The position numbers and the translations under genes are program-made. A stretch of 64,000 nucleotides of DNA, from contig NZ_VOBC01000001.1 in the NCBI RefSeq assembly GCF_008369195.1, positions 1,116,001 to 1,180,000 of the forward strand, read 5' to 3'. Origin of the DNA: Sporosarcina sp. ANT_H38 (lineage in GTDB: Bacteria > Bacillota > Bacilli > Bacillales_A > Planococcaceae). Below the pieces are notes generated by a model. The model worked only from the letters and a program-made list of their open reading frames with translations. It made no database searches and had not been told where the DNA came from. This document shows positions 1-64,000 of the stretch, piece by piece. Positions within the stretch are counted from its first letter, which is position 1. The number at the start of each line of letters is the position of its first letter.

Positions 1-1
1 G

Positions 2-1447
2 ATTAGTGGATATGACGGTGGAACAGGTGCATCTCCTAAAACAAGCATTAAACACACGGGACTCCCTTGGGAGCTAGGGCTCGCAGAAGCGCATCAAACA
101 TTAATATTAAACGGTTTACGTGATAGAGTGAGGCTGGAAACAGATGGGAAATTGATGACTGGTAAAGACGTTGTAATGGCTGCCTTACTTGGAGCTGAGG
201 AGTATGGATTTGCAACAGCTCCATTAATCGTTTTAGGCTGTATTATGATGCGTGCGTGTCATCTAGATACTTGTCCAGTCGGAATTGCGACTCAAAATCC
301 GGAACTTCGCGATAAATTCACTGGAAGTGCTGATTATGTTGTGAATTTCATGAAGTTCGTAGCGGAAGAAGTTCGTGAGTATATGGCGTTACTTGGATTC
401 AGAACAGTAGAAGAAATGGTAGGACGTGCGGATGTGCTAGAAGTTAGTGTTCGTGCAAAAGAACATTGGAAAGCAAAACAATTGGATTTAACGGCATTGC
501 TTTATCAGCCAGAGGGAGCACGTACGTTTAAAATTCCGCAAAATCATAAAATAGAACAATCATTTGACTTACGTGAATTATTACCAAAAGTAAAACATGC
601 TATTCTAAGTGAATCTAAAGTGGAATTGAATTATCCAATTGCAAACACGGACCGTGTTGTAGGCACGATTATTGGAAGCGAAATTTCCAAACAATATGGT
701 GCTAGAGGATTAGCCGACGATTCGATCACACTTCGATTTACAGGATCAGCCGGGCAAAGTTTTGGTGCGTTTATACCAAAAGGGATGTCTATGTATGTAA
801 CAGGGGATGTAAATGATTATTTTGGCAAAGGATTGTCTGGTGGTAAACTGATTGTCACTGCACCTATTCAAGGTGTTGCTGAAGCAAATGTTATTGCTGG
901 AAATGTTGCGCTTTACGGTGCAACAAGTGGAACTGCATTTATAAATGGGCGCGCTGGGGAGCGCTTTGCGGTTAGAAATAGTGGTGTAGATGTTGTCGTA
1001 GAAGGCATTGGGGATCATGGCTGTGAATATATGACAGGTGGTCGTGCTGTCATATTAGGGGATGTTGGGAAAAATTTCGGCGCAGGAATGTCTGGCGGAA
1101 TTGCGTATGTACTTGTTGATGACTTGGACGGATTTAAACAAAAATGTAACACAGGTATGATTGGATTTGAACGAATTGAATTATCAGAAGAAAAACATGC
1201 GATTCGCCAATTAATTATGGATCATTATTATTACACGAAAAGCACGAAAGCTATGAACATACTAGATAAATGGGAGGAGAATGTTAGGAGATTTATAAAA
1301 GTCGTGCCAAATGAATATAAGAAAATGGTCGACAAAATTGCTGACTATAAACGGGATGGTTTAACAGATGATGCAGCTGCAATGCAAGCATTTTTAGCAA
1401 CTTCCGTGAACAAAGAAATAATGCCACACACGCTTGTGAAAAAATAA
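2..1447 (+). CDS. gltB: Glutamate synthase large subunit, C-terminal part (5' truncated by window)
   Basis: The large (alpha) subunit of NADPH glutamate synthase makes glutamate from 2-oxoglutarate and glutamine-derived ammonia in the cytoplasm. The reading frame is open from the first bases of the window (ISGYDGGTGASPKTS), so only the end of the FMN-binding synthase domain is present. It is followed by the 3Fe-4S cysteine cluster (GCIMMRACHLDTCPVG, about 236-285) and the C-terminal GXGXG beta-helix domain (AGNVALYGATSG, GAGMSGG). The stop lies 17 bases before gltD, which has its own ribosome binding site, so the two form the usual gltBD operon. The real start and the glutaminase domain are upstream of the window. 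Confidence 0.96.
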   Translation: MSGYDGGTGASPKTSIKHTGLPWELGLAEAHQTLILNGLRDRVRLETDGKLMTGKDVVMAALLGAEEYGFATAPLIVLGCIMMRACHLDTCPVGIATQNPELRDKFTGSADYVVNFMKFVAEEVREYMALLGFRTVEEMVGRADVLEVSVRAKEHWKAKQLDLTALLYQPEGARTFKIPQNHKIEQSFDLRELLPKVKHAILSESKVELNYPIANTDRVVGTIIGSEISKQYGARGLADDSITLRFTGSAGQSFGAFIPKGMSMYVTGDVNDYFGKGLSGGKLIVTAPIQGVAEANVIAGNVALYGATSGTAFINGRAGERFAVRNSGVDVVVEGIGDHGCEYMTGGRAVILGDVGKNFGAGMSGGIAYVLVDDLDGFKQKCNTGMIGFERIELSEEKHAIRQLIMDHYYYTKSTKAMNILDKWEENVRRFIKVVPNEYKKMVDKIADYKRDGLTDDAAAMQAFLATSVNKEIMPHTLVKK

Positions 1448-1464
1448 GAGAGGGGGAATAGTAA

Positions 1465-2946
1465 ATGGGTAAACCTACTGGGTTTATGGATTTTAATCGA
1501 GAAAAAGGAAAGGAGGAAGCCCCTCTCAAACGTATTAAAAATTGGGGAGAGTATGCCTCGAAGTTAACAGATGAAGCACTTCGAACACAAGGTGCAAGAT
1601 GTATGGATTGTGGGACTCCTTTTTGCCATATGGGGATTGAAATACGAGGCGCGACTGCCGGATGTCCCATTAATAACTTAATCCCTGAGTGGAATGATTT
1701 AGTGTATAAAGGAAAGTGGCAGGAAGCACTAGAAAGATTATCAATGACAAATAATTTTCCGGAATTTACGGGTCGTGTTTGTCCAGCCCCTTGTGAAGGA
1801 TCTTGTATACTTGCCATTTCAGATCCAGCAGTATCGATTAAAAATATTGAGCGTACGATTATCGATAAAGGATTTGAAAATGGCTGGATAGTACCTAGAA
1901 TTCCAGTAGAGCGCACAGGGAAAAAAATAGCTATAGTAGGCTCTGGACCTGCTGGACTTGCAAGCGCAGATGAGTTAAATCAAGCGGGTCATTCTGTAAC
2001 TGTATTTGAACGTGCGGACCGTGCTGGTGGACTACTCATGTACGGGATTCCAAATATGAAACTAGAAAAAGATATAGTCGAACGTCGAATTCAATTACTT
2101 CAGCAAGAAGGAATCGATTTTGTGTTAAATACGGAAATTGGTAAAGATATTTCAGCAGATCATTTAAAAGACGAATTCGATGCGATTATTTTATGTATCG
2201 GCGCACAGAAACAACGTGAACTTCGTTTGGAAGGTAGCGAATCAAATGGAGTTCATCTTGCAATGGATTACTTAACTTTTACAACCAAAAGTTTGCTAGA
2301 TTCAAATTTTGCTGACAGGCAATTTATCGATACAAAAGGGAAAGATGTCATCATAATTGGTGGAGGAGATACGGGGGCAGACTGTGTGGCAACAGCAATT
2401 CGTCAAAACTGCAAATCCGTTGTCCAGTTCGGAAAACATCCACAGCTACCAAATATAAGAGCGGCAGACAATTTGTGGCCAACCGATCCAAATATTTTTA
2501 AATTGGAATACGCTTATGAGGAAGCGGAAGCTAAATATGACAAAGATCCTCGTGAATACTTAATCCAAACGACGAGAATGGTCGCAGATGAGAAAGGAAA
2601 TTTAAAAGAGCTCCATACAATTCAAATGGAAAAAATACTGGGGGAAGATGGGTTTCATTTCTTTAAAGAAATACCTGGTACAGAAAAAATTTGGCCTGCA
2701 CAATTTGTGTTTGTTGCAATTGGATTTGAAGGAGCAGAACTTTCATTACCTAACCAATTTGGTGTAAACATTGTAAAGAAGAAAATTGCAGCAACAACAA
2801 AAGATTATGCAACAAATGTAGAAGGCGTATTTACTGCAGGAGATGCGAGAAAAGGTCAAAGTCTTATCGTTTGGGCCATTAAAGAAGGGCAAGATGTAGC
2901 GAAAAAAGTCAATGAGTATGTAAGTAAGCAGCCAGTCATTTTCTAA
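1465..2946 (+). CDS. gltD: Glutamate synthase small subunit (NADPH, FAD, 4Fe-4S)
   Basis: The beta subunit of glutamate synthase passes electrons from NADPH through FAD and Fe-S clusters to GltB. At 493 aa it has the usual length. The N-terminal domain carries the cluster cysteines (C46, C49, C54, C67 and C106, C110, C114). A first Rossmann motif GSGPAG (about 159-164) binds FAD. A second, IIGGGDTGADC (about 297-307), binds NADPH. The start ATG has an AGAGGGGGAA ribosome binding site. It directly follows gltB and is convergent with a small membrane protein gene. I see no strong terminator between the two. Confidence 0.97.
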   Translation: MGKPTGFMDFNREKGKEEAPLKRIKNWGEYASKLTDEALRTQGARCMDCGTPFCHMGIEIRGATAGCPINNLIPEWNDLVYKGKWQEALERLSMTNNFPEFTGRVCPAPCEGSCILAISDPAVSIKNIERTIIDKGFENGWIVPRIPVERTGKKIAIVGSGPAGLASADELNQAGHSVTVFERADRAGGLLMYGIPNMKLEKDIVERRIQLLQQEGIDFVLNTEIGKDISADHLKDEFDAIILCIGAQKQRELRLEGSESNGVHLAMDYLTFTTKSLLDSNFADRQFIDTKGKDVIIIGGGDTGADCVATAIRQNCKSVVQFGKHPQLPNIRAADNLWPTDPNIFKLEYAYEEAEAKYDKDPREYLIQTTRMVADEKGNLKELHTIQMEKILGEDGFHFFKEIPGTEKIWPAQFVFVAIGFEGAELSLPNQFGVNIVKKKIAATTKDYATNVEGVFTAGDARKGQSLIVWAIKEGQDVAKKVNEYVSKQPVIF

Positions 2947-3018
2947 TATGACCACGTTGGTGGAAGCCAAACGGATGTATGCCTTTTAGTTAAAGAAGGA
3001 ATTATTTAATTTACTATA

Positions 3019-3309
3019 CTATACTTTTGGTTTATGGAGGAACCTCTTACTAATCCAAAAAACAATAAATCCAATTAGCAATAAAAATGATGAAACACAA
3101 ACTATACTTAGCAGTGGGTCAATTTTAAAAGCATAAATGAGCTTATCAATTTCATAAATTTGTTGTGGTTCAGTAGCCTTCTCAGGAATGAAAACAATGT
3201 GATTTTTCCAATTCGCTTCAATCATAATGTATGAACCTGTCCAAGAAGTTAGAAAAATACTATATGCAAATGCAAACAATAGAAATATTAAAACAATTAA
3301 CTTTTTCAA
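3019..3309 (-). CDS. Small two-helix membrane protein (DUF4306/YjdJ-like)
   Basis: A 96-aa protein with one hydrophobic segment at the N terminus (about 3-20) and a second at about 68-90. Between them is an extracytoplasmic-looking stretch with a WTGSY motif. The start is TTG, preceded by GGGGGAG about eight bases upstream on the minus strand. Length and layout match Bacillus YjdJ-type proteins (DUF4306), whose function is unknown. That family assignment comes from memory of the pattern and is tentative. The gene is convergent with gltD. Confidence 0.6.
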   Translation of the reverse strand: MKKLIVLIFLLFAFAYSIFLTSWTGSYIMIEANWKNHIVFIPEKATEPQQIYEIDKLIYAFKIDPLLSIVCVSSFLLLIGFIVFWISKRFLHKPKV

Positions 3310-3883
3310 ATCGTATTACTCCCCCAATAAATTCAGTTAATCCTAATCGTTGTGCAAGAGTTTCTGTACTTAAAGCGAAAGTTGGAAAATACAAAATTAA
3401 TTTTGACTAGAACAACATAATGATACTGCTCTGTAGCGCGAGGGAAATTGGATTAATCATCCATTTCTCCTCGTTTATTTATTGCCTCTGAATAAGAAAG
3501 AAACAAAGAAAGCATGAGTAAGGCGCAAGTAAAACACTTTCTCCTAGTCCATTCGACTGTTTTTTGACAGCAATTTGAATGAAAAAAGGGATTACCGAGT
3601 TTGTTTTGAAACTGCATTTATAACCAAGATGTATCTCCAAACTGAGTTATTGTAGAAATTGGTGGTGCCGATAATACATTCAAAGAACTTAATCATAATC
3701 GAACTTCCAAAGCATAAGCGGATGTAGTTTATGATTATTACTGGCGCAGAGAAAAGTAATCAGTTTGTTCGCAGTCCAACATATAAAAAATAAGGATTTT
3801 TTAAGGAGTTTCTTATTTTTAGTTTTAAAACGAATTCTAAGGGGAAAACATCACTGAATGCAAAAATAGCAGGAGGTGAGCCC
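3310..3883. other. Intergenic region without a recognisable gene
   Basis: About 570 bases holding the minus-strand ribosome binding site of the small membrane protein at the left and the AGGAGGTGA of the Cys-rich protein at the right. In-frame stops are frequent in all frames. Short coding-like scraps around 3650-3760 are too short to name. No CsoR-type dyad is visible upstream of the copper-type gene. Confidence 0.5.
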
Positions 3884-4210
3884 ATGAATTCGAAACACGA
3901 AGAATGCCTAAAAGCTTGTTTAGAATGTCTAGAGGCATGTAACGTCTGTTTTGATGCGTGCCTGAAAGAGGAAGATGTGAAGATGATGGCTGTTTGTATC
4001 CGTTTGGACCGTGAATGTGCAGATATATGTGCGTTTGCAGCACAAGCAATGACGCGAAATAGCCCATTTACTAAACAGATTATAGAACTATGTGCAACAG
4101 TTTGCGAACTTTGTGCAGAGGAGTGTTCTAAACATAATCACGATCATTGTCAACGCTGTGCTGAATCTTGCCGAAAGTGTGCTGAGGCATGCCGACAAAT
4201 GGTAGCTTAA
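3884..4210 (+). CDS. Four-helix bundle copper-binding protein (DUF326, Csp3/YhjQ-like)
   Basis: A 108-aa cytoplasmic protein with 18 cysteines, many in CxxxC or CxxC spacing along predicted helices (positions 8, 12, 15, 19, 22, 26 and so on), plus a short His patch (HNHDHC). This is the pattern of the Csp copper-storage family (DUF326), in which Cys pairs line a four-helix bundle and hold many Cu(I) ions. There is no signal peptide, so it is the cytosolic Csp3 type, like B. subtilis YhjQ. The ATG follows a near-perfect AGGAGGTGA. A terminator follows at 4239-4285. The next gene, a DUF1541 lipoprotein, is also often found near copper genes. Confidence 0.88.
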   Translation: MNSKHEECLKACLECLEACNVCFDACLKEEDVKMMAVCIRLDRECADICAFAAQAMTRNSPFTKQIIELCATVCELCAEECSKHNHDHCQRCAESCRKCAEACRQMVA

Positions 4211-4238
4211 GATATGCAGAAAACGCAACCAGTAATGG

Positions 4239-4285
4239 AGCTATTCCGAGAAGTCGGAGAAAATTTCTTGGAATAGCTTTATTTC
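4239..4285 (+). terminator. Intrinsic terminator after the Cys-rich copper protein
   Basis: Arms at 4239-4252 and 4265-4278 pair over 13 of 14 positions and are followed by a T-rich stretch (TTATTTCTATTT). Confidence 0.75.
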
Positions 4286-4463
4286 TATTTGTGGATTATC
4301 CATGATGTATTCAATCTTACATAGTGATAATGAACAGGTTGATTCATAAGTAATATGAAAATGGATTTGATATGTCAATTAATGCTATTGATTGGTTTTA
4401 TAAAAATACCGGGCATACCCATTTTATTATTAAAGTTTAAGAAATCAGAGGAGTGTTAATCAA

Positions 4464-5027
4464 ATGAAGAAGCAATTACTTATTTTAGGCGCCGCAACAA
4501 TTATCGGATTAAGTGGATGTGGAAATAATACGAGCGACGAGAAAAGTCCAAACAACAATAATGAATCTAAACATGAAGACATGAATATGGAGATGCACCA
4601 TTCTGGCACTGGTGAAGTCCCTAAAAACTTGAAAGAGGCAGAAAATCCAACCTATAAAGTCGGAGGTGAAGCAATTATTAAAACTGACCATATGAAAGGT
4701 ATGGACGGTGCTGTAGCAAATATAGTAGGTGCTTATGATACTACTGCTTACGCTATATCGTATACCCCGGTTACTGGTGGAGAAAAAGTAGAAAATCATA
4801 AATGGGTTATCCAAGAAGAGATAAAAGATACTGGTGACAAACCTTTGGAAAAAGGAACTGAAGTTACCGTTGAGGCAGACCATATGGAAGGTATGAAAGG
4901 GGCAAAAGCAGAAATTGATTCAGCCGAACAAACTACTGTATATATGATCAACTACACTCCGACTACTGGTGGAGAAGAAGTTACAAATCATAAATGGGTA
5001 ACAGAAAGTGAACTCTCTGCTAATTGA
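4464..5027 (+). CDS. YdhK-like lipoprotein with two DUF1541 domains
   Basis: A 187-aa secreted lipoprotein. The signal peptide ends in a lipobox (LSGC, Cys19). It is followed by an Asn/His/Met-rich linker (MNMEMHH), which could bind metal. Two tandem DUF1541 repeats follow (about 64-120 and 127-184), each with DHM(K/E)GM, a (S/N)YTPxTGGE stretch and a closing NHKWV. This is the B. subtilis YdhK family, of unknown biochemical role. It is commonly found next to copper-resistance genes, and here it follows the Csp-like gene. The ATG has a GAGGAGTG ribosome binding site. Confidence 0.85.
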   Translation: MKKQLLILGAATIIGLSGCGNNTSDEKSPNNNNESKHEDMNMEMHHSGTGEVPKNLKEAENPTYKVGGEAIIKTDHMKGMDGAVANIVGAYDTTAYAISYTPVTGGEKVENHKWVIQEEIKDTGDKPLEKGTEVTVEADHMEGMKGAKAEIDSAEQTTVYMINYTPTTGGEEVTNHKWVTESELSAN

Positions 5028-5089
5028 AGTCTGACTAGCCAAGAGTGAAAGTTCTTTAATTTATGAAAAACGATTATTTACGGGACAGG

Positions 5090-5122
5090 AGAACACCTTA
5101 ATTTAAGGTGTTCTATTTATTT
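5090..5122 (+). terminator. Intrinsic terminator after the DUF1541 lipoprotein
   Basis: A perfect 11-bp inverted repeat (5090-5100 and 5104-5114) with a 3-base loop is followed by a T-rich run. Confidence 0.8.
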
Positions 5123-5149
5123 CTTTAAAAATTTATTGAACAAAAAAAT

Positions 5150-5500
5150 ATATGTAATTACCACATGGATATTTGCTGTTTATCCTATTTCTTCACAGAT
5201 GTTCCGTGAAGTAAATATGCAAAAACACTCATTCACGCTACAATTGCATTTTTTTCTGCGGATGCAATTCCAGAGTCTCCACAGATTCAGTATGTCAATT
5301 CAACTATTTTCTTTAACACCGACGGCTATACTGCCCTTATACTTGGAACGATAAGTGCAGTAATCATATTTATTGAAGGTAGGGGTTTCACCTGGAATTG
5401 AGCCAATTGAAAATGTCTGTCCAACTTTCGCTTTAAGTTCATCTATAATTTCTAACGGCTGTTTCGATGTGCTATATCCTTACGCCTCCCGCGTAGAGAT
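5150..5500. pseudogene. Decayed coding fragments between ydhK-like gene and amidase operon
   Basis: A plus-strand frame around 5223-5395 reads as a membrane-protein tail (TLIHATIAFFSADAIPES ... ALILGTISAVIIFIEG) without a start. An overlapping minus-strand frame around 5365-5470 reads KQPLEIIDELKAKVGQTFS, then GSIPGETPTF, also without a start. Neither has a ribosome binding site and neither can be named. I read them as relics; the rest, up to 5740, shows nothing. Confidence 0.3.
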
Positions 5501-5753
5501 AGAATCGAACCTAGAGAATGAACAGTCACACATCAGATACTAAAGAGGTAATTCAATAACTGAATAGTTTGATATATAATGCAATTTGATGTAAACTATG
5601 TATGCTATGTAAGAAATCCGATACTATTTTGGTGGTGATAGCTTTCTAGTTGATCGTTCATTGTTGAGCTATAGGTATTTGTTATAATTTTTGCGATTAA
5701 TGTTGAACCGGTTGTAATAGCTTTAATAAAATACTAATTGGAGTGATTTATTA

Positions 5754-5936
5754 ATGACAGTGTCAATTCGGGAATTATTTGCTGCAAAAGGTTTGGAAAT
5801 ACCAGAAGAAGACTTCAAAGTAGTGGAGACACGGTGGAAAGCGATTGAAAGATTACAAGAAGAAATAGAAGAACTCTCTCTAGAAAGCTATGACATTTCA
5901 TTACGTAATATTGCTGGAGGTGATCAAGTTGGGTAA
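5754..5936 (+). CDS. Small GatC/AtzG-like protein upstream of amidase
   Basis: A 60-aa acidic, helical protein. Its ATG has a GGAGTGA ribosome binding site, and its end overlaps the TTG start of the amidase gene by eight bases, which suggests translational coupling. Small helical subunits accompany several amidases (GatC with GatA, AtzG with AtzE), so it may be a partner or stabilising subunit. The closing stretch ISLRNIAGGD is suggestive only. Family assignment is uncertain; the operon arrangement is seen directly. Confidence 0.65.
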   Translation: MTVSIRELFAAKGLEIPEEDFKVVETRWKAIERLQEEIEELSLESYDISLRNIAGGDQVG

Positions 5937-7356
5937 AGATCTCATCTCCCTTTCAATAGAAGAATTGGCGCCACTCATTGAAAAAAAAGAAGTTTCACCG
6001 GTTGAGTTGACAGACGCGGTATTGAATCAAACGGATGCTCTTAATGGGAGGAATAACGCATACATTTCAATCACGCATGAAAGTGCGAAAGAATTTGCAA
6101 AAAAAGCGGAAAGTGAAATTGCTAACGGGAATTATCGTGGAAAGCTCCACGGGATTCCAATGGGAATAAAAGATAATATCTATTTCAAAGATGAAGTGAC
6201 GACAATGGCATCGAAAATTCACAGTGATTTTGTTTCGGATTATGATGCTACTGTCATTGAAAAACTTAGAGATTCCGGCGTCATTTTTACTGGGAAGCTT
6301 AACATGCATGAATATGCTTGGGGTATAACGAATAATAGCCCTCACTTCGGACCAGCGCGTAATCCATGGGATTTAGGTAAGATTCCAGGAGGATCAAGTG
6401 GAGGTTCTGGCGTAGCAATTGCTTCAAATATGAGCATTGGAACGTTAGGAACAGATACCGCTGGTTCAATCCGGATTCCATCATCGGCTTGTGGAATTGT
6501 CGGGCTAAAACCGACACATGGGCTAGTGAGTAAATATGGATGTTGGCCCCTTGCCTGGTCATTGGATCACATTGGTCCAATGACCAAGACGGTAACAGAC
6601 GCCGCAGCAATGCTTGAAGTGCTTGCAGGTTATGATAGCAAAGATCCGACTTCCGTAAACGTACCGACAATGAAGTATACGGAAAAGTTAAGTGGGGATG
6701 TAAAGGATTTGGTCATCGGCGTCAATGAAGATTATTTCTTTAAGAACGTAGATTCAAATGTAGAGAAATTAGTCCGTGAAGGCATTCAAGCATTGGTAGA
6801 TCAAGGAGCAAAGGTAGAGGTAGTTTCAATCCCTTCATTGCAATATGCTGAGTATGCGGAGCTGATTACATCCTTATCTGAGGCAAGTACGATTCATCAT
6901 AAGAACTTGAAAAAACGTCCAAACGATTTTGGTGACGATATCAGGTATCTATTTGAACTCGGTGAAATCCCATCGGCGGTTGATTATTTACAAGCACAAC
7001 AAATCAGAAGAATGATCAAACTTGAATTCCAACAAGCCTTTGAAAAAGTAGATGTGCTTATCACGCCTACATTACCGTTGATTGTACCGAATATTGGGGA
7101 AGACTTAGTCACTATTAATGGTAAGAACGTTGACCTAATCGAAAATATTATCAGATTCACTGGACCGGGTAATTTGACAGGACTTCCGGCATTGACAATT
7201 CCATGTGGATTGGTCGACGGAATGCCAGCGGGGATGCAAATTATGGGACCAGCATTCAGAGAGGACATCGTCTTAAATGTCGCATATGCGTTCGAAAAGA
7301 CGAATCCATTACAAGGTGCACAGCCTAAATCACTTTTAGCTACAGCTGTAAAGTGA
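5929..7356 (+). CDS. Amidase signature family protein (GatA-like)
   Basis: A cytoplasmic amide hydrolase of about 475 aa. It carries the amidase-signature elements: catalytic Lys in PMGIKDN, the glycine/serine-rich loop GGSSGGSG, and the nucleophile region GTDTAGSIRIPSSACGI, giving the Ser-cisSer-Lys triad. Substrate cannot be told from sequence. It could be a stand-alone amidase rather than the GatCAB tRNA enzyme, since no gatB follows. I start it at TTG 5929 because GGAGGTGAT lies six bases upstream. An upstream in-frame ATG at 5890 has no such site and lies inside the small partner gene. Confidence 0.88.
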   Translation: MGKDLISLSIEELAPLIEKKEVSPVELTDAVLNQTDALNGRNNAYISITHESAKEFAKKAESEIANGNYRGKLHGIPMGIKDNIYFKDEVTTMASKIHSDFVSDYDATVIEKLRDSGVIFTGKLNMHEYAWGITNNSPHFGPARNPWDLGKIPGGSSGGSGVAIASNMSIGTLGTDTAGSIRIPSSACGIVGLKPTHGLVSKYGCWPLAWSLDHIGPMTKTVTDAAAMLEVLAGYDSKDPTSVNVPTMKYTEKLSGDVKDLVIGVNEDYFFKNVDSNVEKLVREGIQALVDQGAKVEVVSIPSLQYAEYAELITSLSEASTIHHKNLKKRPNDFGDDIRYLFELGEIPSAVDYLQAQQIRRMIKLEFQQAFEKVDVLITPTLPLIVPNIGEDLVTINGKNVDLIENIIRFTGPGNLTGLPALTIPCGLVDGMPAGMQIMGPAFREDIVLNVAYAFEKTNPLQGAQPKSLLATAVK

Positions 7357-8485
7357 TTTACTAAAATCATTTTAGTTTGGATCATAAAAAAGCGCATAAC
7401 ATTCTATTTTTGGTACCCGTGCATGAGAAAATCCAGAAAATACATTATGATTTTACAATAATACAATCAAAATCAGAATTATAGGTGTCTGTATGACTAG
7501 CTTGTATTATTATTCAATTGTATGAATTGATGGTCTTTTTAAGTGCACTGGTACCCATAGTTTAAATAATTTAATAGAACGTTAGTAATGTCGAAGTAAT
7601 TTGGTTTTACGTAATAATAAATGGCGCCTTAGTACGGTACAACAATGAAAAAATTGAAATGCAATAAAGAATTTTTACATATTAATACATATTTATAAGT
7701 GAATTCATTGATTTTTTATTGATGTTCAGTAAAAAAACCATTTTTACCCATCAGTTTGAAGAGACAATAAAGATGTAACTTAAATTAAAAATCGTATTTA
7801 AGAGAGCACTTCTTTTGAATGCGGTTTTTCTGATTATTTATATTGTAGAGTGAAACTATATGTGTAGGTATCTTTCTTCTTGAACTCCTATGAAATAGAT
7901 AAACTCATACAATTGCTAATAGCGCATGACAAAAAAAGGCTGAGCATCTGAGAATTATAATATAGAATTGATAGGTAAATCATGAATCAGTTCCATCCTA
8001 CTGAAAATCTAGACAAGCCTGGTGCAGTAACCAGAGTAGGCATAATTGCTACCGTATTGTCTGCGACAGTATTTGATGCACAGTGGTCGTTGGAGTCAGT
8101 CTACTAGATAGGCTGCTATATGGAGTCATGGTTGATCGACCTTCTTCGTCAGCTATAGTATCCAATACCCGTTCTACATACATTTTCATACTCTGCTAAG
8201 TAGCGCTGATTTTGAGCTACACGTATGGCTGATGTGTAGATTCATTGGATAGTGGCATACACTGGGGTGTTTTTCTATGGCTTCGAATCTAGTCAAGTAA
8301 TATGTGGTAAAATGAAAATTTGTCAATGATTATTGATATTGTATTTTTCATGAGTGAATGTTTATGGTAAGTGGGGTGTAGAGCCATTCAAATATTTGAA
8401 AATCTTACATAAGAGGTTGCCCTTATAAATCCGCAAACAGTGTACCATAAATGTCTATATAAGAAAGGAAAGGAAAGGAAACGAA
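7357..8485. other. Long intergenic region, no supported gene
   Basis: About 1.1 kb. A weak dyad (ACTAAAA..TTTTAGT, 7358-7376) follows the amidase. A 41-codon ORF at 7982-8107 (MNQFHPTENLDKPGAVTRVG...) has only a poor ribosome binding site and no family I recognise. The rest has frequent stops on both strands. At the right end a run of GGAAA units (8464-8484) supplies the ribosome binding site of the next gene. Confidence 0.5.
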
Positions 8486-8764
8486 ATGAAAAACATGAAA
8501 TTTAGCGAAGCGGTTGAACGCTCTTTACAAATAAGAAAAAGCTACCATGATTTAGAGATACAGTATAATGAAAAAGAATGGATGGTAGAAGAAGATGCGT
8601 TAGCTTTCCTGACAGATGCTGGTTTGGTCGGTCGTCTAACAATGTCTCAACAAGGTCATTGGCCAGTAAATGGGGAAACTGAATCTGAACTTGAACATAA
8701 GATTGGTGAATGCATGTGGTGGCTGATTAATTTGGCTGAACGCTCTTGCATATCTGCTCAGTAA
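8486..8764 (+). CDS. MazG-like family protein
   Basis: A 92-aa protein ending in the pattern ELEHKIGECMWWLINLAE, which resembles the metal-binding helix of MazG-type nucleotide pyrophosphohydrolases (E..E.GD..W). It is shorter than typical MazG, and the usual Asp is replaced by Glu or Cys, so activity is uncertain. It stands alone between long non-coding stretches. The ATG follows tandem GGAAA units that act as a ribosome binding site. Confidence 0.6.
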   Translation: MKNMKFSEAVERSLQIRKSYHDLEIQYNEKEWMVEEDALAFLTDAGLVGRLTMSQQGHWPVNGETESELEHKIGECMWWLINLAERSCISAQ

Positions 8765-9117
8765 AGGTTATAAATTTAATTAAACGGTTGAAAAGATTTA
8801 AAAGAATTTTTTTCATGCTTTATCCAATTCAGCAAGTAAAGATTAGCTTCATATGATGGCTTTGAAAGAAAAGGCGGTTTCTGAACTATCATAACCGTAT
8901 GACATATCCTTAGCGTCAATTACAAAGTATGTATAGGTTTTAGAGGTTTACAAATAGAAAAACTCTCATTTGTCGCTTAAATATCGAATCATTATCTCAA
9001 GTTACAGAATGGTTGTATTTTTACTAGCAATTCGGGAGTAATCGTTTTGATCTTATTGAGAATGAATTATTGAAAGCAAAATCGAAAGAACAATAAATTA
9101 CACAAAGGGGCATGAAG
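8765..9117. other. Intergenic region, nothing recognised
   Basis: About 350 AT-rich bases with stops in all frames. Only the ribosome binding site of the SRPBCC gene (AAAGGGG, 9104-9110) can be assigned. Confidence 0.4.
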
Positions 9118-9615
9118 ATGAATAATTACTCTACAACTACTTTAACAATGATTAGAAATTTTGATGTAGCATCTGAAAGAGTTTTTGATGCATGGCTAAA
9201 CCCGGAGCTGATGAGAAAATGGTTCTTTACATTGGAAGGGACCAATCAGGTGGCGCAAAATAATCCGCAAGTCGGAGGAACTTGGGAAATCATTGACCAG
9301 CGCGATGGAAAAGATTATCGAGCGATAGGAGAGTACCTTGAAATTGACCTATCGAAAAAATTAGTGTTTACCTTCAAAATGCCACAATTTAGTGACACAG
9401 AAGATACGATTACAGTAGTGTTAAAATCGCTTGAACTAGGCTGTGAAATGACATTTTCACAAGAAATCATCGTTCCACATGAGGAGAATTGGACACCGAC
9501 TGATATTGAAAAAGCACTTGGAGAGTATCACGATGGATCCGAACATGGTTGGAATTTAATGTTCATGGGACTTAAACAATTAGTTGAGACAGGGAGAGTT
9601 AGCTATACAGGCTAA
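9118..9615 (+). CDS. SRPBCC / AHSA1-domain protein
   Basis: A 165-aa START-like helix-grip protein of the AHSA1 (Aha1 C-terminal) type. It shows the typical opening (IRNFDVASERVFDAWLNPELMRKWF), a central GGTWEI and a C-terminal helix (GWNLMFMGLKQLVE). Members bind hydrophobic ligands in a cavity; no specific ligand can be inferred. I choose the second ATG (9118) because the AAAGGGG at 9104-9110 is too close to the first (9112). No operon partner is visible; an Rrf2 regulator follows after 275 bases. Confidence 0.8.
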   Translation: MNNYSTTTLTMIRNFDVASERVFDAWLNPELMRKWFFTLEGTNQVAQNNPQVGGTWEIIDQRDGKDYRAIGEYLEIDLSKKLVFTFKMPQFSDTEDTITVVLKSLELGCEMTFSQEIIVPHEENWTPTDIEKALGEYHDGSEHGWNLMFMGLKQLVETGRVSYTG

Positions 9616-9890
9616 ATATCATTTAAGCAATCAAAAGTTGTTTGGATGAACTCGAATATGGACATGTGGGCGCTCTTCATAAGTAAGAAGGCGTCTATTT
9701 TTCTCTTTGTTAGATAAAGTGAAGGAAATCCCAAATAATGCGATGAAACTTGTGAATAGTGAAATTGTACGTACACAGAAAACGGAGATGTATCGCTATT
9801 ATAGTGATTTATTTATTGCGTGATTTGACATTCAGAAAAATAAAAGCTATCATAGATATCTAAAGTCTGTGATTAGGGTGGTTTAGTGAC

Positions 9891-10292
9891 ATGAAATATT
9901 CTAAAGCGACGAATTATGCACTTCATACGATTATGTATCTAACAGTGGTTACCCCTGAAAAGCGGATTGGTGTTCAACAATTGGCTGAGAAACAAGGGGT
10001 TTCCCCTACGTACTTGTCTAAGATATTAACAAAACTAGTTAAGGCAGGCATGATTGAATCAGTATCAGGGGCGAATGGTGGCTATAAGTTAAAACCGAAT
10101 TGGGAAGCGATTTCATTCTTAGATATTATTCATGCAATAGAAGGATCGACTTCCTTATTTGATTGCTGTCTAAATCATAATCCTGAATGCTTAATTCAAA
10201 AGGCGATGGTTTCTGCAGAAGAAAAAATGGAGCAAGAATTAAAAAATCAAACAATAGGTGATCTTGCAAAGAAAATGTCAGTGATTCTTTAA
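9891..10292 (+). CDS. Rrf2-family transcriptional regulator with Cys triad
   Basis: A 133-aa winged-helix regulator. The N-terminal helix-turn-helix spans about 24-60 (GVQQLAEKQGVSPTYLSKIL) and the wing contains GANGGYKL. A cysteine group (C92, C93, C100) sits where Rrf2 proteins such as IscR and NsrR hold a [2Fe-2S] or [4Fe-4S] cluster, so redox or NO sensing is plausible. The next gene, a thioredoxin-reductase-like flavoprotein, lies 93 bases downstream in the same direction and is a likely target. Confidence 0.85.
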   Translation: MKYSKATNYALHTIMYLTVVTPEKRIGVQQLAEKQGVSPTYLSKILTKLVKAGMIESVSGANGGYKLKPNWEAISFLDIIHAIEGSTSLFDCCLNHNPECLIQKAMVSAEEKMEQELKNQTIGDLAKKMSVIL

Positions 10293-10385
10293 ATTATTGT
10301 TTTTTAATTTTATTAAGGTTATTATAGATACTTTATGTCCTTAATGCAAATAGTTATGGATTACTTGGAAGTAGGGATGAGGAAT

Positions 10386-11294
10386 ATGGATAATTTTGAT
10401 TGTATAATTATTGGGGCTGGACCAGCTGGTTTAAATGCTAGCTTAACGTTGGGTAGAGCAAGAAGAAAGATAGCAGTATTAGATGATGGAACAAACAGGA
10501 ATAGAGTTACGCAAGAGACGCATGGTTTTATCACACGGGATGGCATTAAACCGCAGGAATTTAAAGACCTTGGCTTCGATGAACTGAAAAGATATCCTTC
10601 CGTATCTATTTTTAACACGACGGTTACTGAAATTACTAAAGAACCTACTAGTGAGCGATTTAAGGTCACGACAAAAGATGGGCATAAATACCTGACGGAA
10701 AAAATCATTTTAGCTACAGGCGTTCAAGAAGTGTTTCCGGACATTCCATCTATTAGAACATACTACGGGAAAAGTCTGTTTAGTTGCCCGTATTGCGATG
10801 GCTGGGAACTTCGGGACAAATCCTTAATTGTCATCGCTGAAAAAGAAGATCACGCGCTGCATTTGGCTAAACTTGTGTATAACTGGTCAGAAGATTTAGT
10901 AGTTGCAACCAATGGCAATGAAATGTCTACGGTAGGCGTAGAACAGTTACAACAACGTGGCATTAAGGTGAGGACAGAACCGATTCTAAAATTACACGGG
11001 GATGATGGCTATTTACAACAGGTTGAGTTTAAGTCTGGAGAGATTATCGCAAGAACAGGCGGATTTGTCGTACCTTCTTTTTATCGTCCAAACAAATTTG
11101 TTGAACAAGTAGGTTGCGAGATAACAGAATTGGGAGCGGCTGTAACAGATGGTTTGGGACGCACATCTGTAATGAATATTTATATTGCTGGAGAGACAGA
11201 GAAAGCAGGACCCTCGTCTTTACTATATGCTGCCGCTGATGGTAGTAAAGCTGCATTTTCTGTGAATATGGATTTAACAATGGAACGTTTTTGA
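10386..11294 (+). CDS. Thioredoxin-reductase-like NAD(P)/FAD-dependent oxidoreductase
   Basis: About 302 aa, the length of bacterial thioredoxin reductase. It has an FAD Rossmann motif GAGPAG near the N terminus, an ILATG motif, and a redox-active CPYC pair (about C134 and C137) followed by DGWE. The NADPH-binding GxGxxG is not clear: the equivalent stretch reads LIVIAEKED. That is typical of the atypical TrxR-like proteins found beside Rrf2 regulators. A role in disulfide or peroxide metabolism is an inference. I start at ATG 10386, after GATGAGG; ATG 10377 is also possible. Confidence 0.82.
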   Translation: MDNFDCIIIGAGPAGLNASLTLGRARRKIAVLDDGTNRNRVTQETHGFITRDGIKPQEFKDLGFDELKRYPSVSIFNTTVTEITKEPTSERFKVTTKDGHKYLTEKIILATGVQEVFPDIPSIRTYYGKSLFSCPYCDGWELRDKSLIVIAEKEDHALHLAKLVYNWSEDLVVATNGNEMSTVGVEQLQQRGIKVRTEPILKLHGDDGYLQQVEFKSGEIIARTGGFVVPSFYRPNKFVEQVGCEITELGAAVTDGLGRTSVMNIYIAGETEKAGPSSLLYAAADGSKAAFSVNMDLTMERF

Positions 11295-11406
11295 AGTTGA
11301 GGAAGCTAGATGAGGAAGACTGGTGAAATTTACTCGTTGTAAAGCGAATAGAATCGTTTTACAACCGGGTATCTTGCACTACAAAATTAAAAGAGGTGGA
11401 TTTATA

Positions 11407-12102
11407 ATGACAGAAGAACTTGCATTCAATTCAAAACATACGATCGCATACGAGGCAAACGCTCGAAACTCGATTCCGACATATGATATGTTATTTTCGA
11501 TGATTCAATCCTATTTTCGAGTTCAATTGGGCGAAAAAGAGGCGTCATTGCTCGTGGTTGGAGCGGGTGGCGGCAATGAACTATCCGCATGGGGACCATC
11601 TAACCCCAAATGGGCATTTACCGGAGTTGACCCTTCTAAAGATATGCTTCAGATGGCTATGCATAAATCTGTTCAATTAGGCTTGGAAGACCGCGTCAAA
11701 CTTATTCAGGGAACGGTTTCCGACATACCGCTTACAGACTCGAAGTTTGACGCGGCAAGTTGTATATTGGTTCTTCATTTCATAAAAGATGTTCAACAGA
11801 AGTTAGAACTGCTTAGAACCATTAAGGATAAGTTGAAGCCGGGAGCTCCATTCGTGCTTGTTACTGCATACGGAGATCCTGCGGAAGCCGAACTTCAAGA
11901 CAGAATAAACGTATGGAAAAGCTTTTTCTTTGATGTTGGGTACGATGCGTCTAAATTGGACGAGATGGGCAAAATGATTATGAATATTTCTTTCATTCCT
12001 GAACAACAAATTGAACAACTATTACAAGAAGCTGGTTTTACGAATAGTACACGATTTTATTCAACTGGCCTTTTCGCTGGATGGATTTGCCATGCAGAAT
12101 AA
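11407..12102 (+). CDS. Class I SAM-dependent methyltransferase
   Basis: A 231-aa methyltransferase with motif I VVGAGGGNELSAWG, an acidic GVDPSKDML at the end of strand 2, and SCILVLHF near motif IV. The substrate is unknown. The ATG at 11407 follows AAGAGGTGG; the longer in-frame extension upstream has no ribosome binding site. A terminator lies about 140 bases downstream. Confidence 0.85.
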   Translation: MTEELAFNSKHTIAYEANARNSIPTYDMLFSMIQSYFRVQLGEKEASLLVVGAGGGNELSAWGPSNPKWAFTGVDPSKDMLQMAMHKSVQLGLEDRVKLIQGTVSDIPLTDSKFDAASCILVLHFIKDVQQKLELLRTIKDKLKPGAPFVLVTAYGDPAEAELQDRINVWKSFFFDVGYDASKLDEMGKMIMNISFIPEQQIEQLLQEAGFTNSTRFYSTGLFAGWICHAE

Positions 12103-12244
12103 TTTGTTAGATATCAATCGATAAGTTAACCCGGTTTCATTGCTATATCGGTAAAATTAGTGAAATAAGGATTTCAAAAAGGTATCAGATATTGTATTAA
12201 AGCTATAGATATCCTTAGAATTAATATAAAGCAACGGTGCCTCA

Positions 12245-12281
12245 CCTCATTGGTTATCAGAAACCAATGGGGTATTTTTTC
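12245..12281 (+). terminator. Intrinsic terminator downstream of the methyltransferase
   Basis: Arms CCTCATTGGTT and AACCAATGGGG pair with one G-T wobble, followed by TATTTTTT. Confidence 0.8.
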
Positions 12282-12372
12282 GGAAAACTCACTTGCCTAT
12301 AGTATATATAAGAGCATTCCTGCTATGAAATACTAGAGAGGTTAAACAGAGGATTTGACGCTGGAGAATTAA

Positions 12373-12606
12373 GATAAGCGTCAAGATATCAGTCGCAGGT
12401 TAGCCTGTGAAAAAGCAAAAGAGGAGGCAAGTGCGATTCTAGTAAGTGATGAAATTGTAGCTAAAATGATCTTACACAATCCTGGTCAGCGATATTACGA
12501 GTTACTAATTGAAGCTATTAACAAAGTAGAAATTGATTGTCACGTGAAAAAATGCAACCCGCTAAGTAAGTTGATGACGAAAAACGAAAAAATGTATTTG
12601 ATATGA
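12373..12606 (+). pseudogene. Start-less coding fragment, unknown family
   Basis: A frame open from just after a TAA at 12370 reads DKRQDISRRLACEKAKEEAS, then AILVSDEIVAKMILHNPG and onward to a TGA at about 12606 (77 codons). It has protein-like composition but no start codon with a ribosome binding site near its beginning. The first ATG is 35 codons in. I read it as the remnant of a gene whose 5' part is lost. I cannot name the family. Confidence 0.3.
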
Positions 12607-12744
12607 TTTGCCAGACCAAGAAAATCTATATAACTCTAGGCTATTAGTATTGTAATCGGTAATTTCATTCATTTTTTCAAGATTCATTTTTAAATTCTTT
12701 TTTATATACTTTTTAAAAAGTCTGTATAATTAAATTTATTTGAA

Positions 12745-12770
12745 TAAAATCCCCTCTTTTCTAGAGGGGA
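12745..12770 (-). terminator. Terminator of the small minus-strand gene
   Basis: A perfect 7-bp stem (12751-12757 and 12763-12769). On the minus strand it is followed by GATTTTATTC. It lies just past the stop codon at 12779. Confidence 0.65.
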
Positions 12771-12778
12771 CGATGATA

Positions 12779-13003
12779 TTAATATAATGGTCTTTGATTC
12801 TGGCAAGGTGGAAATCCATTTATATCCTGAATCATATAGAAATCGTATTTTTTTAAGGCGAATTGTGACTGATATAAGTATTCAATTACAAGAAGTTTTC
12901 CGTTAGATGTACCGCACAAAATGCCTGAAGTCCCTTGACCATTTGATAATGAAATTCCGATAGGCTGACCAATTAAATGTCCGATTTTTTGTTGCCATGG
13001 CAT
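12779..13003 (-). CDS. Small conserved-looking protein, possibly spore-coat or Sm-like
   Basis: A 74-aa protein. I start it at the ATG at 13003, eight bases after AGAAGGAG, rather than at the upstream GTG. The centre (GISLSNGQGTSGILCGTSNGKLLVIEYL, given in two parts by its glycine turns) looks like a small five-stranded barrel of the kind seen in short Bacillus coat or Sm-like proteins. That comparison is tentative. It has its own terminator and stands alone, so it is probably monocistronic. Confidence 0.6.
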   Translation of the reverse strand: MPWQQKIGHLIGQPIGISLSNGQGTSGILCGTSNGKLLVIEYLYQSQFALKKYDFYMIQDINGFPPCQNQRPLY

Positions 13004-13182
13004 AGTCCTCACTCCTTCTATACAGGATATTAATTATGGAGTTTTTAAGTGCCTGTCTGGCTACACAGAAATGAAAATTTGTTGATTATACGAACACTAA
13101 GTGTAGAAAAAGAGAAGAATCACTCTTTCCTTTTTCCATTGAGTTTTCTTGAAATTTCTTTACGTACAGTGTTTCGTTCTTT

Positions 13183-13509
13183 TTGGATATTGATAAAGCT
13201 AACTGCAAACTAAATAACAAACCCCGCAATAACTATATTCACAAAGACTTGATTGAAAATAATTATTCCGAAACCAATGATATTCATCCAACTCTTGCTC
13301 CTTCCCCCCCAAAACCGGCTCTAGACGAATTGAGTCCGAATCATATACGATATCAGACCACCATGTGTGAACAAAGGAAAACCGAGGATGACTGCTCGGT
13401 ATGTTATCTCATCCATAATGCTCTCCTTGACTTTATGAGTATGTGGTTTGATATTGTATTCAATATCAGTGCATTAATCGGGCTTGGAATTTCTACACTT
13501 ACGTATTAG
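13183..13509 (+). CDS. Hypothetical protein, doubtful
   Basis: A 108-codon ORF from a TTG without a visible ribosome binding site. The first 75 residues are polar, Asn/Pro-rich and unlike a folded domain. The C-terminal part (CSVCYLIHNALLDFMSMWFD and onward) is hydrophobic, with a possible membrane helix and a CxxC. It may be a fragment of a larger gene or chance. I do not recognise it. Confidence 0.25.
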   Translation: MDIDKANCKLNNKPRNNYIHKDLIENNYSETNDIHPTLAPSPPKPALDELSPNHIRYQTTMCEQRKTEDDCSVCYLIHNALLDFMSMWFDIVFNISALIGLGISTLTY

Positions 13510-13583
13510 CAAGTTCGATATGGTGAAAGAGTTCTGCTGATTCCGAGACTTGAAGTCGCCATATGAAACAGCTTTCATTCTTC

Positions 13584-13652
13584 AAGCCGATTTATTGTTA
13601 ATTAAGGCCGAAAAATCGGCTTATTATGCCGTTTCTACGGTCACTCGAGTGA
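13584..13652. promoter_or_regulatory. Inverted repeats upstream of the sigma-54 promoter (candidate activator sites)
   Basis: AAGCCGATTT at 13584-13593 is repeated as its exact inverse at 13613-13622. A shorter dyad GCCGA-AAAA-TCGGC lies at 13607-13620, and a perfect 12-bp palindrome TCACTCGAGTGA lies at 13641-13652. They sit about 30-100 bases upstream of the -24 element, where NtrC-type activators bind. No T-run follows them, so they are not terminators. The assignment to the adjacent response regulator is inference. Confidence 0.55.
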
Positions 13653-13682
13653 ATAATTAATGATAAAGGCTTGTTTAATAAG

Positions 13683-13700
13683 TTGGCACGATACTTGCAA
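13683..13700 (+). promoter_or_regulatory. Sigma-54 (-24/-12) promoter of the Zn alcohol dehydrogenase
   Basis: TTGGCACGATACTTGCAA matches the sigma-54 consensus (TGGCACG-N4-TTGCA), with the invariant GG at 13685-13686 and GC at 13697-13698, 12 bases apart. The start codon of the dehydrogenase is 55 bases downstream. A cognate sigma-54-dependent activator is encoded 1.2 kb away on the other strand. Confidence 0.88.
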
Positions 13701-13754
13701 TATTAAAGATGAACAACAAAATATGGAAGCTAAGATAAAAGGGAGGAATTAATT

Positions 13755-14813
13755 ATGAAAACAGCAGTTGAAAGCGGAGTTGAACAAACAGGAGAACTAT
13801 TCATGCAAGCGGCAGTTGTAAGCGAATTCAATAAAGAGCTAGAGGTTCAAGAAGTGCCAAAGCCGAAACCAGGTCCTGGTCAAGCACTTGTGAAAATTGA
13901 AGCGTGCGGTGTTTGTCATACTGATTTACATGCGGCACAAGGCGATTGGCCAGTAAAACCGAAATTACCTCTTATACCAGGACATGAAGGTGTTGGTATT
14001 GTTGAAGAAGTCGGCGAAGGGGTTACGGCTGTAAAAGTAGGGGATCGTGTAGGGATTCCATGGCTATATTCGGCATGTGGGAAATGTGATTATTGCCTGA
14101 GCGGTCAAGAGACACTCTGTCCTGACCAAGAAAATGGTGGTTATTCTGTTGACGGGGCATATGCAGAATATTGTCTTGCAGCAGCGGATTATGTGGCGAA
14201 AATTCCTGAAAGTTTAAGTTCTGTGGATGCGGCACCAATTTTATGTGCAGGTGTAACGACATACAAAGCACTTAAAGTGTCCGGAGCAAAACCAGGTGAC
14301 TGGGTAGCGATTTATGGAATTGGTGGACTTGGCCATGTCGCGCTCCAGTATGCAAAGGCAATGGGATTCAATGTTGTAGCGGTCGATATTGCTGATGAAA
14401 AACTGGAACTTGCGAAGCAACTAGGCGCTGATGAAACGGTAAATGGATTAAAAGAAGATCCAGTTGAAGCAATTAAATCACGCGTTGGCGGAGTGCAGGC
14501 GGCAATCAGTGTAGCGGTCACGAAGATAGCGTTTGAACAGGCATATCGTTCTGTTAAACGTGGCGGAACTCTTGTAGTAGTTGGGTTGCCAAATGTTGAG
14601 CTACCGATTCCTATTTTTGATACAGTGTTAAACGGTGTAACCGTGAAAGGCTCAATCGTCGGTACGCGTATTGATATGAAAGAAGCACTTGATTTTGCAG
14701 CTCGGGGTAAGGTGAAAGCACAGATTGAAACTGCACCGCTGTCTGAGATTAACACTATTCTAGACAAAATGGTCCAAGGGAAGATTAATGGAAGAGTTGT
14801 ACTGAAGTTTTAA
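13755..14813 (+). CDS. adhP: Zinc-dependent alcohol dehydrogenase (AdhP/ADH-T type)
   Basis: A medium-chain NAD-dependent alcohol dehydrogenase of 352 aa. Catalytic zinc ligands are in CGVCHTD (Cys51 region) and GHE (about 76-78). The structural zinc cysteines are C108, C111, C114 and C122. The NAD-binding motif is [14 protein letters not shown]. It interconverts primary alcohols such as ethanol and aldehydes in the cytoplasm. The ATG at 13755 follows GGGAGGAA. A second ATG (13803), preceded by GGAGAA, would give the usual family N terminus (MQAAVV), so the 16-residue extension is uncertain. A sigma-54 promoter lies upstream and a strong terminator downstream. Confidence 0.93.
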
Positions 14814-14828
14814 TTCTGGTATTCAAAA

Positions 14829-14880
14829 AGGACTACCCAACAAGTCGGTATTTAGCTGATTTGTGGGTGGTCATTTTTTT
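14829..14880 (+). terminator. Terminator of adhP
   Basis: GGACTACCCA and TGGGTGGTC arms with an extended AACAA/TTTGT base, followed by ATTTTTTT. Confidence 0.8.
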
Positions 14881-14967
14881 GCATATAAAAACCGTCTCAT
14901 TCGTTTTAGTGAGCGCAACAAAATAGCGGCGAATTTCTGAAGGTGACTAAGATTCTAATTTTATCGT

Positions 14968-16392
14968 TTATGTTTCGTTTAAATAATAGCGTATTTTTCT
15001 GCGTGAGATACCAAGATTTTCGGACGTTTCTTTACGATTGCCTGCCGTTTCATGTAGCGATTTTTTGATCATTGCTACAGCGGTCCGTTTTTCCATGCTT
15101 TTCATAAGGGCAAGTAATTCTTCGAGAGGAAATTGTTCTTGTTCGTTATAAATGCTCATGATCTTTTCGGAAAACAACTTCCATTCATCAGGGAAGTGAA
15201 GCGGTTCTTTCGAGACTGCTGCTGGATAAAGCTGTTTTAGGCCAGTAATTTTTGGTGGTAGCAGATCTGGAGTAATTACGGATCCTTTCGTTGAAATAGC
15301 GGCTATCTGACGAATAATGTTTGACAGTTCGCGCATATTTCCCGGCCAGTCATATAGCTTCATTCGTTCTACTGTTTCGGGAGAAAATAGGATACTTTCC
15401 CCGTAGCGCTTGAGCAATGAATCGATTAGTAGCGGAATGTCTTCACGACGTTCGCGGAGCGGTGGAATAACTAATTTAACAATATCAAGTCGGTATAATA
15501 AATCTTCCCGGAATGAACCACGCTGCACCGCTTCTTCTAAATTTACGTGAGAGGCGGCGATAATACGTGCGGATGTACGCTCAGCGCTCGTCCCACCAAT
15601 TTTAATATATTCACCTGTTTCGAGCACCCGCAATAGTTTTACCTGTGTAGAGACCGATGCTTCGGCTATTTCGTCAAGAAATAGAGTACCTGATGAAGCT
15701 GCTTCAAAATACCCAGCTCTATCTGTCAAAGCACCAGTAAAAGCTCCTTTCACATGACCAAATAGTTCACTTTCAAGTAGTGATTCAGAAAGAGCGCCGC
15801 AGTTAATGTTCATTAATGAGCCAGTGGGGCGATCGCTTGCAGCATGAAGAAACTTCGCAAGCACTTCTTTTCCTGTCCCCGTTTCTCCTTCGATTAACAC
15901 AGTAATCCGTTTCGGAGCAATTTTATAAGCAAGTTGATACAGCTGATGCATCGAACGGCTTGTCCCAAGAAAACATCCGATCTCACGGGCAATTCTTTGA
16001 TAATCAGTTTCCTTGGGTAATACACTTTTCTGATTTCCAAGAAGTCCGTCGATTAGCTGGTCTATCACGTTAATATCTTCAAATGGTTTTTCTATAAAAT
16101 CAGCTGCACCATGCTTAATCGCATCAACGGCTATTTTTACTGTACTATAGCCTGTCATAATGACACATTGGATATGTGGTGCTGTTGTTTTTACCATCTT
16201 TAGTATTTCAATCCCACTTCTGTCCGGCAGTCGTACGTCAATAAATGCAAGCTTAAATGGGGAAAAGTCACTAATTTGATCAAAATCTTTTCCGCTTTTT
16301 ACATGTGTTGTTTTAAAACCTTTTAATGCAAAAAGACGTGATAAAAATCGACCAAGTTCAACTTCGTCTTCAACAACCAAAATATGAGTCAT
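14968..16392 (-). CDS. Sigma-54-dependent response regulator (NtrC/AtoC type)
   Basis: A 474-aa transcription activator. The receiver domain has its phospho-acceptor at Asp52 (FIDVRLPD). The AAA+ domain carries Walker A (EGETGTGKE), the sigma-54-contacting GAFTGA loop, and Walker B (GTLFLDEI). The C terminus is a Fis-type helix-turn-helix (ENLGISRRKIRYYL). It remodels sigma-54 RNA polymerase at -24/-12 promoters. It is the last gene of a three-gene operon and is probably phosphorylated by the kinase just upstream. Its most likely target is the sigma-54 promoter of adhP, to which it is convergent. I start at ATG 16392; an ATG at 16410 overlaps the kinase gene. Confidence 0.93.
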   Translation of the reverse strand: MTHILVVEDEVELGRFLSRLFALKGFKTTHVKSGKDFDQISDFSPFKLAFIDVRLPDRSGIEILKMVKTTAPHIQCVIMTGYSTVKIAVDAIKHGAADFIEKPFEDINVIDQLIDGLLGNQKSVLPKETDYQRIAREIGCFLGTSRSMHQLYQLAYKIAPKRITVLIEGETGTGKEVLAKFLHAASDRPTGSLMNINCGALSESLLESELFGHVKGAFTGALTDRAGYFEAASSGTLFLDEIAEASVSTQVKLLRVLETGEYIKIGGTSAERTSARIIAASHVNLEEAVQRGSFREDLLYRLDIVKLVIPPLRERREDIPLLIDSLLKRYGESILFSPETVERMKLYDWPGNMRELSNIIRQIAAISTKGSVITPDLLPPKITGLKQLYPAAVSKEPLHFPDEWKLFSEKIMSIYNEQEQFPLEELLALMKSMEKRTAVAMIKKSLHETAGNRKETSENLGISRRKIRYYLNET

Positions 16393-16396
16393 GACT

Positions 16397-18031
16397 TCAC
16401 AGCCTTTCATCGGACATTGGGATTGTTAGGGTAAATGTCGTACCACTACCTTGCATCGTTTCAACAGATAACATTCCGCCATGCGCTTTCGCAATCCCGA
16501 AACTAACGGACAAGCCAAGACCAGTTCCGCTGTCAGCATCTTTTGTTGTGAAAAAAGGATGAAAGATATCATTTAGTACGTCCTTTGCAATGCCAGTGCC
16601 ATTATCAGTTATACATAAGAGTAATGAATCACCATCTATTTTCGTCTGAATAAAAATGGTTTTTTCATCTACATCAGCTGATTTAAATGCATCTTTTGCA
16701 TTCATCAGCAAGTTGACTGCTATTTGACTCAACTGCTGCAAATTACCGTTCAAAGTTGGAAGGCTAGGGGCTAGATCTATGTCGATTGAAATATGTTGTT
16801 GCTCAATTTGTCGACGCGTTAAACTAAGTGCTTCGTTGACGGCATCGTTTAAAGAACATGGTTTAAAAGAAAAATTTCCTTGGCGTGAAAAGACGAGTAG
16901 ACTACGAATAATCGTCATGCAGCGCTTGCCGCACTGGTCAATGTCGTCTAGCAAAGGTTTTATTTGCTTATCAGCCGATTGTGTCCTAAGCAGAAGCTGT
17001 GTGTTTCCAATAATTGATGTTAGTGGGTTGTTTAGTTCGTGCGCGACCCCCGCGGCCATTTCTCCAATTGCTGCAAGCTGCCCAGAATGCATGAGCTGCA
17101 CTTCCAACAGTCTTTTTTCGGTTATATTTTTGCGATAAATAATGACGGCGTCAATTGACTCATCTGGTCCGAAAAGGGGATAGCACGAACAATCATAAAT
17201 GTCATTTCCATGGTTAAGCTCAGCGGATTGTGGACTTTTTGTAGCTATTGTCTTTTGAAAAGGGTCCTCGGTATAACGGCTAGCTTGTTTCATGATGGGT
17301 CGGATATCTTGGCCAATCTCAAGGGGCCAGTCCAATCGCGCAGCATTATTTCTAGATAAAATAGTACCATCAGAAGCAATGATTAAAATTGAGTCCGATA
17401 CCGCTCGAAATGTTTCTTCCCAGCGCTGCTTACCGGCCAAAACCTCTCCGTATAGACGTGCATTTTCCATACAGACCGCGATTTGGTCAGCTAAATGAAG
17501 AAAAAAAGATTTATCCTCTTCATCGAATTCCAAAGACGAGCGGCTACCAAGTGATAAAACACCGATTGTTTTTCCGCTACTTTTTAATGGAAACAAATGA
17601 ACAGAAACAAGTCCAAGATGTCGAAAGCCTTCTTTCTCAAAAAATGAATCGGTATTGCTTTCGTGATAAATCGCGTATTGACCTGTTACAAAGACATTAT
17701 TATAAAGGGATCCAGCGCCTGGAAATAGAGTGTTTTTTTCGAGATAAGTGTCCTGTTCTGGATATACATATGACATAACAAGTTTTTGATCATTCCCAAG
17801 TGCTGTACTGATACGATCAATCGAGTAAACAGTCTTTAATGTAATGAGTGTATTTTGTAACATATCTGTCACAGAAAAATCAGCTGTAAAACTTTTCATA
17901 ACCTCATTGATCATTTCAAGTTGGCTATTTTTCTTTTTCAATTCATCAACTGTAGTTTTCAATTCCGTATAATAATTATGTTTGGAAGATTGAACACCAG
18001 TTAAGAGATCAATCATTTCATGTCTTCTCAT
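16397..18031 (-). CDS. Cytosolic GAF-PAS sensor histidine kinase
   Basis: A 544-aa kinase without membrane segments. It has an N-terminal coiled coil, a GAF domain (about 40-190), a PAS domain (about 205-295), and a HisKA domain with H-box VAHELNNPLTSIIG. The HATPase domain carries an N-box NAKDAF, DNGTGI and GTGLGLS. It should sense a cytoplasmic ligand or redox state and phosphorylate the downstream NtrC-type regulator. The ATG at 18031 follows AGGTGAT. Its stop lies four bases before the regulator start, and its start is ten bases after the Fe-ADH stop, so all three are one transcript. Confidence 0.92.
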   Translation of the reverse strand: MRRHEMIDLLTGVQSSKHNYYTELKTTVDELKKKNSQLEMINEVMKSFTADFSVTDMLQNTLITLKTVYSIDRISTALGNDQKLVMSYVYPEQDTYLEKNTLFPGAGSLYNNVFVTGQYAIYHESNTDSFFEKEGFRHLGLVSVHLFPLKSSGKTIGVLSLGSRSSLEFDEEDKSFFLHLADQIAVCMENARLYGEVLAGKQRWEETFRAVSDSILIIASDGTILSRNNAARLDWPLEIGQDIRPIMKQASRYTEDPFQKTIATKSPQSAELNHGNDIYDCSCYPLFGPDESIDAVIIYRKNITEKRLLEVQLMHSGQLAAIGEMAAGVAHELNNPLTSIIGNTQLLLRTQSADKQIKPLLDDIDQCGKRCMTIIRSLLVFSRQGNFSFKPCSLNDAVNEALSLTRRQIEQQHISIDIDLAPSLPTLNGNLQQLSQIAVNLLMNAKDAFKSADVDEKTIFIQTKIDGDSLLLCITDNGTGIAKDVLNDIFHPFFTTKDADSGTGLGLSVSFGIAKAHGGMLSVETMQGSGTTFTLTIPMSDERL

Positions 18032-18040
18032 AGAGATCAC

Positions 18041-19183
18041 CTACAAGGCCTGTCGGAGAAGAAAAGCGACTTCTTCTGCAGAGATATCTCGAGGATTGGT
18101 GATCATACAAGCATCTAACAGCGCTATCTGACTGATTTCAGGAATCGCTGACTCTTCAAAGCCCATTTCCGACAATGTAAGCGGCGCACCAATATCAACC
18201 GCAAGATTCCGCACATGACTAATCGCTTTTTTGCCTGCTGCTGATACTGAAAGTGTTGCAATATCTTCGCCCATTAATTCGGCCATAATCTTAAACTTAT
18301 TTGGGGCGGCTAGTGCATTAAATTCCATAACATGAGGTAGAAGTACAGCATTAATATCTCCATGTAAAAAAGGGTAGCGGCCACCGATTGTATGGGCCAT
18401 CGCATGAACTGCGCCAAGGATTGCATTAGAAAAAGCGAGACCGGCATGAAGGCTTGCCATTGCCATTTTTTCTTTTGCATCTTTATTGTAACGGGAAGCA
18501 ACAGATGGACGTAAAAATTGCGTCGACAATGCAATCGCACTTTTAGCGTGAACATCAGTCAGTGGTGTTGCAGCAATGCTGACGAAAGATTCAATTGCGT
18601 GAGTTAGCACATCTAGTCCTGTCGAGGCAGTAAGTCGAGCACTCTTCGTGGCAAGAACATCGGGATCAATAATGGCGATATCAGGTACAAGTGACTTTGA
18701 AACAATCGTCATTTTTTTCTGCCTTTCAGTATCCACGATAACGGAAAACTGGGACACCTCAGAACCTGATCCAGCAGTCGTTGAAACCATTACGAGGGGG
18801 GGAAGGGGTTTTGAAATTTGATCTACTCCCTCATAATCACGAATCTGGCCCCCGTTTGTTACTAGAATTGCGGCTGCCTTAGCAATGTCAATCGCGCTTC
18901 CACCTCCAACCCCAATTAATGCATCGCAATCATTTTCGAGATAAACGCGAGCACACATCTCGGCTTCTTGCTCTGTTGGATTAATACTGATTTCGGAAAA
19001 AATAATAGAGGAGAGCCCGGCTTCCCGACAACTTTTCTCAGTAATCTCTGCCCAACCGGCTTTAATCACACCTGGATCTGTCACAATAAGCACATTTCGA
19101 GCACCAAGCCGAGCACAACTTTCTCCGGCTTGATGAATTGAGCCACTCCCAAAAATCACTTCAGGCATAACAAATTTAAACAT
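18041..19183 (-). CDS. Iron-containing alcohol dehydrogenase (group III)
   Basis: A 380-aa Fe-ADH. The NAD-binding signature GVGGGSAIDIAKA is present, as are the metal-binding region DVLTHAIESF and the His-rich GAVHAMAHTIGG helix. The group oxidises or reduces short alcohols and aldehydes. Here it heads an operon with a sensor kinase and a sigma-54 activator. In Pseudomonas a related Fe-ADH-like protein, ErcA, belongs to the ethanol-oxidation signalling cascade, so this enzyme may generate or consume the signal. That role is inference. The ATG follows AAGGTGG. Confidence 0.93.
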   Translation of the reverse strand: MFKFVMPEVIFGSGSIHQAGESCARLGARNVLIVTDPGVIKAGWAEITEKSCREAGLSSIIFSEISINPTEQEAEMCARVYLENDCDALIGVGGGSAIDIAKAAAILVTNGGQIRDYEGVDQISKPLPPLVMVSTTAGSGSEVSQFSVIVDTERQKKMTIVSKSLVPDIAIIDPDVLATKSARLTASTGLDVLTHAIESFVSIAATPLTDVHAKSAIALSTQFLRPSVASRYNKDAKEKMAMASLHAGLAFSNAILGAVHAMAHTIGGRYPFLHGDINAVLLPHVMEFNALAAPNKFKIMAELMGEDIATLSVSAAGKKAISHVRNLAVDIGAPLTLSEMGFEESAIPEISQIALLDACMITNPRDISAEEVAFLLRQAL

Positions 19184-19355
19184 TATGGCGCACCACCTTA
19201 GTTGTTAAATAATTCCTTCTATTGTAACATTTATTTTGCGAGTAAAGTAATAGCGAAATAGAGTAGTTAGTTCCGTTATTCAAAAAGTAACAACCTGGAT
19301 GAGAGGGCTGATAGTAAGATTTGAGGAAATGAATGATAGGCTCTTCATTAACTAT

Positions 19356-19379
19356 TTGACATACCATACGGGGGTATGT
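19356..19379 (+). promoter_or_regulatory. -35 box and CsoR-type operator of a decayed copZ copy
   Basis: TTGACA (19356-19361) overlaps the dyad ACATACC-N7-GGTATGT (19359-19379). It matches the arrangement in front of the intact copZ at 21464-21485. The operator is well kept although the gene behind it is broken. Confidence 0.7.
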
Positions 19380-19415
19380 TAAGTTGGGATCATTAATAGG
19401 TAGGAGGTAGTCAAA

Positions 19416-19514
19416 ATGAAAGAGATAATGCAAGTACAAGGGATGTTTTGTACTTGTTGTGTCAATTTAATTGAAGGAAGTGTAGGCTATACCGTCAGCT
19501 ATTTTCAACAATAG
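19416..19514 (+). pseudogene. Truncated copZ copy (heavy-metal-associated domain remnant)
   Basis: A 32-codon ORF with a good AGGAGG site. Its first 24 residues (MKEIMQVQGMFCTCCVNLIE...) align with the intact CopZ at 21526, including the GMxCxxC copper site. After about residue 24 the similarity ends and a stop follows, whereas CopZ needs 66 residues. It is followed at 19563-19609 by a copy of the copA leader. The whole block is therefore a degenerated duplicate of the copZ-copA junction. Confidence 0.7.
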
Positions 19515-19562
19515 TAAATCAACCTTTGTTCATGTCATATGCATGTATATAGTGGATTATAG

Positions 19563-19609
19563 GATTATGCCTTTAGGTATGATCATTCTTTTTAAACAAT
19601 ATATACCCC
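19563..19609 (+). repeat. Duplicate of the copA upstream segment
   Basis: About 40 of 47 positions match 21784-21829, which precedes copA, ending in the common ATATATACCCC. Here it lies about 80 bases before the CDF exporter. Confidence 0.75.
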
Positions 19610-19690
19610 ATATGAGTATGAGGAATAGCTACATAATGTTAGGTCGAGAGTTATACTAGAGAACGACAGTAAGATAAGGAGCGATTTTTC

Positions 19691-20599
19691 ATGCATGATC
19701 ACGACCATGGTCATCACCACAGTCACGCTAGAGAAGGAAATAAAAAAGGACTTGCGATAGCATTCATAATTACAGCGGGAATTATGCTGTTAGAGTTTTT
19801 TGGAGGGTTGCTGACGAACAGCTTGGCTTTGCTGGCTGATTCGGGGCATATGTTGAGTGACGCGGGGTCGTTGGCGCTAAGTTTAGTAGCAATTTGGTTT
19901 GCTGCGCGTGCGGCGTCTCCCAATAAAACATATGGTTATTATCGATTTGAAATTTTAGCGGCATTATTTAACGGGGTGACGTTGTTTGTCATCGCAGGAA
20001 TGATCATTTACCAAGCGTATGGGCGTTTCTTTGAGCCACAAACTGTTGCGAGTGGTTCGATGATCATCATTGCGCTCATTGGATTAGCGGCTAATCTGCT
20101 AAGTGCTTGGTTTTTAATTAGCAAAGGAGATGTGAAAGATAATGTGAATTTACGCAGTGCCTATTTGCATGTCCTCGGCGATGCACTAGGTTCTGTAGGT
20201 GCGATTATTGCCGGGATTGTTATGTACTATTTTGACTGGTATGTAGCAGATCCAATTATCAGTGTTGTCGTTGCATTGTTAATCCTAAAAGGAGCATGGG
20301 GGATTATTAAACAGACGGTTCATATTCTTATGGAAGGAACACCGATTACAATTGATCAACAAGAGGTCAAGCAGACATTAGAAGCAATCGAAGGAGTCAT
20401 CAATGTACATGATCTTCATGTATGGACGATCACATCTGGATTGGATTCTCTTACTTGCCACCTGCTAATTGAGGATAAACAAGATGAGCAGCGAATACTT
20501 CAACAAGCGATTCAACAAATCGAACAGCAGTTTAAAATCATCCATACGACGATTCAAATTGAAAAGTCTGATTTGCAACATGAAACAGCTATCGTCTAA
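19691..20599 (+). CDS. czcD: Cation diffusion facilitator, CzcD-type Zn/Co/Cd exporter
   Basis: A 302-aa inner-membrane exporter with six transmembrane helices and a His-rich N terminus (MHDHDHGHHHSH). It has the CDF metal-site motifs (ADSGHMLSD in helix 2, HVLGDALGSVG in helix 5) and a C-terminal ferredoxin-like domain with VHDLHVW. It exchanges Zn2+, Co2+ or Cd2+ for protons. The ATG follows AAGGAG. The upstream region carries relics of a copZ-copA control region, so its control may be unusual. It lies next to csoR-copZA but is separated from it by a Cys-rich fragment. Confidence 0.93.
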   Translation: MHDHDHGHHHSHAREGNKKGLAIAFIITAGIMLLEFFGGLLTNSLALLADSGHMLSDAGSLALSLVAIWFAARAASPNKTYGYYRFEILAALFNGVTLFVIAGMIIYQAYGRFFEPQTVASGSMIIIALIGLAANLLSAWFLISKGDVKDNVNLRSAYLHVLGDALGSVGAIIAGIVMYYFDWYVADPIISVVVALLILKGAWGIIKQTVHILMEGTPITIDQQEVKQTLEAIEGVINVHDLHVWTITSGLDSLTCHLLIEDKQDEQRILQQAIQQIEQQFKIIHTTIQIEKSDLQHETAIV

Positions 20600-20617
20600 C
20601 TAAAGAGATGAATGTGG

Positions 20618-20972
20618 GAGATAATGTAGAGAATTAGATGCCAAGCAACTAGCAGTCATAGCAAAGTATATAAGTGAAGGCGATGAACTGGAGTTGACTT
20701 GTTATCCAGTTAAAATTTTTGCGGAAAGCCTAAGAACCCACAATTTTTGTGAAGGTTCTGAACAAGTGGGGATGCCCGTTGCAATTGAACTAAATAAGTG
20801 TATCGTAGGACAACCCGTTCCTACCACATTGCGTCCAGCCTATCCTGGATGCCTGGTTGGTTGTGGTGAGCCTTTAGTCAATGACATATGTGGCGTGAAA
20901 ACTAGAATAGGCATGATTTATATTAGGGAAATGCCAAAATGGGTACTATACTACTGGAAGAGTTATGATTGA
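20618..20972 (+). pseudogene. Cysteine-containing fragment without a start, unknown
   Basis: A frame open from a TAA at 20615 reads CRELDAKQLAVIAKYISEGD and runs to 20972 with cysteines in YPGCLVGCGEP and NDICG. The only candidate start, TTG at 20694, lacks a ribosome binding site, and the open frame begins before it. It looks like a genuine protein lacking its beginning. I do not recognise the family; a metal or Fe-S ligand role is only suggested by the cysteines. Confidence 0.35.
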
Positions 20973-21091
20973 ACAGTTATATCAGGCGGTCGGAAAATTC
21001 ATATGATTTAAAGGAATCATGACAAAAGAAGAGTACCTTTTTTCAAATTTCGTGCATCTTTTTGGAGTAGATAACCTAAAAAGCGAACTCG

Positions 21092-21142
21092 TTGACCCAC
21101 TCCAAGTAAAGTGCTAGTATAGGGGTACGGGGTATCTGTACC
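21092..21142 (+). promoter_or_regulatory. csoR promoter with copper operator
   Basis: TTGACC (21092-21097) and TAGTAT (21115-21120) are 17 bases apart. A GGGGTACGGGGTATCTGTACC segment starts right after the -10 box, where a repressor would block initiation. CsoR autoregulation is usual in this family. Confidence 0.65.
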
Positions 21143-21161
21143 TGCTTAAGGAGGCGAGATC

Positions 21162-21449
21162 ATGGAGGAATCATCTAAAACAACAGTCCAACCCAATAAA
21201 CAACAGCTTCTTAACCGATTAAAACGTGTCGAAGGACAAGTAAGAGGCGTTCATCAAATGGTCGAGAATGATCGCTATTGTGTAGATATTTTGCATCAGA
21301 TTAGCGCGATTCAATCAGCTATGAATAAGGTTTCTTTGGCTTTACTAGAAGATCATACCCATCACTGTGTAGTGAATGCGATTAAAGGGCAAAATGGTGA
21401 AGCGGCCATTAAAGAATTGATGGATGTCATGAAAACTATGACGAAATAA
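21162..21449 (+). CDS. csoR: Copper-sensing transcriptional repressor CsoR
   Basis: A 95-aa all-helical DUF156 repressor. The Cu(I) ligands of CsoR are present as Cys40, His65 and Cys69 (RYC, HxxxC). This set distinguishes it from formaldehyde-sensing FrmR and sulfide-sensing CstR relatives. Copper binding releases DNA and derepresses copZ and copA. The ATG follows AAGGAGG. It precedes copZ and copA in the usual Bacillales order, each with its own GTATACCCC-type sites. Confidence 0.95.
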   Translation: MEESSKTTVQPNKQQLLNRLKRVEGQVRGVHQMVENDRYCVDILHQISAIQSAMNKVSLALLEDHTHHCVVNAIKGQNGEAAIKELMDVMKTMTK

Positions 21450-21463
21450 AAACAGCAATTTGC

Positions 21464-21492
21464 TTGACATACCTAACAGGGGTATAGTAAAT
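21464..21492 (+). promoter_or_regulatory. copZ promoter and CsoR operator
   Basis: TTGACA at 21464-21469 overlaps ATACCTAACAGGGGTAT (21469-21485); GTAAAT (21487-21492) could be the -10 box at 17-base spacing. The same layout stands in front of the copZ remnant at 19356. Confidence 0.75.
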
Positions 21493-21525
21493 TGGTAATA
21501 ACAACTAAAACAGGAGGTTTTTGAG

Positions 21526-21726
21526 ATGAAAGAAACTTTAAAGGTAGAAGGTATGTCATGTAATCATTGTGTAAACTCAATAGAAACGAGCGTTGGGGAA
21601 CTTACTGGTGTTTCAACAGTTAAAGTAGATCTTGGCAATAATGAAGTATCGGTAGAATTTGACAATGCAACTACATTCGCTCAAATCAAAGAAACGATTG
21701 AAGAGCAAGGCTACGAACTCGTTTAA
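21526..21726 (+). CDS. copZ: Copper chaperone CopZ
   Basis: A 66-aa heavy-metal-associated domain with the GMSCNHC copper-binding loop (Cys12, Cys15) and the full beta-alpha-beta-beta-alpha-beta length. It carries Cu(I) in the cytoplasm to CopA, encoded 128 bases downstream, and to CsoR. It has its own operator-promoter upstream and an AGGAGG ribosome binding site. Confidence 0.96.
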   Translation: MKETLKVEGMSCNHCVNSIETSVGELTGVSTVKVDLGNNEVSVEFDNATTFAQIKETIEEQGYELV

Positions 21727-21764
21727 ATGAAGATACATTAGGATTTATGCTTACACCACGTGGG

Positions 21765-21840
21765 GGTATATAGCAATAGAAACGATTATACTTTTGGTAT
21801 GATCCTTCTTTTCGAAAAATATATACCCCTACCCAGTATT
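21765..21840 (+). promoter_or_regulatory. copA leader with copper-box-like elements
   Basis: GGGGGTATATA (21762-21772) and ATATATACCCC (21819-21829) form separated inverse elements around a segment copied at 19563-19609. A copper-responsive element or a hairpin between copZ and copA is possible; which one cannot be decided by eye. Confidence 0.4.
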
Positions 21841-21853
21841 GGAGGAGAAGCAA

Positions 21854-24265
21854 ATGGCAACAGAAGCAAAAACGTTACAAATTACTGGTATGACTTGTGC
21901 TGCGTGTGCGAATCGCATTGAAAAAGGACTCTCAAAAATAGAGGGTGTCGAGAAAGCAAACGTCAACTTTGCAATGGAAAACTCAACAATCGTTTTCGAC
22001 CCTGCTAAAACGAATGTCAATGAGTTTAAGGCAAGAGTTGAAAAACTCGGTTACAGTGTCGTTCAAGAAAAAGTAGCTTTTGACATTTCGGGTATGACCT
22101 GTGCGGCATGTGCGACGAAAATCGAAAAACGCATTGGTAAGATGGATGGTGTTTCCAATGCAAGTGTCAACTTTGCGTTAGAAACGATAGCAGTTGAATA
22201 TGATAGCAAACAAGTTGAAACAACAGAGATGATTACTGCAGTTAAGAAAATGGGCTATGAATTAATTCCAAAACAAGATAGCAAAGACAAGATGGATCAC
22301 AAAGAACAAGAAATCAAAAAGCAAGAGAAAAAGTTCATCTTTTCACTCGTTTTGACGATTCCATTACTATGGACAATGGTGGCGCATTTTGAGTTTTTAT
22401 CATTTATTTACATGCCACATATACTAATGAACCCATGGGTACAGCTTGCATTTGCGACGCCTGTTCAATTTATCGTTGGCGCACAGTTTTATAAAGGTGC
22501 TTTTAATTCACTACGCAATAAAAGTGCCAATATGGACGTATTGGTTGCCCTGGGTACGAGCGCGGCATACTTCTATAGCCTATATTTATCGATTGAATGG
22601 ATGAATAATGGGAAAGTCGGAAGTCCAGAGCTATATTTTGAAGCGTCCGCTGTTATTATTACATTAATCGTTCTTGGTAAGTTATTTGAAGTTCGTGCAA
22701 AAGGAAAAACGAGTCAGGCGATTCAAAAGTTGCTAGGTTTACAAGCTAAAACAGCAAGAGTTCTAAGAGACGGCATTGAAATTGAACTGCCGATTGAAGA
22801 AGTTATCGCAGGAGATACAATTCTTGTGAAGCCAGGTGAAAAGATTCCAGTGGATGGCGAAATTATTGAAGGACGTTCAGCTATCGATGAATCAATGATT
22901 ACAGGAGAAAGTATTCCAGTGGATAAAGTTGCTGGTGATAAAGTCATAGGTGCAACAATCAATAAGAATGGTTCATTGCAAATCAAAGCGACAAAAGTTG
23001 GAAAAGATACAGCATTGGCGCAAATTGTGAAAGTAGTGGAGGAAGCACAAGGATCGAAAGCTGATATCCAACGTTTAGCAGACAGAATTTCTGGTATTTT
23101 TGTACCGGTTGTTGTCGTTATTGCGGTTGCAACGTTCCTTACATGGTTTTTCATAGTAACACCAGGCGATTTCCGTTCGGCATTGATTCCAACAATCTCG
23201 ATTCTAGTTATTGCTTGTCCATGTGCGCTAGGTCTGGCAACGCCGACATCGATTATGGCAGGGTCAGGTAGAGCAGCTGAAATGGGCTTACTATTTAAAG
23301 GCGGCGAACATTTGGAAAATACCCGCTCAATTGACACTGTCGTGTTGGATAAAACAGGAACAGTGACAAAAGGTCAACCTGCATTGACAGATATTACAGT
23401 GACAGCAGGCTTTACAGAAGATGAAGTCTTGCAATTAGTTGCAACAGCTGAAAATCAATCTGAACATCCATTGGCACAAGCCATTGTTTTGGGTGTCAAA
23501 GAGAAAGGGTTATCGTTACTTGATGTGACTGATTTTGAAGCGTTACCAGGGTATGGTATCCGGGCAAATGTTAGTGGTAGAGAAGTATTAGTCGGTACTA
23601 GAAAATTGATGAACGAGTATAAGATTGCTATTTTAGACTCGAGTGCTGCTATGGAAATGCTCGAAAGTGAAGGGAAAACAGCGATGCTGATCGCTGTGGA
23701 TCATAAACTTGCAGGTGTCGTGGCAGTCGCAGATACAGTGAAAGAATCGTCGAAGGAAGCCATTACCAGAATGCAGGCATTGGGTCTGGAAGTCATTATG
23801 TTGACAGGCGATAACCAACGAACTGCGGAAGCAATTGCTCGTCAAGTCGGGCTATCTCATGTAATTGCAGAAGTATTACCAGAACAAAAGAGCGATGAAA
23901 TTAAAAAATTACAAGAACAAGGTAAGAAAGTGGCTATGGTTGGGGACGGTATTAATGATGCGCCAGCACTCGCGATAGCGAATATCGGAATGGCTGTCGG
24001 AACAGGTACAGACATTGCGATTGAGGCGGCAGATATTACACTGATGCGTGGAGATTTAAATAGTGTAGCTGATGCAATTATTATGAGTCGCAAAACGATG
24101 CGTAATATTAAGCAAAACCTATTCTTCGCATTCTTCTACAATACAATCGGTATCCCTATTGCGGCAATTGGTTTATTAGCCCCATGGGTTGCGGGTGCAG
24201 CGATGGCTTTCAGTTCGGTGTCTGTTGTTTTGAATGCATTGCGTTTGCAAAAAGTTAAACTGTAA
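21854..24265 (+). CDS. copA: Copper-exporting P1B-type ATPase CopA
   Basis: An 803-aa Cu(I) pump. It has two N-terminal heavy-metal-associated domains (GMTCAAC at Cys15/18 and Cys83/86), eight predicted membrane helices and the CPC ion-binding motif ([14 protein letters not shown]). The phosphorylation site is DKTGT, and TGES, the HP of SEHPLA and GDGINDAP are also present. It exports copper from the cytoplasm after delivery by CopZ. The start is ATG 21854, after GGAGGAG; an in-frame TTG upstream overlaps that site. A strong terminator follows at once. Confidence 0.97.
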
Positions 24266-24272
24266 ATGAAAT

Positions 24273-24308
24273 GAAGCCATGCGGGAATTCTGCATGGCTT
24301 TCGTTTTA
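24273..24308 (+). terminator. copA terminator
   Basis: A perfect 9-bp stem (24274-24282 and 24292-24300) with loop GGGAATTCT, followed by TCGTTTTA. Confidence 0.8.
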
Positions 24309-24327
24309 TACAAAGGGGGATTTTAGT

Positions 24328-24612
24328 GTGAAAAAAGTGCAACTAGAGTTGTATACTAGACCTACTTGTTCAGATTGCCAAGATGCGAAAGCTTATCTTG
24401 CTGAGCATCATATTGCGTATATTGATTATGATTTATCGAAAGATCCTGCAAAGGAACAAGAACTTATTAAATTATCAGGCGCAAGAATGGTACCCACTTT
24501 TGTTTTTAAAGGTAAATCACTAGTTGGTTTGATGAGCAAACGAAAAGTCCTAATCGGCTTTGAGCAGAACTTTGATGAAATAGTTGGAATACTAAGGGAC
24601 AATAAGTCATAA
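24328..24612 (+). CDS. Glutaredoxin-family thiol protein
   Basis: A 94-aa thioredoxin-fold protein with an N-terminal redox pair CSDC (Cys14, Cys17) and the glutaredoxin-like cis-proline MVPTFVFKG. It probably reduces disulfides or handles a metal-bound thiol in the cytoplasm. Its position right behind copA suggests a role under copper stress, but the copA terminator separates them. The start is GTG 24328, with AAAGGGGGA seven bases upstream. Confidence 0.82.
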   Translation: MKKVQLELYTRPTCSDCQDAKAYLAEHHIAYIDYDLSKDPAKEQELIKLSGARMVPTFVFKGKSLVGLMSKRKVLIGFEQNFDEIVGILRDNKS

Positions 24613-24694
24613 GATTTTTCCATGATTGTAGATTGTAGCTGACATCGAACAAGAATTAGCATAGACTGATAACAACAGGGGAGTGGGGATTAGT

Positions 24695-25726
24695 TTGCTA
24701 ATAAAACCAAATAAATTACAACCAGGAGATAAAATCGCGACAGTAAGTCCTTCTTGGGGAGGGGCAGGTGATTTAGAACTTAGATGGCGTTATGACCAAG
24801 GGGTAAAGAGAGTAGAAAGTATTTTTGGCCTTGAAGTCGTTCCAATGCCGAATAGTTTGAAAGGATCGAATTACCTTTATGACAATCCAGAGGCTCGTGC
24901 AGAGGATCTGATGACGGCATTTAAGGATAAGGAAATTAAAGGAATATTTGCGAATATTGGCGGAGAGGATAGTATACGTTTACTGCCTTATATCGATTTT
25001 GACATAATTCGTAAAAACCCAAAAATATTCATGGGCTATTCAGATGTTACGATTACTCATCTGTTTTGCCATAAAGCAGGAATATCCTCTTTTTATGGTC
25101 CAGCGATTTTAACTGATTTCGCCGAAAATGTTGAGATGAATTCCTATACAGTAGAAATGTTGAAGCGAATACTCTTTTCGGATGAAGTTATTGGTGAAAT
25201 TAAATCCGCTAAGAGTTGGACGAGTGAGCGTTTGGAATGGCATAAAAGGAATATGAATCGCAGGCGAACCATGCAGAAGAATGGTGGATATGAAGTACTT
25301 CAAGGAAAAGGAGTTATACAAGGAAAATTAATCGGTGGGTGTATTGAAGTACTAGAGTTCGCAAAAGGTACAGAAATTTGGCCAAAACAGAAGTATTGGA
25401 AGGACTGCATTATTTTCTTTGAAACTTCTGAGGAAAAGCCAGAACCTAATCAAATAAAATATTGGCTTCGCAATTATGCTGCACAGGGCATTTTACAAAT
25501 GGCAAATGGAATCATCTTCGGAAAACCACAGGACGAGAAGTATTATGAATCATATAAAGAAGTAATTCGACAGGTTATGAAGGAGTACGGCTTGGAGAGA
25601 TTACCGATTCTCTATAATTTGAATTTCGGCCATACTGAACCAAAGTTTGTTTTACCATATGGTTCGATGGCAGAGATAAATTGTGATAAGGGGACTTTCT
25701 CGATTTTAGAGAGCGGAGTAGAATAA
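24695..25726 (+). CDS. S66-family LD-carboxypeptidase / MccF-like peptidase
   Basis: A 343-aa serine peptidase of family S66. The nucleophile lies in the conserved MGYSDVT loop, the Glu in GGCIEVLEF and the His in FGHTEPK, giving the Ser-Glu-His triad. Relatives either trim murein tetrapeptides (LdcA) or cleave acyl-sulfamoyl adenylates such as microcin C (MccF). The long central insertion fits the MccF-like branch better, but this is not decisive. I choose TTG 24695 because GGGGAGTGGGGA precedes it and the product then begins MLIKPNKLQPGD. Confidence 0.85.
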   Translation: MLIKPNKLQPGDKIATVSPSWGGAGDLELRWRYDQGVKRVESIFGLEVVPMPNSLKGSNYLYDNPEARAEDLMTAFKDKEIKGIFANIGGEDSIRLLPYIDFDIIRKNPKIFMGYSDVTITHLFCHKAGISSFYGPAILTDFAENVEMNSYTVEMLKRILFSDEVIGEIKSAKSWTSERLEWHKRNMNRRRTMQKNGGYEVLQGKGVIQGKLIGGCIEVLEFAKGTEIWPKQKYWKDCIIFFETSEEKPEPNQIKYWLRNYAAQGILQMANGIIFGKPQDEKYYESYKEVIRQVMKEYGLERLPILYNLNFGHTEPKFVLPYGSMAEINCDKGTFSILESGVE

Positions 25727-25812
25727 TGTTATCAGTACTCATAATTGGTTTGGGAAAGAAAATTAACTGCTTAGTAATAGTTGAACAAAATTCTGTGACT
25801 GAATTAATAATT

Positions 25813-25860
25813 AAACACGCTGAGCAAACGTAAATCACGTTGCTGAGCGTGTTTTAATTT
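25813..25860 (+). terminator. Terminator of the S66 peptidase gene
   Basis: A long stem (25813-25827 with 25838-25854, one mismatch and a short bulge) followed by TTTTAATTTT. Confidence 0.8.
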
Positions 25861-25863
25861 TCA

Positions 25864-25922
25864 GTAAGAAACGTAGTATCCGTATGTTGGATAGTTATAT
25901 GGTTGATATCCATAAGGCTACC
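25864..25922 (-). pseudogene. Relic of a Tyr/Pro/Gly-rich coat-type protein tail
   Basis: Read on the minus strand this segment ends PYGYQPYNYPTYGYYVSY before a stop. An in-frame TAG just upstream breaks it. Such tails are typical of small spore-surface proteins of Bacillales. Only the end survives. Confidence 0.35.
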
Positions 25923-25944
25923 ACTAAAGCATTACCGTTTTTTT

Positions 25945-26091
25945 TCAGTGTCTGGTGTGATTGTCATAGAGGTTGTCTATACCGCGTCATATCATAATAT
26001 ACAAGCTATTCTTGTTGCCGTGATGATTGGATTATCAGCTAGCGTTTACTATTCTGGCAGCAAGGCTTTAACTGAGAAAGAAGGTGAAAAC
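25945..26091 (+). pseudogene. Holin-like remnant in frame with the endolysin
   Basis: The frame upstream of the endolysin start reads SVSGVIVIEVVYTASYHN, then a second hydrophobic stretch AILVAVMIGLSASVYYSG and a charged tail EKEGEN. This is the layout of a small phage holin. It has no start with a ribosome binding site and runs in frame into the endolysin without a stop. It is probably the 3' end of a deleted prophage holin gene. Confidence 0.4.
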
Positions 26092-26790
26092 ATGGCCTAT
26101 GCCATCATTAATAACTACATTCCTGTATCGCTCTATCCACTCAAAGCAACGTACCCAATGACACCGGAATACATCACAATTCACAATACGGCCAATGATG
26201 CAACTGCATTAAACGAGATTGCGTATATGACTCGAAACTTGGTCGCAACATCATACCATGTCGCGATTGATGACAAACACGTAGTACTCGCCATCCCGTT
26301 TGACCGTAGTGGATGGCATGCCGGAGACGGGAACGGTAGTGGAAATCGTAAATCTATCGGGATTGAAATCTGTTACTCAAAATCTGGCGGTGAAAGGTAT
26401 AAGAATGCTGAAGCAAACGCGATTGAATATGTAGCCCACTTACTCAAGCAATACGATTGGGGCATTGATCGTGTGAAATGGCATCGTGATTGGAGCGGAA
26501 AAGAATGTCCGCACCGTATTATAGACGAAGGACGTACGACGGCCGTTCGTAATGCTATTGCAAAACGCTTGGAAGAGTTAAAAGCACCTAAACCAATTCC
26601 ACCAAAGGAGGATGTACGTATGTTTAATCCGAGCTCGGCAACACTTAAAGTTGCCTTCGAGCAATACCTAACAGATGCAATTAAAGAAGGATTGATTTCA
26701 GATAAATGGCTAACAGACTTTAAGTCAGGGAAGTTGTCACTTGATGATGCACTTGCACTCAAAGTTATAATCGACCAACGTAATAAATAA
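26092..26790 (+). CDS. Prophage endolysin, N-acetylmuramoyl-L-alanine amidase (Amidase_2)
   Basis: A 232-aa lysin without signal peptide. The amidase_2 (PGRP-like) domain covers about 10-155, with zinc ligands His31 (TIHNTAND), a His in the KWHRDW stretch and Cys in KECPHRI. It cuts the bond between muramic acid and L-alanine. A linker (KAPKPIPPKED) leads to a 56-residue helical C-terminal domain, probably wall-binding. ATG 26092 follows GAAGGTGA. No other phage genes flank it, so it is an orphan of a prophage or a co-opted autolysin. An internal ribosome binding site occurs at 26604. Confidence 0.9.
   Translation: MAYAIINNYIPVSLYPLKATYPMTPEYITIHNTANDATALNEIAYMTRNLVATSYHVAIDDKHVVLAIPFDRSGWHAGDGNGSGNRKSIGIEICYSKSGGERYKNAEANAIEYVAHLLKQYDWGIDRVKWHRDWSGKECPHRIIDEGRTTAVRNAIAKRLEELKAPKPIPPKEDVRMFNPSSATLKVAFEQYLTDAIKEGLISDKWLTDFKSGKLSLDDALALKVIIDQRNK
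26620..26790 (+). CDS. Internally initiated C-terminal domain of the endolysin
   Basis: Within the endolysin gene, AAAGGAGGA at 26604-26612 stands about seven bases before an in-frame ATG (26620). Translation from there would give the 56-residue C-terminal domain (MFNPSSATLKVAFEQYL...) as a separate polypeptide. Several Gram-positive phage lysins are known to make a free wall-binding domain this way and assemble it with the full-length enzyme. The ribosome binding site is better than that of the full-length start. Expression is not shown. Confidence 0.6.
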   Translation: MFNPSSATLKVAFEQYLTDAIKEGLISDKWLTDFKSGKLSLDDALALKVIIDQRNK

Positions 26791-26921
26791 AGATATGTGA
26801 TAACACTTCTGTTGATTAATCATTTAATTGCATAAAATACTGGTGAATAGGGCTTGGGATAATCCATGTTAACTGGATCATTTCCGGTTCGCTTTCGGCG
26901 AAATAATCATGACAGGTTTAA

Positions 26922-27026
26922 GGAGGAATTGCAATTCATTCCTCCATCGGGGGGGCAAGTGTGGCTAGAAGTGACTCAATCACTTCTAGCCACACTTTTT
27001 AGGGAGGAATTGTAGTTCATTCCTCC
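26922..27026. repeat. Three-hairpin array with a repeated outer hairpin
   Basis: Hairpin A (26922-26945; GGAGGAAT/ATTCCTCC stem) is repeated nearly exactly at 27003-27026. Between them stands a perfect 18-bp hairpin with 5-base loop (26957-26974 and 26980-26997) followed by TTT. The centre could terminate transcription in both directions. The flanking pair of identical hairpins is unusual and contains an AGGAGG-like sequence. Confidence 0.7.
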
Positions 27027-27276
27027 TTAGTATTACTGTTGCGAATAGTTGCCTGTCGACTTCCTACAATGTTCAAGTGGAAAATACAGTTTGAAAGAAA
27101 ATAATAGATGACTTTCTATAGCTATTGTAAGTGTCCGAAGATATCGGGCACTCTAGTACTTTATACTATGTGATCCTTGCATACTTTTAGCAAAGATTAT
27201 GATTCTAATCATGTGATGCCTTATAAAAAGTGACACTTCTTTAAACTAAATAAGAAAAAACCATAGAGAAAGTATC

Positions 27277-27312
27277 AGCCGCCAAAATTCCATCTTTGGC
27301 GGCTTTCCTCTA
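27277..27312. terminator. Hairpin with 10-bp perfect stem
   Basis: Arms at 27277-27286 and 27295-27304, with weaker outer pairing (TAGAGAAAG with CTTTCCTCTA). It is a possible terminator, but no clear gene precedes it. Confidence 0.5.
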
Positions 27313-27404
27313 GGTAAGAAGCCAGCTATTCTTTCGTCCCAAAAAACTTTAGCACTCTGTGCGCTCATGCATTTGGAGCGCGACGGATGAAGGACAACGA
27401 TACA

Positions 27405-27471
27405 ATTACCGAAAAAAATGTGTAGGGATGCGACAAAGTCGCATCCCTACACATCCAGACTTCTCGGTAAT
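27405..27471. repeat. Nested inverted repeats around a perfect 17-bp hairpin
   Basis: The core hairpin (27418-27434 and 27438-27454, 3-base loop) is perfect. It is enclosed by a second inverted pair ATTACCGA (27405-27412) and TCGGTAAT (27464-27471). A 66-codon ORF across it (27359-27559) looks accidental. Confidence 0.65.
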
Positions 27472-27618
27472 CGTAATAGAAGGCATTCAATCCAAAGCGA
27501 TTCAAAAGTGTAACTATACAAGAAGTTCCCAGACTGAGAGTAACTTATTTTCTGGGTAATATTGGTTAATAAATAGACGTGAAGTGTTAACAAAGCAAAA
27601 GGCGCACATTTCGAAATA

Positions 27619-27658
27619 ATAATGATTGTTTATACTAGACAGTTCGTCCAATCATTAT
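27619..27658. repeat. 10-bp inverted repeat with 20-base spacer
   Basis: ATAATGATTG (27619-27628) and CAATCATTAT (27649-27658), with GCGCA/TGCGC further out. It lies upstream of the Cys/Arg-rich mini-protein and could be an operator or a transposon-derived end. Confidence 0.45.
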
Positions 27659-27725
27659 GCGCACTATTCCATACTATAAGTAGAAGGCTGGCCAGCTTTA
27701 AAAATCAATAAAGGGGGGAAAGTAT

Positions 27726-27923
27726 ATGTGTTTTGAAAATAGAAGGCGTCGAGTAGAATTGATTTGTGAGTGTCGGGAAGTAAGATGTGATCGTAATCGC
27801 CATGACCGAAATCATCATGACTGTAACCGTCATGACCGAAATCGTAATGATAGGTCGAGATGTCGATGTAACGAGTGTAATCGCAGAGAATCTAATCGTA
27901 GAAAATGCAACTTCGGTTGGTAA
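27726..27923 (+). CDS. Cys/Arg/His/Asn-rich mini-protein, possibly spore coat
   Basis: A 65-aa protein with an excellent GGGGGGAAA ribosome binding site. Its composition is extreme: arginine, asparagine, histidine and aspartate in repeats of the type RHDRN, with seven cysteines (several as CEC, CRCN or similar). The DNA under residues 22-45 is a degenerate tandem repeat with a period of about 9-12 bases. It resembles the basic repeat-rich small coat proteins of spore formers, but I cannot assign a family. Metal or nucleic acid binding is also possible. Confidence 0.6.
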   Translation: MCFENRRRRVELICECREVRCDRNRHDRNHHDCNRHDRNRNDRSRCRCNECNRRESNRRKCNFGW

Positions 27924-28003
27924 AAGTATGGAAATTTAGGTAGTAAAGTAGCGAAAGTCTTGCAACCAGCAAGACAAATATAATTAAGGTGGCCATTTAG
28001 TTG

Positions 28004-28175
28004 TGGAGTGACCCCCAAAAGTTAGACAGGTTATTTTATTAGGCAGCTTGTAAGGCCTGAACTCGGTATTGCACCGGGCTCAGGCCTTTTTTTTGCCTTT
28101 ATTCAATTGTGAACACGGTACTTGATATAATTTGCTAATTCTTCTTGAAAATGAGGAACAGTTCTAAATTGTGTA
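28004..28175 (-). mobile_element. IS3-family (IS150 group) remnant: end of transposase orfB and terminal repeat
   Basis: Read on the minus strand the segment ends GLSPVQYRVQALQAA and a stop, the standard C terminus of IS3-family OrfB. A terminal repeat of the type TGGAGTGACCCCCAAAAGTT follows. Upstream the frame (HFQEELANYIKYRVHN) is broken by a TGA and by a frameshift in a poly-A run. The rest of the element is missing, so it is inactive. Confidence 0.75.
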
Positions 28176-28428
28176 AAAAGAGAGGTAATTGCATCGGATT
28201 AACTCCAAAAGTTTATTTAATTGGGTTACAATGGTAAATATGGACTGTATATACGAGTGGGGTATGTATAGGAAGAGAGTGCCAAATCTAGATTATCAGT
28301 AGTAGTAAGTGTTTTTATGATTATATTTCGTGAAGATAAAAGAGGAATCCACGATATTTTAGGTGGTACATAGGTGGCTTCAGTTACAAATGGCGAGTAG
28401 TGGTGTGAAAATAGAATTGAAGGATGTG

Positions 28429-29088
28429 TTGATTATCAAAGCGATTATTTTTGATTTTGATGGGACAATAGCGAATACCTTACCAATTTGTTATTATGCT
28501 TTTCAGTGTGTCTTCAAGGAGTTTGATAATAAAAATCTTTCTAATGAAGAAATAAAAGCAATGTTTGGCCCGTCAGAAACCGGGATTATTCGAGAGAACC
28601 TATCCAATAGTAACAAGGATGCAGCCATTGAGTTGTACTATGCGAAGTACTCTGAACGCCATAGTCAATTTGTTACACCACATAAGGAAATTGATGATCT
28701 TATTAAGCGCATAAAAGAACAAGGACTCAAAATCGGCATCTTTACGGGAAAGGCAAAAAGAAGTTTAGATATATCCCTAAAAGCTCTGCAGATGGAAGGG
28801 CTGTTTGATGTCATCATAACAGGGGATGATGTGAACGAACCAAAGCCACATCCGGAAGGGTTATTGAAAGCTTTATCCCTTTTAAGTGTGGGAAAAAGTG
28901 AAGCACTATTTATTGGAGATAGTGATGCAGATATAGATGCTGGTATTCGAGCGAACGTATATACAGTGGGAGTCCAATGGTTGCCAGATTGTCATTCAAT
29001 GGAATTTACGATTGAACCTAATTCAATCTTCAAAAGTGTAACCGAATTCATTGATTCTATGGGAATTGGTGAGACTTATGAGTACTAA
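28429..29088 (+). CDS. HAD-family hydrolase (phosphoglycolate phosphatase-like)
   Basis: A 219-aa HAD phosphatase. Motif I is DFDGTIANT, with nucleophile Asp. Motif II is FTGKA, a Lys stands in NEPKPHPEG, and motif IV is GDSDADIDAG. A helical cap lies between about 20 and 80. The substrate is unknown; the Gph and beta-phosphoglucomutase groups are closest in layout. The start is uncertain: TTG 28429 (after GAAGGA) gives MIIKAIIFDFDGT, and GTG 28426 is adjacent. The gene overlaps the Nudix gene by 11 bases, so the two are co-translated. Confidence 0.85.
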   Translation: MIIKAIIFDFDGTIANTLPICYYAFQCVFKEFDNKNLSNEEIKAMFGPSETGIIRENLSNSNKDAAIELYYAKYSERHSQFVTPHKEIDDLIKRIKEQGLKIGIFTGKAKRSLDISLKALQMEGLFDVIITGDDVNEPKPHPEGLLKALSLLSVGKSEALFIGDSDADIDAGIRANVYTVGVQWLPDCHSMEFTIEPNSIFKSVTEFIDSMGIGETYEY

Positions 29089-29695
29089 ATGGTTGGAATG
29101 GGCAAAGAGAATACAAGCATTATCTCAATCGGGATTGACCTTTTCAAAAGACATTTATGATATCGAGCGTTATGAAGAATTACGCATGATTAGTGCAGAA
29201 ATCATGGCAGAGCACACAGGGTTAGAAATGAGTAAAATCAAGGATTTATTCATGAATGAAACGGGTTATCAAACCCCTAAAGTGGATGTTCGTGGGGTTG
29301 TATTTAAAGACGATACAATGTTAATGGTGAAAGAAAAGATGGATAATAGATGGTCTTTACCTGGTGGATTTTGCGATATAGGTTTGTCGCCTTCTGAAAA
29401 TATAATAAAGGAAATAAAAGAAGAATCTGGCTATGACGTGGTTCCTATGAAATTTCTCGCTTTGTTCGATAAAAACAAACATCCGCATCCTCCACAACCA
29501 CATCATTATTATAAAATTTTTATTCAGTGTGAAATCGTTGGAGGAATGCCGTCTACTGGAATCGAAACGAGTGCTATACAGTTTTTCTCTGAACATAATA
29601 TACCTGACCTTTCTGCTGATCGGGTGATAGAGTCTCAAATTAAAACACTTTTTGAATTTTCAAGGGACCCTGATAAAGAGACACTTTTTGATTGA
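29078..29695 (+). CDS. Nudix hydrolase with N-terminal Nudix_N domain
   Basis: A 205-aa protein. It has an N-terminal helical domain of the ADP-ribose-pyrophosphatase type (KWLEWAKRIQALSQSGLTF) followed by a Nudix domain. The Nudix box runs GGFCDIGLSPSENIIKEIKE then ESGY. The first conserved Glu is replaced by Leu and the Arg of the RE pair by Lys, so activity may be altered. Members remove nucleoside-diphosphate-linked moieties. ATG 29078 lies inside the end of the HAD gene, suggesting coupling. Confidence 0.85.
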   Translation: MSTKWLEWAKRIQALSQSGLTFSKDIYDIERYEELRMISAEIMAEHTGLEMSKIKDLFMNETGYQTPKVDVRGVVFKDDTMLMVKEKMDNRWSLPGGFCDIGLSPSENIIKEIKEESGYDVVPMKFLALFDKNKHPHPPQPHHYYKIFIQCEIVGGMPSTGIETSAIQFFSEHNIPDLSADRVIESQIKTLFEFSRDPDKETLFD

Positions 29696-29713
29696 CTAGG
29701 GAGATTGATAGAC

Positions 29714-29848
29714 TTGAAAATCAATGAAAAAAGAGTTATGAAACTTTTAGAGCTTACTTTTTTCACTATCAGTGGATTAAATTTACTAATAGCAGGGATA
29801 GGCTTAATCATCATGATATTGTTTACTATTGCTTATTTATCGCAATGA
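29714..29848 (+). CDS. Possible 44-aa membrane peptide
   Basis: A TTG-started ORF (MKINEKRVMKLLELTFFTIS...) with one long hydrophobic helix (about 14-42), preceded by AGGGAGAT about nine bases upstream. It lies directly behind the Nudix gene. Its layout is that of many short Bacillales membrane peptides. It is not supported by any family I know. Confidence 0.35.
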   Translation: MKINEKRVMKLLELTFFTISGLNLLIAGIGLIIMILFTIAYLSQ

Positions 29849-29899
29849 TGGAGTGATTTCAGGCGGAGGTAGATTATATCGCAAATTTGTAAAACTCTT

Positions 29900-30075
29900 T
29901 CTTCTGAGTTTTTAGGATAATCCATTTTATTAGTTGTCAGTTCACTATTTTTTATTGGTTTATACATGGGGATTCAGTTAGATATATTTGGATAATCAAT
30001 GGACCTTCTCCGTTTAGTGATTTTGAAAGTGTTACTTACCAATTATGGCGGGGAATGGTAGTTGAGAATAACTAA
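29900..30075 (+). pseudogene. Start-less membrane protein fragment
   Basis: A frame ending at about 30075 reads FTIFYWFIHGDSVRYIWIIN, then GPSPFSDFESVTYQLWRGMV and VENN. It is protein-like, but stops and a probable frameshift separate it from any start. A second frame (SSLFFIGLYMGIQLDIFG) overlaps it. I read it as a decayed small membrane protein. Confidence 0.3.
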
Positions 30076-30123
30076 ATGTCAATTTGAAAAAATCAAATGA
30101 TATAAGGGGCTGGTTAGTACATA

Positions 30124-30567
30124 ATGAATCACTCTGTAAAAAGTGTAATCAGAAAGGTTTTAGCCTTCACTCTTTTTATAGTCTTTGTGGGTTGTTTTTC
30201 GTATCTTGCTGTTTACAAGCTTTCACTTTTACCGAATGGCTATGAGATTGTTTCACAGGAAAAAGAAAAAGTGACCATAAAATCATTTAATATAACCGGG
30301 TGGGAAAAGGATACTATAATCTTATCACTTTCTAAAAATGATTTGTGGAAGATTGAAGAGTTAAATTATGCAGTTAAGAGGCAGAAAGAATCTCTTTGGT
30401 TTCTATTTACTGCAAGTAGCTTTTCGATCTTCATTCTTATTTTAAAGTTGCGAGAGGGAAAGAAATTTTGGCATGCAATCTGGGAGAGTCGCATTGTTTT
30501 CGCTACACTGTTTCCATTATTTATCGTCGTGAACTCTTTAAGTAGAATTCATGATTTAATTTCTTGA
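30124..30567 (+). CDS. Hypothetical membrane protein, three helices
   Basis: A 147-aa protein with hydrophobic segments at about 11-30, 92-107 and 122-138. Between the first two is a likely extracytoplasmic domain (about 35-88). No family recognised. The ribosome binding site is weak (AAGGGG about 13 bases upstream). It lies among scraps of other small membrane proteins. Confidence 0.5.
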   Translation: MNHSVKSVIRKVLAFTLFIVFVGCFSYLAVYKLSLLPNGYEIVSQEKEKVTIKSFNITGWEKDTIILSLSKNDLWKIEELNYAVKRQKESLWFLFTASSFSIFILILKLREGKKFWHAIWESRIVFATLFPLFIVVNSLSRIHDLIS

Positions 30568-30723
30568 TATCACAACTAATGTCTTTTTGAATAATACAAG
30601 TAAAATTCTTTAACAACGCTAATTATAAGATGTAGTCGAAAATAGGGCAGATAATTGAGTTCGAACTAGCAGTTATCTATTTTTGAGATGAATGAACAGA
30701 TAAATGGTGAAGGGGAATATAGG

Positions 30724-31269
30724 ATGAAAATTAACCAGCAAGAATTTAATGTTAATGGGACGACCTACATAATTAGATCCGCAATACATAAAGATGCACA
30801 GATTTTGTCTGATATTAGATTACAGATTGATGAAGAGACTCAAAACCTTGACAGAGAAAAAGGCGAGGCATTCATAGATGTACATGGTTTTGAACAATTA
30901 ATAAAAACGGATACAGAAAATAAAAGGAACCTTTTTTTAGTTGCTGTAGTTCAAGACCGGATTGTCGGATTTTCAAGATGTGAAGGTAATCAATTGAAAC
31001 GATTTGCTCATAAAGTAGAATTTGGTGTCTGTGTTTTAAAAGATTATTGGGGCTATGGCATTGGCAAGAATCTTTTAAAAGAGTGCATTGCTTGGGCTGA
31101 TTCAAACGAAATTAAAAAAATCACTTTAAATGTTCTTGAAACAAATGAAAAAGCGATAAACCTTTATAACAATTTTGGTTTTAAAACCGAAGGCATTCTT
31201 GAAAATGACAAAATCCTTTCTGACGGACAATATTACAATACCGTAGTTATGGGAAGATTTTATGCATGA
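30724..31269 (+). CDS. GNAT family N-acetyltransferase
   Basis: A 181-aa acetyltransferase with the acetyl-CoA loop in YWGYGIGKNLLKECI (motif A, QxxGxG/A variant) and a C-terminal LNVLETNEKAINLYNNFGFK, both typical of the RimI-like group. The substrate is unknown. ATG 30724 follows AAGGGGAATATAGG; an upstream in-frame ATG lacks a proper site. Confidence 0.85.
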   Translation: MKINQQEFNVNGTTYIIRSAIHKDAQILSDIRLQIDEETQNLDREKGEAFIDVHGFEQLIKTDTENKRNLFLVAVVQDRIVGFSRCEGNQLKRFAHKVEFGVCVLKDYWGYGIGKNLLKECIAWADSNEIKKITLNVLETNEKAINLYNNFGFKTEGILENDKILSDGQYYNTVVMGRFYA

Positions 31270-31308
31270 TGACTTGTGCACTGTTGGTGATTTGTCGTAA
31301 AAAACAGA

Positions 31309-31617
31309 ATGAAAAAACTATACTGTTCAAGTACACTATTATGTGCTTGTCATCATACTTTCCTAATTTATTGCAAGATTCATAATTCTTACAGCGAGCT
31401 TCTTCTTATCGGTGCAGCTTCTATTTATACGGTCCAGTTCGTTAGCAATATTGGAATGTCTCTCGGATACTTTCCGATGACCTCTATGTCTTTACCGTTC
31501 ATTAGTTATGGATTAATGCCAATCCTGTTGAATTCCTATTTAATTGGGGTTGTGTTGAGTGTCTATCGACGAAAAGATTTGACGTCGAGTATTTTTAGTC
31601 AAATAGAAAGTAGCTAA
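31309..31617 (+). pseudogene. C-terminal fragment of an FtsW/RodA/SpoVE-family protein
   Basis: About 60 residues (LIGAASIYTVQFVSNIGMSL, then GYFPMTSMSLPFISYG) match the last helices of SEDS glycosyltransferases, including the PFISYG signature. The family is about 370-400 aa, so three quarters is missing and the first 35 residues do not fit. There is no ribosome binding site. It is a gene relic. Confidence 0.7.
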
Positions 31618-31681
31618 AGTTAGCTACTTACGAACTAGTTCGATGAGAATAAAAGACGCGTTTTTATAACTTGAACGTTAG

Positions 31682-31731
31682 CTCGAATAGTAGACACTTA
31701 TTATAAAAGTGACTAATTATTCGAGTTTTGC
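31682..31731. terminator. Long imperfect hairpin, probable proC terminator (bidirectional)
   Basis: CTCGAATA...CACTT pairs with AAGTG...TATTCGAG and is followed by TTTTG. It lies about 30 bases past the proC stop. Confidence 0.6.
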
Positions 31732-31761
31732 GTTCCATTATTTATTGCAAAATGAGTAGCT

Positions 31762-32571
31762 TCAAGACTGCGCCCCTAGCTCACGGGAGCGTGCCTCCGC
31801 TTTTCCAATACAAGCCGCAATCGTCTCTTTGAACTTTCCGTTCTCCAAAGCATTCAATCCGGCCTCCGTTGTTCCACCTGGGCTTGTCACGTTGTTCCGC
31901 AATTCCGCTGGCTCCGTACCTGTTTCTTTCAACATGGCAGCCGCTCCTTCAAGCGTTTGGATGATAAGTGCGCGCGCTATGTCTTTTGAAAGACCTTTAC
32001 CAATTGCCGCTTCCTCAAGTGCTTCTGCTAAATAATAGACATAGGCTGGGCCGCTGCCGGAAAGAGCAGTGACCGCATGTAAGTCATCTTCTTCCACTTC
32101 TTTCACCATTCCGATGGACTCTAGCAGGCTGAGGATATGTTTTTTTAACTCTTTGCTAATCGCTTGATTCCACGCAATACCACTCGCAGATTTACCAATT
32201 GTAGCGGAGGTATTTGGCATGGAGCGTGCGATAGGTCTTGCACCAAGACCATTTTCGATTGTCTGAATTGAAACGCCTGCAATCACTGACAAAACTGCTG
32301 TTTTATCATCTAAATAGGGAAGTGTATCAGCCATAGCCTGGTGAATATCCTTTGGTTTCGTCGCAAGAACGATGAGATCCGCATTTTTCAGCGCTTCTTT
32401 TTCCTTGCAGACAATCGATATACCGTATTTATTGTGTAATGAAGTTAGTCTTTCATCATCTGATCTGTTCATGACGAAAACATTTTGAGGTACTACTGCA
32501 CCTTGTTCCACAATTCCTGCAATAACAGCTTCTGCCATAGAACCCGCGCCTATAAATACAATCGTTTTCAT
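31762..32571 (-). CDS. proC: Pyrroline-5-carboxylate reductase
   Basis: A 269-aa enzyme for the last step of proline synthesis, reducing 1-pyrroline-5-carboxylate with NAD(P)H. The Rossmann motif is FIGAGSMAEAVIAGI. The C-terminal ALSGSGPAYVY and VTSPGGTTEAGL are P5C reductase signatures. The length is usual. It stands behind a T-box leader, so expression should rise when the matching tRNA, presumably prolyl-tRNA, is uncharged. Confidence 0.96.
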   Translation of the reverse strand: MKTIVFIGAGSMAEAVIAGIVEQGAVVPQNVFVMNRSDDERLTSLHNKYGISIVCKEKEALKNADLIVLATKPKDIHQAMADTLPYLDDKTAVLSVIAGVSIQTIENGLGARPIARSMPNTSATIGKSASGIAWNQAISKELKKHILSLLESIGMVKEVEEDDLHAVTALSGSGPAYVYYLAEALEEAAIGKGLSKDIARALIIQTLEGAAAMLKETGTEPAELRNNVTSPGGTTEAGLNALENGKFKETIAACIGKAEARSRELGAQS

Positions 32572-32585
32572 TCAAATTACCCCTC

Positions 32586-32640
32586 TCATTCCATTAATAA
32601 AGCGTAAGCACGTGTGCAGAGGCTTAAGACCCGAGCCTCT
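32586..32640 (-). promoter_or_regulatory. Spacer hairpin between T-box and proC
   Basis: AGAGGC...GCCTCT (about 32617-32640) forms a short hairpin after the T-box terminator. It precedes the proC ribosome binding site (GAGAGGGG). Confidence 0.4.
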
Positions 32641-32659
32641 AGGCGCTGAAGTCTAGACG

Positions 32660-32880
32660 CGAAAAAATGCGCTCTCGTCCCTATTAAATAAGGACGAAAA
32701 CGCATGTTTCCGCGGTACCACCTAAATTTACCAGCATAAAGCCGGTACATCTCGTTCTTTCTTAACGCGAAAGGCACGCCTGTGTTTCCACAGCAGCTCA
32801 GAAGGAGGTTCGAAGCGGGAGAGGGATGTGGCTTTCATCCGATGACCACATTTTCTGTTCTCCATTTCCGCAACTATTTG
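32660..32880 (-). promoter_or_regulatory. T-box riboswitch leader of proC
   Basis: On the minus strand the T-box motif AGGTGGTACCGCGG (32723-32710) is followed by a strong terminator (32705-32662; arms ATGCGTTTTCGTCC and GGACGAGAGCGCAT, then a T-run). The T-box side arm would form the competing antiterminator. Upstream there is a stem-I-like hairpin (ATGTGG/CCACAT). A CCT (Pro) triplet at 32808-32806, in GAACCTCC, is a candidate specifier. Uncharged tRNA binding should allow read-through into proC. Confidence 0.9.
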
Positions 32881-32886
32881 TCTTCG

Positions 32887-33444
32887 TCAACGCCTATATG
32901 TACTTGAATTAGACCGATTATTGCATGTAGACCAAAAAAAGTCAACTATCTGTTTTATTATCGAACCAATAATGCTACTCGTATCATAGGAAGCAATTGT
33001 GCCCAACAGTTCTTTTAAGAAAACAAGTGGATTAGATACCCGATACGAATAAATACCATAGCCACGTAATCGAATGACACCAAATTCTGCATCGCGCATC
33101 ATGATTGGATTAGATGTACCCCATTTTTGATTGATGAACTGCTTACTATTCACAAAATAGACTTCCGCTTTGAAAGGGGAGTTGAATCCATACTTCCATG
33201 ATTTCAGTTTCGTTAAAATCGACATGTTTTGTGTGTAGAATAGATGACGTCCTGGCCCAAATACATCTGCAATTTCACCTTCATTAACGGAAATGGGTAC
33301 TTGCGATTCCCGAACTGTTAATTTTGCCCCCATTTTGATTTCATTGTTTTGAACAGGAAACCTGTAAACCATTGTATTTGCAATCTGATCAGTCCATTCA
33401 ATGACTTCGGTAAATTGACTTTTAAAAAATCCGAATAAACCCAT
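32887..33444 (-). pseudogene. Truncated YdjI-like SPFH-domain protein
   Basis: The first 165 residues match the SPFH/virion-core family (B. subtilis YdjI, about 320 aa), for example LKSWKYGFNSPFKAEVYFVN and MMRDAEFGVIRLRGYGIYS. After about residue 165 similarity ends and the ORF closes with a Ser/Asn/Arg tail directly before the proC T-box. The zinc-ribbon C-terminal half is absent. The start has a good AGGAG site. A deletion removed the 3' half; the remaining product is unlikely to work normally. Confidence 0.75.
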
Positions 33445-33617
33445 GCTTAAGCTCTCCTAGTAGTTCTATATCTTGGTAACTAAATTTGAGTATAGGTACT
33501 ATTATTATACCATTTTAAAACCTCATGATAGAGAATTGATACAAAAGGTGACGCTTTACAATAAAAAAGGTACAATGTAATGAATAATCATTCATATTCA
33601 TAAAGGGGATTTTCCAT

Positions 33618-34562
33618 ATGATACAGAAAATTATTATTCCAACACCTTTCGCAGTCGGCGATGTCAACGCATTTCTTATTAAAGGAGATACACTGTCACT
33701 TGTCGATGCTGGGCCTAAAACCCCTGAAGCATATGAAGCTTTGAAACGAGGCATCAAGAGTGCCGGTTATACATTTAACGATATCGAACAAGTCATTTTA
33801 ACACATCATCATCCTGATCATGCTGGCTGGATTGATGCGTTTGATAACGCTAAAATTCTTGGTCATGTGTACAACGATTTATGGCTGAAGAGGGATGAAG
33901 CATTTTTTCGCTATCATGATACGTTTTATCTCGATCGCCTTATCGAAGAAGGCGTACCTGAACAGTACCTTATATGGGTTAAGAAGATGAAACGATCTGT
34001 GGATCTTATGGGCGAACGTCCGTTAGATGGGATACTTGCAGAGGGGGATATGCTTCCGGGGCATCCTGGATGGGCTATTATGGAAACACCAGGACACGCA
34101 CAGAGTCATATCGTGTTATGGGATGAAAAAAATAAGACGATGATTGGTGGAGACTTAGTGCTTGAAAAAGTGTCTTCAAACCCATTAATCGAGCCGCCAC
34201 TTGATCCTGCGCAAGGACGCCAGCATTCTTTACTGCAATACAACGAATCGTTGAAACGTCTTCTTACTTTACCAGTAGACATTATATATACTGGGCATGG
34301 CAATGAAGTACGCAATGCTCACGAACTTATTGAAAGTCGATTGGTGAAACAGCGCGAACGGGCATTGAAGGTGCTTGCGATGATGGACAATGGCTCACGG
34401 ACAATTTTTGAATTGACACGAGAACTGTTCCCAGCTGTCTATGAAAAAGAACTAGGTCTTACTCTCTCTGAAACGATTGGGCAAACAGATTACCTTGTAG
34501 ATAAAGGTCTAGCTCGTGAAACACGCGATGAACGTGGAGTCCTACATTATGAACAAGCATAA
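33618..34562 (+). CDS. MBL-fold metallo-hydrolase
   Basis: A 314-aa metallo-beta-lactamase-fold hydrolase with the metal motif THHHPDHAG, further ligands in TPGHAQSH, GGD and TGHG, and a C-terminal winged-helix-like region (about 240-310). This layout fits the RNase Z/LACTB2-like YobT/YqgX-type hydrolases; the substrate is unknown. The ATG follows AAAGGGGA. Its end overlaps the SDR gene by 14 bases. Confidence 0.88.
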   Translation: MIQKIIIPTPFAVGDVNAFLIKGDTLSLVDAGPKTPEAYEALKRGIKSAGYTFNDIEQVILTHHHPDHAGWIDAFDNAKILGHVYNDLWLKRDEAFFRYHDTFYLDRLIEEGVPEQYLIWVKKMKRSVDLMGERPLDGILAEGDMLPGHPGWAIMETPGHAQSHIVLWDEKNKTMIGGDLVLEKVSSNPLIEPPLDPAQGRQHSLLQYNESLKRLLTLPVDIIYTGHGNEVRNAHELIESRLVKQRERALKVLAMMDNGSRTIFELTRELFPAVYEKELGLTLSETIGQTDYLVDKGLARETRDERGVLHYEQA

Positions 34563-35301
34563 ATCGATTGTCATAACAGGCGCGACTAGCGGGGTTGGAT
34601 ACGCACTGACGAAACGGCTGTTGGCTGAAGGCTACGAAGTGTGGGCGACGGGCAGGGCACTTGCTGTTTTAGAGGAGCTGCATCTTGAAGGTGCGCATAC
34701 GATTGTTGCAGACTTATCGAAAAGAGAAGACGTCGAGCAATTGATGACTAAGATCGGTTCACCCGATATCGTCATCTTTTCAGCGGGCGTTGGCTCATTC
34801 GATTTCGCGCATGAAACGTCTGATGAAGCGATACAAAGCATGATGACTGTAAACGTCATCGCACCTATGCAGCTTACTAAACTACTATTGCCGAGCATGA
34901 TGAAGCGGCGCAGCGGCCATTTAATTTTCCTCGGTTCCCAAGCTGGAAAAGTGGCAACACCCAAGGCTTCTATATATGCTGCCTCTAAGCATGCCATTAT
35001 CGGTTATACGAACGCGCTTCGTATGGAAGTGGCAGCATTCGACATCAATGTGACAACTATTAACCCAGGTCCGATTGACACACCCTTTCTCGATCTCGCA
35101 GATGAAACAGGTACTTATCGTACATCACTTGGCAGGCATTTATTGACTGTGGAAACCGTGGTCGATGCAGTGGTTAAAACAATAGGGAAACCGGTTCGCG
35201 ATGTGAATTTACCTTGGTATATGGGTGTCACGAGTAGAATGCACGCAATCGCGCCAACACTTGTCGAGCGGTTAGGGCGCAAGTATTTTATGAAGAAATA
35301 A
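34549..35301 (+). CDS. Short-chain dehydrogenase/reductase
   Basis: A 250-aa classical SDR. The cofactor motif is TGATSGVG; NVIAP, the catalytic SxxxYxxxK (SIYAASKHA) and PGPIDTPF follow. Substrate unknown. It starts inside the end of the MBL gene (ATG 34549 after CGTGGAG), so both are probably translated from one message. A weak terminator follows at 35324. Confidence 0.9.
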   Translation: MNKHKSIVITGATSGVGYALTKRLLAEGYEVWATGRALAVLEELHLEGAHTIVADLSKREDVEQLMTKIGSPDIVIFSAGVGSFDFAHETSDEAIQSMMTVNVIAPMQLTKLLLPSMMKRRSGHLIFLGSQAGKVATPKASIYAASKHAIIGYTNALRMEVAAFDINVTTINPGPIDTPFLDLADETGTYRTSLGRHLLTVETVVDAVVKTIGKPVRDVNLPWYMGVTSRMHAIAPTLVERLGRKYFMKK

Positions 35302-35323
35302 AAAGAAAATATTTTTAAAAATG

Positions 35324-35347
35324 CCGGTGTGGACAAACCGGTTTTTT
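35324..35347 (+). terminator. Short terminator after the SDR gene
   Basis: CCGGT...ACCGG followed by TTTTTT. Confidence 0.6.
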
Positions 35348-35648
35348 GCTTTGAGAGAGAATGGGAACAAAAAATGGTTCAGTTCATTTTTAAAAGTGTA
35401 CATATATCTGATATATGAAACCTCGCTAGTGCACATACAAACAAATCGCTCGCTAATTGTATATTCTTCTGCATATGATACATTCCCGTACGAGGTATTA
35501 TTTAGCAGCATTTAAGAACAAATGTTTAGTTGATAACTTAAGGAAGGGAAGGTCTTTGAAAGAAGGAGAAACATCGCGACCGAAAATAGTATTGATATAT
35601 GTACTGGCGAGGTGTATGATTATTTAAAATATTAGGGGTTGTGTGATT

Positions 35649-36380
35649 ATGAAGTTGCCTTCGTTTCAACATGCTGTTGGATTTAGTGTTGCTGATGCCC
35701 TATGCTTGTTCTTGTTAAGCACTACTCTTGAACGAGAAAATTATTCAAAAGCACTCCATGAACACTTCAACTTAGTTTTCCCAGGACGTTCCGTTTCCTA
35801 TGAGTATGTCGCACGTACTGCTAACACATTAGAAAATAACGGCTTTCTTCTCTCTAGAACAGAAGGTCGCAAAAAAATATTTAGAATTACGGAAAAAGGA
35901 AAATCTCGTCTTCAGGAATACAAAAATATCTATGCGCTTCGGTTTAATGAAGTTTCGACTGTCATTGATCGGTTCTATAGCTTTTTAACCCAAAATGGAC
36001 CGCTACCACAGGCTGTTATTGAGCCACTACACAAAGACTTTAGGTCGTTTATTTCAAAGTTACTATCTGTAAAAGATGTTGTTCGATTTATGGCATTGCG
36101 ACTTAGCTTAAATCGTAGATCTTTTCACATGGCCGAGGTTCAGGAGCAATTGAATATTTTGTTTGGTTGGTCTCCGTCAAATGGCTATTTGTATAATATA
36201 GCGCGCGAAATGGAAGAAACCAACTTATTGGTTGGATTCTGGCCGGATGAAAGAAGGACTGTTCGTAAATTATACAAAACGGATGAAAGTGAGCAATTCT
36301 ACATAATCGTATCAGCTTCATTGACTGAACGGATCACTCAAGTCCGTAGTTACTTACACTATATTATAAAAATGGTTTAA
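35649..36380 (+). CDS. Double PadR-like winged-helix regulator
   Basis: About 243 aa. The first half looks like a PadR winged helix (LLSTTLERENYSKALHEHF, then ENNGFLLSRTEGRKKIFRIT with a charged wing), followed by a helix. The second half (about 140-240) repeats the scheme (HMAEVQEQLNILFGWSPSNG, YNIAREMEETNLLVGFW). It would be a fused dimer of winged helices, or a DNA-binding domain with a degenerate second copy. It lies 212 bases upstream of an EPSP synthase gene in the same direction and may control it. ATG 35649 or GTG 35643 could start it. Confidence 0.7.
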   Translation: MKLPSFQHAVGFSVADALCLFLLSTTLERENYSKALHEHFNLVFPGRSVSYEYVARTANTLENNGFLLSRTEGRKKIFRITEKGKSRLQEYKNIYALRFNEVSTVIDRFYSFLTQNGPLPQAVIEPLHKDFRSFISKLLSVKDVVRFMALRLSLNRRSFHMAEVQEQLNILFGWSPSNGYLYNIAREMEETNLLVGFWPDERRTVRKLYKTDESEQFYIIVSASLTERITQVRSYLHYIIKMV

Positions 36381-36591
36381 ATCACACATATAGTTATCGT
36401 ATTTGTAATAGTCATATTGCCATTTAGACATAAAAAATAATCCAACTATGTGTGAACAGATCAATTAGAATGGATTATTTATAAGTTTGATTGTTAGAAT
36501 TTAGAGTTAATTTAAAACGAGTAATAGTGTATTGTGATAGAGTACTGGTTATGATTTATCTGAAAATTTAATCTCGGGAAGGATGTTTAAT

Positions 36592-37947
36592 TTGAGTAGT
36601 GTCGATTTAAAAGCACGGTCGCCGTGGTCAACCTTAAATCAAGTTCAAAGCGTAAGCCTCTCTCCACCTGAAGCACAATCCATTAACGGTGAAGTTAGCA
36701 TACCAGGGAGTAAAAGTCTCACAAACAGGGCGTTAATACTGGCGTCTTTAGCTAACGGGACCACAACCTTATCCGGAATTTTAAAAAGTGATGATTCATA
36801 TTGGTGTATTGATGCACTCAATAACCTTGGCATCAAGACCGAACTAAAGGGAGATACAATTACGGTATATGGTAATAATGCAGTTTGGCCAAATGAAAAT
36901 GCGAATTTATACGTAGGTGCTGCAGGCACTATTGCCCGTTTTCTTCCTGGTGCACTAGCAGTTTCAAAAAACGGGAGTTGGGTTATAGAGGCAAGTAACA
37001 GTATGAGTGAACGTCCTATAAAACCTTTAATCGATGCGCTTACCAAAATGGGCGCACAGATCGATTATCTAGATAAAGACGGCTATTTCCCTCTCCGAAT
37101 AACGGCCAACGAACTCACTGGAGGTTCCGTCAGTATATCTGGCAAACTTTCAAGTCAATTTATAAGTGGCGTGCTACTCGCAAGTCCATATGCAAAAAAA
37201 GACGTAACCGTAACTATCCCGGATCACATTGTTCAGCCAGACTACGTTGAAATTACTTTAAATCTAATGGAGAAATTCGGAGTAAAAGCACAATTCACTG
37301 AAGACCTTAGGGAAATCATTATTCCTAAATCCGAATACAAGGCCTGTGATCTCAAGTTAGAGGCTGATGCTTCAACTGCAAGTTATTTTTTGGCCTTAGC
37401 TGCTATTACAAATGGTCGTGTGAAGATTACTAATCTTTCTTCTAAAAATAGCCAACCTGATATAAATATGATTAATATCTATGAAAAAATGGGATGTACT
37501 GTTACCAGAGGGAATGACTTTATTGAGTTAGTCGGAACACCGACGTTGAAGGGTGGGTTTGAAATTAGCATGCTCGATATGTCAGATCAGACGCTGACGT
37601 TGGCTGCGATTGCCCCATTTGCAACGGGTCCAATTACAATACGAGATGTTGAACATATTCGCTATCATGAATCCGACCGAATTAGCGCTATTTGTACAGA
37701 ATTACAAAAACTTGGTATCAAGGTAAAAGAGTATAAAGATGGCCTAACTGTTTATCCTGGAACGCCACATGCTGCAACGTTGGATTCCTATGACGATCAT
37801 CGAGTGGCGATGTCGTTAGCATTGATTGGCGCGAAGGTTCCAGGCATCGTCATTAATGATCCCGGCTGCGTATCAAAGACTTGTCCAACCTATTTTGACT
37901 TACTGCGTCAACTGGGTGTAGGTGTTGAGTATCACTCACTAAATTGA
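36592..37947 (+). CDS. aroA: 3-Phosphoshikimate 1-carboxyvinyltransferase (EPSP synthase)
   Basis: About 451 aa. It joins phosphoenolpyruvate to shikimate-3-phosphate in the chorismate pathway. Signatures are GSKSLTNRALILASLANG, SGKLSSQFISGVLLA, ADASTASYFLA, RYHESDRIS and SYDDHRVAMSLAL. The PEP loop, normally GNAGTxxR, reads VGAAGTIARFL, with Asn replaced by Ala and Arg retained. That may affect PEP or inhibitor binding. It stands outside any aro operon and behind a winged-helix regulator, so it may be a second, specialised copy. The TTG at 36592 has GGGAAGG nine bases upstream; the ATG at 36583 is too close to it. Confidence 0.9.
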   Translation: MSSVDLKARSPWSTLNQVQSVSLSPPEAQSINGEVSIPGSKSLTNRALILASLANGTTTLSGILKSDDSYWCIDALNNLGIKTELKGDTITVYGNNAVWPNENANLYVGAAGTIARFLPGALAVSKNGSWVIEASNSMSERPIKPLIDALTKMGAQIDYLDKDGYFPLRITANELTGGSVSISGKLSSQFISGVLLASPYAKKDVTVTIPDHIVQPDYVEITLNLMEKFGVKAQFTEDLREIIIPKSEYKACDLKLEADASTASYFLALAAITNGRVKITNLSSKNSQPDINMINIYEKMGCTVTRGNDFIELVGTPTLKGGFEISMLDMSDQTLTLAAIAPFATGPITIRDVEHIRYHESDRISAICTELQKLGIKVKEYKDGLTVYPGTPHAATLDSYDDHRVAMSLALIGAKVPGIVINDPGCVSKTCPTYFDLLRQLGVGVEYHSLN

Positions 37948-38032
37948 AAGTAGAGAATAACAATACAACCCACCATCTTTACTTCGAAGAAATGATTTAC
38001 TGTAATAGTAAGACGGATGGAGGAACACATTT

Positions 38033-38518
38033 ATGCGTCAAGAAGTAGATCGCGCAATTGAATTACGTATAGAAGGTAAGCACAAGGAATCGAACGAAAT
38101 ACTGTTAACTTTGGTGAAAGTTTATCCAGAGGATTCATTCATCAACTATCAATGTGCGTGGAGTTTTGATGTATTAGGGGAAGAATCACAAGCAGTACCT
38201 TTTTATGAAAAGGCTATCCAACTAGGACTACCTGAACAAGAATTAGAGGGAGCTTTTATAGGATTAGGAAGCACCTATCGAACATTGGGATATTACGAAA
38301 AGTCTAAAAAAATATTTCTAAAAGCAATGGAGCAGTTTCCAGACAATCGAGCCATCCAAGTGTTCTACTCGATGACACTATATAATTTAAAAGAGCATGA
38401 TGGAGCCATGGAGTTACTACTTAAATGCTTAACTGATACGACAGTAGATCAAGAGATTTTAAGTTATAAGAAAGCAGTTGGTTTTTATTCCGATAAATTA
38501 GATCACGTTTGGAGTTAA
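38033..38518 (+). CDS. Tetratricopeptide-repeat protein
   Basis: A 161-aa protein of three to four TPR helices pairs (SFINYQCAWSFDVLGEESQA, GSTYRTLGYYEKSKKIFLKA, QVFYSMTLYNLKEHDGAMEL). It is a binding scaffold without enzymatic motifs. It resembles the short cytoplasmic TPR proteins common in Bacillus. The ATG has a GGAGGAAC site. It stands 70 bases upstream of the kinase gene but is probably transcribed separately. Confidence 0.85.
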   Translation: MRQEVDRAIELRIEGKHKESNEILLTLVKVYPEDSFINYQCAWSFDVLGEESQAVPFYEKAIQLGLPEQELEGAFIGLGSTYRTLGYYEKSKKIFLKAMEQFPDNRAIQVFYSMTLYNLKEHDGAMELLLKCLTDTTVDQEILSYKKAVGFYSDKLDHVWS

Positions 38519-38589
38519 TCGTGTCCATCAAAGGAATTATATCGGTATTTTTTAAGGATCTTCGTGATTTTGAATAGGGGATGAAGTAG

Positions 38590-40242
38590 TTGTATGAAGA
38601 CATAGCTGAAAATGAATTAAAGGTATTAAAAGTCATTGCTGAAACGTTAAATCGTTCGAATGACTTAAATAACATGCTTCAATCTGTACTTATTGAATTA
38701 TTAAAAGTAACTGGGTTGGCAACAGGATGGATATTTCTTGTTGATGAAAAGCCCCGATATAGTCTTGTGGCAAGTGCAAATTTACCCGCTGCACTGTCAT
38801 TTGAAAATAACAAACGGATGCGTAAGGGTACATGTTTTTGTTTAAATGAATATTGGGATGGAAAGCTGACTGAACCAGTTAATATGATAGAATGCAAATG
38901 CAAACGTTTGGAGAATGCCGTGAAGTATTCGTGGGGAGATACGAATGGGATTTCCCATCATGCGACGATTCCTTTATCGGCTGGAACAGAAAGGTTTGGC
39001 ATTTTAAACGTTGCATCTCCGGGAAAGAAACAATTTTCTAAGGGAGAACTAACCTTACTTCAATCGGTGGCTTATCAAATAGGAACGGCAATAAAAAGAA
39101 CTCAATTATATCATTCTCAAAAGAACCGCGCAGAAAGTTTTGAGAAACTGGATGAAGTGATTCGCTTTATTTGGGGAATTTCTGATGTACAAGAGCTACC
39201 GGGAAAAGTAGTAGAAGCTAGCGAGAAAGTATTTCAATGGCCAGTGATTGCTTTTTATATGAAAGAAGGTAGTGGGCTACGGTTACATGCCCTTAATAAA
39301 GAACTAAAAACAGATACTAGTATTCGAGTTTCAAGCAGTTCCAATAATGATATTAGTAAGGCTTATTTTGAACAAAAAATTATTAAAAATAAGTCAGCCC
39401 ATCACCAGCTTCTTGCGCTGGGACTCCCAGGGCAAGAGGCGTCTATTGCGATACCATTGTTAACTTTGGGGGAAGTGCAACGAGGGGTTCTCTTTGTTGC
39501 TGGAAAAAAGGAAACGATTTTATCGGATAGTGAAATAGAAGTGTTGAAAGCGCTATCCGACCATATTTCTTTAGCTATGGAAAGTATTCTAGTTAATGAA
39601 AAACGACAAGAATTGTTATTGTATGAGGAACGTAATAGGCTTGCACGGGATTTACACGATTCTGTAAACCAGAAACTATTTTCATTGTCTTTAACAAGCA
39701 GTGGTGTGAAGGCAATGATTCTAAAAGACGATACACTTCTAAGAGAAGCCATGAACGATATTCAGCAGCTTTCTCAGGATGCATTAAAAGAAATGAAATC
39801 ACTTATCTGGCAACTTCGTCCAGCCGGAGTAGAAATGGGTTTAATTGCAGGTTTGAAAAAATACGGAAATAACCTTGGATTAGCTGTGTCCGGTTATGTT
39901 GAAGGCGTACACAATTTGTCTCGGGCAATCGAAGAAACACTTTGGCGTATTGGTCAGGAAGCCTTAAACAATATAAAAAAGCATGCTGATACACGTCAAG
40001 TGTTCCTCAGATTACATACAACTAATGATGGTGTTTTTTTTGAAGTTTCAGATCAAGGGAATGGTTTTCATCTTGATAAGCTATTCAACGAAAAATGGTC
40101 ACTTGGCCTTATTAGTATGAGGGAACGTGCAGAATTGGCAGGAGGATCATTGGAAATTCAAAGCAGTCCTGGTGAAGGAACGACATTAAACATTATCATC
40201 CCTTGGCTGGACAAAGAAGGAAGTGATTGCCATGGCTATTAA
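38590..40242 (+). CDS. GAF sensor histidine kinase with CxC...CxC motif (AirS/YhcY-like)
   Basis: A 550-aa soluble kinase of the NarL-partner type. It has two GAF domains (about 20-170 and 190-335), a HisKA_3 domain with the phospho-His in ERNRLARDLHDSVNQ, and an HATPase (DQGNGF, GLISMRERAELAGGS). The first GAF domain carries Cys82, Cys84, Cys102 and Cys104, a set that could hold a [2Fe-2S] cluster as proposed for staphylococcal AirS. Redox or oxygen sensing is therefore likely. The start is TTG (AGGGGA about ten bases upstream). The end overlaps the response regulator. Confidence 0.88.
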   Translation: MYEDIAENELKVLKVIAETLNRSNDLNNMLQSVLIELLKVTGLATGWIFLVDEKPRYSLVASANLPAALSFENNKRMRKGTCFCLNEYWDGKLTEPVNMIECKCKRLENAVKYSWGDTNGISHHATIPLSAGTERFGILNVASPGKKQFSKGELTLLQSVAYQIGTAIKRTQLYHSQKNRAESFEKLDEVIRFIWGISDVQELPGKVVEASEKVFQWPVIAFYMKEGSGLRLHALNKELKTDTSIRVSSSSNNDISKAYFEQKIIKNKSAHHQLLALGLPGQEASIAIPLLTLGEVQRGVLFVAGKKETILSDSEIEVLKALSDHISLAMESILVNEKRQELLLYEERNRLARDLHDSVNQKLFSLSLTSSGVKAMILKDDTLLREAMNDIQQLSQDALKEMKSLIWQLRPAGVEMGLIAGLKKYGNNLGLAVSGYVEGVHNLSRAIEETLWRIGQEALNNIKKHADTRQVFLRLHTTNDGVFFEVSDQGNGFHLDKLFNEKWSLGLISMRERAELAGGSLEIQSSPGEGTTLNIIIPWLDKEGSDCHGY

Positions 40243-40882
40243 AGTTTTACTAGTTGATAATCATCTTGTTGTGTTGCAAGGATTGCGCTTTTTTCTAAAT
40301 ACCCAAAACGACATTGAAATAGTTGGAGAGGCGAATAATGGACTAAAGGCACTTGAGGAAGTTGGTAAATTAAAACCTGACGTTGTTTTAATGGATCTGA
40401 TGATGCCTATCATGGATGGAATTGAAGCAACGAAACAAATTAAATCAACATACCCGGATGTAAAAGTAATTGTTTTAACAAGCTATTTCGATCAAGATCA
40501 TGTACTTCCTGCACTTAGGGCAGGTGCAATTGGTTACCAACTGAAAGACATTGAACCTGATGAATTGGTCGAAGCTATTCGCGCAGCATACCAAGGTCTA
40601 ACTCGACTTCATCCCATAGCAACAAATTTGTTGTTGGCAAGTATATCCACTAATGGTCAACCAACAGATTCAGAGACCAGAATAGCAGAACTCACAAAGC
40701 GTGAAATAGATGTTTTGAATCAAATTACGCTTGGAAATAATAATAAAAAAATTGCTTTGGAATTGAACATAACAGAAAAAACAGTGAAAACACATGTGAG
40801 TAACATATTAAGTAAACTTGACCTAAATGATCGAACACAAGCTGCTATTTTCGCGATAAAAAACTGTATTTTTGATAATTAA
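40232..40882 (+). CDS. NarL/LuxR-family response regulator (AirR/YhcZ-like)
   Basis: A 216-aa regulator. The receiver has its phospho-acceptor at Asp55 (VVLMDLMMP). The C-terminal LuxR helix-turn-helix carries LTKREIDVLNQITLGNNNKK and TEKTVKTHVSNIL. It is translated with the kinase: ATG 40232 lies 11 bases before the kinase stop, after GAAGGAAGTG. The pair should act on genes for respiration or redox stress if the AirSR comparison holds. Confidence 0.92.
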   Translation: MAIKVLLVDNHLVVLQGLRFFLNTQNDIEIVGEANNGLKALEEVGKLKPDVVLMDLMMPIMDGIEATKQIKSTYPDVKVIVLTSYFDQDHVLPALRAGAIGYQLKDIEPDELVEAIRAAYQGLTRLHPIATNLLLASISTNGQPTDSETRIAELTKREIDVLNQITLGNNNKKIALELNITEKTVKTHVSNILSKLDLNDRTQAAIFAIKNCIFDN

Positions 40883-40908
40883 GAATAGTTTCATACGAAA
40901 GTCGTAGA

Positions 40909-40937
40909 ACCCCTACATTAATAGTAGGGGTATTTTG
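40909..40937 (+). terminator. Terminator of the two-component operon
   Basis: A perfect 8-bp stem ACCCCTAC/GTAGGGGT followed by ATTTTG. Confidence 0.75.
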
Positions 40938-41032
40938 CTGCCATTATTCATTCAAAATCCCGAAGACTGCGGGGGCTATCTAGCTGTATCATTAATCTTG
41001 AGACTAAGATAAAACAAGGGAGGAACTAAACC

Positions 41033-41224
41033 ATGGATTTTAATGGATATGTTGTTAGTTACGAAGTAGAGACACGGAAAAAACAAGTAGATGCAATTGC
41101 TGATAGGAATAGAAAATGTGGAAAGCCTGCAATCTCCAATAATAATCAGACGGCAAAAAAAAGCCTGCGTTTCAATCTATTTACCCAAAAAATCAGGATT
41201 GATTGTTGTAATTGCGATTTTTAA
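41033..41224 (+). CDS. Small protein with strong ribosome binding site, unknown
   Basis: A 63-aa basic protein. The GGGAGGAAC seven bases before its ATG argues that it is translated. The N terminus (MDFNGYVVSYEVETRKKQVD) looks like an amphipathic helix; the end holds a CCNC cysteine group. No family recognised. Confidence 0.5.
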   Translation: MDFNGYVVSYEVETRKKQVDAIADRNRKCGKPAISNNNQTAKKSLRFNLFTQKIRIDCCNCDF

Positions 41225-41308
41225 ATCTAAGTGATTGTTCTAGTATGTTGGAAATAATTAGCGATTTTGCAAAGTTAAAAACAAATTCTAAGGAGGAGTT
41301 ACGATTAA

Positions 41309-42004
41309 ATGGAAATAAAATTAGTCGTTTTGAGAACCAATAAGTTAATGGAAATGAAAAAATTCTATGTTGACACTTTAGGATTCTCTTTAATTAAAGA
41401 AGATATGGTTAGCTTTCGAATAGCTGTTGGCACAAGTGAGTTAGAGTTTACCACAAATGAAACAGAAGGTAACCCCTTCTATCACTTCGCCTTTAACATT
41501 CCAGCTAATAAATTTACAGAAGCAAAATCGTGGACAAAAGAAAGAGTAATTCTAACGGTTGAAGATGATAAGGATGAAGTTCAATTTCTTCAATCACATG
41601 CACTATATTTCTATGACCCTGCTGGCAATATCGTAGAGTTTATATCAAGACATTTAGTATCCAAAGACAGTTTGATACCTTTTTCAATCAATAGTATAGC
41701 CAATATAAGCGAAATTAGTTTAATTGTAAATGACTCAATAGATGCAAGTAAACAGCTGAAGAGAATTGGAGTTACTGAACATGAAAATAGTGAAATAAGC
41801 AAGGAACAGCTTAATTTTATGGGAGAGAAAGAAAAAGGGGTATTCCTATTATTAACTGAGCCTGGGAGGAAGTGGTTGTTTTCTGATAAACTGTCTACGA
41901 TTCATCCACTTGAAATTATATTAATAAACAACCACAAAATTGTCATCGATTCGGATAATGAGTTACAGATTTATCCGAACGATAAGGCTACAAATATGTA
42001 TTGA
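41309..42004 (+). CDS. VOC-family (glyoxalase/dioxygenase fold) protein
   Basis: A 231-aa protein with an N-terminal vicinal-oxygen-chelate module (VVLRTNKLMEMKKFYVDTLG, ALYFYDPAGNIVEFI) and a second, degenerate C-terminal half. The metal ligand Glu of the first module (NIVEFI) is kept. The activity is unknown; many relatives are antibiotic-binding or CppA-like. The ATG follows AAGGAGGAG. Another VOC gene follows in the same direction. Confidence 0.82.
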   Translation: MEIKLVVLRTNKLMEMKKFYVDTLGFSLIKEDMVSFRIAVGTSELEFTTNETEGNPFYHFAFNIPANKFTEAKSWTKERVILTVEDDKDEVQFLQSHALYFYDPAGNIVEFISRHLVSKDSLIPFSINSIANISEISLIVNDSIDASKQLKRIGVTEHENSEISKEQLNFMGEKEKGVFLLLTEPGRKWLFSDKLSTIHPLEIILINNHKIVIDSDNELQIYPNDKATNMY

Positions 42005-42112
42005 TTACCTTTTATGCTGAGTAGAGGAAAATTATGGTGACTGAATATTTATAAAGTGTAGATTTGTTGATACAATTAATGAAATAAGAATTATACTGAA
42101 AGGATTGGGATT

Positions 42113-42529
42113 ATGGGAAATCAATGGCCAGCAGAAATGCAAGTTGCACAAGTTCGAGTGGCACGTCCTACGGATCAGTTAAGAGAGGTTGAAGAGTTCT
42201 ATTGTGAAGGAATTGGTCTACGTAAAGTGGGTTCATTTGAAGGACATGAGGGATATGATGGTTTAATGATTGGGCTTCCTAATACGACCTATCATTTAGA
42301 ATTTACACAACATATTGATGGCAGTCCATGTCCGGTCCCTACGAAAGATAATTTGCTAGTTTTATATATTCCGGATAGTAGGACTATAGAAGAAATCGCA
42401 AATAGGCTGAAATCTATGGGATATGATTCAGTACCTCCTGAAAATCCATATTGGGCAAAATTAGGGATAACCATAGAAGACCCGGACGGTTGGAGAATTG
42501 TCTTAATGAACACGCCTGGCATAGCGTAA
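42113..42529 (+). CDS. VOC-family protein, YycE-like
   Basis: A 138-aa single glyoxalase-fold protein (VRVARPTDQLREVEEFYCEG, ITIEDPDGWRIVLMNT). Length and sequence style match B. subtilis YycE, of unknown activity. The ATG follows AAAGGATTGGG. It is 108 bases behind the other VOC gene. Confidence 0.85.
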   Translation: MGNQWPAEMQVAQVRVARPTDQLREVEEFYCEGIGLRKVGSFEGHEGYDGLMIGLPNTTYHLEFTQHIDGSPCPVPTKDNLLVLYIPDSRTIEEIANRLKSMGYDSVPPENPYWAKLGITIEDPDGWRIVLMNTPGIA

Positions 42530-42815
42530 AATAATAAAGACTAATTTGATTGTATTTGGAGTTCTCAGTGAATTAATGTATATACAGTAGGGTTAATTTA
42601 ACTGGAGGCTTCACAAGTCATTAATACATCAGGCCCCCTTACTTCTCGCATTAATGGAGCTAACAAACTTTTATAGGTCTAAAGCAATCGAATGGTATTT
42701 TAATAAAGATTGCATGTAGTCAGTGTATCCATCAGAGAATATACTTGATATTTTTAGAATTAATCATTTAAACAATCGTATGTATTGAGAATAAGTATAA
42801 ATGGGAGTGTCAGTA

Positions 42816-43388
42816 GTGAGACCGAAGCTTACAAAAAACAGTAATGTTCAAGAGTTTAAAGACTTTTACTGGTTGAAAGAAGAGCTACAATTATATTGTA
42901 GGGAGAATGGAATAAGTTCAACTGGGTCTAAGATGGAAATTTCAGATAGAATTGAACTATTTCTTCGAACAGGAGAGATAACAAAACCATTGAGAAATTC
43001 AAAAGTTAAGAAGATACTTTACACGCAAAATGAATTGAACCTTGAAACATTCATTACGGAAAATCATCGTTGCAGTCAAAACGTAAGAGCCTTTTTCAAG
43101 ATAGCGATTAATTCTAAATTTCACTTTTCCACTTATATTCAAAACTATATTAAGAAAAATGTAGGAAAGACTTATCGTGATGTTGTAATTGCTTGGTATG
43201 AAGAAGAAGATCGAAAGAAAGCCCCATCGTATAAGAAAAAAATCGGACCTCAATTTGAATACAATCAATTTACGAGTGATTTTTTCGCAGACTCTAAAAA
43301 TAAGGGTAAAAGTCGTCAAGAAGCAATTGATGCCTGGAATCACCTTAAAAAGCTTCCTGGGAGTAACAAATATACATCTGACAAATAG
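42816..43388 (+). CDS. SAP-domain / DUF6434 protein
   Basis: A 190-aa basic protein. An N-terminal SAP-like helix-extension-helix (YWLKEELQLYCRENGISSTG, SKMEISDRIELFL) may bind DNA. The rest is the DUF6434-type domain, with ENHRCSQNVRAFFKIAINSK and a closing SRQEAIDAWNHLKKLPGSNK. Nucleic-acid binding is inferred from the SAP part. I choose GTG 42816 (product MRPKLTKN) because GGGAG lies eight bases upstream; the ATG at 42801 has no site. Confidence 0.8.
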   Translation: MRPKLTKNSNVQEFKDFYWLKEELQLYCRENGISSTGSKMEISDRIELFLRTGEITKPLRNSKVKKILYTQNELNLETFITENHRCSQNVRAFFKIAINSKFHFSTYIQNYIKKNVGKTYRDVVIAWYEEEDRKKAPSYKKKIGPQFEYNQFTSDFFADSKNKGKSRQEAIDAWNHLKKLPGSNKYTSDK

Positions 43389-43850
43389 CCGCTTTTTAGC
43401 TCTTATGAGTATTTGGTTCTATAAGAAAAATGATAGTGGAGAGCTACTTATCACCAATTAATGTTGCGATAATAGGGCTCTTATTACTTACCTAACGATC
43501 AGGCTAGTTCAATAATAAGAAGTGTTTTAAATATCAAATAGTACGCACATCGGTGACAAAATAACGTATCAGTTTTGTAAATTATCGGCTGGGTTTATAT
43601 GCTCTATCTCGCCTACAAAATGGCTACATCAAAACCTACTGTAAACCAGACAACTACTTTTATGTCATACTTTCTTATGCGATTTTTATATCCAAAAATT
43701 GTTATAAATATTTATATTTTCAACCTTTTCTTACAGAACCACCTACGCCAAAGATAACGTCAGGGGATGCTGAAATACCATTATACAATAATGAATGGGT
43801 GAACGCTCAATCACTATTGTGCAGTCATTAAATTTAGGGAGGAATAGCTT
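43389..43850. other. Intergenic region with a decayed lipoprotein-like fragment
   Basis: Mostly stop-rich. A plus-strand frame at about 43734-43831 reads EPPTPKITSGDAEIPLYNNE and WVNAQSLLCSH before a stop. It recalls the N-terminal part of secreted Bacillus proteins that begin with a PPKVxxxSG stretch. It has no start and is probably a relic. Confidence 0.3.
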
Positions 43851-44834
43851 CTGGAAAAATCTAGTGTTATTTTCTTTGAAAGAAAATTTCCAAGTGCAAA
43901 TATGATTCTTATTAAGGATCAGCTTCCGATCCTTATTGATACTGGTTTTGGGAGCGAAGCAGAAGAGACAGAACAACTAATTAAAAAGGTAGGCGTTTCA
44001 CCAGAAGAATTATACCTCATTGTGAATACGCACTATCATAGTGACCATGTAGGAGGCAATTTTCATCTTCAAAAAAATTATGGTGTTAAGATTGCTGCTC
44101 ATAAATGGGAAGCTGATTTAATTAATTCTAATGACATTGAAGCATGTAGTTCAGAATGGTTAGATCAGCCTGTAGAACCTTATCGAGTCGATATAATGCT
44201 CTCAGATAACGATGAGATAAATACAGGTAGCAAAATTTTGAAAGTGCTGCACACACCGGGACATACTTTAGGGCATATTTCTTTATATGAACCTGAAGAA
44301 GAGATATTAATTTGCGGGGATCTCTTTCACAAAAATGATATCGGATGGTTAAATATCTTTCGCGAGGGAATTGGATCTATCCAACGATCTATAGAAAGTT
44401 TGGATCGATTGTCCTTGCTCCGGATTCAAAAGGCATATTCGGGACATGGACCTCAAATGGAGAATCCTCAGGCTTCTATTGATGCAGCAAGGGAGCGTTT
44501 TGAAAAGTGGCTAAGTATACCAGAAAAAGTTTCATGGCATGCTTGCAAGAGGATTTTTTCATTCACATTAATTATTAAAAACGGATTAGCAAAAGAAGAA
44601 ATCGATAACTACCTACTAAACTGTGGTTGGTTCCAAGATTTTGCACGCCACTCTTTTCAGCTTCGACCAGAAGAATTTATTCAAATCCTGATCAATGAAA
44701 TGATTCGTTCCGGTGCAGCAACCTGGCACAATAATCAATTCATCGCTACCGCACCACACCAAGCACCACAAGAAGAATGGATGAATCGGAATACAAAACC
44801 TATAGATTGGAAATCTAGCTATTTTATCATATAA
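43851..44834 (+). CDS. MBL-fold metallo-hydrolase with probable CTG start
   Basis: About 327 aa. Zinc-binding motif THYHSDHVGG, with TPGHTLGH, GDLFH and SGHGP completing the site; a C-terminal helical domain follows. The frame needed for the N-terminal strand (SSVIFFERKFPSANMILIKD) begins upstream of the first ATG (43902). A stop lies at 43845-43847 and the only plausible initiator between is CTG 43851. It stands eight bases after a strong AGGGAGG (43836-43842). A rare CTG start is therefore likely. The substrate is unknown. Confidence 0.8.
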   Translation: MEKSSVIFFERKFPSANMILIKDQLPILIDTGFGSEAEETEQLIKKVGVSPEELYLIVNTHYHSDHVGGNFHLQKNYGVKIAAHKWEADLINSNDIEACSSEWLDQPVEPYRVDIMLSDNDEINTGSKILKVLHTPGHTLGHISLYEPEEEILICGDLFHKNDIGWLNIFREGIGSIQRSIESLDRLSLLRIQKAYSGHGPQMENPQASIDAARERFEKWLSIPEKVSWHACKRIFSFTLIIKNGLAKEEIDNYLLNCGWFQDFARHSFQLRPEEFIQILINEMIRSGAATWHNNQFIATAPHQAPQEEWMNRNTKPIDWKSSYFII

Positions 44835-44992
44835 CTAAAACAAGTATGAAGTGAATTAAAAACAGTGTACCCTATCATATAGCAATGGTCTCTTTTTTGA
44901 AACGAAAAATGATAGTAGAATATTATCGTTAATTATCGTAATATTCTAGTTATTAACCACCATACAGTATACAACTTTTAGGGGTGATTTAT

Positions 44993-45385
44993 ATGACATT
45001 AAAAGTAGGAGATATAATTTCATTTGAACGGACATTTACAGTAAGGGATGTTGAATTGTTTTTGGAGATTTCAGGTGATGAAGGGATTCATCATATTACC
45101 CCAGATGAACAGGGAAGACTTGTAGTTCAAGGGTTATTAACGGCAACTCTACCAACAAAAGTAGGTGGAGATCATAATGTACTAGCTCAAACGATGAATT
45201 TTGAGTTTTTAAGACCAGTGTTCACTGGAGATACAATAATTTGTGAAGTTAAAATTCAAAAATACGAAAGGCAACAGAATAATAAAAATAGAACTGCTTT
45301 AATTGCATCGTTTTTATGTGAAAATCAGAATGGGAAAGAAGTATTGAAAGGGGATTTTTCTGGTATAATACTTTCTTCTCATTAA
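44993..45385 (+). CDS. MaoC-like / hot-dog fold dehydratase-like protein
   Basis: A 130-aa hot-dog protein (VGDIISFERTFTVRDVELFL, then VVQGLLTATLPTKVGGDH). Usual MaoC hydratases have a D..N..H set; here VVQGLL replaces VHG and the catalytic Asp/His pair is not evident. It may therefore bind acyl-CoA without hydrating it. ATG 44993 follows AGGGGTGA. No neighbours share a pathway. Confidence 0.75.
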   Translation: MTLKVGDIISFERTFTVRDVELFLEISGDEGIHHITPDEQGRLVVQGLLTATLPTKVGGDHNVLAQTMNFEFLRPVFTGDTIICEVKIQKYERQQNNKNRTALIASFLCENQNGKEVLKGDFSGIILSSH

Positions 45386-46089
45386 AATAAAACGACAAAC
45401 TGTGCTAAATGGCAACACTAAAAGAAAAACGTTTTTTTATATTTTTTAAAATAGAGTGAATAACGTCAAGTTATTGGTTCAGATTATTTGTTGGTTCAAA
45501 AGACTTATTATTCAGTAATTAAACATTGCAATATACGTTTTCTGGCCTATTAACGGAATAATCTTCACCTAAGCCTACACACATTTTTTTGCGAGTTAAG
45601 AGATAATAGGTGATTCTAAAAATGCTGTGGGCGACAGAAATACAGCACGTTTATACCTTTTCGTGCATCTGTACGCCTACACATTGTTTCAAGTATTTAC
45701 AGAGTGAGCGGCTTCTACTAGACGGACCTTTAATATGTGTGTTCTTTTTTCCTTTTACCAACAGCTTCGTTATGGCAAGGTACTAATCTTGCCCAAGAAC
45801 TTAGATGGGGAGAGCATAGAAATTAAATCCGACATTGGTTCCGATTTCAGCCAAGATTTTTCCAGTAATACGAAGGGACATTCCAGGAATGGAATCCACC
45901 CGTAAAATATCTTCTTGGTGTAGCACTTATTTCGAGGTACATGTATGTCTAATGAGCAGGTTATTTTAACGCTCAATTCCATTATGTGGAAAACGGAATA
46001 AATATAAGGACGTATTTTACATTTATTGAAAATTAATGATATCATAGTTGTAGAGATTGAATATTTCATATATAGAGAGAAGGAATTCA
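45386..46089. other. Intergenic region containing an IS110 relic
   Basis: About 700 bases. The first 380 show nothing beyond short AT-rich stretches; the IS110-like relic described separately occupies roughly 45775-45925. The right end supplies GAGAAGGAAT for the GNAT gene. Confidence 0.45.
45775..45925 (-). mobile_element. IS110-family transposase relic
   Basis: On the minus strand one frame reads SIPGMSLRITGKILAEIGTN and another continues SPSKFLGKIST. Together they match the conserved C-terminal segment of IS110/IS116/IS902 transposases (IPGIGxxTAxxILAEIGD...F.SPxKL). A frameshift separates the two pieces, and neither end nor the catalytic DEDD domain is present. Confidence 0.5.
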
Positions 46090-46863
46090 ATGATTTTTGA
46101 GTTAAGTAAGGATTTGAGAAAAAAGCTTATCCCAATGTTCGATGGTATGGACAGTACTATTATACTTTCATGTCTTCAAGGGCATATGGGAACAACGTGG
46201 GTGGACGATCTTGAAAATCCTACAGTTGCACAAATAACTGTGGGGATATTTGTTTTTTTTGCTGGAAATCCTACTACAAAGACAGCAGAAGAACTTCTGT
46301 GCAATCTGTCAGATTATAATCTTGTTATAGTAAATACAGAGGATTGGAAAAAACAAATCGAAACAGTACATAAAGGTTCAATTGAGAAGTTTCAACGATT
46401 TAAATTTTATAAAAATCCAGAACACCTCAATAAGAGTCACATACAGACCTTATTATCTCCATTACCAGAAGGATATGAACTGAAAAAAATAGATGCGGTG
46501 ATAGCAAAAGAAGCATCTTTGCATGAGTTATCAGAAGATTTTACAACTCAGTTTAATTCTATAGATGATTTTATTAATCTTGGAGTAGGTTTTGTAATTT
46601 TGAATGAGGGACAAGTCGTATGTGGAGCAACATCATTTAGTATTTATGATGATGGAATTGAGATTGAAATTGCTACACATCCTCAACATAGAAGAAAAGG
46701 TTTAGCAACAATAACAGCCTCCGCGTTGATATTAGACTGCCTGGATAGAGGATTCTATCCGAGTTGGGATGCGGCTAATAACGAATCTGTTAAATTAGCT
46801 GAAAAACTCGGCTATATTTTTAAAGAGTCATATGATACGTACTTCATTGAATATGTGAAATAA
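46090..46863 (+). CDS. GNAT acetyltransferase, GNAT_acetyltran (PF12746-like) type
   Basis: A 257-aa protein. The C-terminal GNAT core has the acetyl-CoA loop EIEIATHPQHRRKGLATITA and WDAANNESVKLAEKLGY. The N-terminal half (CLQGHMGTTWVDDLENPTVA, VGIFVFFAGN) is the special domain of this sub-family. The substrate is unknown. ATG 46090 follows GAGAAGGAATT. Confidence 0.85.
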   Translation: MIFELSKDLRKKLIPMFDGMDSTIILSCLQGHMGTTWVDDLENPTVAQITVGIFVFFAGNPTTKTAEELLCNLSDYNLVIVNTEDWKKQIETVHKGSIEKFQRFKFYKNPEHLNKSHIQTLLSPLPEGYELKKIDAVIAKEASLHELSEDFTTQFNSIDDFINLGVGFVILNEGQVVCGATSFSIYDDGIEIEIATHPQHRRKGLATITASALILDCLDRGFYPSWDAANNESVKLAEKLGYIFKESYDTYFIEYVK

Positions 46864-47331
46864 TACCATTCACTTTTATGTGAATTTACTCTGCTCTCAA
46901 AATAGGATGGGTGCTACAATTATGTAGAATTTAGTCGGTTTTTGAATTTCGAATTAATCAACAGTTATAAACGTCTTTGAACCTCATTATCCCGATTTTT
47001 AAACGTAATTAAAAATAACCATAACATTGGTATGCCTTATAATTTACGACTTTATATTTGCATTTTGTTCGTCACCTGATGACTTGAATGTAGAAACATT
47101 TTCTTTACTAAAACAGATGTCTATTGAGAAATAAAACTTATAGAAGAAGTTATTTTCCAACTGTATACTCGGATTGAAAGTTGTATTAGAGTCGATCACA
47201 TGGATTAGAGGACTAACTAAAAGATTAGGAATACTGGGGGAAATTGAGCTAGCAAGGGCTTACTGATTCCACAAAGTACAGCCCCTTATGTCAGAATTTC
47301 AACGACATAAGGGGCTGTACTTGTTCATGTT
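46864..47331. other. Intergenic region, nothing recognised except a terminator
   Basis: About 470 AT-rich bases with no gene-like frame. The strong hairpin at 47275-47323 is listed separately. Confidence 0.4.
47275..47323 (-). terminator. Strong bidirectional hairpin downstream of the recombinase
   Basis: A perfect 19-bp stem (47275-47293 and 47305-47323) with an 11-base loop, just past the recombinase stop. It has few T residues on either side, so it may also be an RNA-stability or recombination-related element. Confidence 0.65.
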
Positions 47332-48480
47332 CTAAATATACTCTCCAAAACCTTCCGATTTCCATGAATGAATCGCATGACGTTCCTTCTCGAAGACCTT
47401 CTCCAAGTAAATCATCGTCGTTTCAATCTTCTCGTGTCCAAGTGATCTCATGATGTCGTATATATCTACTCCATTTAGCTTTGAAATGATCGCAAATGCG
47501 TGTCGGAATACGTGTGGGGTGATTTTCATCGTTTGATCCGATAACTTCAGCTGCTCTAAACTTGTAATCTCCTTTTTCACATACTGCGATAAATACGAGG
47601 GGGAATAAGCTCGTCCTGTATTCGTTGTAAAAAGAGGATCACCCAGTTTAGCTTGTTCTATTGGCAGCAGGCCCCGTGCATGGCGGAAATTCCGTATGCT
47701 ATGTACCACTTTCTCTTTCAGCGGAACATGCCGCCTCTTATTACCTTTCCCCAACACATCAAGATAATAGCCACCTTGAATAGCATCCACTTTTAAGTCT
47801 TTCACCTGCAAGATACAAAACTCTTCATTCCGAATTCCTGTAGTTGTAAGGACATGGATTATCATAAACATGACTGGCTGTTTCATGTCCCTAAACGTAT
47901 TAAGTAGCGTAACGACATCGACTGGACCTAAATCACGATTAGGTCGATCATCTTTTCGAACTGTAGCAATCCTTAGTCCCTGGTGAATCGGTTCCTGGAT
48001 ATAACCAGTGCGATGCAGAAATGCAAAAAAGGCTTTCAGTATCGTCGTTTTCCGTTCAAGTGTGGCGGGAGAGTATGAACCTTTACTAATCACATACGGA
48101 CTTTCAGTTGCTAACCACTCCTGATACTTTCTTAAATGACGCGATTGAAGTGATTTAAACAGAGAACCTTCTATTATATAGGCAACATCTACATCAATTT
48201 CTGTACTGTACGTGAAGAGCTGTTCGATGAAGAGTAGAAGCTCACGCTCATACTCACGAACAGTCCTCTCCGTACGGTCATTTTTTTGGTTCAAGTGGCG
48301 GCGTTCGTAAAGAAACCATTTCATCATGTCCGGATCCGTAAAATCATGAAAAGCCAGTTGTCCTTCTTTCTCAGCCTCATCTAATCGACTTTGAAGAGCA
48401 GGTAAAGTTGCTTGATTTTGTAATTCTATTTTTAAACTATTCATTTGTAACTGTTTGGTATCACTCGTTAAAAAATTCAA
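47332..48480 (-). CDS. Tyrosine recombinase / integrase
   Basis: About 382 aa. The N-terminal SAM-like core-binding domain covers about 60-190. The catalytic domain has all active residues: Arg in TTGIRNEEF, Lys in GKGNKRRHVPL, His and Arg in HVFRHAFA, His in SLGHEKIETT and the nucleophile Tyr in MIYLEKVF. It cuts and rejoins DNA at specific core sites. It is divergent from an HTH protein across a repeat-bearing AT-rich region. It does not sit at an obvious att site with phage genes. The start is uncertain (TTG 48480 or TTG 48510). Confidence 0.9.
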   Translation of the reverse strand: MNFLTSDTKQLQMNSLKIELQNQATLPALQSRLDEAEKEGQLAFHDFTDPDMMKWFLYERRHLNQKNDRTERTVREYERELLLFIEQLFTYSTEIDVDVAYIIEGSLFKSLQSRHLRKYQEWLATESPYVISKGSYSPATLERKTTILKAFFAFLHRTGYIQEPIHQGLRIATVRKDDRPNRDLGPVDVVTLLNTFRDMKQPVMFMIIHVLTTTGIRNEEFCILQVKDLKVDAIQGGYYLDVLGKGNKRRHVPLKEKVVHSIRNFRHARGLLPIEQAKLGDPLFTTNTGRAYSPSYLSQYVKKEITSLEQLKLSDQTMKITPHVFRHAFAIISKLNGVDIYDIMRSLGHEKIETTMIYLEKVFEKERHAIHSWKSEGFGEYI

Positions 48481-48534
48481 TAACCTTAACACTCCTTTTT
48501 CAAAATCCAAAAATTATGTATTATATTGTTTTAG

Positions 48535-48588
48535 AATACAATCAATATTTTTAACCCTATTTTGAACTTTATTAACCACTCTATTTCG
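48535..48588 (+). repeat. Direct repeat R1 upstream of the recombinase
   Basis: Begins AATACAATCAATATTTTTAA and matches 48723-48776 over nearly its whole length of about 54 bases, with only a few differences. Confidence 0.8.
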
Positions 48589-48722
48589 AATAGTATGGTT
48601 AATTGATATTTCAATAAACAAATTTATGGAAATCTCATTTCCAGCAATTTTAGTTCATGTTTTTCAAAAAAACCTAACGCTCATTTTATAAATCGATATG
48701 TAATGGTATTACGATGTTTTGT

Positions 48723-48776
48723 AATACAATCAATATTTTTAACCCTATTTTCAACTTTAATTAACATACTATTTTG
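48723..48776 (+). repeat. Direct repeat R2 upstream of the recombinase
   Basis: Partner of R1, 188 bases away. A third, shorter copy starts at 48915 (AATACAATCATTTTA). Its left flank (TCCAAAAATA...) resembles the left flank of R1. Confidence 0.8.
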
Positions 48777-49389
48777 GATTTCAGCGTAAATCGCTCGGTT
48801 TTAGAAATACATTCTTGTTGCAGGTATTTACAGCTGATATTTTTGAATCTGTAAATAAAAAACAGTTAACACTGTTTTTTATCAATCCAAAAATATTCCT
48901 TTATATAGTTTAATAATACAATCATTTTATAGGTAAGTGCATTTAGTTTCTATCAACATATCCATTCTATCATAAATTTAATCTGATATAAAAAAACAGT
49001 TCCTTTGTTTAGGTTATATATTATTTGTATCTAGAAAGAATGTATTCTAATATGATATGCATTTGCTATTGTAATTTATATACGTTAAACTAGTAGTAAT
49101 AATGTGTAATAATATAATGAGTTACTCTAGTATTTTAGTATCTATTTTATTCATATTAACTATACTTATATTTATAATAGTTAACATTAATGAGATGTAG
49201 TAAAATAGTGTTATCATCCAGATAAATTTAAATTACTATATGAAAACGATCATTTTAAACGCTTAATTTAGTAAAAAAAGCACTATTTATTTGTGTTTTT
49301 ATATAAAAATACTTAGTAAAACGCAATGAAATACGCATGAAATGCCCAGTATTCACATCATATTCATTCGACAGACAGGGGAAATTCAC

Positions 49390-50373
49390 TTGAAAAATTG
49401 GTACACGAGGCAAGAGGTAGCGGACATACTTGGTATTTCTAAGGCTACTGTCTACCACTATGCTAAACAAAAGAAAATCATCAAAATACCAAATCTACAT
49501 CGTCTAATACGCGAAGCTAGGTACAAACAGGAAGAAGTAGATGCGCTTGCGATTGAACGCCAACGCCATCAGCCGTTGGGTCTACGGCCTTCTACACTCG
49601 CTAAGCAGCTGGGCGTCACAACGCAACGTATATACGCCCTAATTCGAGAGACAACTCTACCCGTGGATGAATTGCCAGTTGGCGATGAGCGTACCATCTA
49701 TTCCATCCCTGATGAAACGGCGGCGTGGATCCAACAAGAAATCGAACGAACTGCATCTACGCGCGGGACACGAGTTGAATTTTATGATGCTAAATTTGAC
49801 ATCGTACTTTATCAGCTTTTCCGCACACAACAGGGACAAGATATGCGTGTTTTACGCAACGACAACCAAGAATGGGGGTTCTATTTGCAATCGCGTACAT
49901 GGATACCATTTACGAATGGTATCCATATTTATCAGTATGAGGCGGTGTATCCGATTCATCGTCCCAACAGTAGAGTAAGAGGGTATACAGACTTCTTATT
50001 GCCAAAAGATTTACAAGAATCGTTTGATTTTCTTGATTTCATCTACCAAGTATGGGGGATCGAAAACATCCGCATCCGCGAGCAGGAGACACACATCAAT
50101 CTGTCGATAAAAAGCGGTGTAATCACATTGCCTATAGCGGTACCAGACATTCTTACAGAGAGTATTATCAAGAAATTTCTCGTACTAGGTGATATTGTGT
50201 TCGGAGAAGCTGAGTGGACGCTAATTAGCGGTTATCGGCGTACGACATTTGATTTACCTAACAACCTGCTAGATGAATTACAAGAGATTTCTAAAGAAAA
50301 AGGTCTGTCTATGAGTGAATATGTGGAAGAGGCAGTACGGGAGAAGATTGCAAGAGAAGAAACAATCGAATAA
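49390..50373 (+). CDS. HTH plus ribbon-helix-helix DNA-binding protein
   Basis: A 327-aa protein. It has an N-terminal helix-turn-helix of the excisionase/MerR type (WYTRQEVADILGISKATVYH), then a second HTH (LRPSTLAKQLGVTTQRIYAL). A central unknown domain (about 125-280) follows. The C terminus is a CopG/Arc-like ribbon-helix-helix (TTFDLPNNLLDELQEISKEK, GLSMSEYVEEAVREKIA). Three DNA-binding modules in one protein suggest that it organises DNA or directs the divergent recombinase. The start is TTG 49390 after AGGGGA. A terminator follows. Confidence 0.8.
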   Translation: MKNWYTRQEVADILGISKATVYHYAKQKKIIKIPNLHRLIREARYKQEEVDALAIERQRHQPLGLRPSTLAKQLGVTTQRIYALIRETTLPVDELPVGDERTIYSIPDETAAWIQQEIERTASTRGTRVEFYDAKFDIVLYQLFRTQQGQDMRVLRNDNQEWGFYLQSRTWIPFTNGIHIYQYEAVYPIHRPNSRVRGYTDFLLPKDLQESFDFLDFIYQVWGIENIRIREQETHINLSIKSGVITLPIAVPDILTESIIKKFLVLGDIVFGEAEWTLISGYRRTTFDLPNNLLDELQEISKEKGLSMSEYVEEAVREKIAREETIE

Positions 50374-50392
50374 AGAATGCCTTATTTCCCCA

Positions 50393-50423
50393 AAAAAAGA
50401 GCTGATTTTCAGCTCTTTTTTTG
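50393..50423 (+). terminator. Terminator of the HTH/RHH gene
   Basis: AAAAGAGCTG-ATTT-CAGCTCTTTT hairpin continued by a T-run. Confidence 0.85.
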
Positions 50424-50670
50424 TTGAGCATAAATATTTTGGGGATGTTAATTAGGAAATATATATATTACTCATAATATTATTATGTAAACTAAAGTCG
50501 CTTTTTGAATTATAAATTAATGTTCCATGCATCAATAAAAAACGGAAACTTGTTTTCATGAAGAGGAAAATCACCTAATAAGAGGAATTTCGCTGTTTTT
50601 GTCGAATAATAATGACTTAGGTTCATACAGAACTAGTAGAAAATGATCGTTCATGAAGGGGGAGATTTAT

Positions 50671-51219
50671 ATGTTTACTTATCACATTGATGAAAAAACA
50701 ACATTAAAGATGTTAACTCCACAAGATTCGGAGTCGTTATTTTTGTTAACTGATCAATCGAAAAAGAGTTTAAGAGAGTGGCTGCCATTCATTGAACTTA
50801 CGAAGTCTTCGGCAGATACAGAGGCATTTATAAAGTCAACAATGAAACAATTTAGTGATAATAATGGATTTCAAGCAGGCATTTGGCATAATGAAAAGAT
50901 TGCCGGTGTCATCGGATTTCACAAGATTGATTGGAACAATAAATCGACAAGCATTGGATACTGGTTAGGCAATGGCTATGAAGGCTCGGGACTCATGACT
51001 AAATCCGTTAGTGCTTTTGTGAACCATGCAATTGTTGAGCTGGGCTTAAACCGTGTCGAGATCCGTGCGGCTGTTGAAAATAAGAAGAGTAGAGCGATAC
51101 CTGAGAGGTTGAATTTTACAAAAGAAGGGTGCATTCGCCAAGCGGAATGGCTATATGATCATTATGTTGACCATGTTGTTTATGGCATGCTAGCTGAGGA
51201 TTGGCTTGAAATTGAGTAA
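50671..51219 (+). CDS. RimJ/RimL-type GNAT acetyltransferase
   Basis: A 182-aa protein (IDWNNKSTSIGYWLGNGYEG, then GLMTKSVSAFVNHA) matching the ribosomal-protein or spermidine acetyltransferase-like RimL/YdaF group. It keeps RVEIRAAVENKKSRAIPERL near the C terminus. ATG 50671 follows GGGGGAGAT. It is the first of several acetyltransferase and phosphotransferase genes here. Confidence 0.87.
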   Translation: MFTYHIDEKTTLKMLTPQDSESLFLLTDQSKKSLREWLPFIELTKSSADTEAFIKSTMKQFSDNNGFQAGIWHNEKIAGVIGFHKIDWNNKSTSIGYWLGNGYEGSGLMTKSVSAFVNHAIVELGLNRVEIRAAVENKKSRAIPERLNFTKEGCIRQAEWLYDHYVDHVVYGMLAEDWLEIE

Positions 51220-51498
51220 ACTAAATGCTAAATGGCCAATTACAAAATATACATGGGTAAGTAATATAGTACTAGCAATTCGTTTTGCTCATAATAAAGA
51301 CTCTGAATACGATTCACTTTTAACATGGTATGAAACTCCATTGAGAATAATGGTAACAGGTAGAATTAGTAGTAGGGTCTTAAAGAATAGAGCCCATTCT
51401 TCGGTAGTGCCATAATCAGAATAAATGATCAACAATTCAGAATTAAATTATAGTGAAATCAGATGATTCATAAGTATAATAATTCAGGAGGGAACTAC

Positions 51499-51936
51499 AT
51501 GAGTATTCTAAAAGCAACGGTAAGTGACCTTGATTCTTTAGCCGAGCTTTTTGATTTGTATAGGCTATTTTATCAGCAAAAATCTGATCTAAGCGGTGCA
51601 AGGAAGTTTATCAAAGAAAGGTTACATAACGAGGAGTCGGTCATCTTTATTGCTTATGATGGAAGTGATTCTATTGGTTTTGTACAACTTTATCCGTCAT
51701 TTTCATCGGTAAGTATGAAACGGACATGGGTGCTAAACGATTTGTATGTGAAAGAAAATGGTCGTGGCAAAGGATTTGGCGAGAAATTAATACGAACAGC
51801 GATTGCTTTTGCGGAGGAGACGGATGCAAAAGGAGTTCTGCTTGAGACAGGTAAAGAAAATGTAACAGCTCAAAGTCTTTATGAAAAAATCGGGTTTAAC
51901 AAAGAAACTAATCATTTTTACTTTTTTAGTGTTTAA
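51499..51936 (+). CDS. GNAT family N-acetyltransferase
   Basis: A 145-aa enzyme. The acetyl-CoA loop lies in LYVKENGRGKGFGEKLIRTA and is followed by ETGKENVTAQSLYEKIGF. ATG 51499 follows AGGAGGGAA. Its stop is 26 bases before the start of the APH-like gene, so the two may be co-transcribed. Confidence 0.87.
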   Translation: MSILKATVSDLDSLAELFDLYRLFYQQKSDLSGARKFIKERLHNEESVIFIAYDGSDSIGFVQLYPSFSSVSMKRTWVLNDLYVKENGRGKGFGEKLIRTAIAFAEETDAKGVLLETGKENVTAQSLYEKIGFNKETNHFYFFSV

Positions 51937-51961
51937 TGCTAAATATATGGGGGGGACTAAC

Positions 51962-52882
51962 GTGACTGGAATACATATCTTACAGAAATTTGGTTTTTAT
52001 GCAAAGGAGGAACCTGCAAGTATCTATCCTTTTTCGCCAGTTTATCGGGTTAATGATGCAATTATAAAGAAAACACAGCACCCTATGGAAAGGGCACGTC
52101 GATTGATGACGTATACAACTTTTTTAAAAGAAAACAGTGTTTTAATCGTAACACCAGCACTTGCAACGTCTAATAACCCTCAAACGATTGGTGATGATAC
52201 ATACGTTGTCTATCCATTTATTGAAGGAGCAACCTATTCAGGTACAGAGACAGAAATTATAGCAGCGGGCGAGCTTTTAGGAAAAATACACGCTCTTTCG
52301 CCTACAAGAAATACATTTGACCTGAAAGAATACGATGTTTTTGATTTCAATAAGGATGAAGTGACGGAGAGTGTTGAGAAAATAGCGAAAAATGCTGCAA
52401 GCCATCATTTTGAAATGGATGAACTCCAACTAAAAGAGAAGCTATTACAAATAGTATCCCAACAAGATGAACTTAAAAGTAGTGGCATGACATCTGTAGC
52501 AACCCCTCATGATTTCAAAGCGAATAACTTAATCTATACCCCGGAGCCCTATTTAATTGATCCAGACAATGCAGCGTGGGTGCCACGCATCTTCGATTTA
52601 GCATTGGCGTTACTACTATTTCATAACGAATTAACAACAGCTCCTGATGTACCATTCACACCTGCACGATGGCAGCTATTCATACAAGGCTATACGAAAT
52701 CAGTGACATTTACTGATGTAGAATATGCTTATTGGCAATATGCAGTGGAGCATGTCTTTTTGGATGAAGTCATGTGGCTGATGGCCGATGTAGAAGAGGA
52801 TTGGGAAAATACGTCTCAACGGATTCTTTTCGGTGGTCTACTCAAGATATTGTTTGATACTTCAAGCTATGGTCTTGGTTGA
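51962..52882 (+). CDS. Aminoglycoside-phosphotransferase-family kinase
   Basis: About 306 aa of the APH/choline-kinase fold. Brenner-like motif TPHDFKANNLIY aligns Asp and Asn with the usual HGDxxxxN; the metal-binding LIDPDNA follows. The hinge VVYPFIEGATYSG and the helix GELLGKIHAL also fit. Target (antibiotic, sugar or amino alcohol) unknown. GTG 51962 follows a G-rich site (GGGGGGA); the ATG at 51947 lies within that site. A strong terminator follows. Confidence 0.83.
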   Translation: MTGIHILQKFGFYAKEEPASIYPFSPVYRVNDAIIKKTQHPMERARRLMTYTTFLKENSVLIVTPALATSNNPQTIGDDTYVVYPFIEGATYSGTETEIIAAGELLGKIHALSPTRNTFDLKEYDVFDFNKDEVTESVEKIAKNAASHHFEMDELQLKEKLLQIVSQQDELKSSGMTSVATPHDFKANNLIYTPEPYLIDPDNAAWVPRIFDLALALLLFHNELTTAPDVPFTPARWQLFIQGYTKSVTFTDVEYAYWQYAVEHVFLDEVMWLMADVEEDWENTSQRILFGGLLKILFDTSSYGLG

Positions 52883-52886
52883 TTAA

Positions 52887-52925
52887 AAAAGTGCTCAAAC
52901 CAATTATGGGTTGAGCACTTTTTGG
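52887..52925. terminator. Bidirectional terminator between APH-like and GNAT genes
   Basis: A perfect 15-bp stem (AAAAGTGCTCAAACC and inverse) with a 6-base loop and T-runs on both strands, between convergent genes. Confidence 0.88.
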
Positions 52926-52931
52926 TGATGC

Positions 52932-53381
52932 CTATATATTTTTCACCATAACTTTTTCATCATTCACATCAAACTCACCGTTAAACTGAAATCCGAATTT
53001 CTGATACAAGTAAATGGCTGAATGGTTGTCCTCGTATATGCTTAAATAGATTTTTTGGCAAGAAAATTCTTGCACTAACTTTTCAATCATTGATTGTAAC
53101 ATGATTGTTCCATAGCCCAGGCCTTGAAAGTTAGCGTCAATGAGAAAACGGTCTAACCACACACGACTCTGTTCTTGTGCTTCTGGAAAACACCCATACA
53201 TAGCAAAGCCGACTAGCTCATTGTTCGCGTAAAGGCCAACGGGTTGATAATGAGCGCATTCCTTCGCTTCCTCTAAACATTGCCTTGTGGTTTCTATAAA
53301 GTTCGTTTGTGATTCAGCCACGCTCAACCTTAAAATTTCATCTTCATTGTCTTTTGTTACGTCATGAATGGATATACTCAT
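52932..53381 (-). CDS. GNAT family N-acetyltransferase
   Basis: A 149-aa acetyltransferase with the motif LIDANFQGLGYGTIMLQSMI and a C-terminal LSIYEDNHSAIYLYQKFGF. I choose the ATG at 53381 (MSISIHDV); upstream in-frame ATGs are too close to the AAAGGA. It is divergent from a MerR regulator across about 100 bases, which makes it a candidate target of that regulator. Confidence 0.83.
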   Translation of the reverse strand: MSISIHDVTKDNEDEILRLSVAESQTNFIETTRQCLEEAKECAHYQPVGLYANNELVGFAMYGCFPEAQEQSRVWLDRFLIDANFQGLGYGTIMLQSMIEKLVQEFSCQKIYLSIYEDNHSAIYLYQKFGFQFNGEFDVNDEKVMVKNI

Positions 53382-53418
53382 GACTATCATATCCTTTCTA
53401 TTTCGTACCCATTGAGTT

Positions 53419-53449
53419 TTGTAATGGTACAATTACATCCTAAAGTATA
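53419..53449 (+). promoter_or_regulatory. Candidate MerR-type promoter with 19-bp spacer
   Basis: TTGTAA (53419-53424) and AGTATA (53444-53449) are 19 bases apart, the stretched spacing typical of MerR-activated promoters. A partial dyad (GGTAC...GTATAC) lies between. Tentative. Confidence 0.4.
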
Positions 53450-53481
53450 CGGTTACCATACAGTCAAGGAGGTACTTTCAA

Positions 53482-54309
53482 ATGAGTCAGACGCTGCATA
53501 AATTTTTTACAACCGGTGAATTCGCCAAACTATGTAAAGTGAAAAAACAAACGTTGTTTCATTACGATGAAATCGGGCTACTGTCTCCCGAAATCACCAA
53601 CGACAAAGGCTATCGATACTACTCGTACCACCAATTCGATGTTTTTTCCGTCATTCAACTATTAAAAGAAGTCGACATGCCGTTAAAAGAAATTAAATTA
53701 TTTTTGGAAAATAAAACCCCAGTAGAGCTCATTGAACTTTTAAAAAATAAATCAAAAGAAATTGATATAAAAATTAGCAATTTGAAGGGTATACAAAAAA
53801 TTATCCAGAAGAAGATTGAGCTAACAGAACGTGCATTAACCATTGATTATTCACAGATTACATTACAAGAACAAGAGGAGGAACGGATGTTTCTTAGCGG
53901 TTCGATTTTGGACTGTTCGGATAAGGGCTTCCTTAAATCAGTTTCTACATTTATCGAATTTGTCAAAGACAATCAGTTGGATATTGGTTATCCCATTGGA
54001 GCGATGGTCAGTAAAGAACAAGTCGAGCAAGGGGACTATGAAAATTATTCCTATCTCTATACGAGGATGGAACAACTGGACCCGCAAATTGCTTGTTATG
54101 TAAAACCAAAAGGCCTGTTTGTGGTGGCTTACCATAAAGGAAGCGAGGAATTTATTCATCAAACATTTGAAAAAATGCAGGATTTCATACGTACTAATAA
54201 TTTAGTGCTGACCAACTACACGTATGAGGAATATGTGTTAGATGAAATATCGGTGAGTGGCAGTGAGGATTATGTCACGGAGATTATGATGCATGTTGAG
54301 CGTGTATGA
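53482..54309 (+). CDS. MerR-family regulator with GyrI-like effector domain
   Basis: A 275-aa regulator. The MerR winged helix (FTTGEFAKLCKVKKQTLFHY, DEIGLLSPE) is followed by a long coiled coil (about 80-120) and a C-terminal GyrI-like ligand-binding domain (about 130-275). Such BmrR/BltR-like proteins respond to small molecules, often drugs. ATG follows CAAGGAGGT. Divergent from a GNAT acetyltransferase gene. Confidence 0.88.
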   Translation: MSQTLHKFFTTGEFAKLCKVKKQTLFHYDEIGLLSPEITNDKGYRYYSYHQFDVFSVIQLLKEVDMPLKEIKLFLENKTPVELIELLKNKSKEIDIKISNLKGIQKIIQKKIELTERALTIDYSQITLQEQEEERMFLSGSILDCSDKGFLKSVSTFIEFVKDNQLDIGYPIGAMVSKEQVEQGDYENYSYLYTRMEQLDPQIACYVKPKGLFVVAYHKGSEEFIHQTFEKMQDFIRTNNLVLTNYTYEEYVLDEISVSGSEDYVTEIMMHVERV

Positions 54310-54356
54310 ATTGATCAAGATTGCATATGAGTGTAGTGCTTATAAAAAATCAAGTG

Positions 54357-54408
54357 AAAAAAAGTGATTGATTTAAAGGAGGAATCCTTTGAACCAATCA
54401 CTTTTTTA
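54357..54408 (+). terminator. Terminator of the MerR gene
   Basis: Outer stem AAAAAAGTGATTG/CAATCACTTTTTT, with inner stem AAAGGA-GGAA-TCCTTT. Confidence 0.8.
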
Positions 54409-54551
54409 CGATTCATTATTCTTCTTACTTCTGGACTTCCTTAAAAGTTGATTTTACCGAAGTAGATTTTTTTGCACAGTAACTAATTCAACTTTTCAGT
54501 AACTTTCATTATAAACACCCGTCAAATCAGATAGAGGGGGAAGACAATCTT

Positions 54552-54917
54552 ATGAAGAGATATCTATTCTTATTACTGATTGTCTGCATGAACTTAGCTG
54601 GGTGTGAAGCGAAGGATAAGGCGGTTGAAGGACAGATCGATAGTAAAGGCATTTTTACGGAAGTCGATGTTGAAGGAAATCGAGTTTTGGTGAATGATCC
54701 GGATATGGACTTCATTTGGCTGGCACTGCCCGATCACGGAGATATAACGAAGTTTGAAGAGGGGCATGAAGTTGTCTTATGGATAGCTGGACCAATCGCT
54801 GAATCGTCGCCAGCTTCTGCAAAAGCTTTGAATATCGAGATTGTAGAGGCGGCACAGCCTTCATTACATCCATTCGATTTTAGAAATCATGGCTTCACCT
54901 GGGCTAGTTACAATTGA
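54552..54917 (+). CDS. DUF3221-type lipoprotein
   Basis: A 121-aa secreted lipoprotein: signal peptide with lipobox NLAGC (Cys18), then a small OB-like beta domain (EGQIDSKGIFTEVDVEGNRV, VVLWIAGPIAES). It matches the DUF3221 (YobA-like) family of unknown function. The ATG follows AGAGGGGGAAG. The family domain is complete; a fragment of a further gene follows. Confidence 0.8.
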   Translation: MKRYLFLLLIVCMNLAGCEAKDKAVEGQIDSKGIFTEVDVEGNRVLVNDPDMDFIWLALPDHGDITKFEEGHEVVLWIAGPIAESSPASAKALNIEIVEAAQPSLHPFDFRNHGFTWASYN

Positions 54918-54929
54918 TGAAACTAGCTA

Positions 54930-55184
54930 TGACATGCCGCAGGTCCAACGCAACTTGCAGAAAAATTCAAGGCAATTATTTTGGAACCGACTAGCAAAGC
55001 AAGTATACAGATAGAGCAAAATCCTGAATTAAGCGTGTATATTTGGGCTGCTGAAAGAAGTACTGACATTATAGAAGGTAATGAATTAACAGTCCCAATA
55101 ACAAGTGGCCGTTATTTCTATGAAGTAGTGTCAAAATGGCCTAACGGCGAGGTGTCATACACATTTGTTGTAGAGGTGAAATAA
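54930..55184 (+). pseudogene. Fragment of a secreted beta-domain protein
   Basis: A frame open after a TGA reads HAAGPTQLAEKFKAIILEPT, then SKASIQIEQNPELSVYIWAA and ends YEVVSKWPNGEVSYTFVVEVK. This looks like the C-terminal part of an extracytoplasmic lipoprotein. The only start (TTG 54981) has no ribosome binding site. It is probably the broken end of a neighbour of the DUF3221 gene. Confidence 0.45.
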
Positions 55185-55248
55185 TTAGATTTTGAGGTCG
55201 TTCCATGTTTATGCATTGAATGGTATTTGAAGTAGTGGGGAACAGTTC

Positions 55249-55297
55249 CTATTCAAAAAAGAGTAGTTTCTATAGCTACTCTTTTTTGAATAGCTAT
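55249..55297 (+). terminator. Strong terminator before the permease gene
   Basis: A perfect 18-bp stem CTATTCAAAAAAGAGTAG and inverse with a 9-base loop. Confidence 0.8.
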
Positions 55298-55386
55298 TTT
55301 TCCGAATCTTAAGCTTTTTTAGTTGTTGGTATGTTAAAATCTATGGATATATCATTTATTAATGCATAAAGAGAGTAGGAAATCGG

Positions 55387-56733
55387 ATGCAGAAACAAGA
55401 ATTAGCGAGAGGCTTGAAAAACAGACATGTACAACTAATCGCTATTGGAGGGGCAATCGGAACAGGGTTATTTCTCGGTGCGGGAAAATCGATTCATTTA
55501 GCGGGACCATCGATTTTATTTGCTTATTTGATCACAGGACTCGTGTGTTTTTTAATCATGCGGGCTCTTGGTGAATTACTTTTAAGCAATCTGAAGTATC
55601 ATTCTTTTGTTGACTTTGTACAAGATTATTTAGGTCATATGGCGGCGTTTGTCACTGGTTGGACCTACTGGTTTTGCTGGATTTCAATCGCAATGGCAGA
55701 CTTAACGGCGGTTGGTCTTTACACTCAGTTTTGGTTTCCCCATGTACCACAGTGGATGCCAGGATTAATTGCACTTGTCATATTGTTACTTATGAACCTT
55801 GCAACCGTGAAACTGTTTGGCGAAATAGAATTCTGGTTTGCATTAATTAAAATCATTGCGATTTTAGCACTAATTGTTATCGGTGTTTACATGATCATCA
55901 AGGGCTTCTCCACCGACTCGGGCCCATCCAGCTTCTCGAATCTATGGAACCACGGTGGCATGTTCCCCAATGGCATCAATGGCTTTATATTGTCATTCCA
56001 GATGGTTGTGTTCGCATTTGTCGGCATTGAGCTTGTAGGTTTGACTGCAGGCGAGACAGAGAATCCGCAAAAAGTTATCCCGAAAGCAATTAATAATATC
56101 CCTATTCGGATTTTAATATTTTATATTGGCGCGCTGATTGTCATAATGAGTATTTATCCGTGGAATGCTATTAATCCTTTGGAAAGCCCTTTCGTCCAGG
56201 TCTTCGTTGCGGTTGGTATCGTTGCTGCGGCCGGCATTGTCAATTTTGTCGTCCTAACATCCGCAGCGTCGGCATGTAACAGCGCCGTCTTCAGTACAAG
56301 CAGGATGTTATATTCACTTTCCAAAGATAAACATGCACCCGTGCCATTTACAAAACTGACTTCTAATAAAGTCCCTTCCAATGCATTGTTCTTTTCAACT
56401 GTCATCATTTTAATCGCTGTTGTTTTGAACTATGTGATGCCAGAAGGAGTATTTACACTAATTACAAGTATTTCTACAGTATGCTTCCTCTTTATTTGGG
56501 GAATCATTGTCATCAGCCATTTGAAATATCGCAAAACAAGACCGGATTTAGTGAGAAAGAGTAAATTCAAAATGCCACTATATCCATTTTCAAATTATAT
56601 GATTCTAGCTTTCCTAGCTTTCGTTTTTGTCGTTTTAGCACTTGCAGAAGATACGCGTATTGCGTTGTTCGTAACGCCCGTTTGGTTTATTTTGCTGCTT
56701 GGAATTTATAAAATGCGAGGGATTAAGAAATAA
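55387..56733 (+). CDS. Amino acid permease (AAT family, AapA/CycA-like)
   Basis: A 448-aa proton-coupled transporter with twelve predicted membrane helices. Family signatures are the N-terminal LIAIGGAIGTGLFLGAG and helix 6 FAFVGIELVGLTAGETENP. The closest known group is CycA/AapA (D-serine, D-alanine and glycine uptake) or YtnA, but the substrate cannot be fixed by eye. The ATG follows AGTAGGAAAT, a weak ribosome binding site. Single-gene unit between two terminators. Confidence 0.92.
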   Translation: MQKQELARGLKNRHVQLIAIGGAIGTGLFLGAGKSIHLAGPSILFAYLITGLVCFLIMRALGELLLSNLKYHSFVDFVQDYLGHMAAFVTGWTYWFCWISIAMADLTAVGLYTQFWFPHVPQWMPGLIALVILLLMNLATVKLFGEIEFWFALIKIIAILALIVIGVYMIIKGFSTDSGPSSFSNLWNHGGMFPNGINGFILSFQMVVFAFVGIELVGLTAGETENPQKVIPKAINNIPIRILIFYIGALIVIMSIYPWNAINPLESPFVQVFVAVGIVAAAGIVNFVVLTSAASACNSAVFSTSRMLYSLSKDKHAPVPFTKLTSNKVPSNALFFSTVIILIAVVLNYVMPEGVFTLITSISTVCFLFIWGIIVISHLKYRKTRPDLVRKSKFKMPLYPFSNYMILAFLAFVFVVLALAEDTRIALFVTPVWFILLLGIYKMRGIKK

Positions 56734-56742
56734 TGGATTAAA

Positions 56743-56790
56743 AATAGAAGAACCCTTGCTAGTTCACTAGCAAGGGTTCTTCTATTTAAG
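56743..56790 (+). terminator. Permease terminator
   Basis: A perfect 20-bp stem with loop TTCA, followed by TTAAGTTTTTTT. Confidence 0.9.
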
Positions 56791-57084
56791 TTTTTTTGCA
56801 TGTGGAGCAACAATAAGTGCACCGTAAGGATCGGAACACCGATACAGTTTTTAAATGATTTATTGATATTTATAGTGATGGAAGTATATTATTAGCTAAT
56901 CTTTTTTATTGTTATAAGAGGATAGTAGAGTGCATCCTATAATTTCTGTTTTAATGAAATTTTTACCACGCAAAAGTAATTGTACTAAGTAATTTCGTTA
57001 GTCTTAAATAGACACACTTCATACCTTATGAAATTACGTGACTGAACAGGCGCTGTACAATCGATTGGCCTTGATAAGCAGTGC

Positions 57085-57537
57085 TTAGTGGTCATGTTCT
57101 TCTTCCTGTTCTTTCGCTACATTTAGTATAGTAAAACTTTCAACGGATGAATCACATCCTGTAAGTGTGTATACAAATAATTGTTGGCCGACTTCTTCAA
57201 CGATATCCTTACATGTCATGTTGGTTTTGGCGGAATCATTTCCTCTATTTTTATTTTTTGAACGGTCAATCTCCAAGTCAATTGTGGTGCCGTCGAAAAC
57301 TAGATTATATAGTGTTGGGTCTCCCTCAAGTGTGTAATTCGCAATACGAACTGTAGCCTCTTCGTTCTTCTCCATACTCTCCAAGAACGATTCGAAATTC
57401 GGATAGTTATAGACAGGCCCGTGCATGTTGACGACATCACCGTTAAGAACCGCTTCTTCACTATCATACGAACAGGCTGAACTTAGTGCCATACTAAGTA
57501 GCACAAGTAATAATAGATGTACTTTTTTAGATATCAT
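57085..57537 (-). CDS. DUF4362-type lipoprotein
   Basis: A 150-aa secreted lipoprotein with signal peptide and Cys in SSACS. The body (GDVVNMHGPVYNYPNFESFL, RIANYTLEGDPTLYNLVFDG, CKDI..., TGC) fits the DUF4362 family, of unknown role. Its C terminus is acidic with a His pair. I start at the second ATG (57537), eight bases after AGGGGGAA. It is divergent from the ABC exporter operon and separated from it by about 280 bases. Confidence 0.8.
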   Translation of the reverse strand: MISKKVHLLLLVLLSMALSSACSYDSEEAVLNGDVVNMHGPVYNYPNFESFLESMEKNEEATVRIANYTLEGDPTLYNLVFDGTTIDLEIDRSKNKNRGNDSAKTNMTCKDIVEEVGQQLFVYTLTGCDSSVESFTILNVAKEQEEEHDH

Positions 57538-57814
57538 CCGCATTTCCCCCTTGTTACTCTTTAAATTAAAGGATTATTTTGAATAGTGAAATTAGAGAAG
57601 ACACCATACATGGTTACCCGAAGCGTTATTCAATGGAACCATTAATTTAACCCATTTCATCTTTATAATATGAGGTAGCAGCATGCTTTATCCCGTTTAA
57701 AACACTTAAACTATTTCTCAGTCCGAATTATTTGAATCCCGGACCTTTTATATTGTTCAGACTTTTGCTAAACTAATCAAAGGTCTAATTTTAAGGAAAA
57801 GTAGGGGGAGTAGC

Positions 57815-59569
57815 GTGAAGGTTTTATTACAGCTGGGCTGGTTTTTTAAACAGCGGAAGAAGCAGTATCTTTTCGGGATAGCGATGCTTGTTTTCGTTTC
57901 ATTATTGCAATTGTTGCCGCCGAAAATCATCGGAATTATTGTCGATGACATTACAGAGGGTTCTTTAACGGCTGAAGGGCTCACAAAATGGCTAGTCATC
58001 TTAGCTGTGGCAGGTATCCTCATGTATATTGCACGCTATTACTGGCGTGTGATGATTTTTGGTTCGGCCGTTTTGTTAGCCAAAATAATGCGGGAAAAGT
58101 TATTCAATCATTTTACAAGAATGTCACCTTCTTTCTATCAAAAGAGACGTGTAGGAGATTTAATGGCCCATGCCACAAATGATATAGGTGCTGTACAGCA
58201 AACGGCAGGTATGGGAATTTTGACACTTGTCGATTCCATTTCAACAGGGGGATTCGTCATTTTGACGATGGCCATCACGATCAATTGGAAATTGACTTTG
58301 ATTGCACTCATTCCACTACCATTCATGATTTTTCTGACAAGTTACTATGGAAAATTATTGCGTAACCGATTCCGGTTCGCACAAGAAGCATTCTCGAATT
58401 TAAATGACAAAACGCAGGAAAGTATATCTGGTATTAAAGTCATAAAAACATTTGGTCAAAAAAATGAAGACATAGAAGATTTTACGAGCTTATCTACGGA
58501 TGTCGTTGGTAAAAATATGCGTGTTGCCAAAGTGGATGCATTATTCGACCCGACGATTACAGGGATATTCGCGATTTCTTACATTCTGTCTTTCTATTTC
58601 GGAACGAAGTTTATTATTGCAGGTGACATGTCAATTGGTGACATGGTAGCGTTCAGTACATACCTTGGACTTCTTGTCTGGCCTATGCTTGCGTTTGGCT
58701 TCCTATTTAACATTGTAGAGCGTGGAAATGCATCTTACAGTAGGATTACGGAATTGTTATCGGTTGCACCAGAAATTAAAGACGTAGCGGGTGCGATTGA
58801 TAGAAGACCCGAAGGCGATTTACACTTCGATATAGATGAGTTCAAATTTCCAGGTGATGAGCGTGCTGCATTGCACGACGTTCACTTTATGTTAAAACGA
58901 GGAGAAACAATGGGTGTTGTAGGTAAAACCGGGTCGGGTAAGACAGCAATTTTAAAACTATTGCTGAGAGAGTTTGAAGGATACAAAGGAAACATTGTAT
59001 ATGGAGACAAACCAATTAATCAATACAAGCAGCAACGATTAAGAGAGTCGATTGGTTACGTTCCACAAGATCACTTCTTATTTTCAACAACACTTGCTGA
59101 AAATATAGCCTTTACAAATCCGAGAATTGGAACCGATAAAATTCATGAAGCAGCACGACTTGCACATATCCATGACGACATTTTAGGATTTACGGAAGGA
59201 TATGACACCATCGTAGGAGAACGTGGTGTATCGTTGTCTGGTGGACAGAAGCAACGTATTTCCATTGCTCGTGCGTTAATCATGGAGCCGGAATTATTGC
59301 TTTTGGACGATTCCTTATCGGCTGTCGATGCCAAAACGGAAGAAGCGATTTTGCGATCACTCAAACAAACTCGCACAGGGGAGACGACAATTATTACTTC
59401 ACACCGATTAAGTGCCATCCAACATGCGCATAAAATCATCGTTATGCATGAAGGGACGATTGTCGAGGCCGGAACACATGAAGAACTTCTTGAAATGGAC
59501 GGAAGATATAAAGAAATGTATGACCTGCAGCAACTTGAAGTGCTTGTCGAAAAAGGGGGCGAGGGATAA
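57815..59569 (+). CDS. Heterodimeric ABC exporter subunit A (BmrC/YheI-like)
   Basis: A 584-aa half-transporter with six membrane helices (about 15-310) and a nucleotide-binding domain. Walker A is GKTGSGKTA and the signature is LSGGQKQR. After Walker B the catalytic Glu is replaced by Asp (LLLLDDSLSAVDA). The intact signature with a degenerate catalytic residue marks the inactive-site partner of a heterodimer such as B. subtilis BmrCD. It probably exports drugs or lipids. The start is GTG after GGGGGAG. Its stop overlaps the next ATG (TAATG), so translation is coupled. Confidence 0.92.
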   Translation: MKVLLQLGWFFKQRKKQYLFGIAMLVFVSLLQLLPPKIIGIIVDDITEGSLTAEGLTKWLVILAVAGILMYIARYYWRVMIFGSAVLLAKIMREKLFNHFTRMSPSFYQKRRVGDLMAHATNDIGAVQQTAGMGILTLVDSISTGGFVILTMAITINWKLTLIALIPLPFMIFLTSYYGKLLRNRFRFAQEAFSNLNDKTQESISGIKVIKTFGQKNEDIEDFTSLSTDVVGKNMRVAKVDALFDPTITGIFAISYILSFYFGTKFIIAGDMSIGDMVAFSTYLGLLVWPMLAFGFLFNIVERGNASYSRITELLSVAPEIKDVAGAIDRRPEGDLHFDIDEFKFPGDERAALHDVHFMLKRGETMGVVGKTGSGKTAILKLLLREFEGYKGNIVYGDKPINQYKQQRLRESIGYVPQDHFLFSTTLAENIAFTNPRIGTDKIHEAARLAHIHDDILGFTEGYDTIVGERGVSLSGGQKQRISIARALIMEPELLLLDDSLSAVDAKTEEAILRSLKQTRTGETTIITSHRLSAIQHAHKIIVMHEGTIVEAGTHEELLEMDGRYKEMYDLQQLEVLVEKGGEG

Positions 59570-61356
59570 TGTCTATTGAAAAATACCCAAAACTAACAGC
59601 AAAAGATCAATGGCTCGTGCTAAAAAGATTATTACGCTATATCATCCCTCATAAAAAAAGCGTTACCTTAGCGCTTGTCCTGCTCATTTTGACGGTCGCA
59701 GGCAGTATTGTTGGTCCCTTAATTATTCAACGCTTCATCGATAATCATTTAACAACAATGAATTTCCCGAAGAGTGAAATCATGACTATCGCAACTGTCT
59801 ATATAGGAATTCAGATATTTATGGTCATCGTATCCTATTTCCAGCTTATTCGATTTCAAGATATTGCACTAAAAATCATTCAGCAAATGCGAATCGATGT
59901 GTTTTCAAAAGTGCAGGGGCTCGGGATGCGTTATTTTGATAAAACACCTGCAGGAAGTATCGTGTCACGTGTAACGAATGATACCGAGGCAATCAAAGAA
60001 ATGTTCGTCAGTGTCATTGTTACGTTTTTACAAGCTATATTCGTAATAATCGGCGTTTACATTGCACTGTTTTCACTTGATGCAAAGTTGGCGTTTATTT
60101 CCTTATTATTATTGCCGTTGTTTTTAGCCGTTATCGTCGTTTATAGACGCTATAGCGCTGATTTTTATCAAGATATTCGTGAGCGACTAAGCCAGCTCAA
60201 CGCTAAAATAGCTGAATCATTATCCGGAATGGGAATGATTCAAGCATTTAGACAGGAAGATCGATTAGAAGCGGAATTTGATGATATTAATGAAAAACAT
60301 TTCCGTGCGGGAATGCGTAACATTAAATTTGACAGTATCCTGCTAGGTCCGGCAATCGATTTACTGTATGCTGTAGCCATCGTTTTTGTACTCGGATACT
60401 TTGGATTTTTATCCCTTGCCAGTCCTGTTGAAGTGGGGATACTATATGTATTTACAACTTTAATTGGCCGTTTATTCCAACCTGTTCAACAAGTAATGCA
60501 GCGACTATCTATTTTCCAACAAGCAATGGTAGCTGCATCACGTGTGTTTAAATTAATGGATGATCCAGATATGGAACCGGAGCAGCAAGTTAATGAAAAA
60601 GCCAAAATACAAAGCGGTAAGATCGAATTCCGTGATGTATCGTTTTCGTATGACGGTCAAACCGACGTACTGAAAAACATTTCATTCACTGCGAATGCAG
60701 GGGAAACTGTTGCCCTCGTCGGTCATACAGGTAGCGGAAAAAGCTCCATTATCAACTTGTTAATGCGTTTTTACGAGTATGAGCGGGGCGGCATTTATAT
60801 TGATGACAATTCGTTGAAAGAATACCCGAAAGAAGAACTGCGGAAGAAGACAGGCCTTGTGTTGCAAGACCCGTTCCTTTTCTATGGTGATATCGAAAGT
60901 AATATCCGTTTGCATGATAAGGAAATGACGTCTGAAGAAGTGAGGGCGGCGGCGGAGTTCGTACAGGCAAATGAATTTATTGAAAAACTGCCAGAAAAAT
61001 ACGCGCAAAAAGTAACGGAACGCGGCTCTACATTCTCAAGTGGTCAACGGCAACTCGTAGCATTTGCACGTACAATTGCAACGAATCCCAAAATTCTCGT
61101 TCTCGATGAAGCGACTGCCAATATTGACACTGAAACAGAAGTGGCTATCCAGTCAAGCCTTGAAAAAATGAGGAAAGGGCGTACAACAATCGCAATCGCC
61201 CACAGGCTGAGTACAATTCAAGATGCAGAGCTAATTCTTGTTCTTCATAAAGGTGAAATAATCGAACGTGGAACTCACCAAGGGCTGCTGGCACAAAAAG
61301 GCCTCTATCATAAGATGTATCTGCTTCAAAACAATATCTTAGATGATGTTATTTAA
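59569..61356 (+). CDS. Heterodimeric ABC exporter subunit B (BmrD/YheH-like)
   Basis: A 595-aa half-transporter: six membrane helices, Walker A GHTGSGKSS, Walker B with catalytic Glu (ILVLDEATANID), switch His in AIAHRLST. Its signature is FSSGQRQL instead of LSGGQ. It supplies the active catalytic Glu while its own signature is altered. Together with subunit A this yields one consensus and one degenerate ATP site. The BmrD-specific N-terminal extension is short here (B. subtilis BmrD is longer). Confidence 0.92.
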   Translation: MSIEKYPKLTAKDQWLVLKRLLRYIIPHKKSVTLALVLLILTVAGSIVGPLIIQRFIDNHLTTMNFPKSEIMTIATVYIGIQIFMVIVSYFQLIRFQDIALKIIQQMRIDVFSKVQGLGMRYFDKTPAGSIVSRVTNDTEAIKEMFVSVIVTFLQAIFVIIGVYIALFSLDAKLAFISLLLLPLFLAVIVVYRRYSADFYQDIRERLSQLNAKIAESLSGMGMIQAFRQEDRLEAEFDDINEKHFRAGMRNIKFDSILLGPAIDLLYAVAIVFVLGYFGFLSLASPVEVGILYVFTTLIGRLFQPVQQVMQRLSIFQQAMVAASRVFKLMDDPDMEPEQQVNEKAKIQSGKIEFRDVSFSYDGQTDVLKNISFTANAGETVALVGHTGSGKSSIINLLMRFYEYERGGIYIDDNSLKEYPKEELRKKTGLVLQDPFLFYGDIESNIRLHDKEMTSEEVRAAAEFVQANEFIEKLPEKYAQKVTERGSTFSSGQRQLVAFARTIATNPKILVLDEATANIDTETEVAIQSSLEKMRKGRTTIAIAHRLSTIQDAELILVLHKGEIIERGTHQGLLAQKGLYHKMYLLQNNILDDVI

Positions 61357-61405
61357 TAAACGTAAGCTGCGTCCAATATACGATACTTTTCCATTTGTCG
61401 CGTAC

Positions 61406-61443
61406 AAAAACCGCCTCCCTCGATTGGGAAGGCGGTTTTTTAT
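61406..61443 (+). terminator. Terminator of the ABC exporter operon
   Basis: AAAACCGCCTCCC pairs with GGGAAGGCGGTTTT (one bulged A), followed by more T. Confidence 0.85.
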
Positions 61444-61588
61444 GTCTACAGAGTTAAGGTTATGTAGTCGTTGTAGCACGAGGCGGGGTATTCCGCCGAA
61501 ATGTCATAAACTGTTCACAGTCATATTAGACGTAATTTGGTGCTTCTTTTGATAGGATTAAGGTAGAAAAATTGAAGGGGAGAGAATA

Positions 61589-62299
61589 ATGGCAACAGAC
61601 TTAAATCTATTTCTCGCTTTCGGTGCCGGTTTCTTAAGTTTCATATCACCGTGTACATTGCCGTTGTATCCAGCATTCATTTCGTATATTACTGGTATGT
61701 CACTGGATGATCTAAAATCGGACTCGAAACGCATGAGCAGAAGCGGCATGCTTCATACACTGTTCTTCTTGTTAGGATTCTCTATTATATTCATTGTAAT
61801 CGGCTACAGTACATCCTTTGTAGGCACATTTTTCCAGGAAAACCAGGAGATATTGAGACAAGCGGGAGCAATCTTCGTTGTCTTATTCGGACTCATGATC
61901 GTCGGAGTGTTTACACCTGAATTCCTGATGAAAGAAAGAAAACTGCAGTTCAAAAATAGACCTGCCGGATACTTAGGTACCATGGTTATCGGGATTGCAT
62001 TCGCTGCAGGTTGGCAACCGTGTTCTGGTCCGATTATTGGGGCTATTATTACACTTGCTGCCTCAAATCCTGGATCGGGTATGATTTATATGATTATGTA
62101 CGTCCTTGGTTTTGCTATTCCATTTTTCGTACTGTCTTTCTTCATTACACGCCTTTCCTGGATTCGAACTCACAGTGGTTTAATCATGAAAATAGGTGGT
62201 TATGTGATGATCGGAGTTGGAATTTTGCTGTTTTTCAATGGCATGCAGTACATAACGAGCTTACTAAGTCCTATTTTTGGCGATTTCATGGGCTTCTGA
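61589..62299 (+). CDS. ccdA: Cytochrome c biogenesis protein CcdA
   Basis: A 236-aa membrane protein with six helices. It moves reducing equivalents from cytoplasmic thioredoxin to outside thiol proteins (ResA, StoA) for cytochrome c and spore cortex assembly. The two functional cysteines lie in FISPCTLPLYPAF (helix 1) and WQPCSGPIIGA (helix 4). The ATG follows AAGGGGAGA. It heads a run of three same-direction genes. Confidence 0.95.
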   Translation: MATDLNLFLAFGAGFLSFISPCTLPLYPAFISYITGMSLDDLKSDSKRMSRSGMLHTLFFLLGFSIIFIVIGYSTSFVGTFFQENQEILRQAGAIFVVLFGLMIVGVFTPEFLMKERKLQFKNRPAGYLGTMVIGIAFAAGWQPCSGPIIGAIITLAASNPGSGMIYMIMYVLGFAIPFFVLSFFITRLSWIRTHSGLIMKIGGYVMIGVGILLFFNGMQYITSLLSPIFGDFMGF

Positions 62300-62319
62300 T
62301 TTAAGTTTGGAGGAATACA

Positions 62320-62628
62320 ATGAAGGAAATTAAATCATTTGAGGAATGGCTTGAAACAGTTAAACTAAAAAGAAAGCTGCTCCTTTTTGTGAAAACCGAT
62401 AATTGTTCAGTTTGTGTTGGATTATATCCACAAGTGAAAGCATTGGAAACGGTTTATCGATTACCCTTTTATATAGTGAATGTTGCGGAAGTACCTGAAA
62501 TAGCAGGACAGCTATCGTTGTTTACGGCGCCTGTTGTCTTGTTATTCCATGAAGGGAAAGAATATGCACGATTCGCACGTTTTGTCTCGATGGAAGGATT
62601 GAAACGTCGCTTGGAGGAAATACAATGA
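62320..62628 (+). CDS. Thioredoxin-family protein between ccdA and ccdC
   Basis: A 102-aa thioredoxin-fold protein with a CSVC redox pair (about Cys30-Cys33) and the cis-proline TAPVVLLF. No signal peptide, so it should work in the cytoplasm, possibly as an electron donor to CcdA. In B. subtilis this place holds yneI (ccdB), a receiver-domain protein, so this order differs. The gene overlaps ccdC by four bases (ATGA). Confidence 0.85.
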   Translation: MKEIKSFEEWLETVKLKRKLLLFVKTDNCSVCVGLYPQVKALETVYRLPFYIVNVAEVPEIAGQLSLFTAPVVLLFHEGKEYARFARFVSMEGLKRRLEEIQ

Positions 62629-63125
62629 ACGAAATGATTGAAACGATTTTCACGAAAGTGCCCCCCGGGTATCTCATTATAGGTTCTACTGTCCTAGCGC
62701 TATTTATGGGGACGATGGCGCTTATTATCCGGACAAAAGCGGCAAAGAGACCAGTTACTCCTATGAAAATTATCTTGCCGCCTCTCTTTATGTCCACAGG
62801 TGCACTGATGTTTATATTCGAGGAATTTCGGATTCCGCTGTCTCAAGTGCTCGAAGCCCTCTTAGTCGGGTTGCTATTTTCAATTATCTTAATAAAGACA
62901 ACAAATTTCGAACGCAAAGACGGCGACATCTATATGAAACGATCGAAGGCATTCCTTTTTATCTTACTCGGGCTACTTATCGTCCGGCTCATCGGAAAAT
63001 TAGTTCTCAGCAATACAATCGATGTAGGGGAACTTGGTGGCATGTTCTGGATTCTTGCATTTGGCATGATTGTTCCTTGGAGGATTGGCATGCTTCTCAA
63101 GTATAAAAAAATACAAGAACAATAG
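62625..63125 (+). CDS. ccdC: CcdC-family membrane protein (YneJ, DUF1453)
   Basis: A 166-aa protein with five predicted helices (LIIGSTVLALFMGTMALIIR, MKIILPPLFMSTGALMFIFE and others), matching B. subtilis CcdC/YneJ. It is genetically linked to ccdA but not essential for cytochrome c in B. subtilis. It overlaps the thioredoxin-like gene by four bases, so the two are coupled. Confidence 0.9.
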   Translation: MNEMIETIFTKVPPGYLIIGSTVLALFMGTMALIIRTKAAKRPVTPMKIILPPLFMSTGALMFIFEEFRIPLSQVLEALLVGLLFSIILIKTTNFERKDGDIYMKRSKAFLFILLGLLIVRLIGKLVLSNTIDVGELGGMFWILAFGMIVPWRIGMLLKYKKIQEQ

Positions 63126-63172
63126 ATGTAAAAAGGTGTCCGCAATTAAATTGCGGACACCTTTTTACATCT
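63124..63172. terminator. Bidirectional terminator between ccdC and yneK
   Basis: A perfect stem of about 23 bp with a 3-base loop and T-runs on both sides, between convergent genes. Confidence 0.9.
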
Positions 63173-63193
63173 AGACCCCAGTATTTTGTTAAA

Positions 63194-63619
63194 TTAAAAC
63201 AAATCCTCATATGGGGTCAGATCGAATTCCATTGAAGTCAGTTTTTTGCGAAGGAATTTATGGTCCCGTTTCGGCGTTGCTTGTATATATCCACGGATAA
63301 TAAGATCAGTATCAATTTTCTTCGCATTTTCTTCGAGTGCAATCTCGCCAATCTTTCCTGCGATTTTTTGCTTCGCTACAGGGCGGAATAATTCCGGTAC
63401 TGGGACGACCAGCTCATTTAATAATAGTTTTGCTTCGTTATTCCAAAGGTGAAGAGAGCTCTCCACATAATGCTCTTCCCAATCAAGTGTAGATTTCCCA
63501 TCCGCTTTTGGAAATACTTTTAGAAACTTCCGGAACATGAAAAAGCCTCCGATGCCGAAAAGTCCAATAAGGACTACGCACCAAAAAATGATGAACCACA
63601 TAAATAGATCGTCTTGCAA
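63194..63619 (-). CDS. yneK: DUF2621 membrane protein YneK
   Basis: A 141-aa protein with one N-terminal membrane helix (MWFIIFWCVVLIGLFGIGGF) and a cytoplasmic part (WEEHYVESSLHLWNNEAKLL and AVPEL-like helices). It matches B. subtilis YneK in length and place: yneK follows ccdC there too. Function unknown. The start has an AGAGGTGAAG site. Confidence 0.9.
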   Translation of the reverse strand: MQDDLFMWFIIFWCVVLIGLFGIGGFFMFRKFLKVFPKADGKSTLDWEEHYVESSLHLWNNEAKLLLNELVVPVPELFRPVAKQKIAGKIGEIALEENAKKIDTDLIIRGYIQATPKRDHKFLRKKLTSMEFDLTPYEDLF

Positions 63620-64000
63620 AATTCTTCACCTCTTCCATTCTACTCACCATTATAAGAGCATCTGTAAAAAAATACACGGACAATGTATTTTTTCCCTTAA
63701 TTTCACACTATAAATGGAGAGAAAAGAGGTGATCCACATGGTGACCAGCAAATTTAAGAAGGATTAACCATTTATCTCTTTAATCGTATTGAAGTCATTC
63801 TATCCGAAGCAATCGAAAGCATTACTACAAAATTTGTGGCCAGGTGGTGATCAAGTTATTTACTGATTAATCGACAGACGTATTAAAAAGTATAAGTTTT
63901 AAACCTGAGCACTCTCTAGACGACAGCGCCTCGCGCCTCCAGCAGGGGACTAGAACTACATTCCTCCTGTTTTTCGGGTCTACCAAAGCTCTTGCACATT
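63620..64000. other. Right-end region without a supported gene
   Basis: A strong AGAGGTGATCC at 63726 stands before an ATG (63739) that opens only nine codons (MVTSKFKKD). This may be the broken beginning of a small gene or a leader peptide. The rest shows no open frame of note. Confidence 0.4.

Follow-up and report, generated by a model that had tools for sequence, protein, structure and literature searches.

A gene cluster of Sporosarcina sp. ANT_H38 is likely to be best explained as a sigma-54 two-component alcohol regulon, in which an Fe-dependent alcohol dehydrogenase (Fe-ADH) would serve as a sensor docked on a histidine kinase. Comparison with relatives gives strong support, at the level of sequence, to the view that the operon, the promoter, the upstream sites and their joint presence or absence reflect a conserved regulon. 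The sigma-54 alcohol dehydrogenase locus noticed in a preliminary description is thus confirmed from its sequence, and its reading as a kinase-driven sigma-54 alcohol regulon is supported. No published description of the circuit was found in the literature searched.

Gene products of the locus

The window, that is, the whole stretch of 64,000 nucleotides analysed (contig NZ_VOBC01000001.1), contains the four open reading frames described earlier, arranged around a Zn-dependent alcohol dehydrogenase (Zn-ADH) and a three-gene set on the opposite strand (Table 1). The Zn-ADH scores above the curated cut-off of the AdhP family model (344 bits). Reading frames and Pfam domains agree with the proposed operon of Fe-ADH, kinase and GAFTGA-containing regulator, for which no sigma-54 promoter of its own was seen.

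Table 1. Features of the alcohol dehydrogenase locus (positions in the window)
Feature	Position	Strand	Basis or remark
Distal candidate activator half-site, GCCGATTTATTGTT	13586..13599	+	Read from sequence; 21 bases before central dyad
Central candidate activator dyad, GCCGAAAAATCGGC	13607..13620	+	8/8 positions
Proximal candidate activator dyad, GCCGTTTCTACGGT	13628..13641	+	7/8 positions; 21 bases after central dyad
Sigma-54 (-24/-12) promoter of adhP, TTGGCACGATACTTGCA	13683..13699	+	Pattern match; conserved in relatives
Target gene: Zn-dependent alcohol dehydrogenase, AdhP type (adhP)	13755..14813	+	NCBIfam NF006940, 415.4 bits
NtrC-type response regulator (receiver, AAA+ with GAFTGA, HTH)	14968..16410	-	Pfam, alignment
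Soluble GAF-PAS histidine kinase, N-terminal LTGxxSSKxxYY motif (residues 13-24)	16397..18040	-	
ErcA-like Fe-dependent alcohol dehydrogenase, proposed sensor subunit	18041..19183	-	Pfam, best NCBIfam model, clade

The regulator has the NtrC-type order of an N-terminal receiver, a sigma-54 AAA+ domain and a Fis-type HTH, and Pfam detected neither GAF nor PAS in it. Its D58, T86 and K108 are invariant in 11 orthologues, nine of which carry GAFTGA, with GSFTGA in the other two (L018 and L019). The kinase had been called a soluble GAF-PAS protein, of which the GAF domain (alongside HisKA and HATPase) and the lack of a membrane segment (19-residue hydropathy means peak at 1.13) stand, but its PAS domain is sub-threshold in Pfam (E 0.004), although a Geobacillus relative exceeds the cut-off and the predicted fold has strands and helices in a PAS-like order. 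Pfam found no receiver domain in the kinase.

Promoter, candidate activator sites and their conservation

A -24/-12 promoter located 55 bases before the Zn-ADH start had been reported, and it is indeed present and kept in relatives. Taken alone, the pattern match is weak evidence, with four matches at up to one mismatch in the window (1.75 expected) and eight matches to the 17-base pattern in the whole genome (six for the reversed control). Conservation nevertheless rules out chance for the adhP promoter, with zero to two mismatches ahead of the target in 11/11 operon-bearing genomes and a strong promoter at 43 of 45 targets in a wider set of loci. A second perfect match (16586-16601, minus strand) was rejected because it falls within the coding region of the kinase and orthologues lack it, and the other seven genome-wide matches were discarded as regulon members since only adhP has upstream CCG-N6-CGG dyads.

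These dyads, which the preliminary description did not mention, are GCCG-N6-CGGC palindromes approximately 56, 77 and 98 bases ahead of the promoter and phased at 10.5 bases. As putative activator sites upstream of a -24/-12 promoter, in the arrangement expected of an NtrC-type target, they would tie the local regulator to adhP. The central dyad is the sole exact copy in the 4.63-Mb genome, 62 bases before the adhP promoter, and at the offset of the distal position (~-98) relatives carry either GCCG half-sites or dyads. Near-perfect dyads (at least 7/8 positions) occur at 30 of 43 relatives' promoters (shuffle mean 0.3); the other 13 lack one, five of them having no dyad of at least six positions.

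The three-gene operon is intact in all 11 kinase-bearing genomes among the 261 of the order, and in the majority of the 75 loci yielded by a wider scan with two seeds, one of which included the kinase motif. Promoter and sites precede adhP in 10/10 cases from operon-bearing genomes (one adhP lying ~58 kb from the operon), whereas the sites are found at none of 14 intact copies from operon-less genomes, a comparison that amounts to only three independent pairs. A truncated copy (L130, genome G228) is outside these 14 but among the 22 rows of the adhP comparison; partial copies (G231:C3, G182:C13) and homologues of 50-53% identity (L131-L138) were left out of the counts. In the operon-less locus L129, a loose dyad match occurs at -267, with no promoter nearby. 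A protein-blind search for promoter plus site gave 38 composite matches at class level, eight of them without a locus; adhP lay behind 18 of the 30 inspected, 14 of these 18 being beside an ErcA-like Fe-ADH.

The preliminary description had named as contrary evidence homologous loci in which the operon never accompanies a sigma-54 promoter; instead, the association recurs across many genera. Its view that a kinase-driven sigma-54 system for alcohols is unusual has to be abandoned, as such systems are widespread in Bacillales and have relatives in Desulfuromonadales, where loose pattern matches (with no computed chance level) were seen in 5/5 regions of divergent Fe-ADH promoters. The term "complete regulon" has to be narrowed to one clear target in the Sporosarcina genome, adhP. 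Relatives also place an aldehyde dehydrogenase gene under the circuit's control, often after adhP or as target in its stead. The Sporosarcina aldehyde dehydrogenase (contig 3) was rejected as a second target, its upstream TGGCAGAAGTTTGCG being one base short and, by eye, without a dyad.

The Fe-ADH as a candidate sensor

In the favoured mechanism, (i) one operon would ensure that Fe-ADH, kinase and regulator are produced together, (ii) the Fe-ADH would bind or turn over an alcohol or aldehyde (with NAD), (iii) its docking on the LTGxxSSKxxYY N-terminus of the kinase would alter kinase activity, (iv) the kinase would phosphorylate the regulator, (v) regulator dimers on the three sites, 21 bases apart on one helix face, would promote assembly of the AAA+ ring, (vi) the GAFTGA loops of this ring would lead sigma-54 polymerase to open the promoter and (vii) AdhP, together with an aldehyde dehydrogenase in many relatives, would be made and alcohol oxidised. 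Phosphotransfer, docking, ligand and direction of catalysis are the steps that we infer.

The parallel with ErcA drawn in the preliminary description gains indirect support from the family of the Fe-ADH. Its Pfam domains score far above cut-off, and its best NCBIfam model is ErcA (NF041833), at 454.9 bits, below the curated cut-off of 550, as are the six other kinase-linked Fe-ADHs (362-500 bits, the lowest being a 266-residue piece). ErcA is the top-scoring family model of 7/7 kinase-linked but 0/4 free neighbouring Fe-ADHs, the linked enzymes form one clade apart from the free ones, and in Actinomycetota members of this clade are paired with a different kinase type. Fe-ADH-linked kinases share the N-terminal motif, a region modelled with low confidence in the predicted structure; motif and enzyme co-occur, and three sister kinases lack both while keeping GAF. 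This pattern leads us to propose a sensor role for the Fe-ADH, as a subunit docked on the motif, an enzyme-like protein that probably tells the kinase that alcohol is present. Two Rhodococcus plasmids, on which the Fe-ADH lies ~40 kb from the motif kinase, speak against this reading. In a plasmid search with the kinase, the 20 matches listed of 4517 look like generic kinases, and one with the N-terminus of a Desulfuromonadales kinase gave no match.

It is possible, though on balance unlikely, that the Fe-ADH is an ordinary enzyme merely co-expressed within the same regulon, and that sensing of alcohol, aldehyde or redox state falls to the GAF or PAS domain of the kinase. The metal-site residues of the Fe-ADH are kept, which makes a plain enzyme role possible, and clostridial AdhR is thought, in an excerpt of PMC7017808, to sense via GAF and PAS domains of its own. 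Every linked kinase scanned with Pfam has a GAF domain, diverged or not, but so do the motif-less sisters, which have no Fe-ADH; PAS was not detected in the linked kinases of two other lineages, and a merely co-expressed enzyme fits poorly with a separate clade of kinase-linked Fe-ADHs.

Zn-ADH and Fe-ADH reactions are reversible, so the circuit could serve aldehyde reduction or fermentation (alcohol formation) and not alcohol oxidation, which we regard as improbable. AdhR would be the precedent, driving alcohol-forming ADHs in C. beijerinckii according to part of PMC7017808, but an aldehyde dehydrogenase after adhP, or in its place as target, points to oxidation. A chance neighbourhood, with adhP under another activator or sigma-A and the operon controlling something else, can be virtually dismissed despite further sigma-54-type loci in the genome and the retention of adhP in 12 operon-less relatives (one copy truncated), since operon and sites appear and vanish together and the only exact site of the genome adjoins the adhP promoter.

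Known systems and significance

The favoured sensor circuit resembles two known systems without matching either. In the Pseudomonas ErcA-ErcS-ErbR system (YiaY, PP_2683 and AgmR in P. putida), as far as an excerpt of PMC12997753 describes it, an Fe-ADH likewise adjoins a sensor kinase controlling alcohol-oxidation genes, but that system uses a hybrid kinase and a LuxR-type regulator and has PQQ-dependent dehydrogenases as targets, whereas Sporosarcina has a simple soluble kinase without receiver, a sigma-54 activator with AAA+ and Fis-type HTH, and a Zn-ADH target. In a protein search toward ErcS, the best 120 of 327 matches each shared 89% identity or more with the Geobacter query, ErcS not being among the matches listed. 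AdhR of Clostridium beijerinckii is also a Firmicute sigma-54 activator with several sites upstream of an adh gene, but a one-component GAF-PAS protein recognising TGT-N10-12-ACA (partial accounts in PMC7017808 and PMC6615313), in contrast to the receiver-bearing regulator, its kinase and the GCCG-N6-CGGC sites found here. Actinomycetota combine Fe-ADHs of the kinase-linked clade with another kinase type (HisKA_3): Tsukamurella (L139) has Fe-ADH, kinase and LuxR-type regulator beside mdo, and Mycolicibacterium (L148) Fe-ADH and kinase. Clade and N-terminal motif type are those of Sporosarcina, but the Tsukamurella kinase core is HisKA_3 and its output, via a LuxR-type regulator, is not sigma-54.

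Whether ErcA-type Fe-ADHs are portable sensors, docking on the LTGxxSSKxxYY motif of diverse histidine kinases (Bacillota, Desulfuromonadales, Actinomycetota) and reporting alcohol turnover to the regulator of each, with an undescribed kinase-driven sigma-54 alcohol regulon as the Bacillales output, seems to us evenly balanced. A 2026 review (excerpt of PMC12997753) calls the way in which the Fe-ADH signals in the Pseudomonas alcohol cascade unresolved. The present loci provide a compact version made up of three soluble proteins, with known target promoter, defined candidate sites and candidate docking motif, along with natural controls: sister kinases that have neither motif nor enzyme, and genomes that have neither operon nor sites. 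If the sensor reading is true, kinases of several phyla would use an enzyme as their sensory subunit, and strain engineering could draw on an alcohol-responsive sigma-54 promoter that Bacillales already possess.

Conservation of the operon and its target

The four genes and the promoter of the locus are listed in the table; the kinase reading frame shares 14 bases with that of the regulator, and the genome (4.63 Mb) has one RpoN match.

Features of the alcohol dehydrogenase locus in the window
Feature	Position	Strand	Remarks
Fe-ADH	18041-19183	-	first of three head-to-tail genes with kinase and regulator
Kinase	16397-18040	-	between Fe-ADH and regulator, same direction
NtrC-type regulator	14968-16410	-	head to tail with kinase
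Zn-ADH, AdhP-type	13755-14813	+	convergent toward the three-gene operon
Sigma-54 promoter of Zn-ADH, TTGGCACGATACTTGCA	13683-13699	+	

Alignment of 11 orthologues shows that H334 of the kinase and D58, D15, E16, T86 and K108 of the regulator are invariant, and that the GAFTGA of the regulator is present in nine, reading GSFTGA in L018 and L019. The Fe-ADH retains D191, H195, H260 and H274, which align to identical residues of solved Fe-ADHs and which we take to be metal ligands. No membrane segment was found in the window kinase, the predicted model of which (mean pLDDT 67.8) has one GAF-like region, one PAS-like region and a low-confidence N-terminal helix pair (residues 1-34 below 50). Next to this locus, at 19357-19515 (+), lies a short, truncated-looking and presumably CopZ-like fragment, preceded by a promoter holding a CsoR-like palindrome (CATACGGGGGTATG), directly followed by genes that we take to be cation-efflux, CsoR-like and CopA-like.

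The preliminary description of a sigma-54 alcohol regulon is supported by a search for co-conservation of the four genes and the promoter in other Bacillales. Of 261 genomes in the order, 11 encode the kinase (E up to 1e-40), in every case together with the Fe-ADH and the regulator, and a -24/-12 promoter (0-2 mismatches of 11 positions) precedes all 11 close targets. A Zn-ADH lies near the operon in nine of these genomes, while in the remaining two (L018 and L019) the promoter beside the operon stands before an aldehyde dehydrogenase gene instead. The closest aldehyde dehydrogenase of the window genome (L142, G000:C3:262683-264221; 88% to that of L019) is preceded only by TGGCAGAAGTTTGCG, which would need one more base to be a -24/-12 promoter and is possibly a relic of one.

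With the N-terminus of the kinase as query, a scan of genome contigs yielded 75 loci, which include Sporosarcina, Bacillus, Domibacillus, Anoxybacillus, Geobacillus, Halalkalibacter, Lysinibacillus, Ureibacillus and others, and also take in Desulfuromonadales and some Clostridia. Five Desulfuromonadales loci (L085, L087, L090, L094 and L096) have a second Fe-ADH transcribed away from the sensor operon, YiaY-like by family model in L090 (the one scanned), with loose -24/-12 matches 139-228 bases before it in 5/5 regions.

In the literature covered, the closest known systems are the Pseudomonas ErcA cascade (PMC12997753) and clostridial AdhR (PMC7017808, PMC6615313). The window kinase and regulator differ from the hybrid kinase and LuxR-type regulator of the former (PMC12997753), and the system as a whole from the latter, a one-component GAF-PAS activator with TGT-N10-12-ACA sites (PMC7017808, PMC6615313). 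The earlier remark that receiver-bearing sigma-54 regulators are few agrees with Clostridiales, where a receiver is present in only 44 of the sigma-54 activators, about 10% (PMC6615313). A 2025 sigma-54 survey makes brief mention of a class IV alcohol dehydrogenase in Bacilli (PMC12316311), and no description of the Bacillales system was found in the part of the literature that was searched.

Promoter and putative activator sites

Putative activator sites, GCCG-N6-CGGC dyads, lie upstream of the promoter (in the fullest cases about 56, 77 and 98 bases before it). Dyads with at least 7/8 positions occur in 9/11 regions against 258/22,000 shuffled regions, and the central dyad of the window is the only exact copy in its genome. 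In a wider set of 45 targets, 43 have a strong promoter (Zn-ADH 42/42, aldehyde dehydrogenase 1/3), the other two being preceded by a second Fe-ADH with a promoter match and without a dyad. Thirty of these 43 promoters have a dyad of at least 7/8 (500 shuffles: mean 0.3, maximum 3), and 5 of the 13 that do not are also without any of at least 6. Phasing at 10.5 bases (R 0.89) is seen among the 41 strong dyads, related promoters not being independent.

Comparison of adhP orthologues at 22 loci, with dyads called by a looser pattern, ties these sites to the operon. Promoter and dyad precede adhP in 10/10 operon-bearing genomes, including G182, where adhP is ~58 kb away from its operon; no adhP match was found in the eleventh (G193). 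In operon-less genomes no dyad was found near the adhP start (0/12, one of which, L130, is a truncated gene), neither promoter nor dyad was found at three further copies, and overall the dyad is present in 0/14 intact operon-less copies. Among operon-less Sporosarcina relatives, L121 retains a near-intact promoter and L117 and L118 have apparently decayed ones, all at the same place before adhP. The adhP tree requires four changes for the operon/site pattern and offers three independent pairs, all concordant and too few for significance.

A composite pattern using no protein information (GCCG-N6-CGGC, 41-71 bases, TTGGCAY-N5-TTGCW) was found in 7/261 genomes of the order, that is, 6/11 operon-bearing and 1/250 others (reversed control, one match), and 398 Bacilli genomes yielded 38 matches, spread over 37 of them (reversed control, 0). 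Behind the 30 matches with loci are an adhP orthologue (18), lysine-catabolism-like genes (10), presumably of the 3,5-diaminohexanoate dehydrogenase and lysine 2,3-aminomutase types, or neither (2). Since a sigma-54 activator relative (33-39% identity) is also encoded at 7/10 lysine-catabolism-like loci, this site type is not private to the regulator, and another activator may bind sites of this sort there. These ten loci, with a similar arrangement of dyad and sigma-54 promoter, are L166-L170 and L188-L192, in other Bacilli.

The Fe-ADH as a candidate sensor

The kinase N-terminus carries a motif, LTGxxSSKxxYY, that goes with the Fe-ADH. It is accompanied by an adjacent Fe-ADH in 64 of the 75 loci and by one close by in three; L089 has the motif at a contig edge, L103 has it in a broken kinase frame and L108 has no kinase match. 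The five loci without motif are also without Fe-ADH: sister kinases L091, L093 and L100, which retain a related kinase and regulator, and distant kinases L106 and L107. The sister pairs adjoin a -24/-12 match and genes that, by their look, we take to be molybdenum hydroxylases.

Because the motif was already present in one of the two seeds, independent support for it comes from (i) Desulfuromonadales, where the sequence LTGVDSSK departs from that seed, (ii) one Bacilli genus (f22/g40), reached through the DNA pattern, and (iii) Actinomycetota, with LTGLRSGKSSYY in a Tsukamurella kinase (locus reached by Fe-ADH similarity) and variants ending FY in Mycolicibacterium and two Rhodococcus plasmids. 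The f22/g40 genus accounts for all of the 14/18 adhP matches with an ErcA-like Fe-ADH (55-57% identity) transcribed divergently from adhP, and three of these loci that were read out have Fe-ADH, kinase and regulator in that order, the kinase with the motif as LTGIQSSRKSYY or LTGISSSRKSYY and a diverged sensor part. At least two of the other matches (G533 and G294) fall on contigs that, by their length, already figure among the 75 loci. On the Tsukamurella plasmid (L139, 1965-9124), an NDMA-dependent methanol dehydrogenase gene is followed by Fe-ADH, motif kinase and LuxR-type regulator.

The Fe-ADHs themselves form a group. ErcA is the top NCBIfam model for that of the window and six other kinase-linked ones (455-500 bits full-length, 362 for one piece) and for 0/4 free neighbours (380-433 bits, third-ranked), its cut-off (550 bits) being reached by none of those tested. 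A quick 68-row tree places the 48 kinase-linked Fe-ADHs within one branch (SH-aLRT 99), the sole other members of which are two Rhodococcus Fe-ADHs with a motif kinase ~40 kb off on their plasmids.

Sensing might instead be carried out by the kinase GAF, with the Fe-ADH no more than a co-expressed enzyme, which we consider possible but less likely. GAF is above cut-off (and PAS just under) in L091, the only sister kinase scanned, and in two f22/g40 kinases scanned GAF is sub-threshold and PAS was not detected. PAS seems dispensable, since it is undetected in two lineages. The best reading of these sequences makes the Fe-ADH a putative sensor subunit that would dock on the N-terminus of the kinase. 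As for the reaction served, an aldehyde dehydrogenase is codirectional behind the Zn-ADH in many Bacillaceae loci, and this frequent pairing with adhP favours the oxidation direction.
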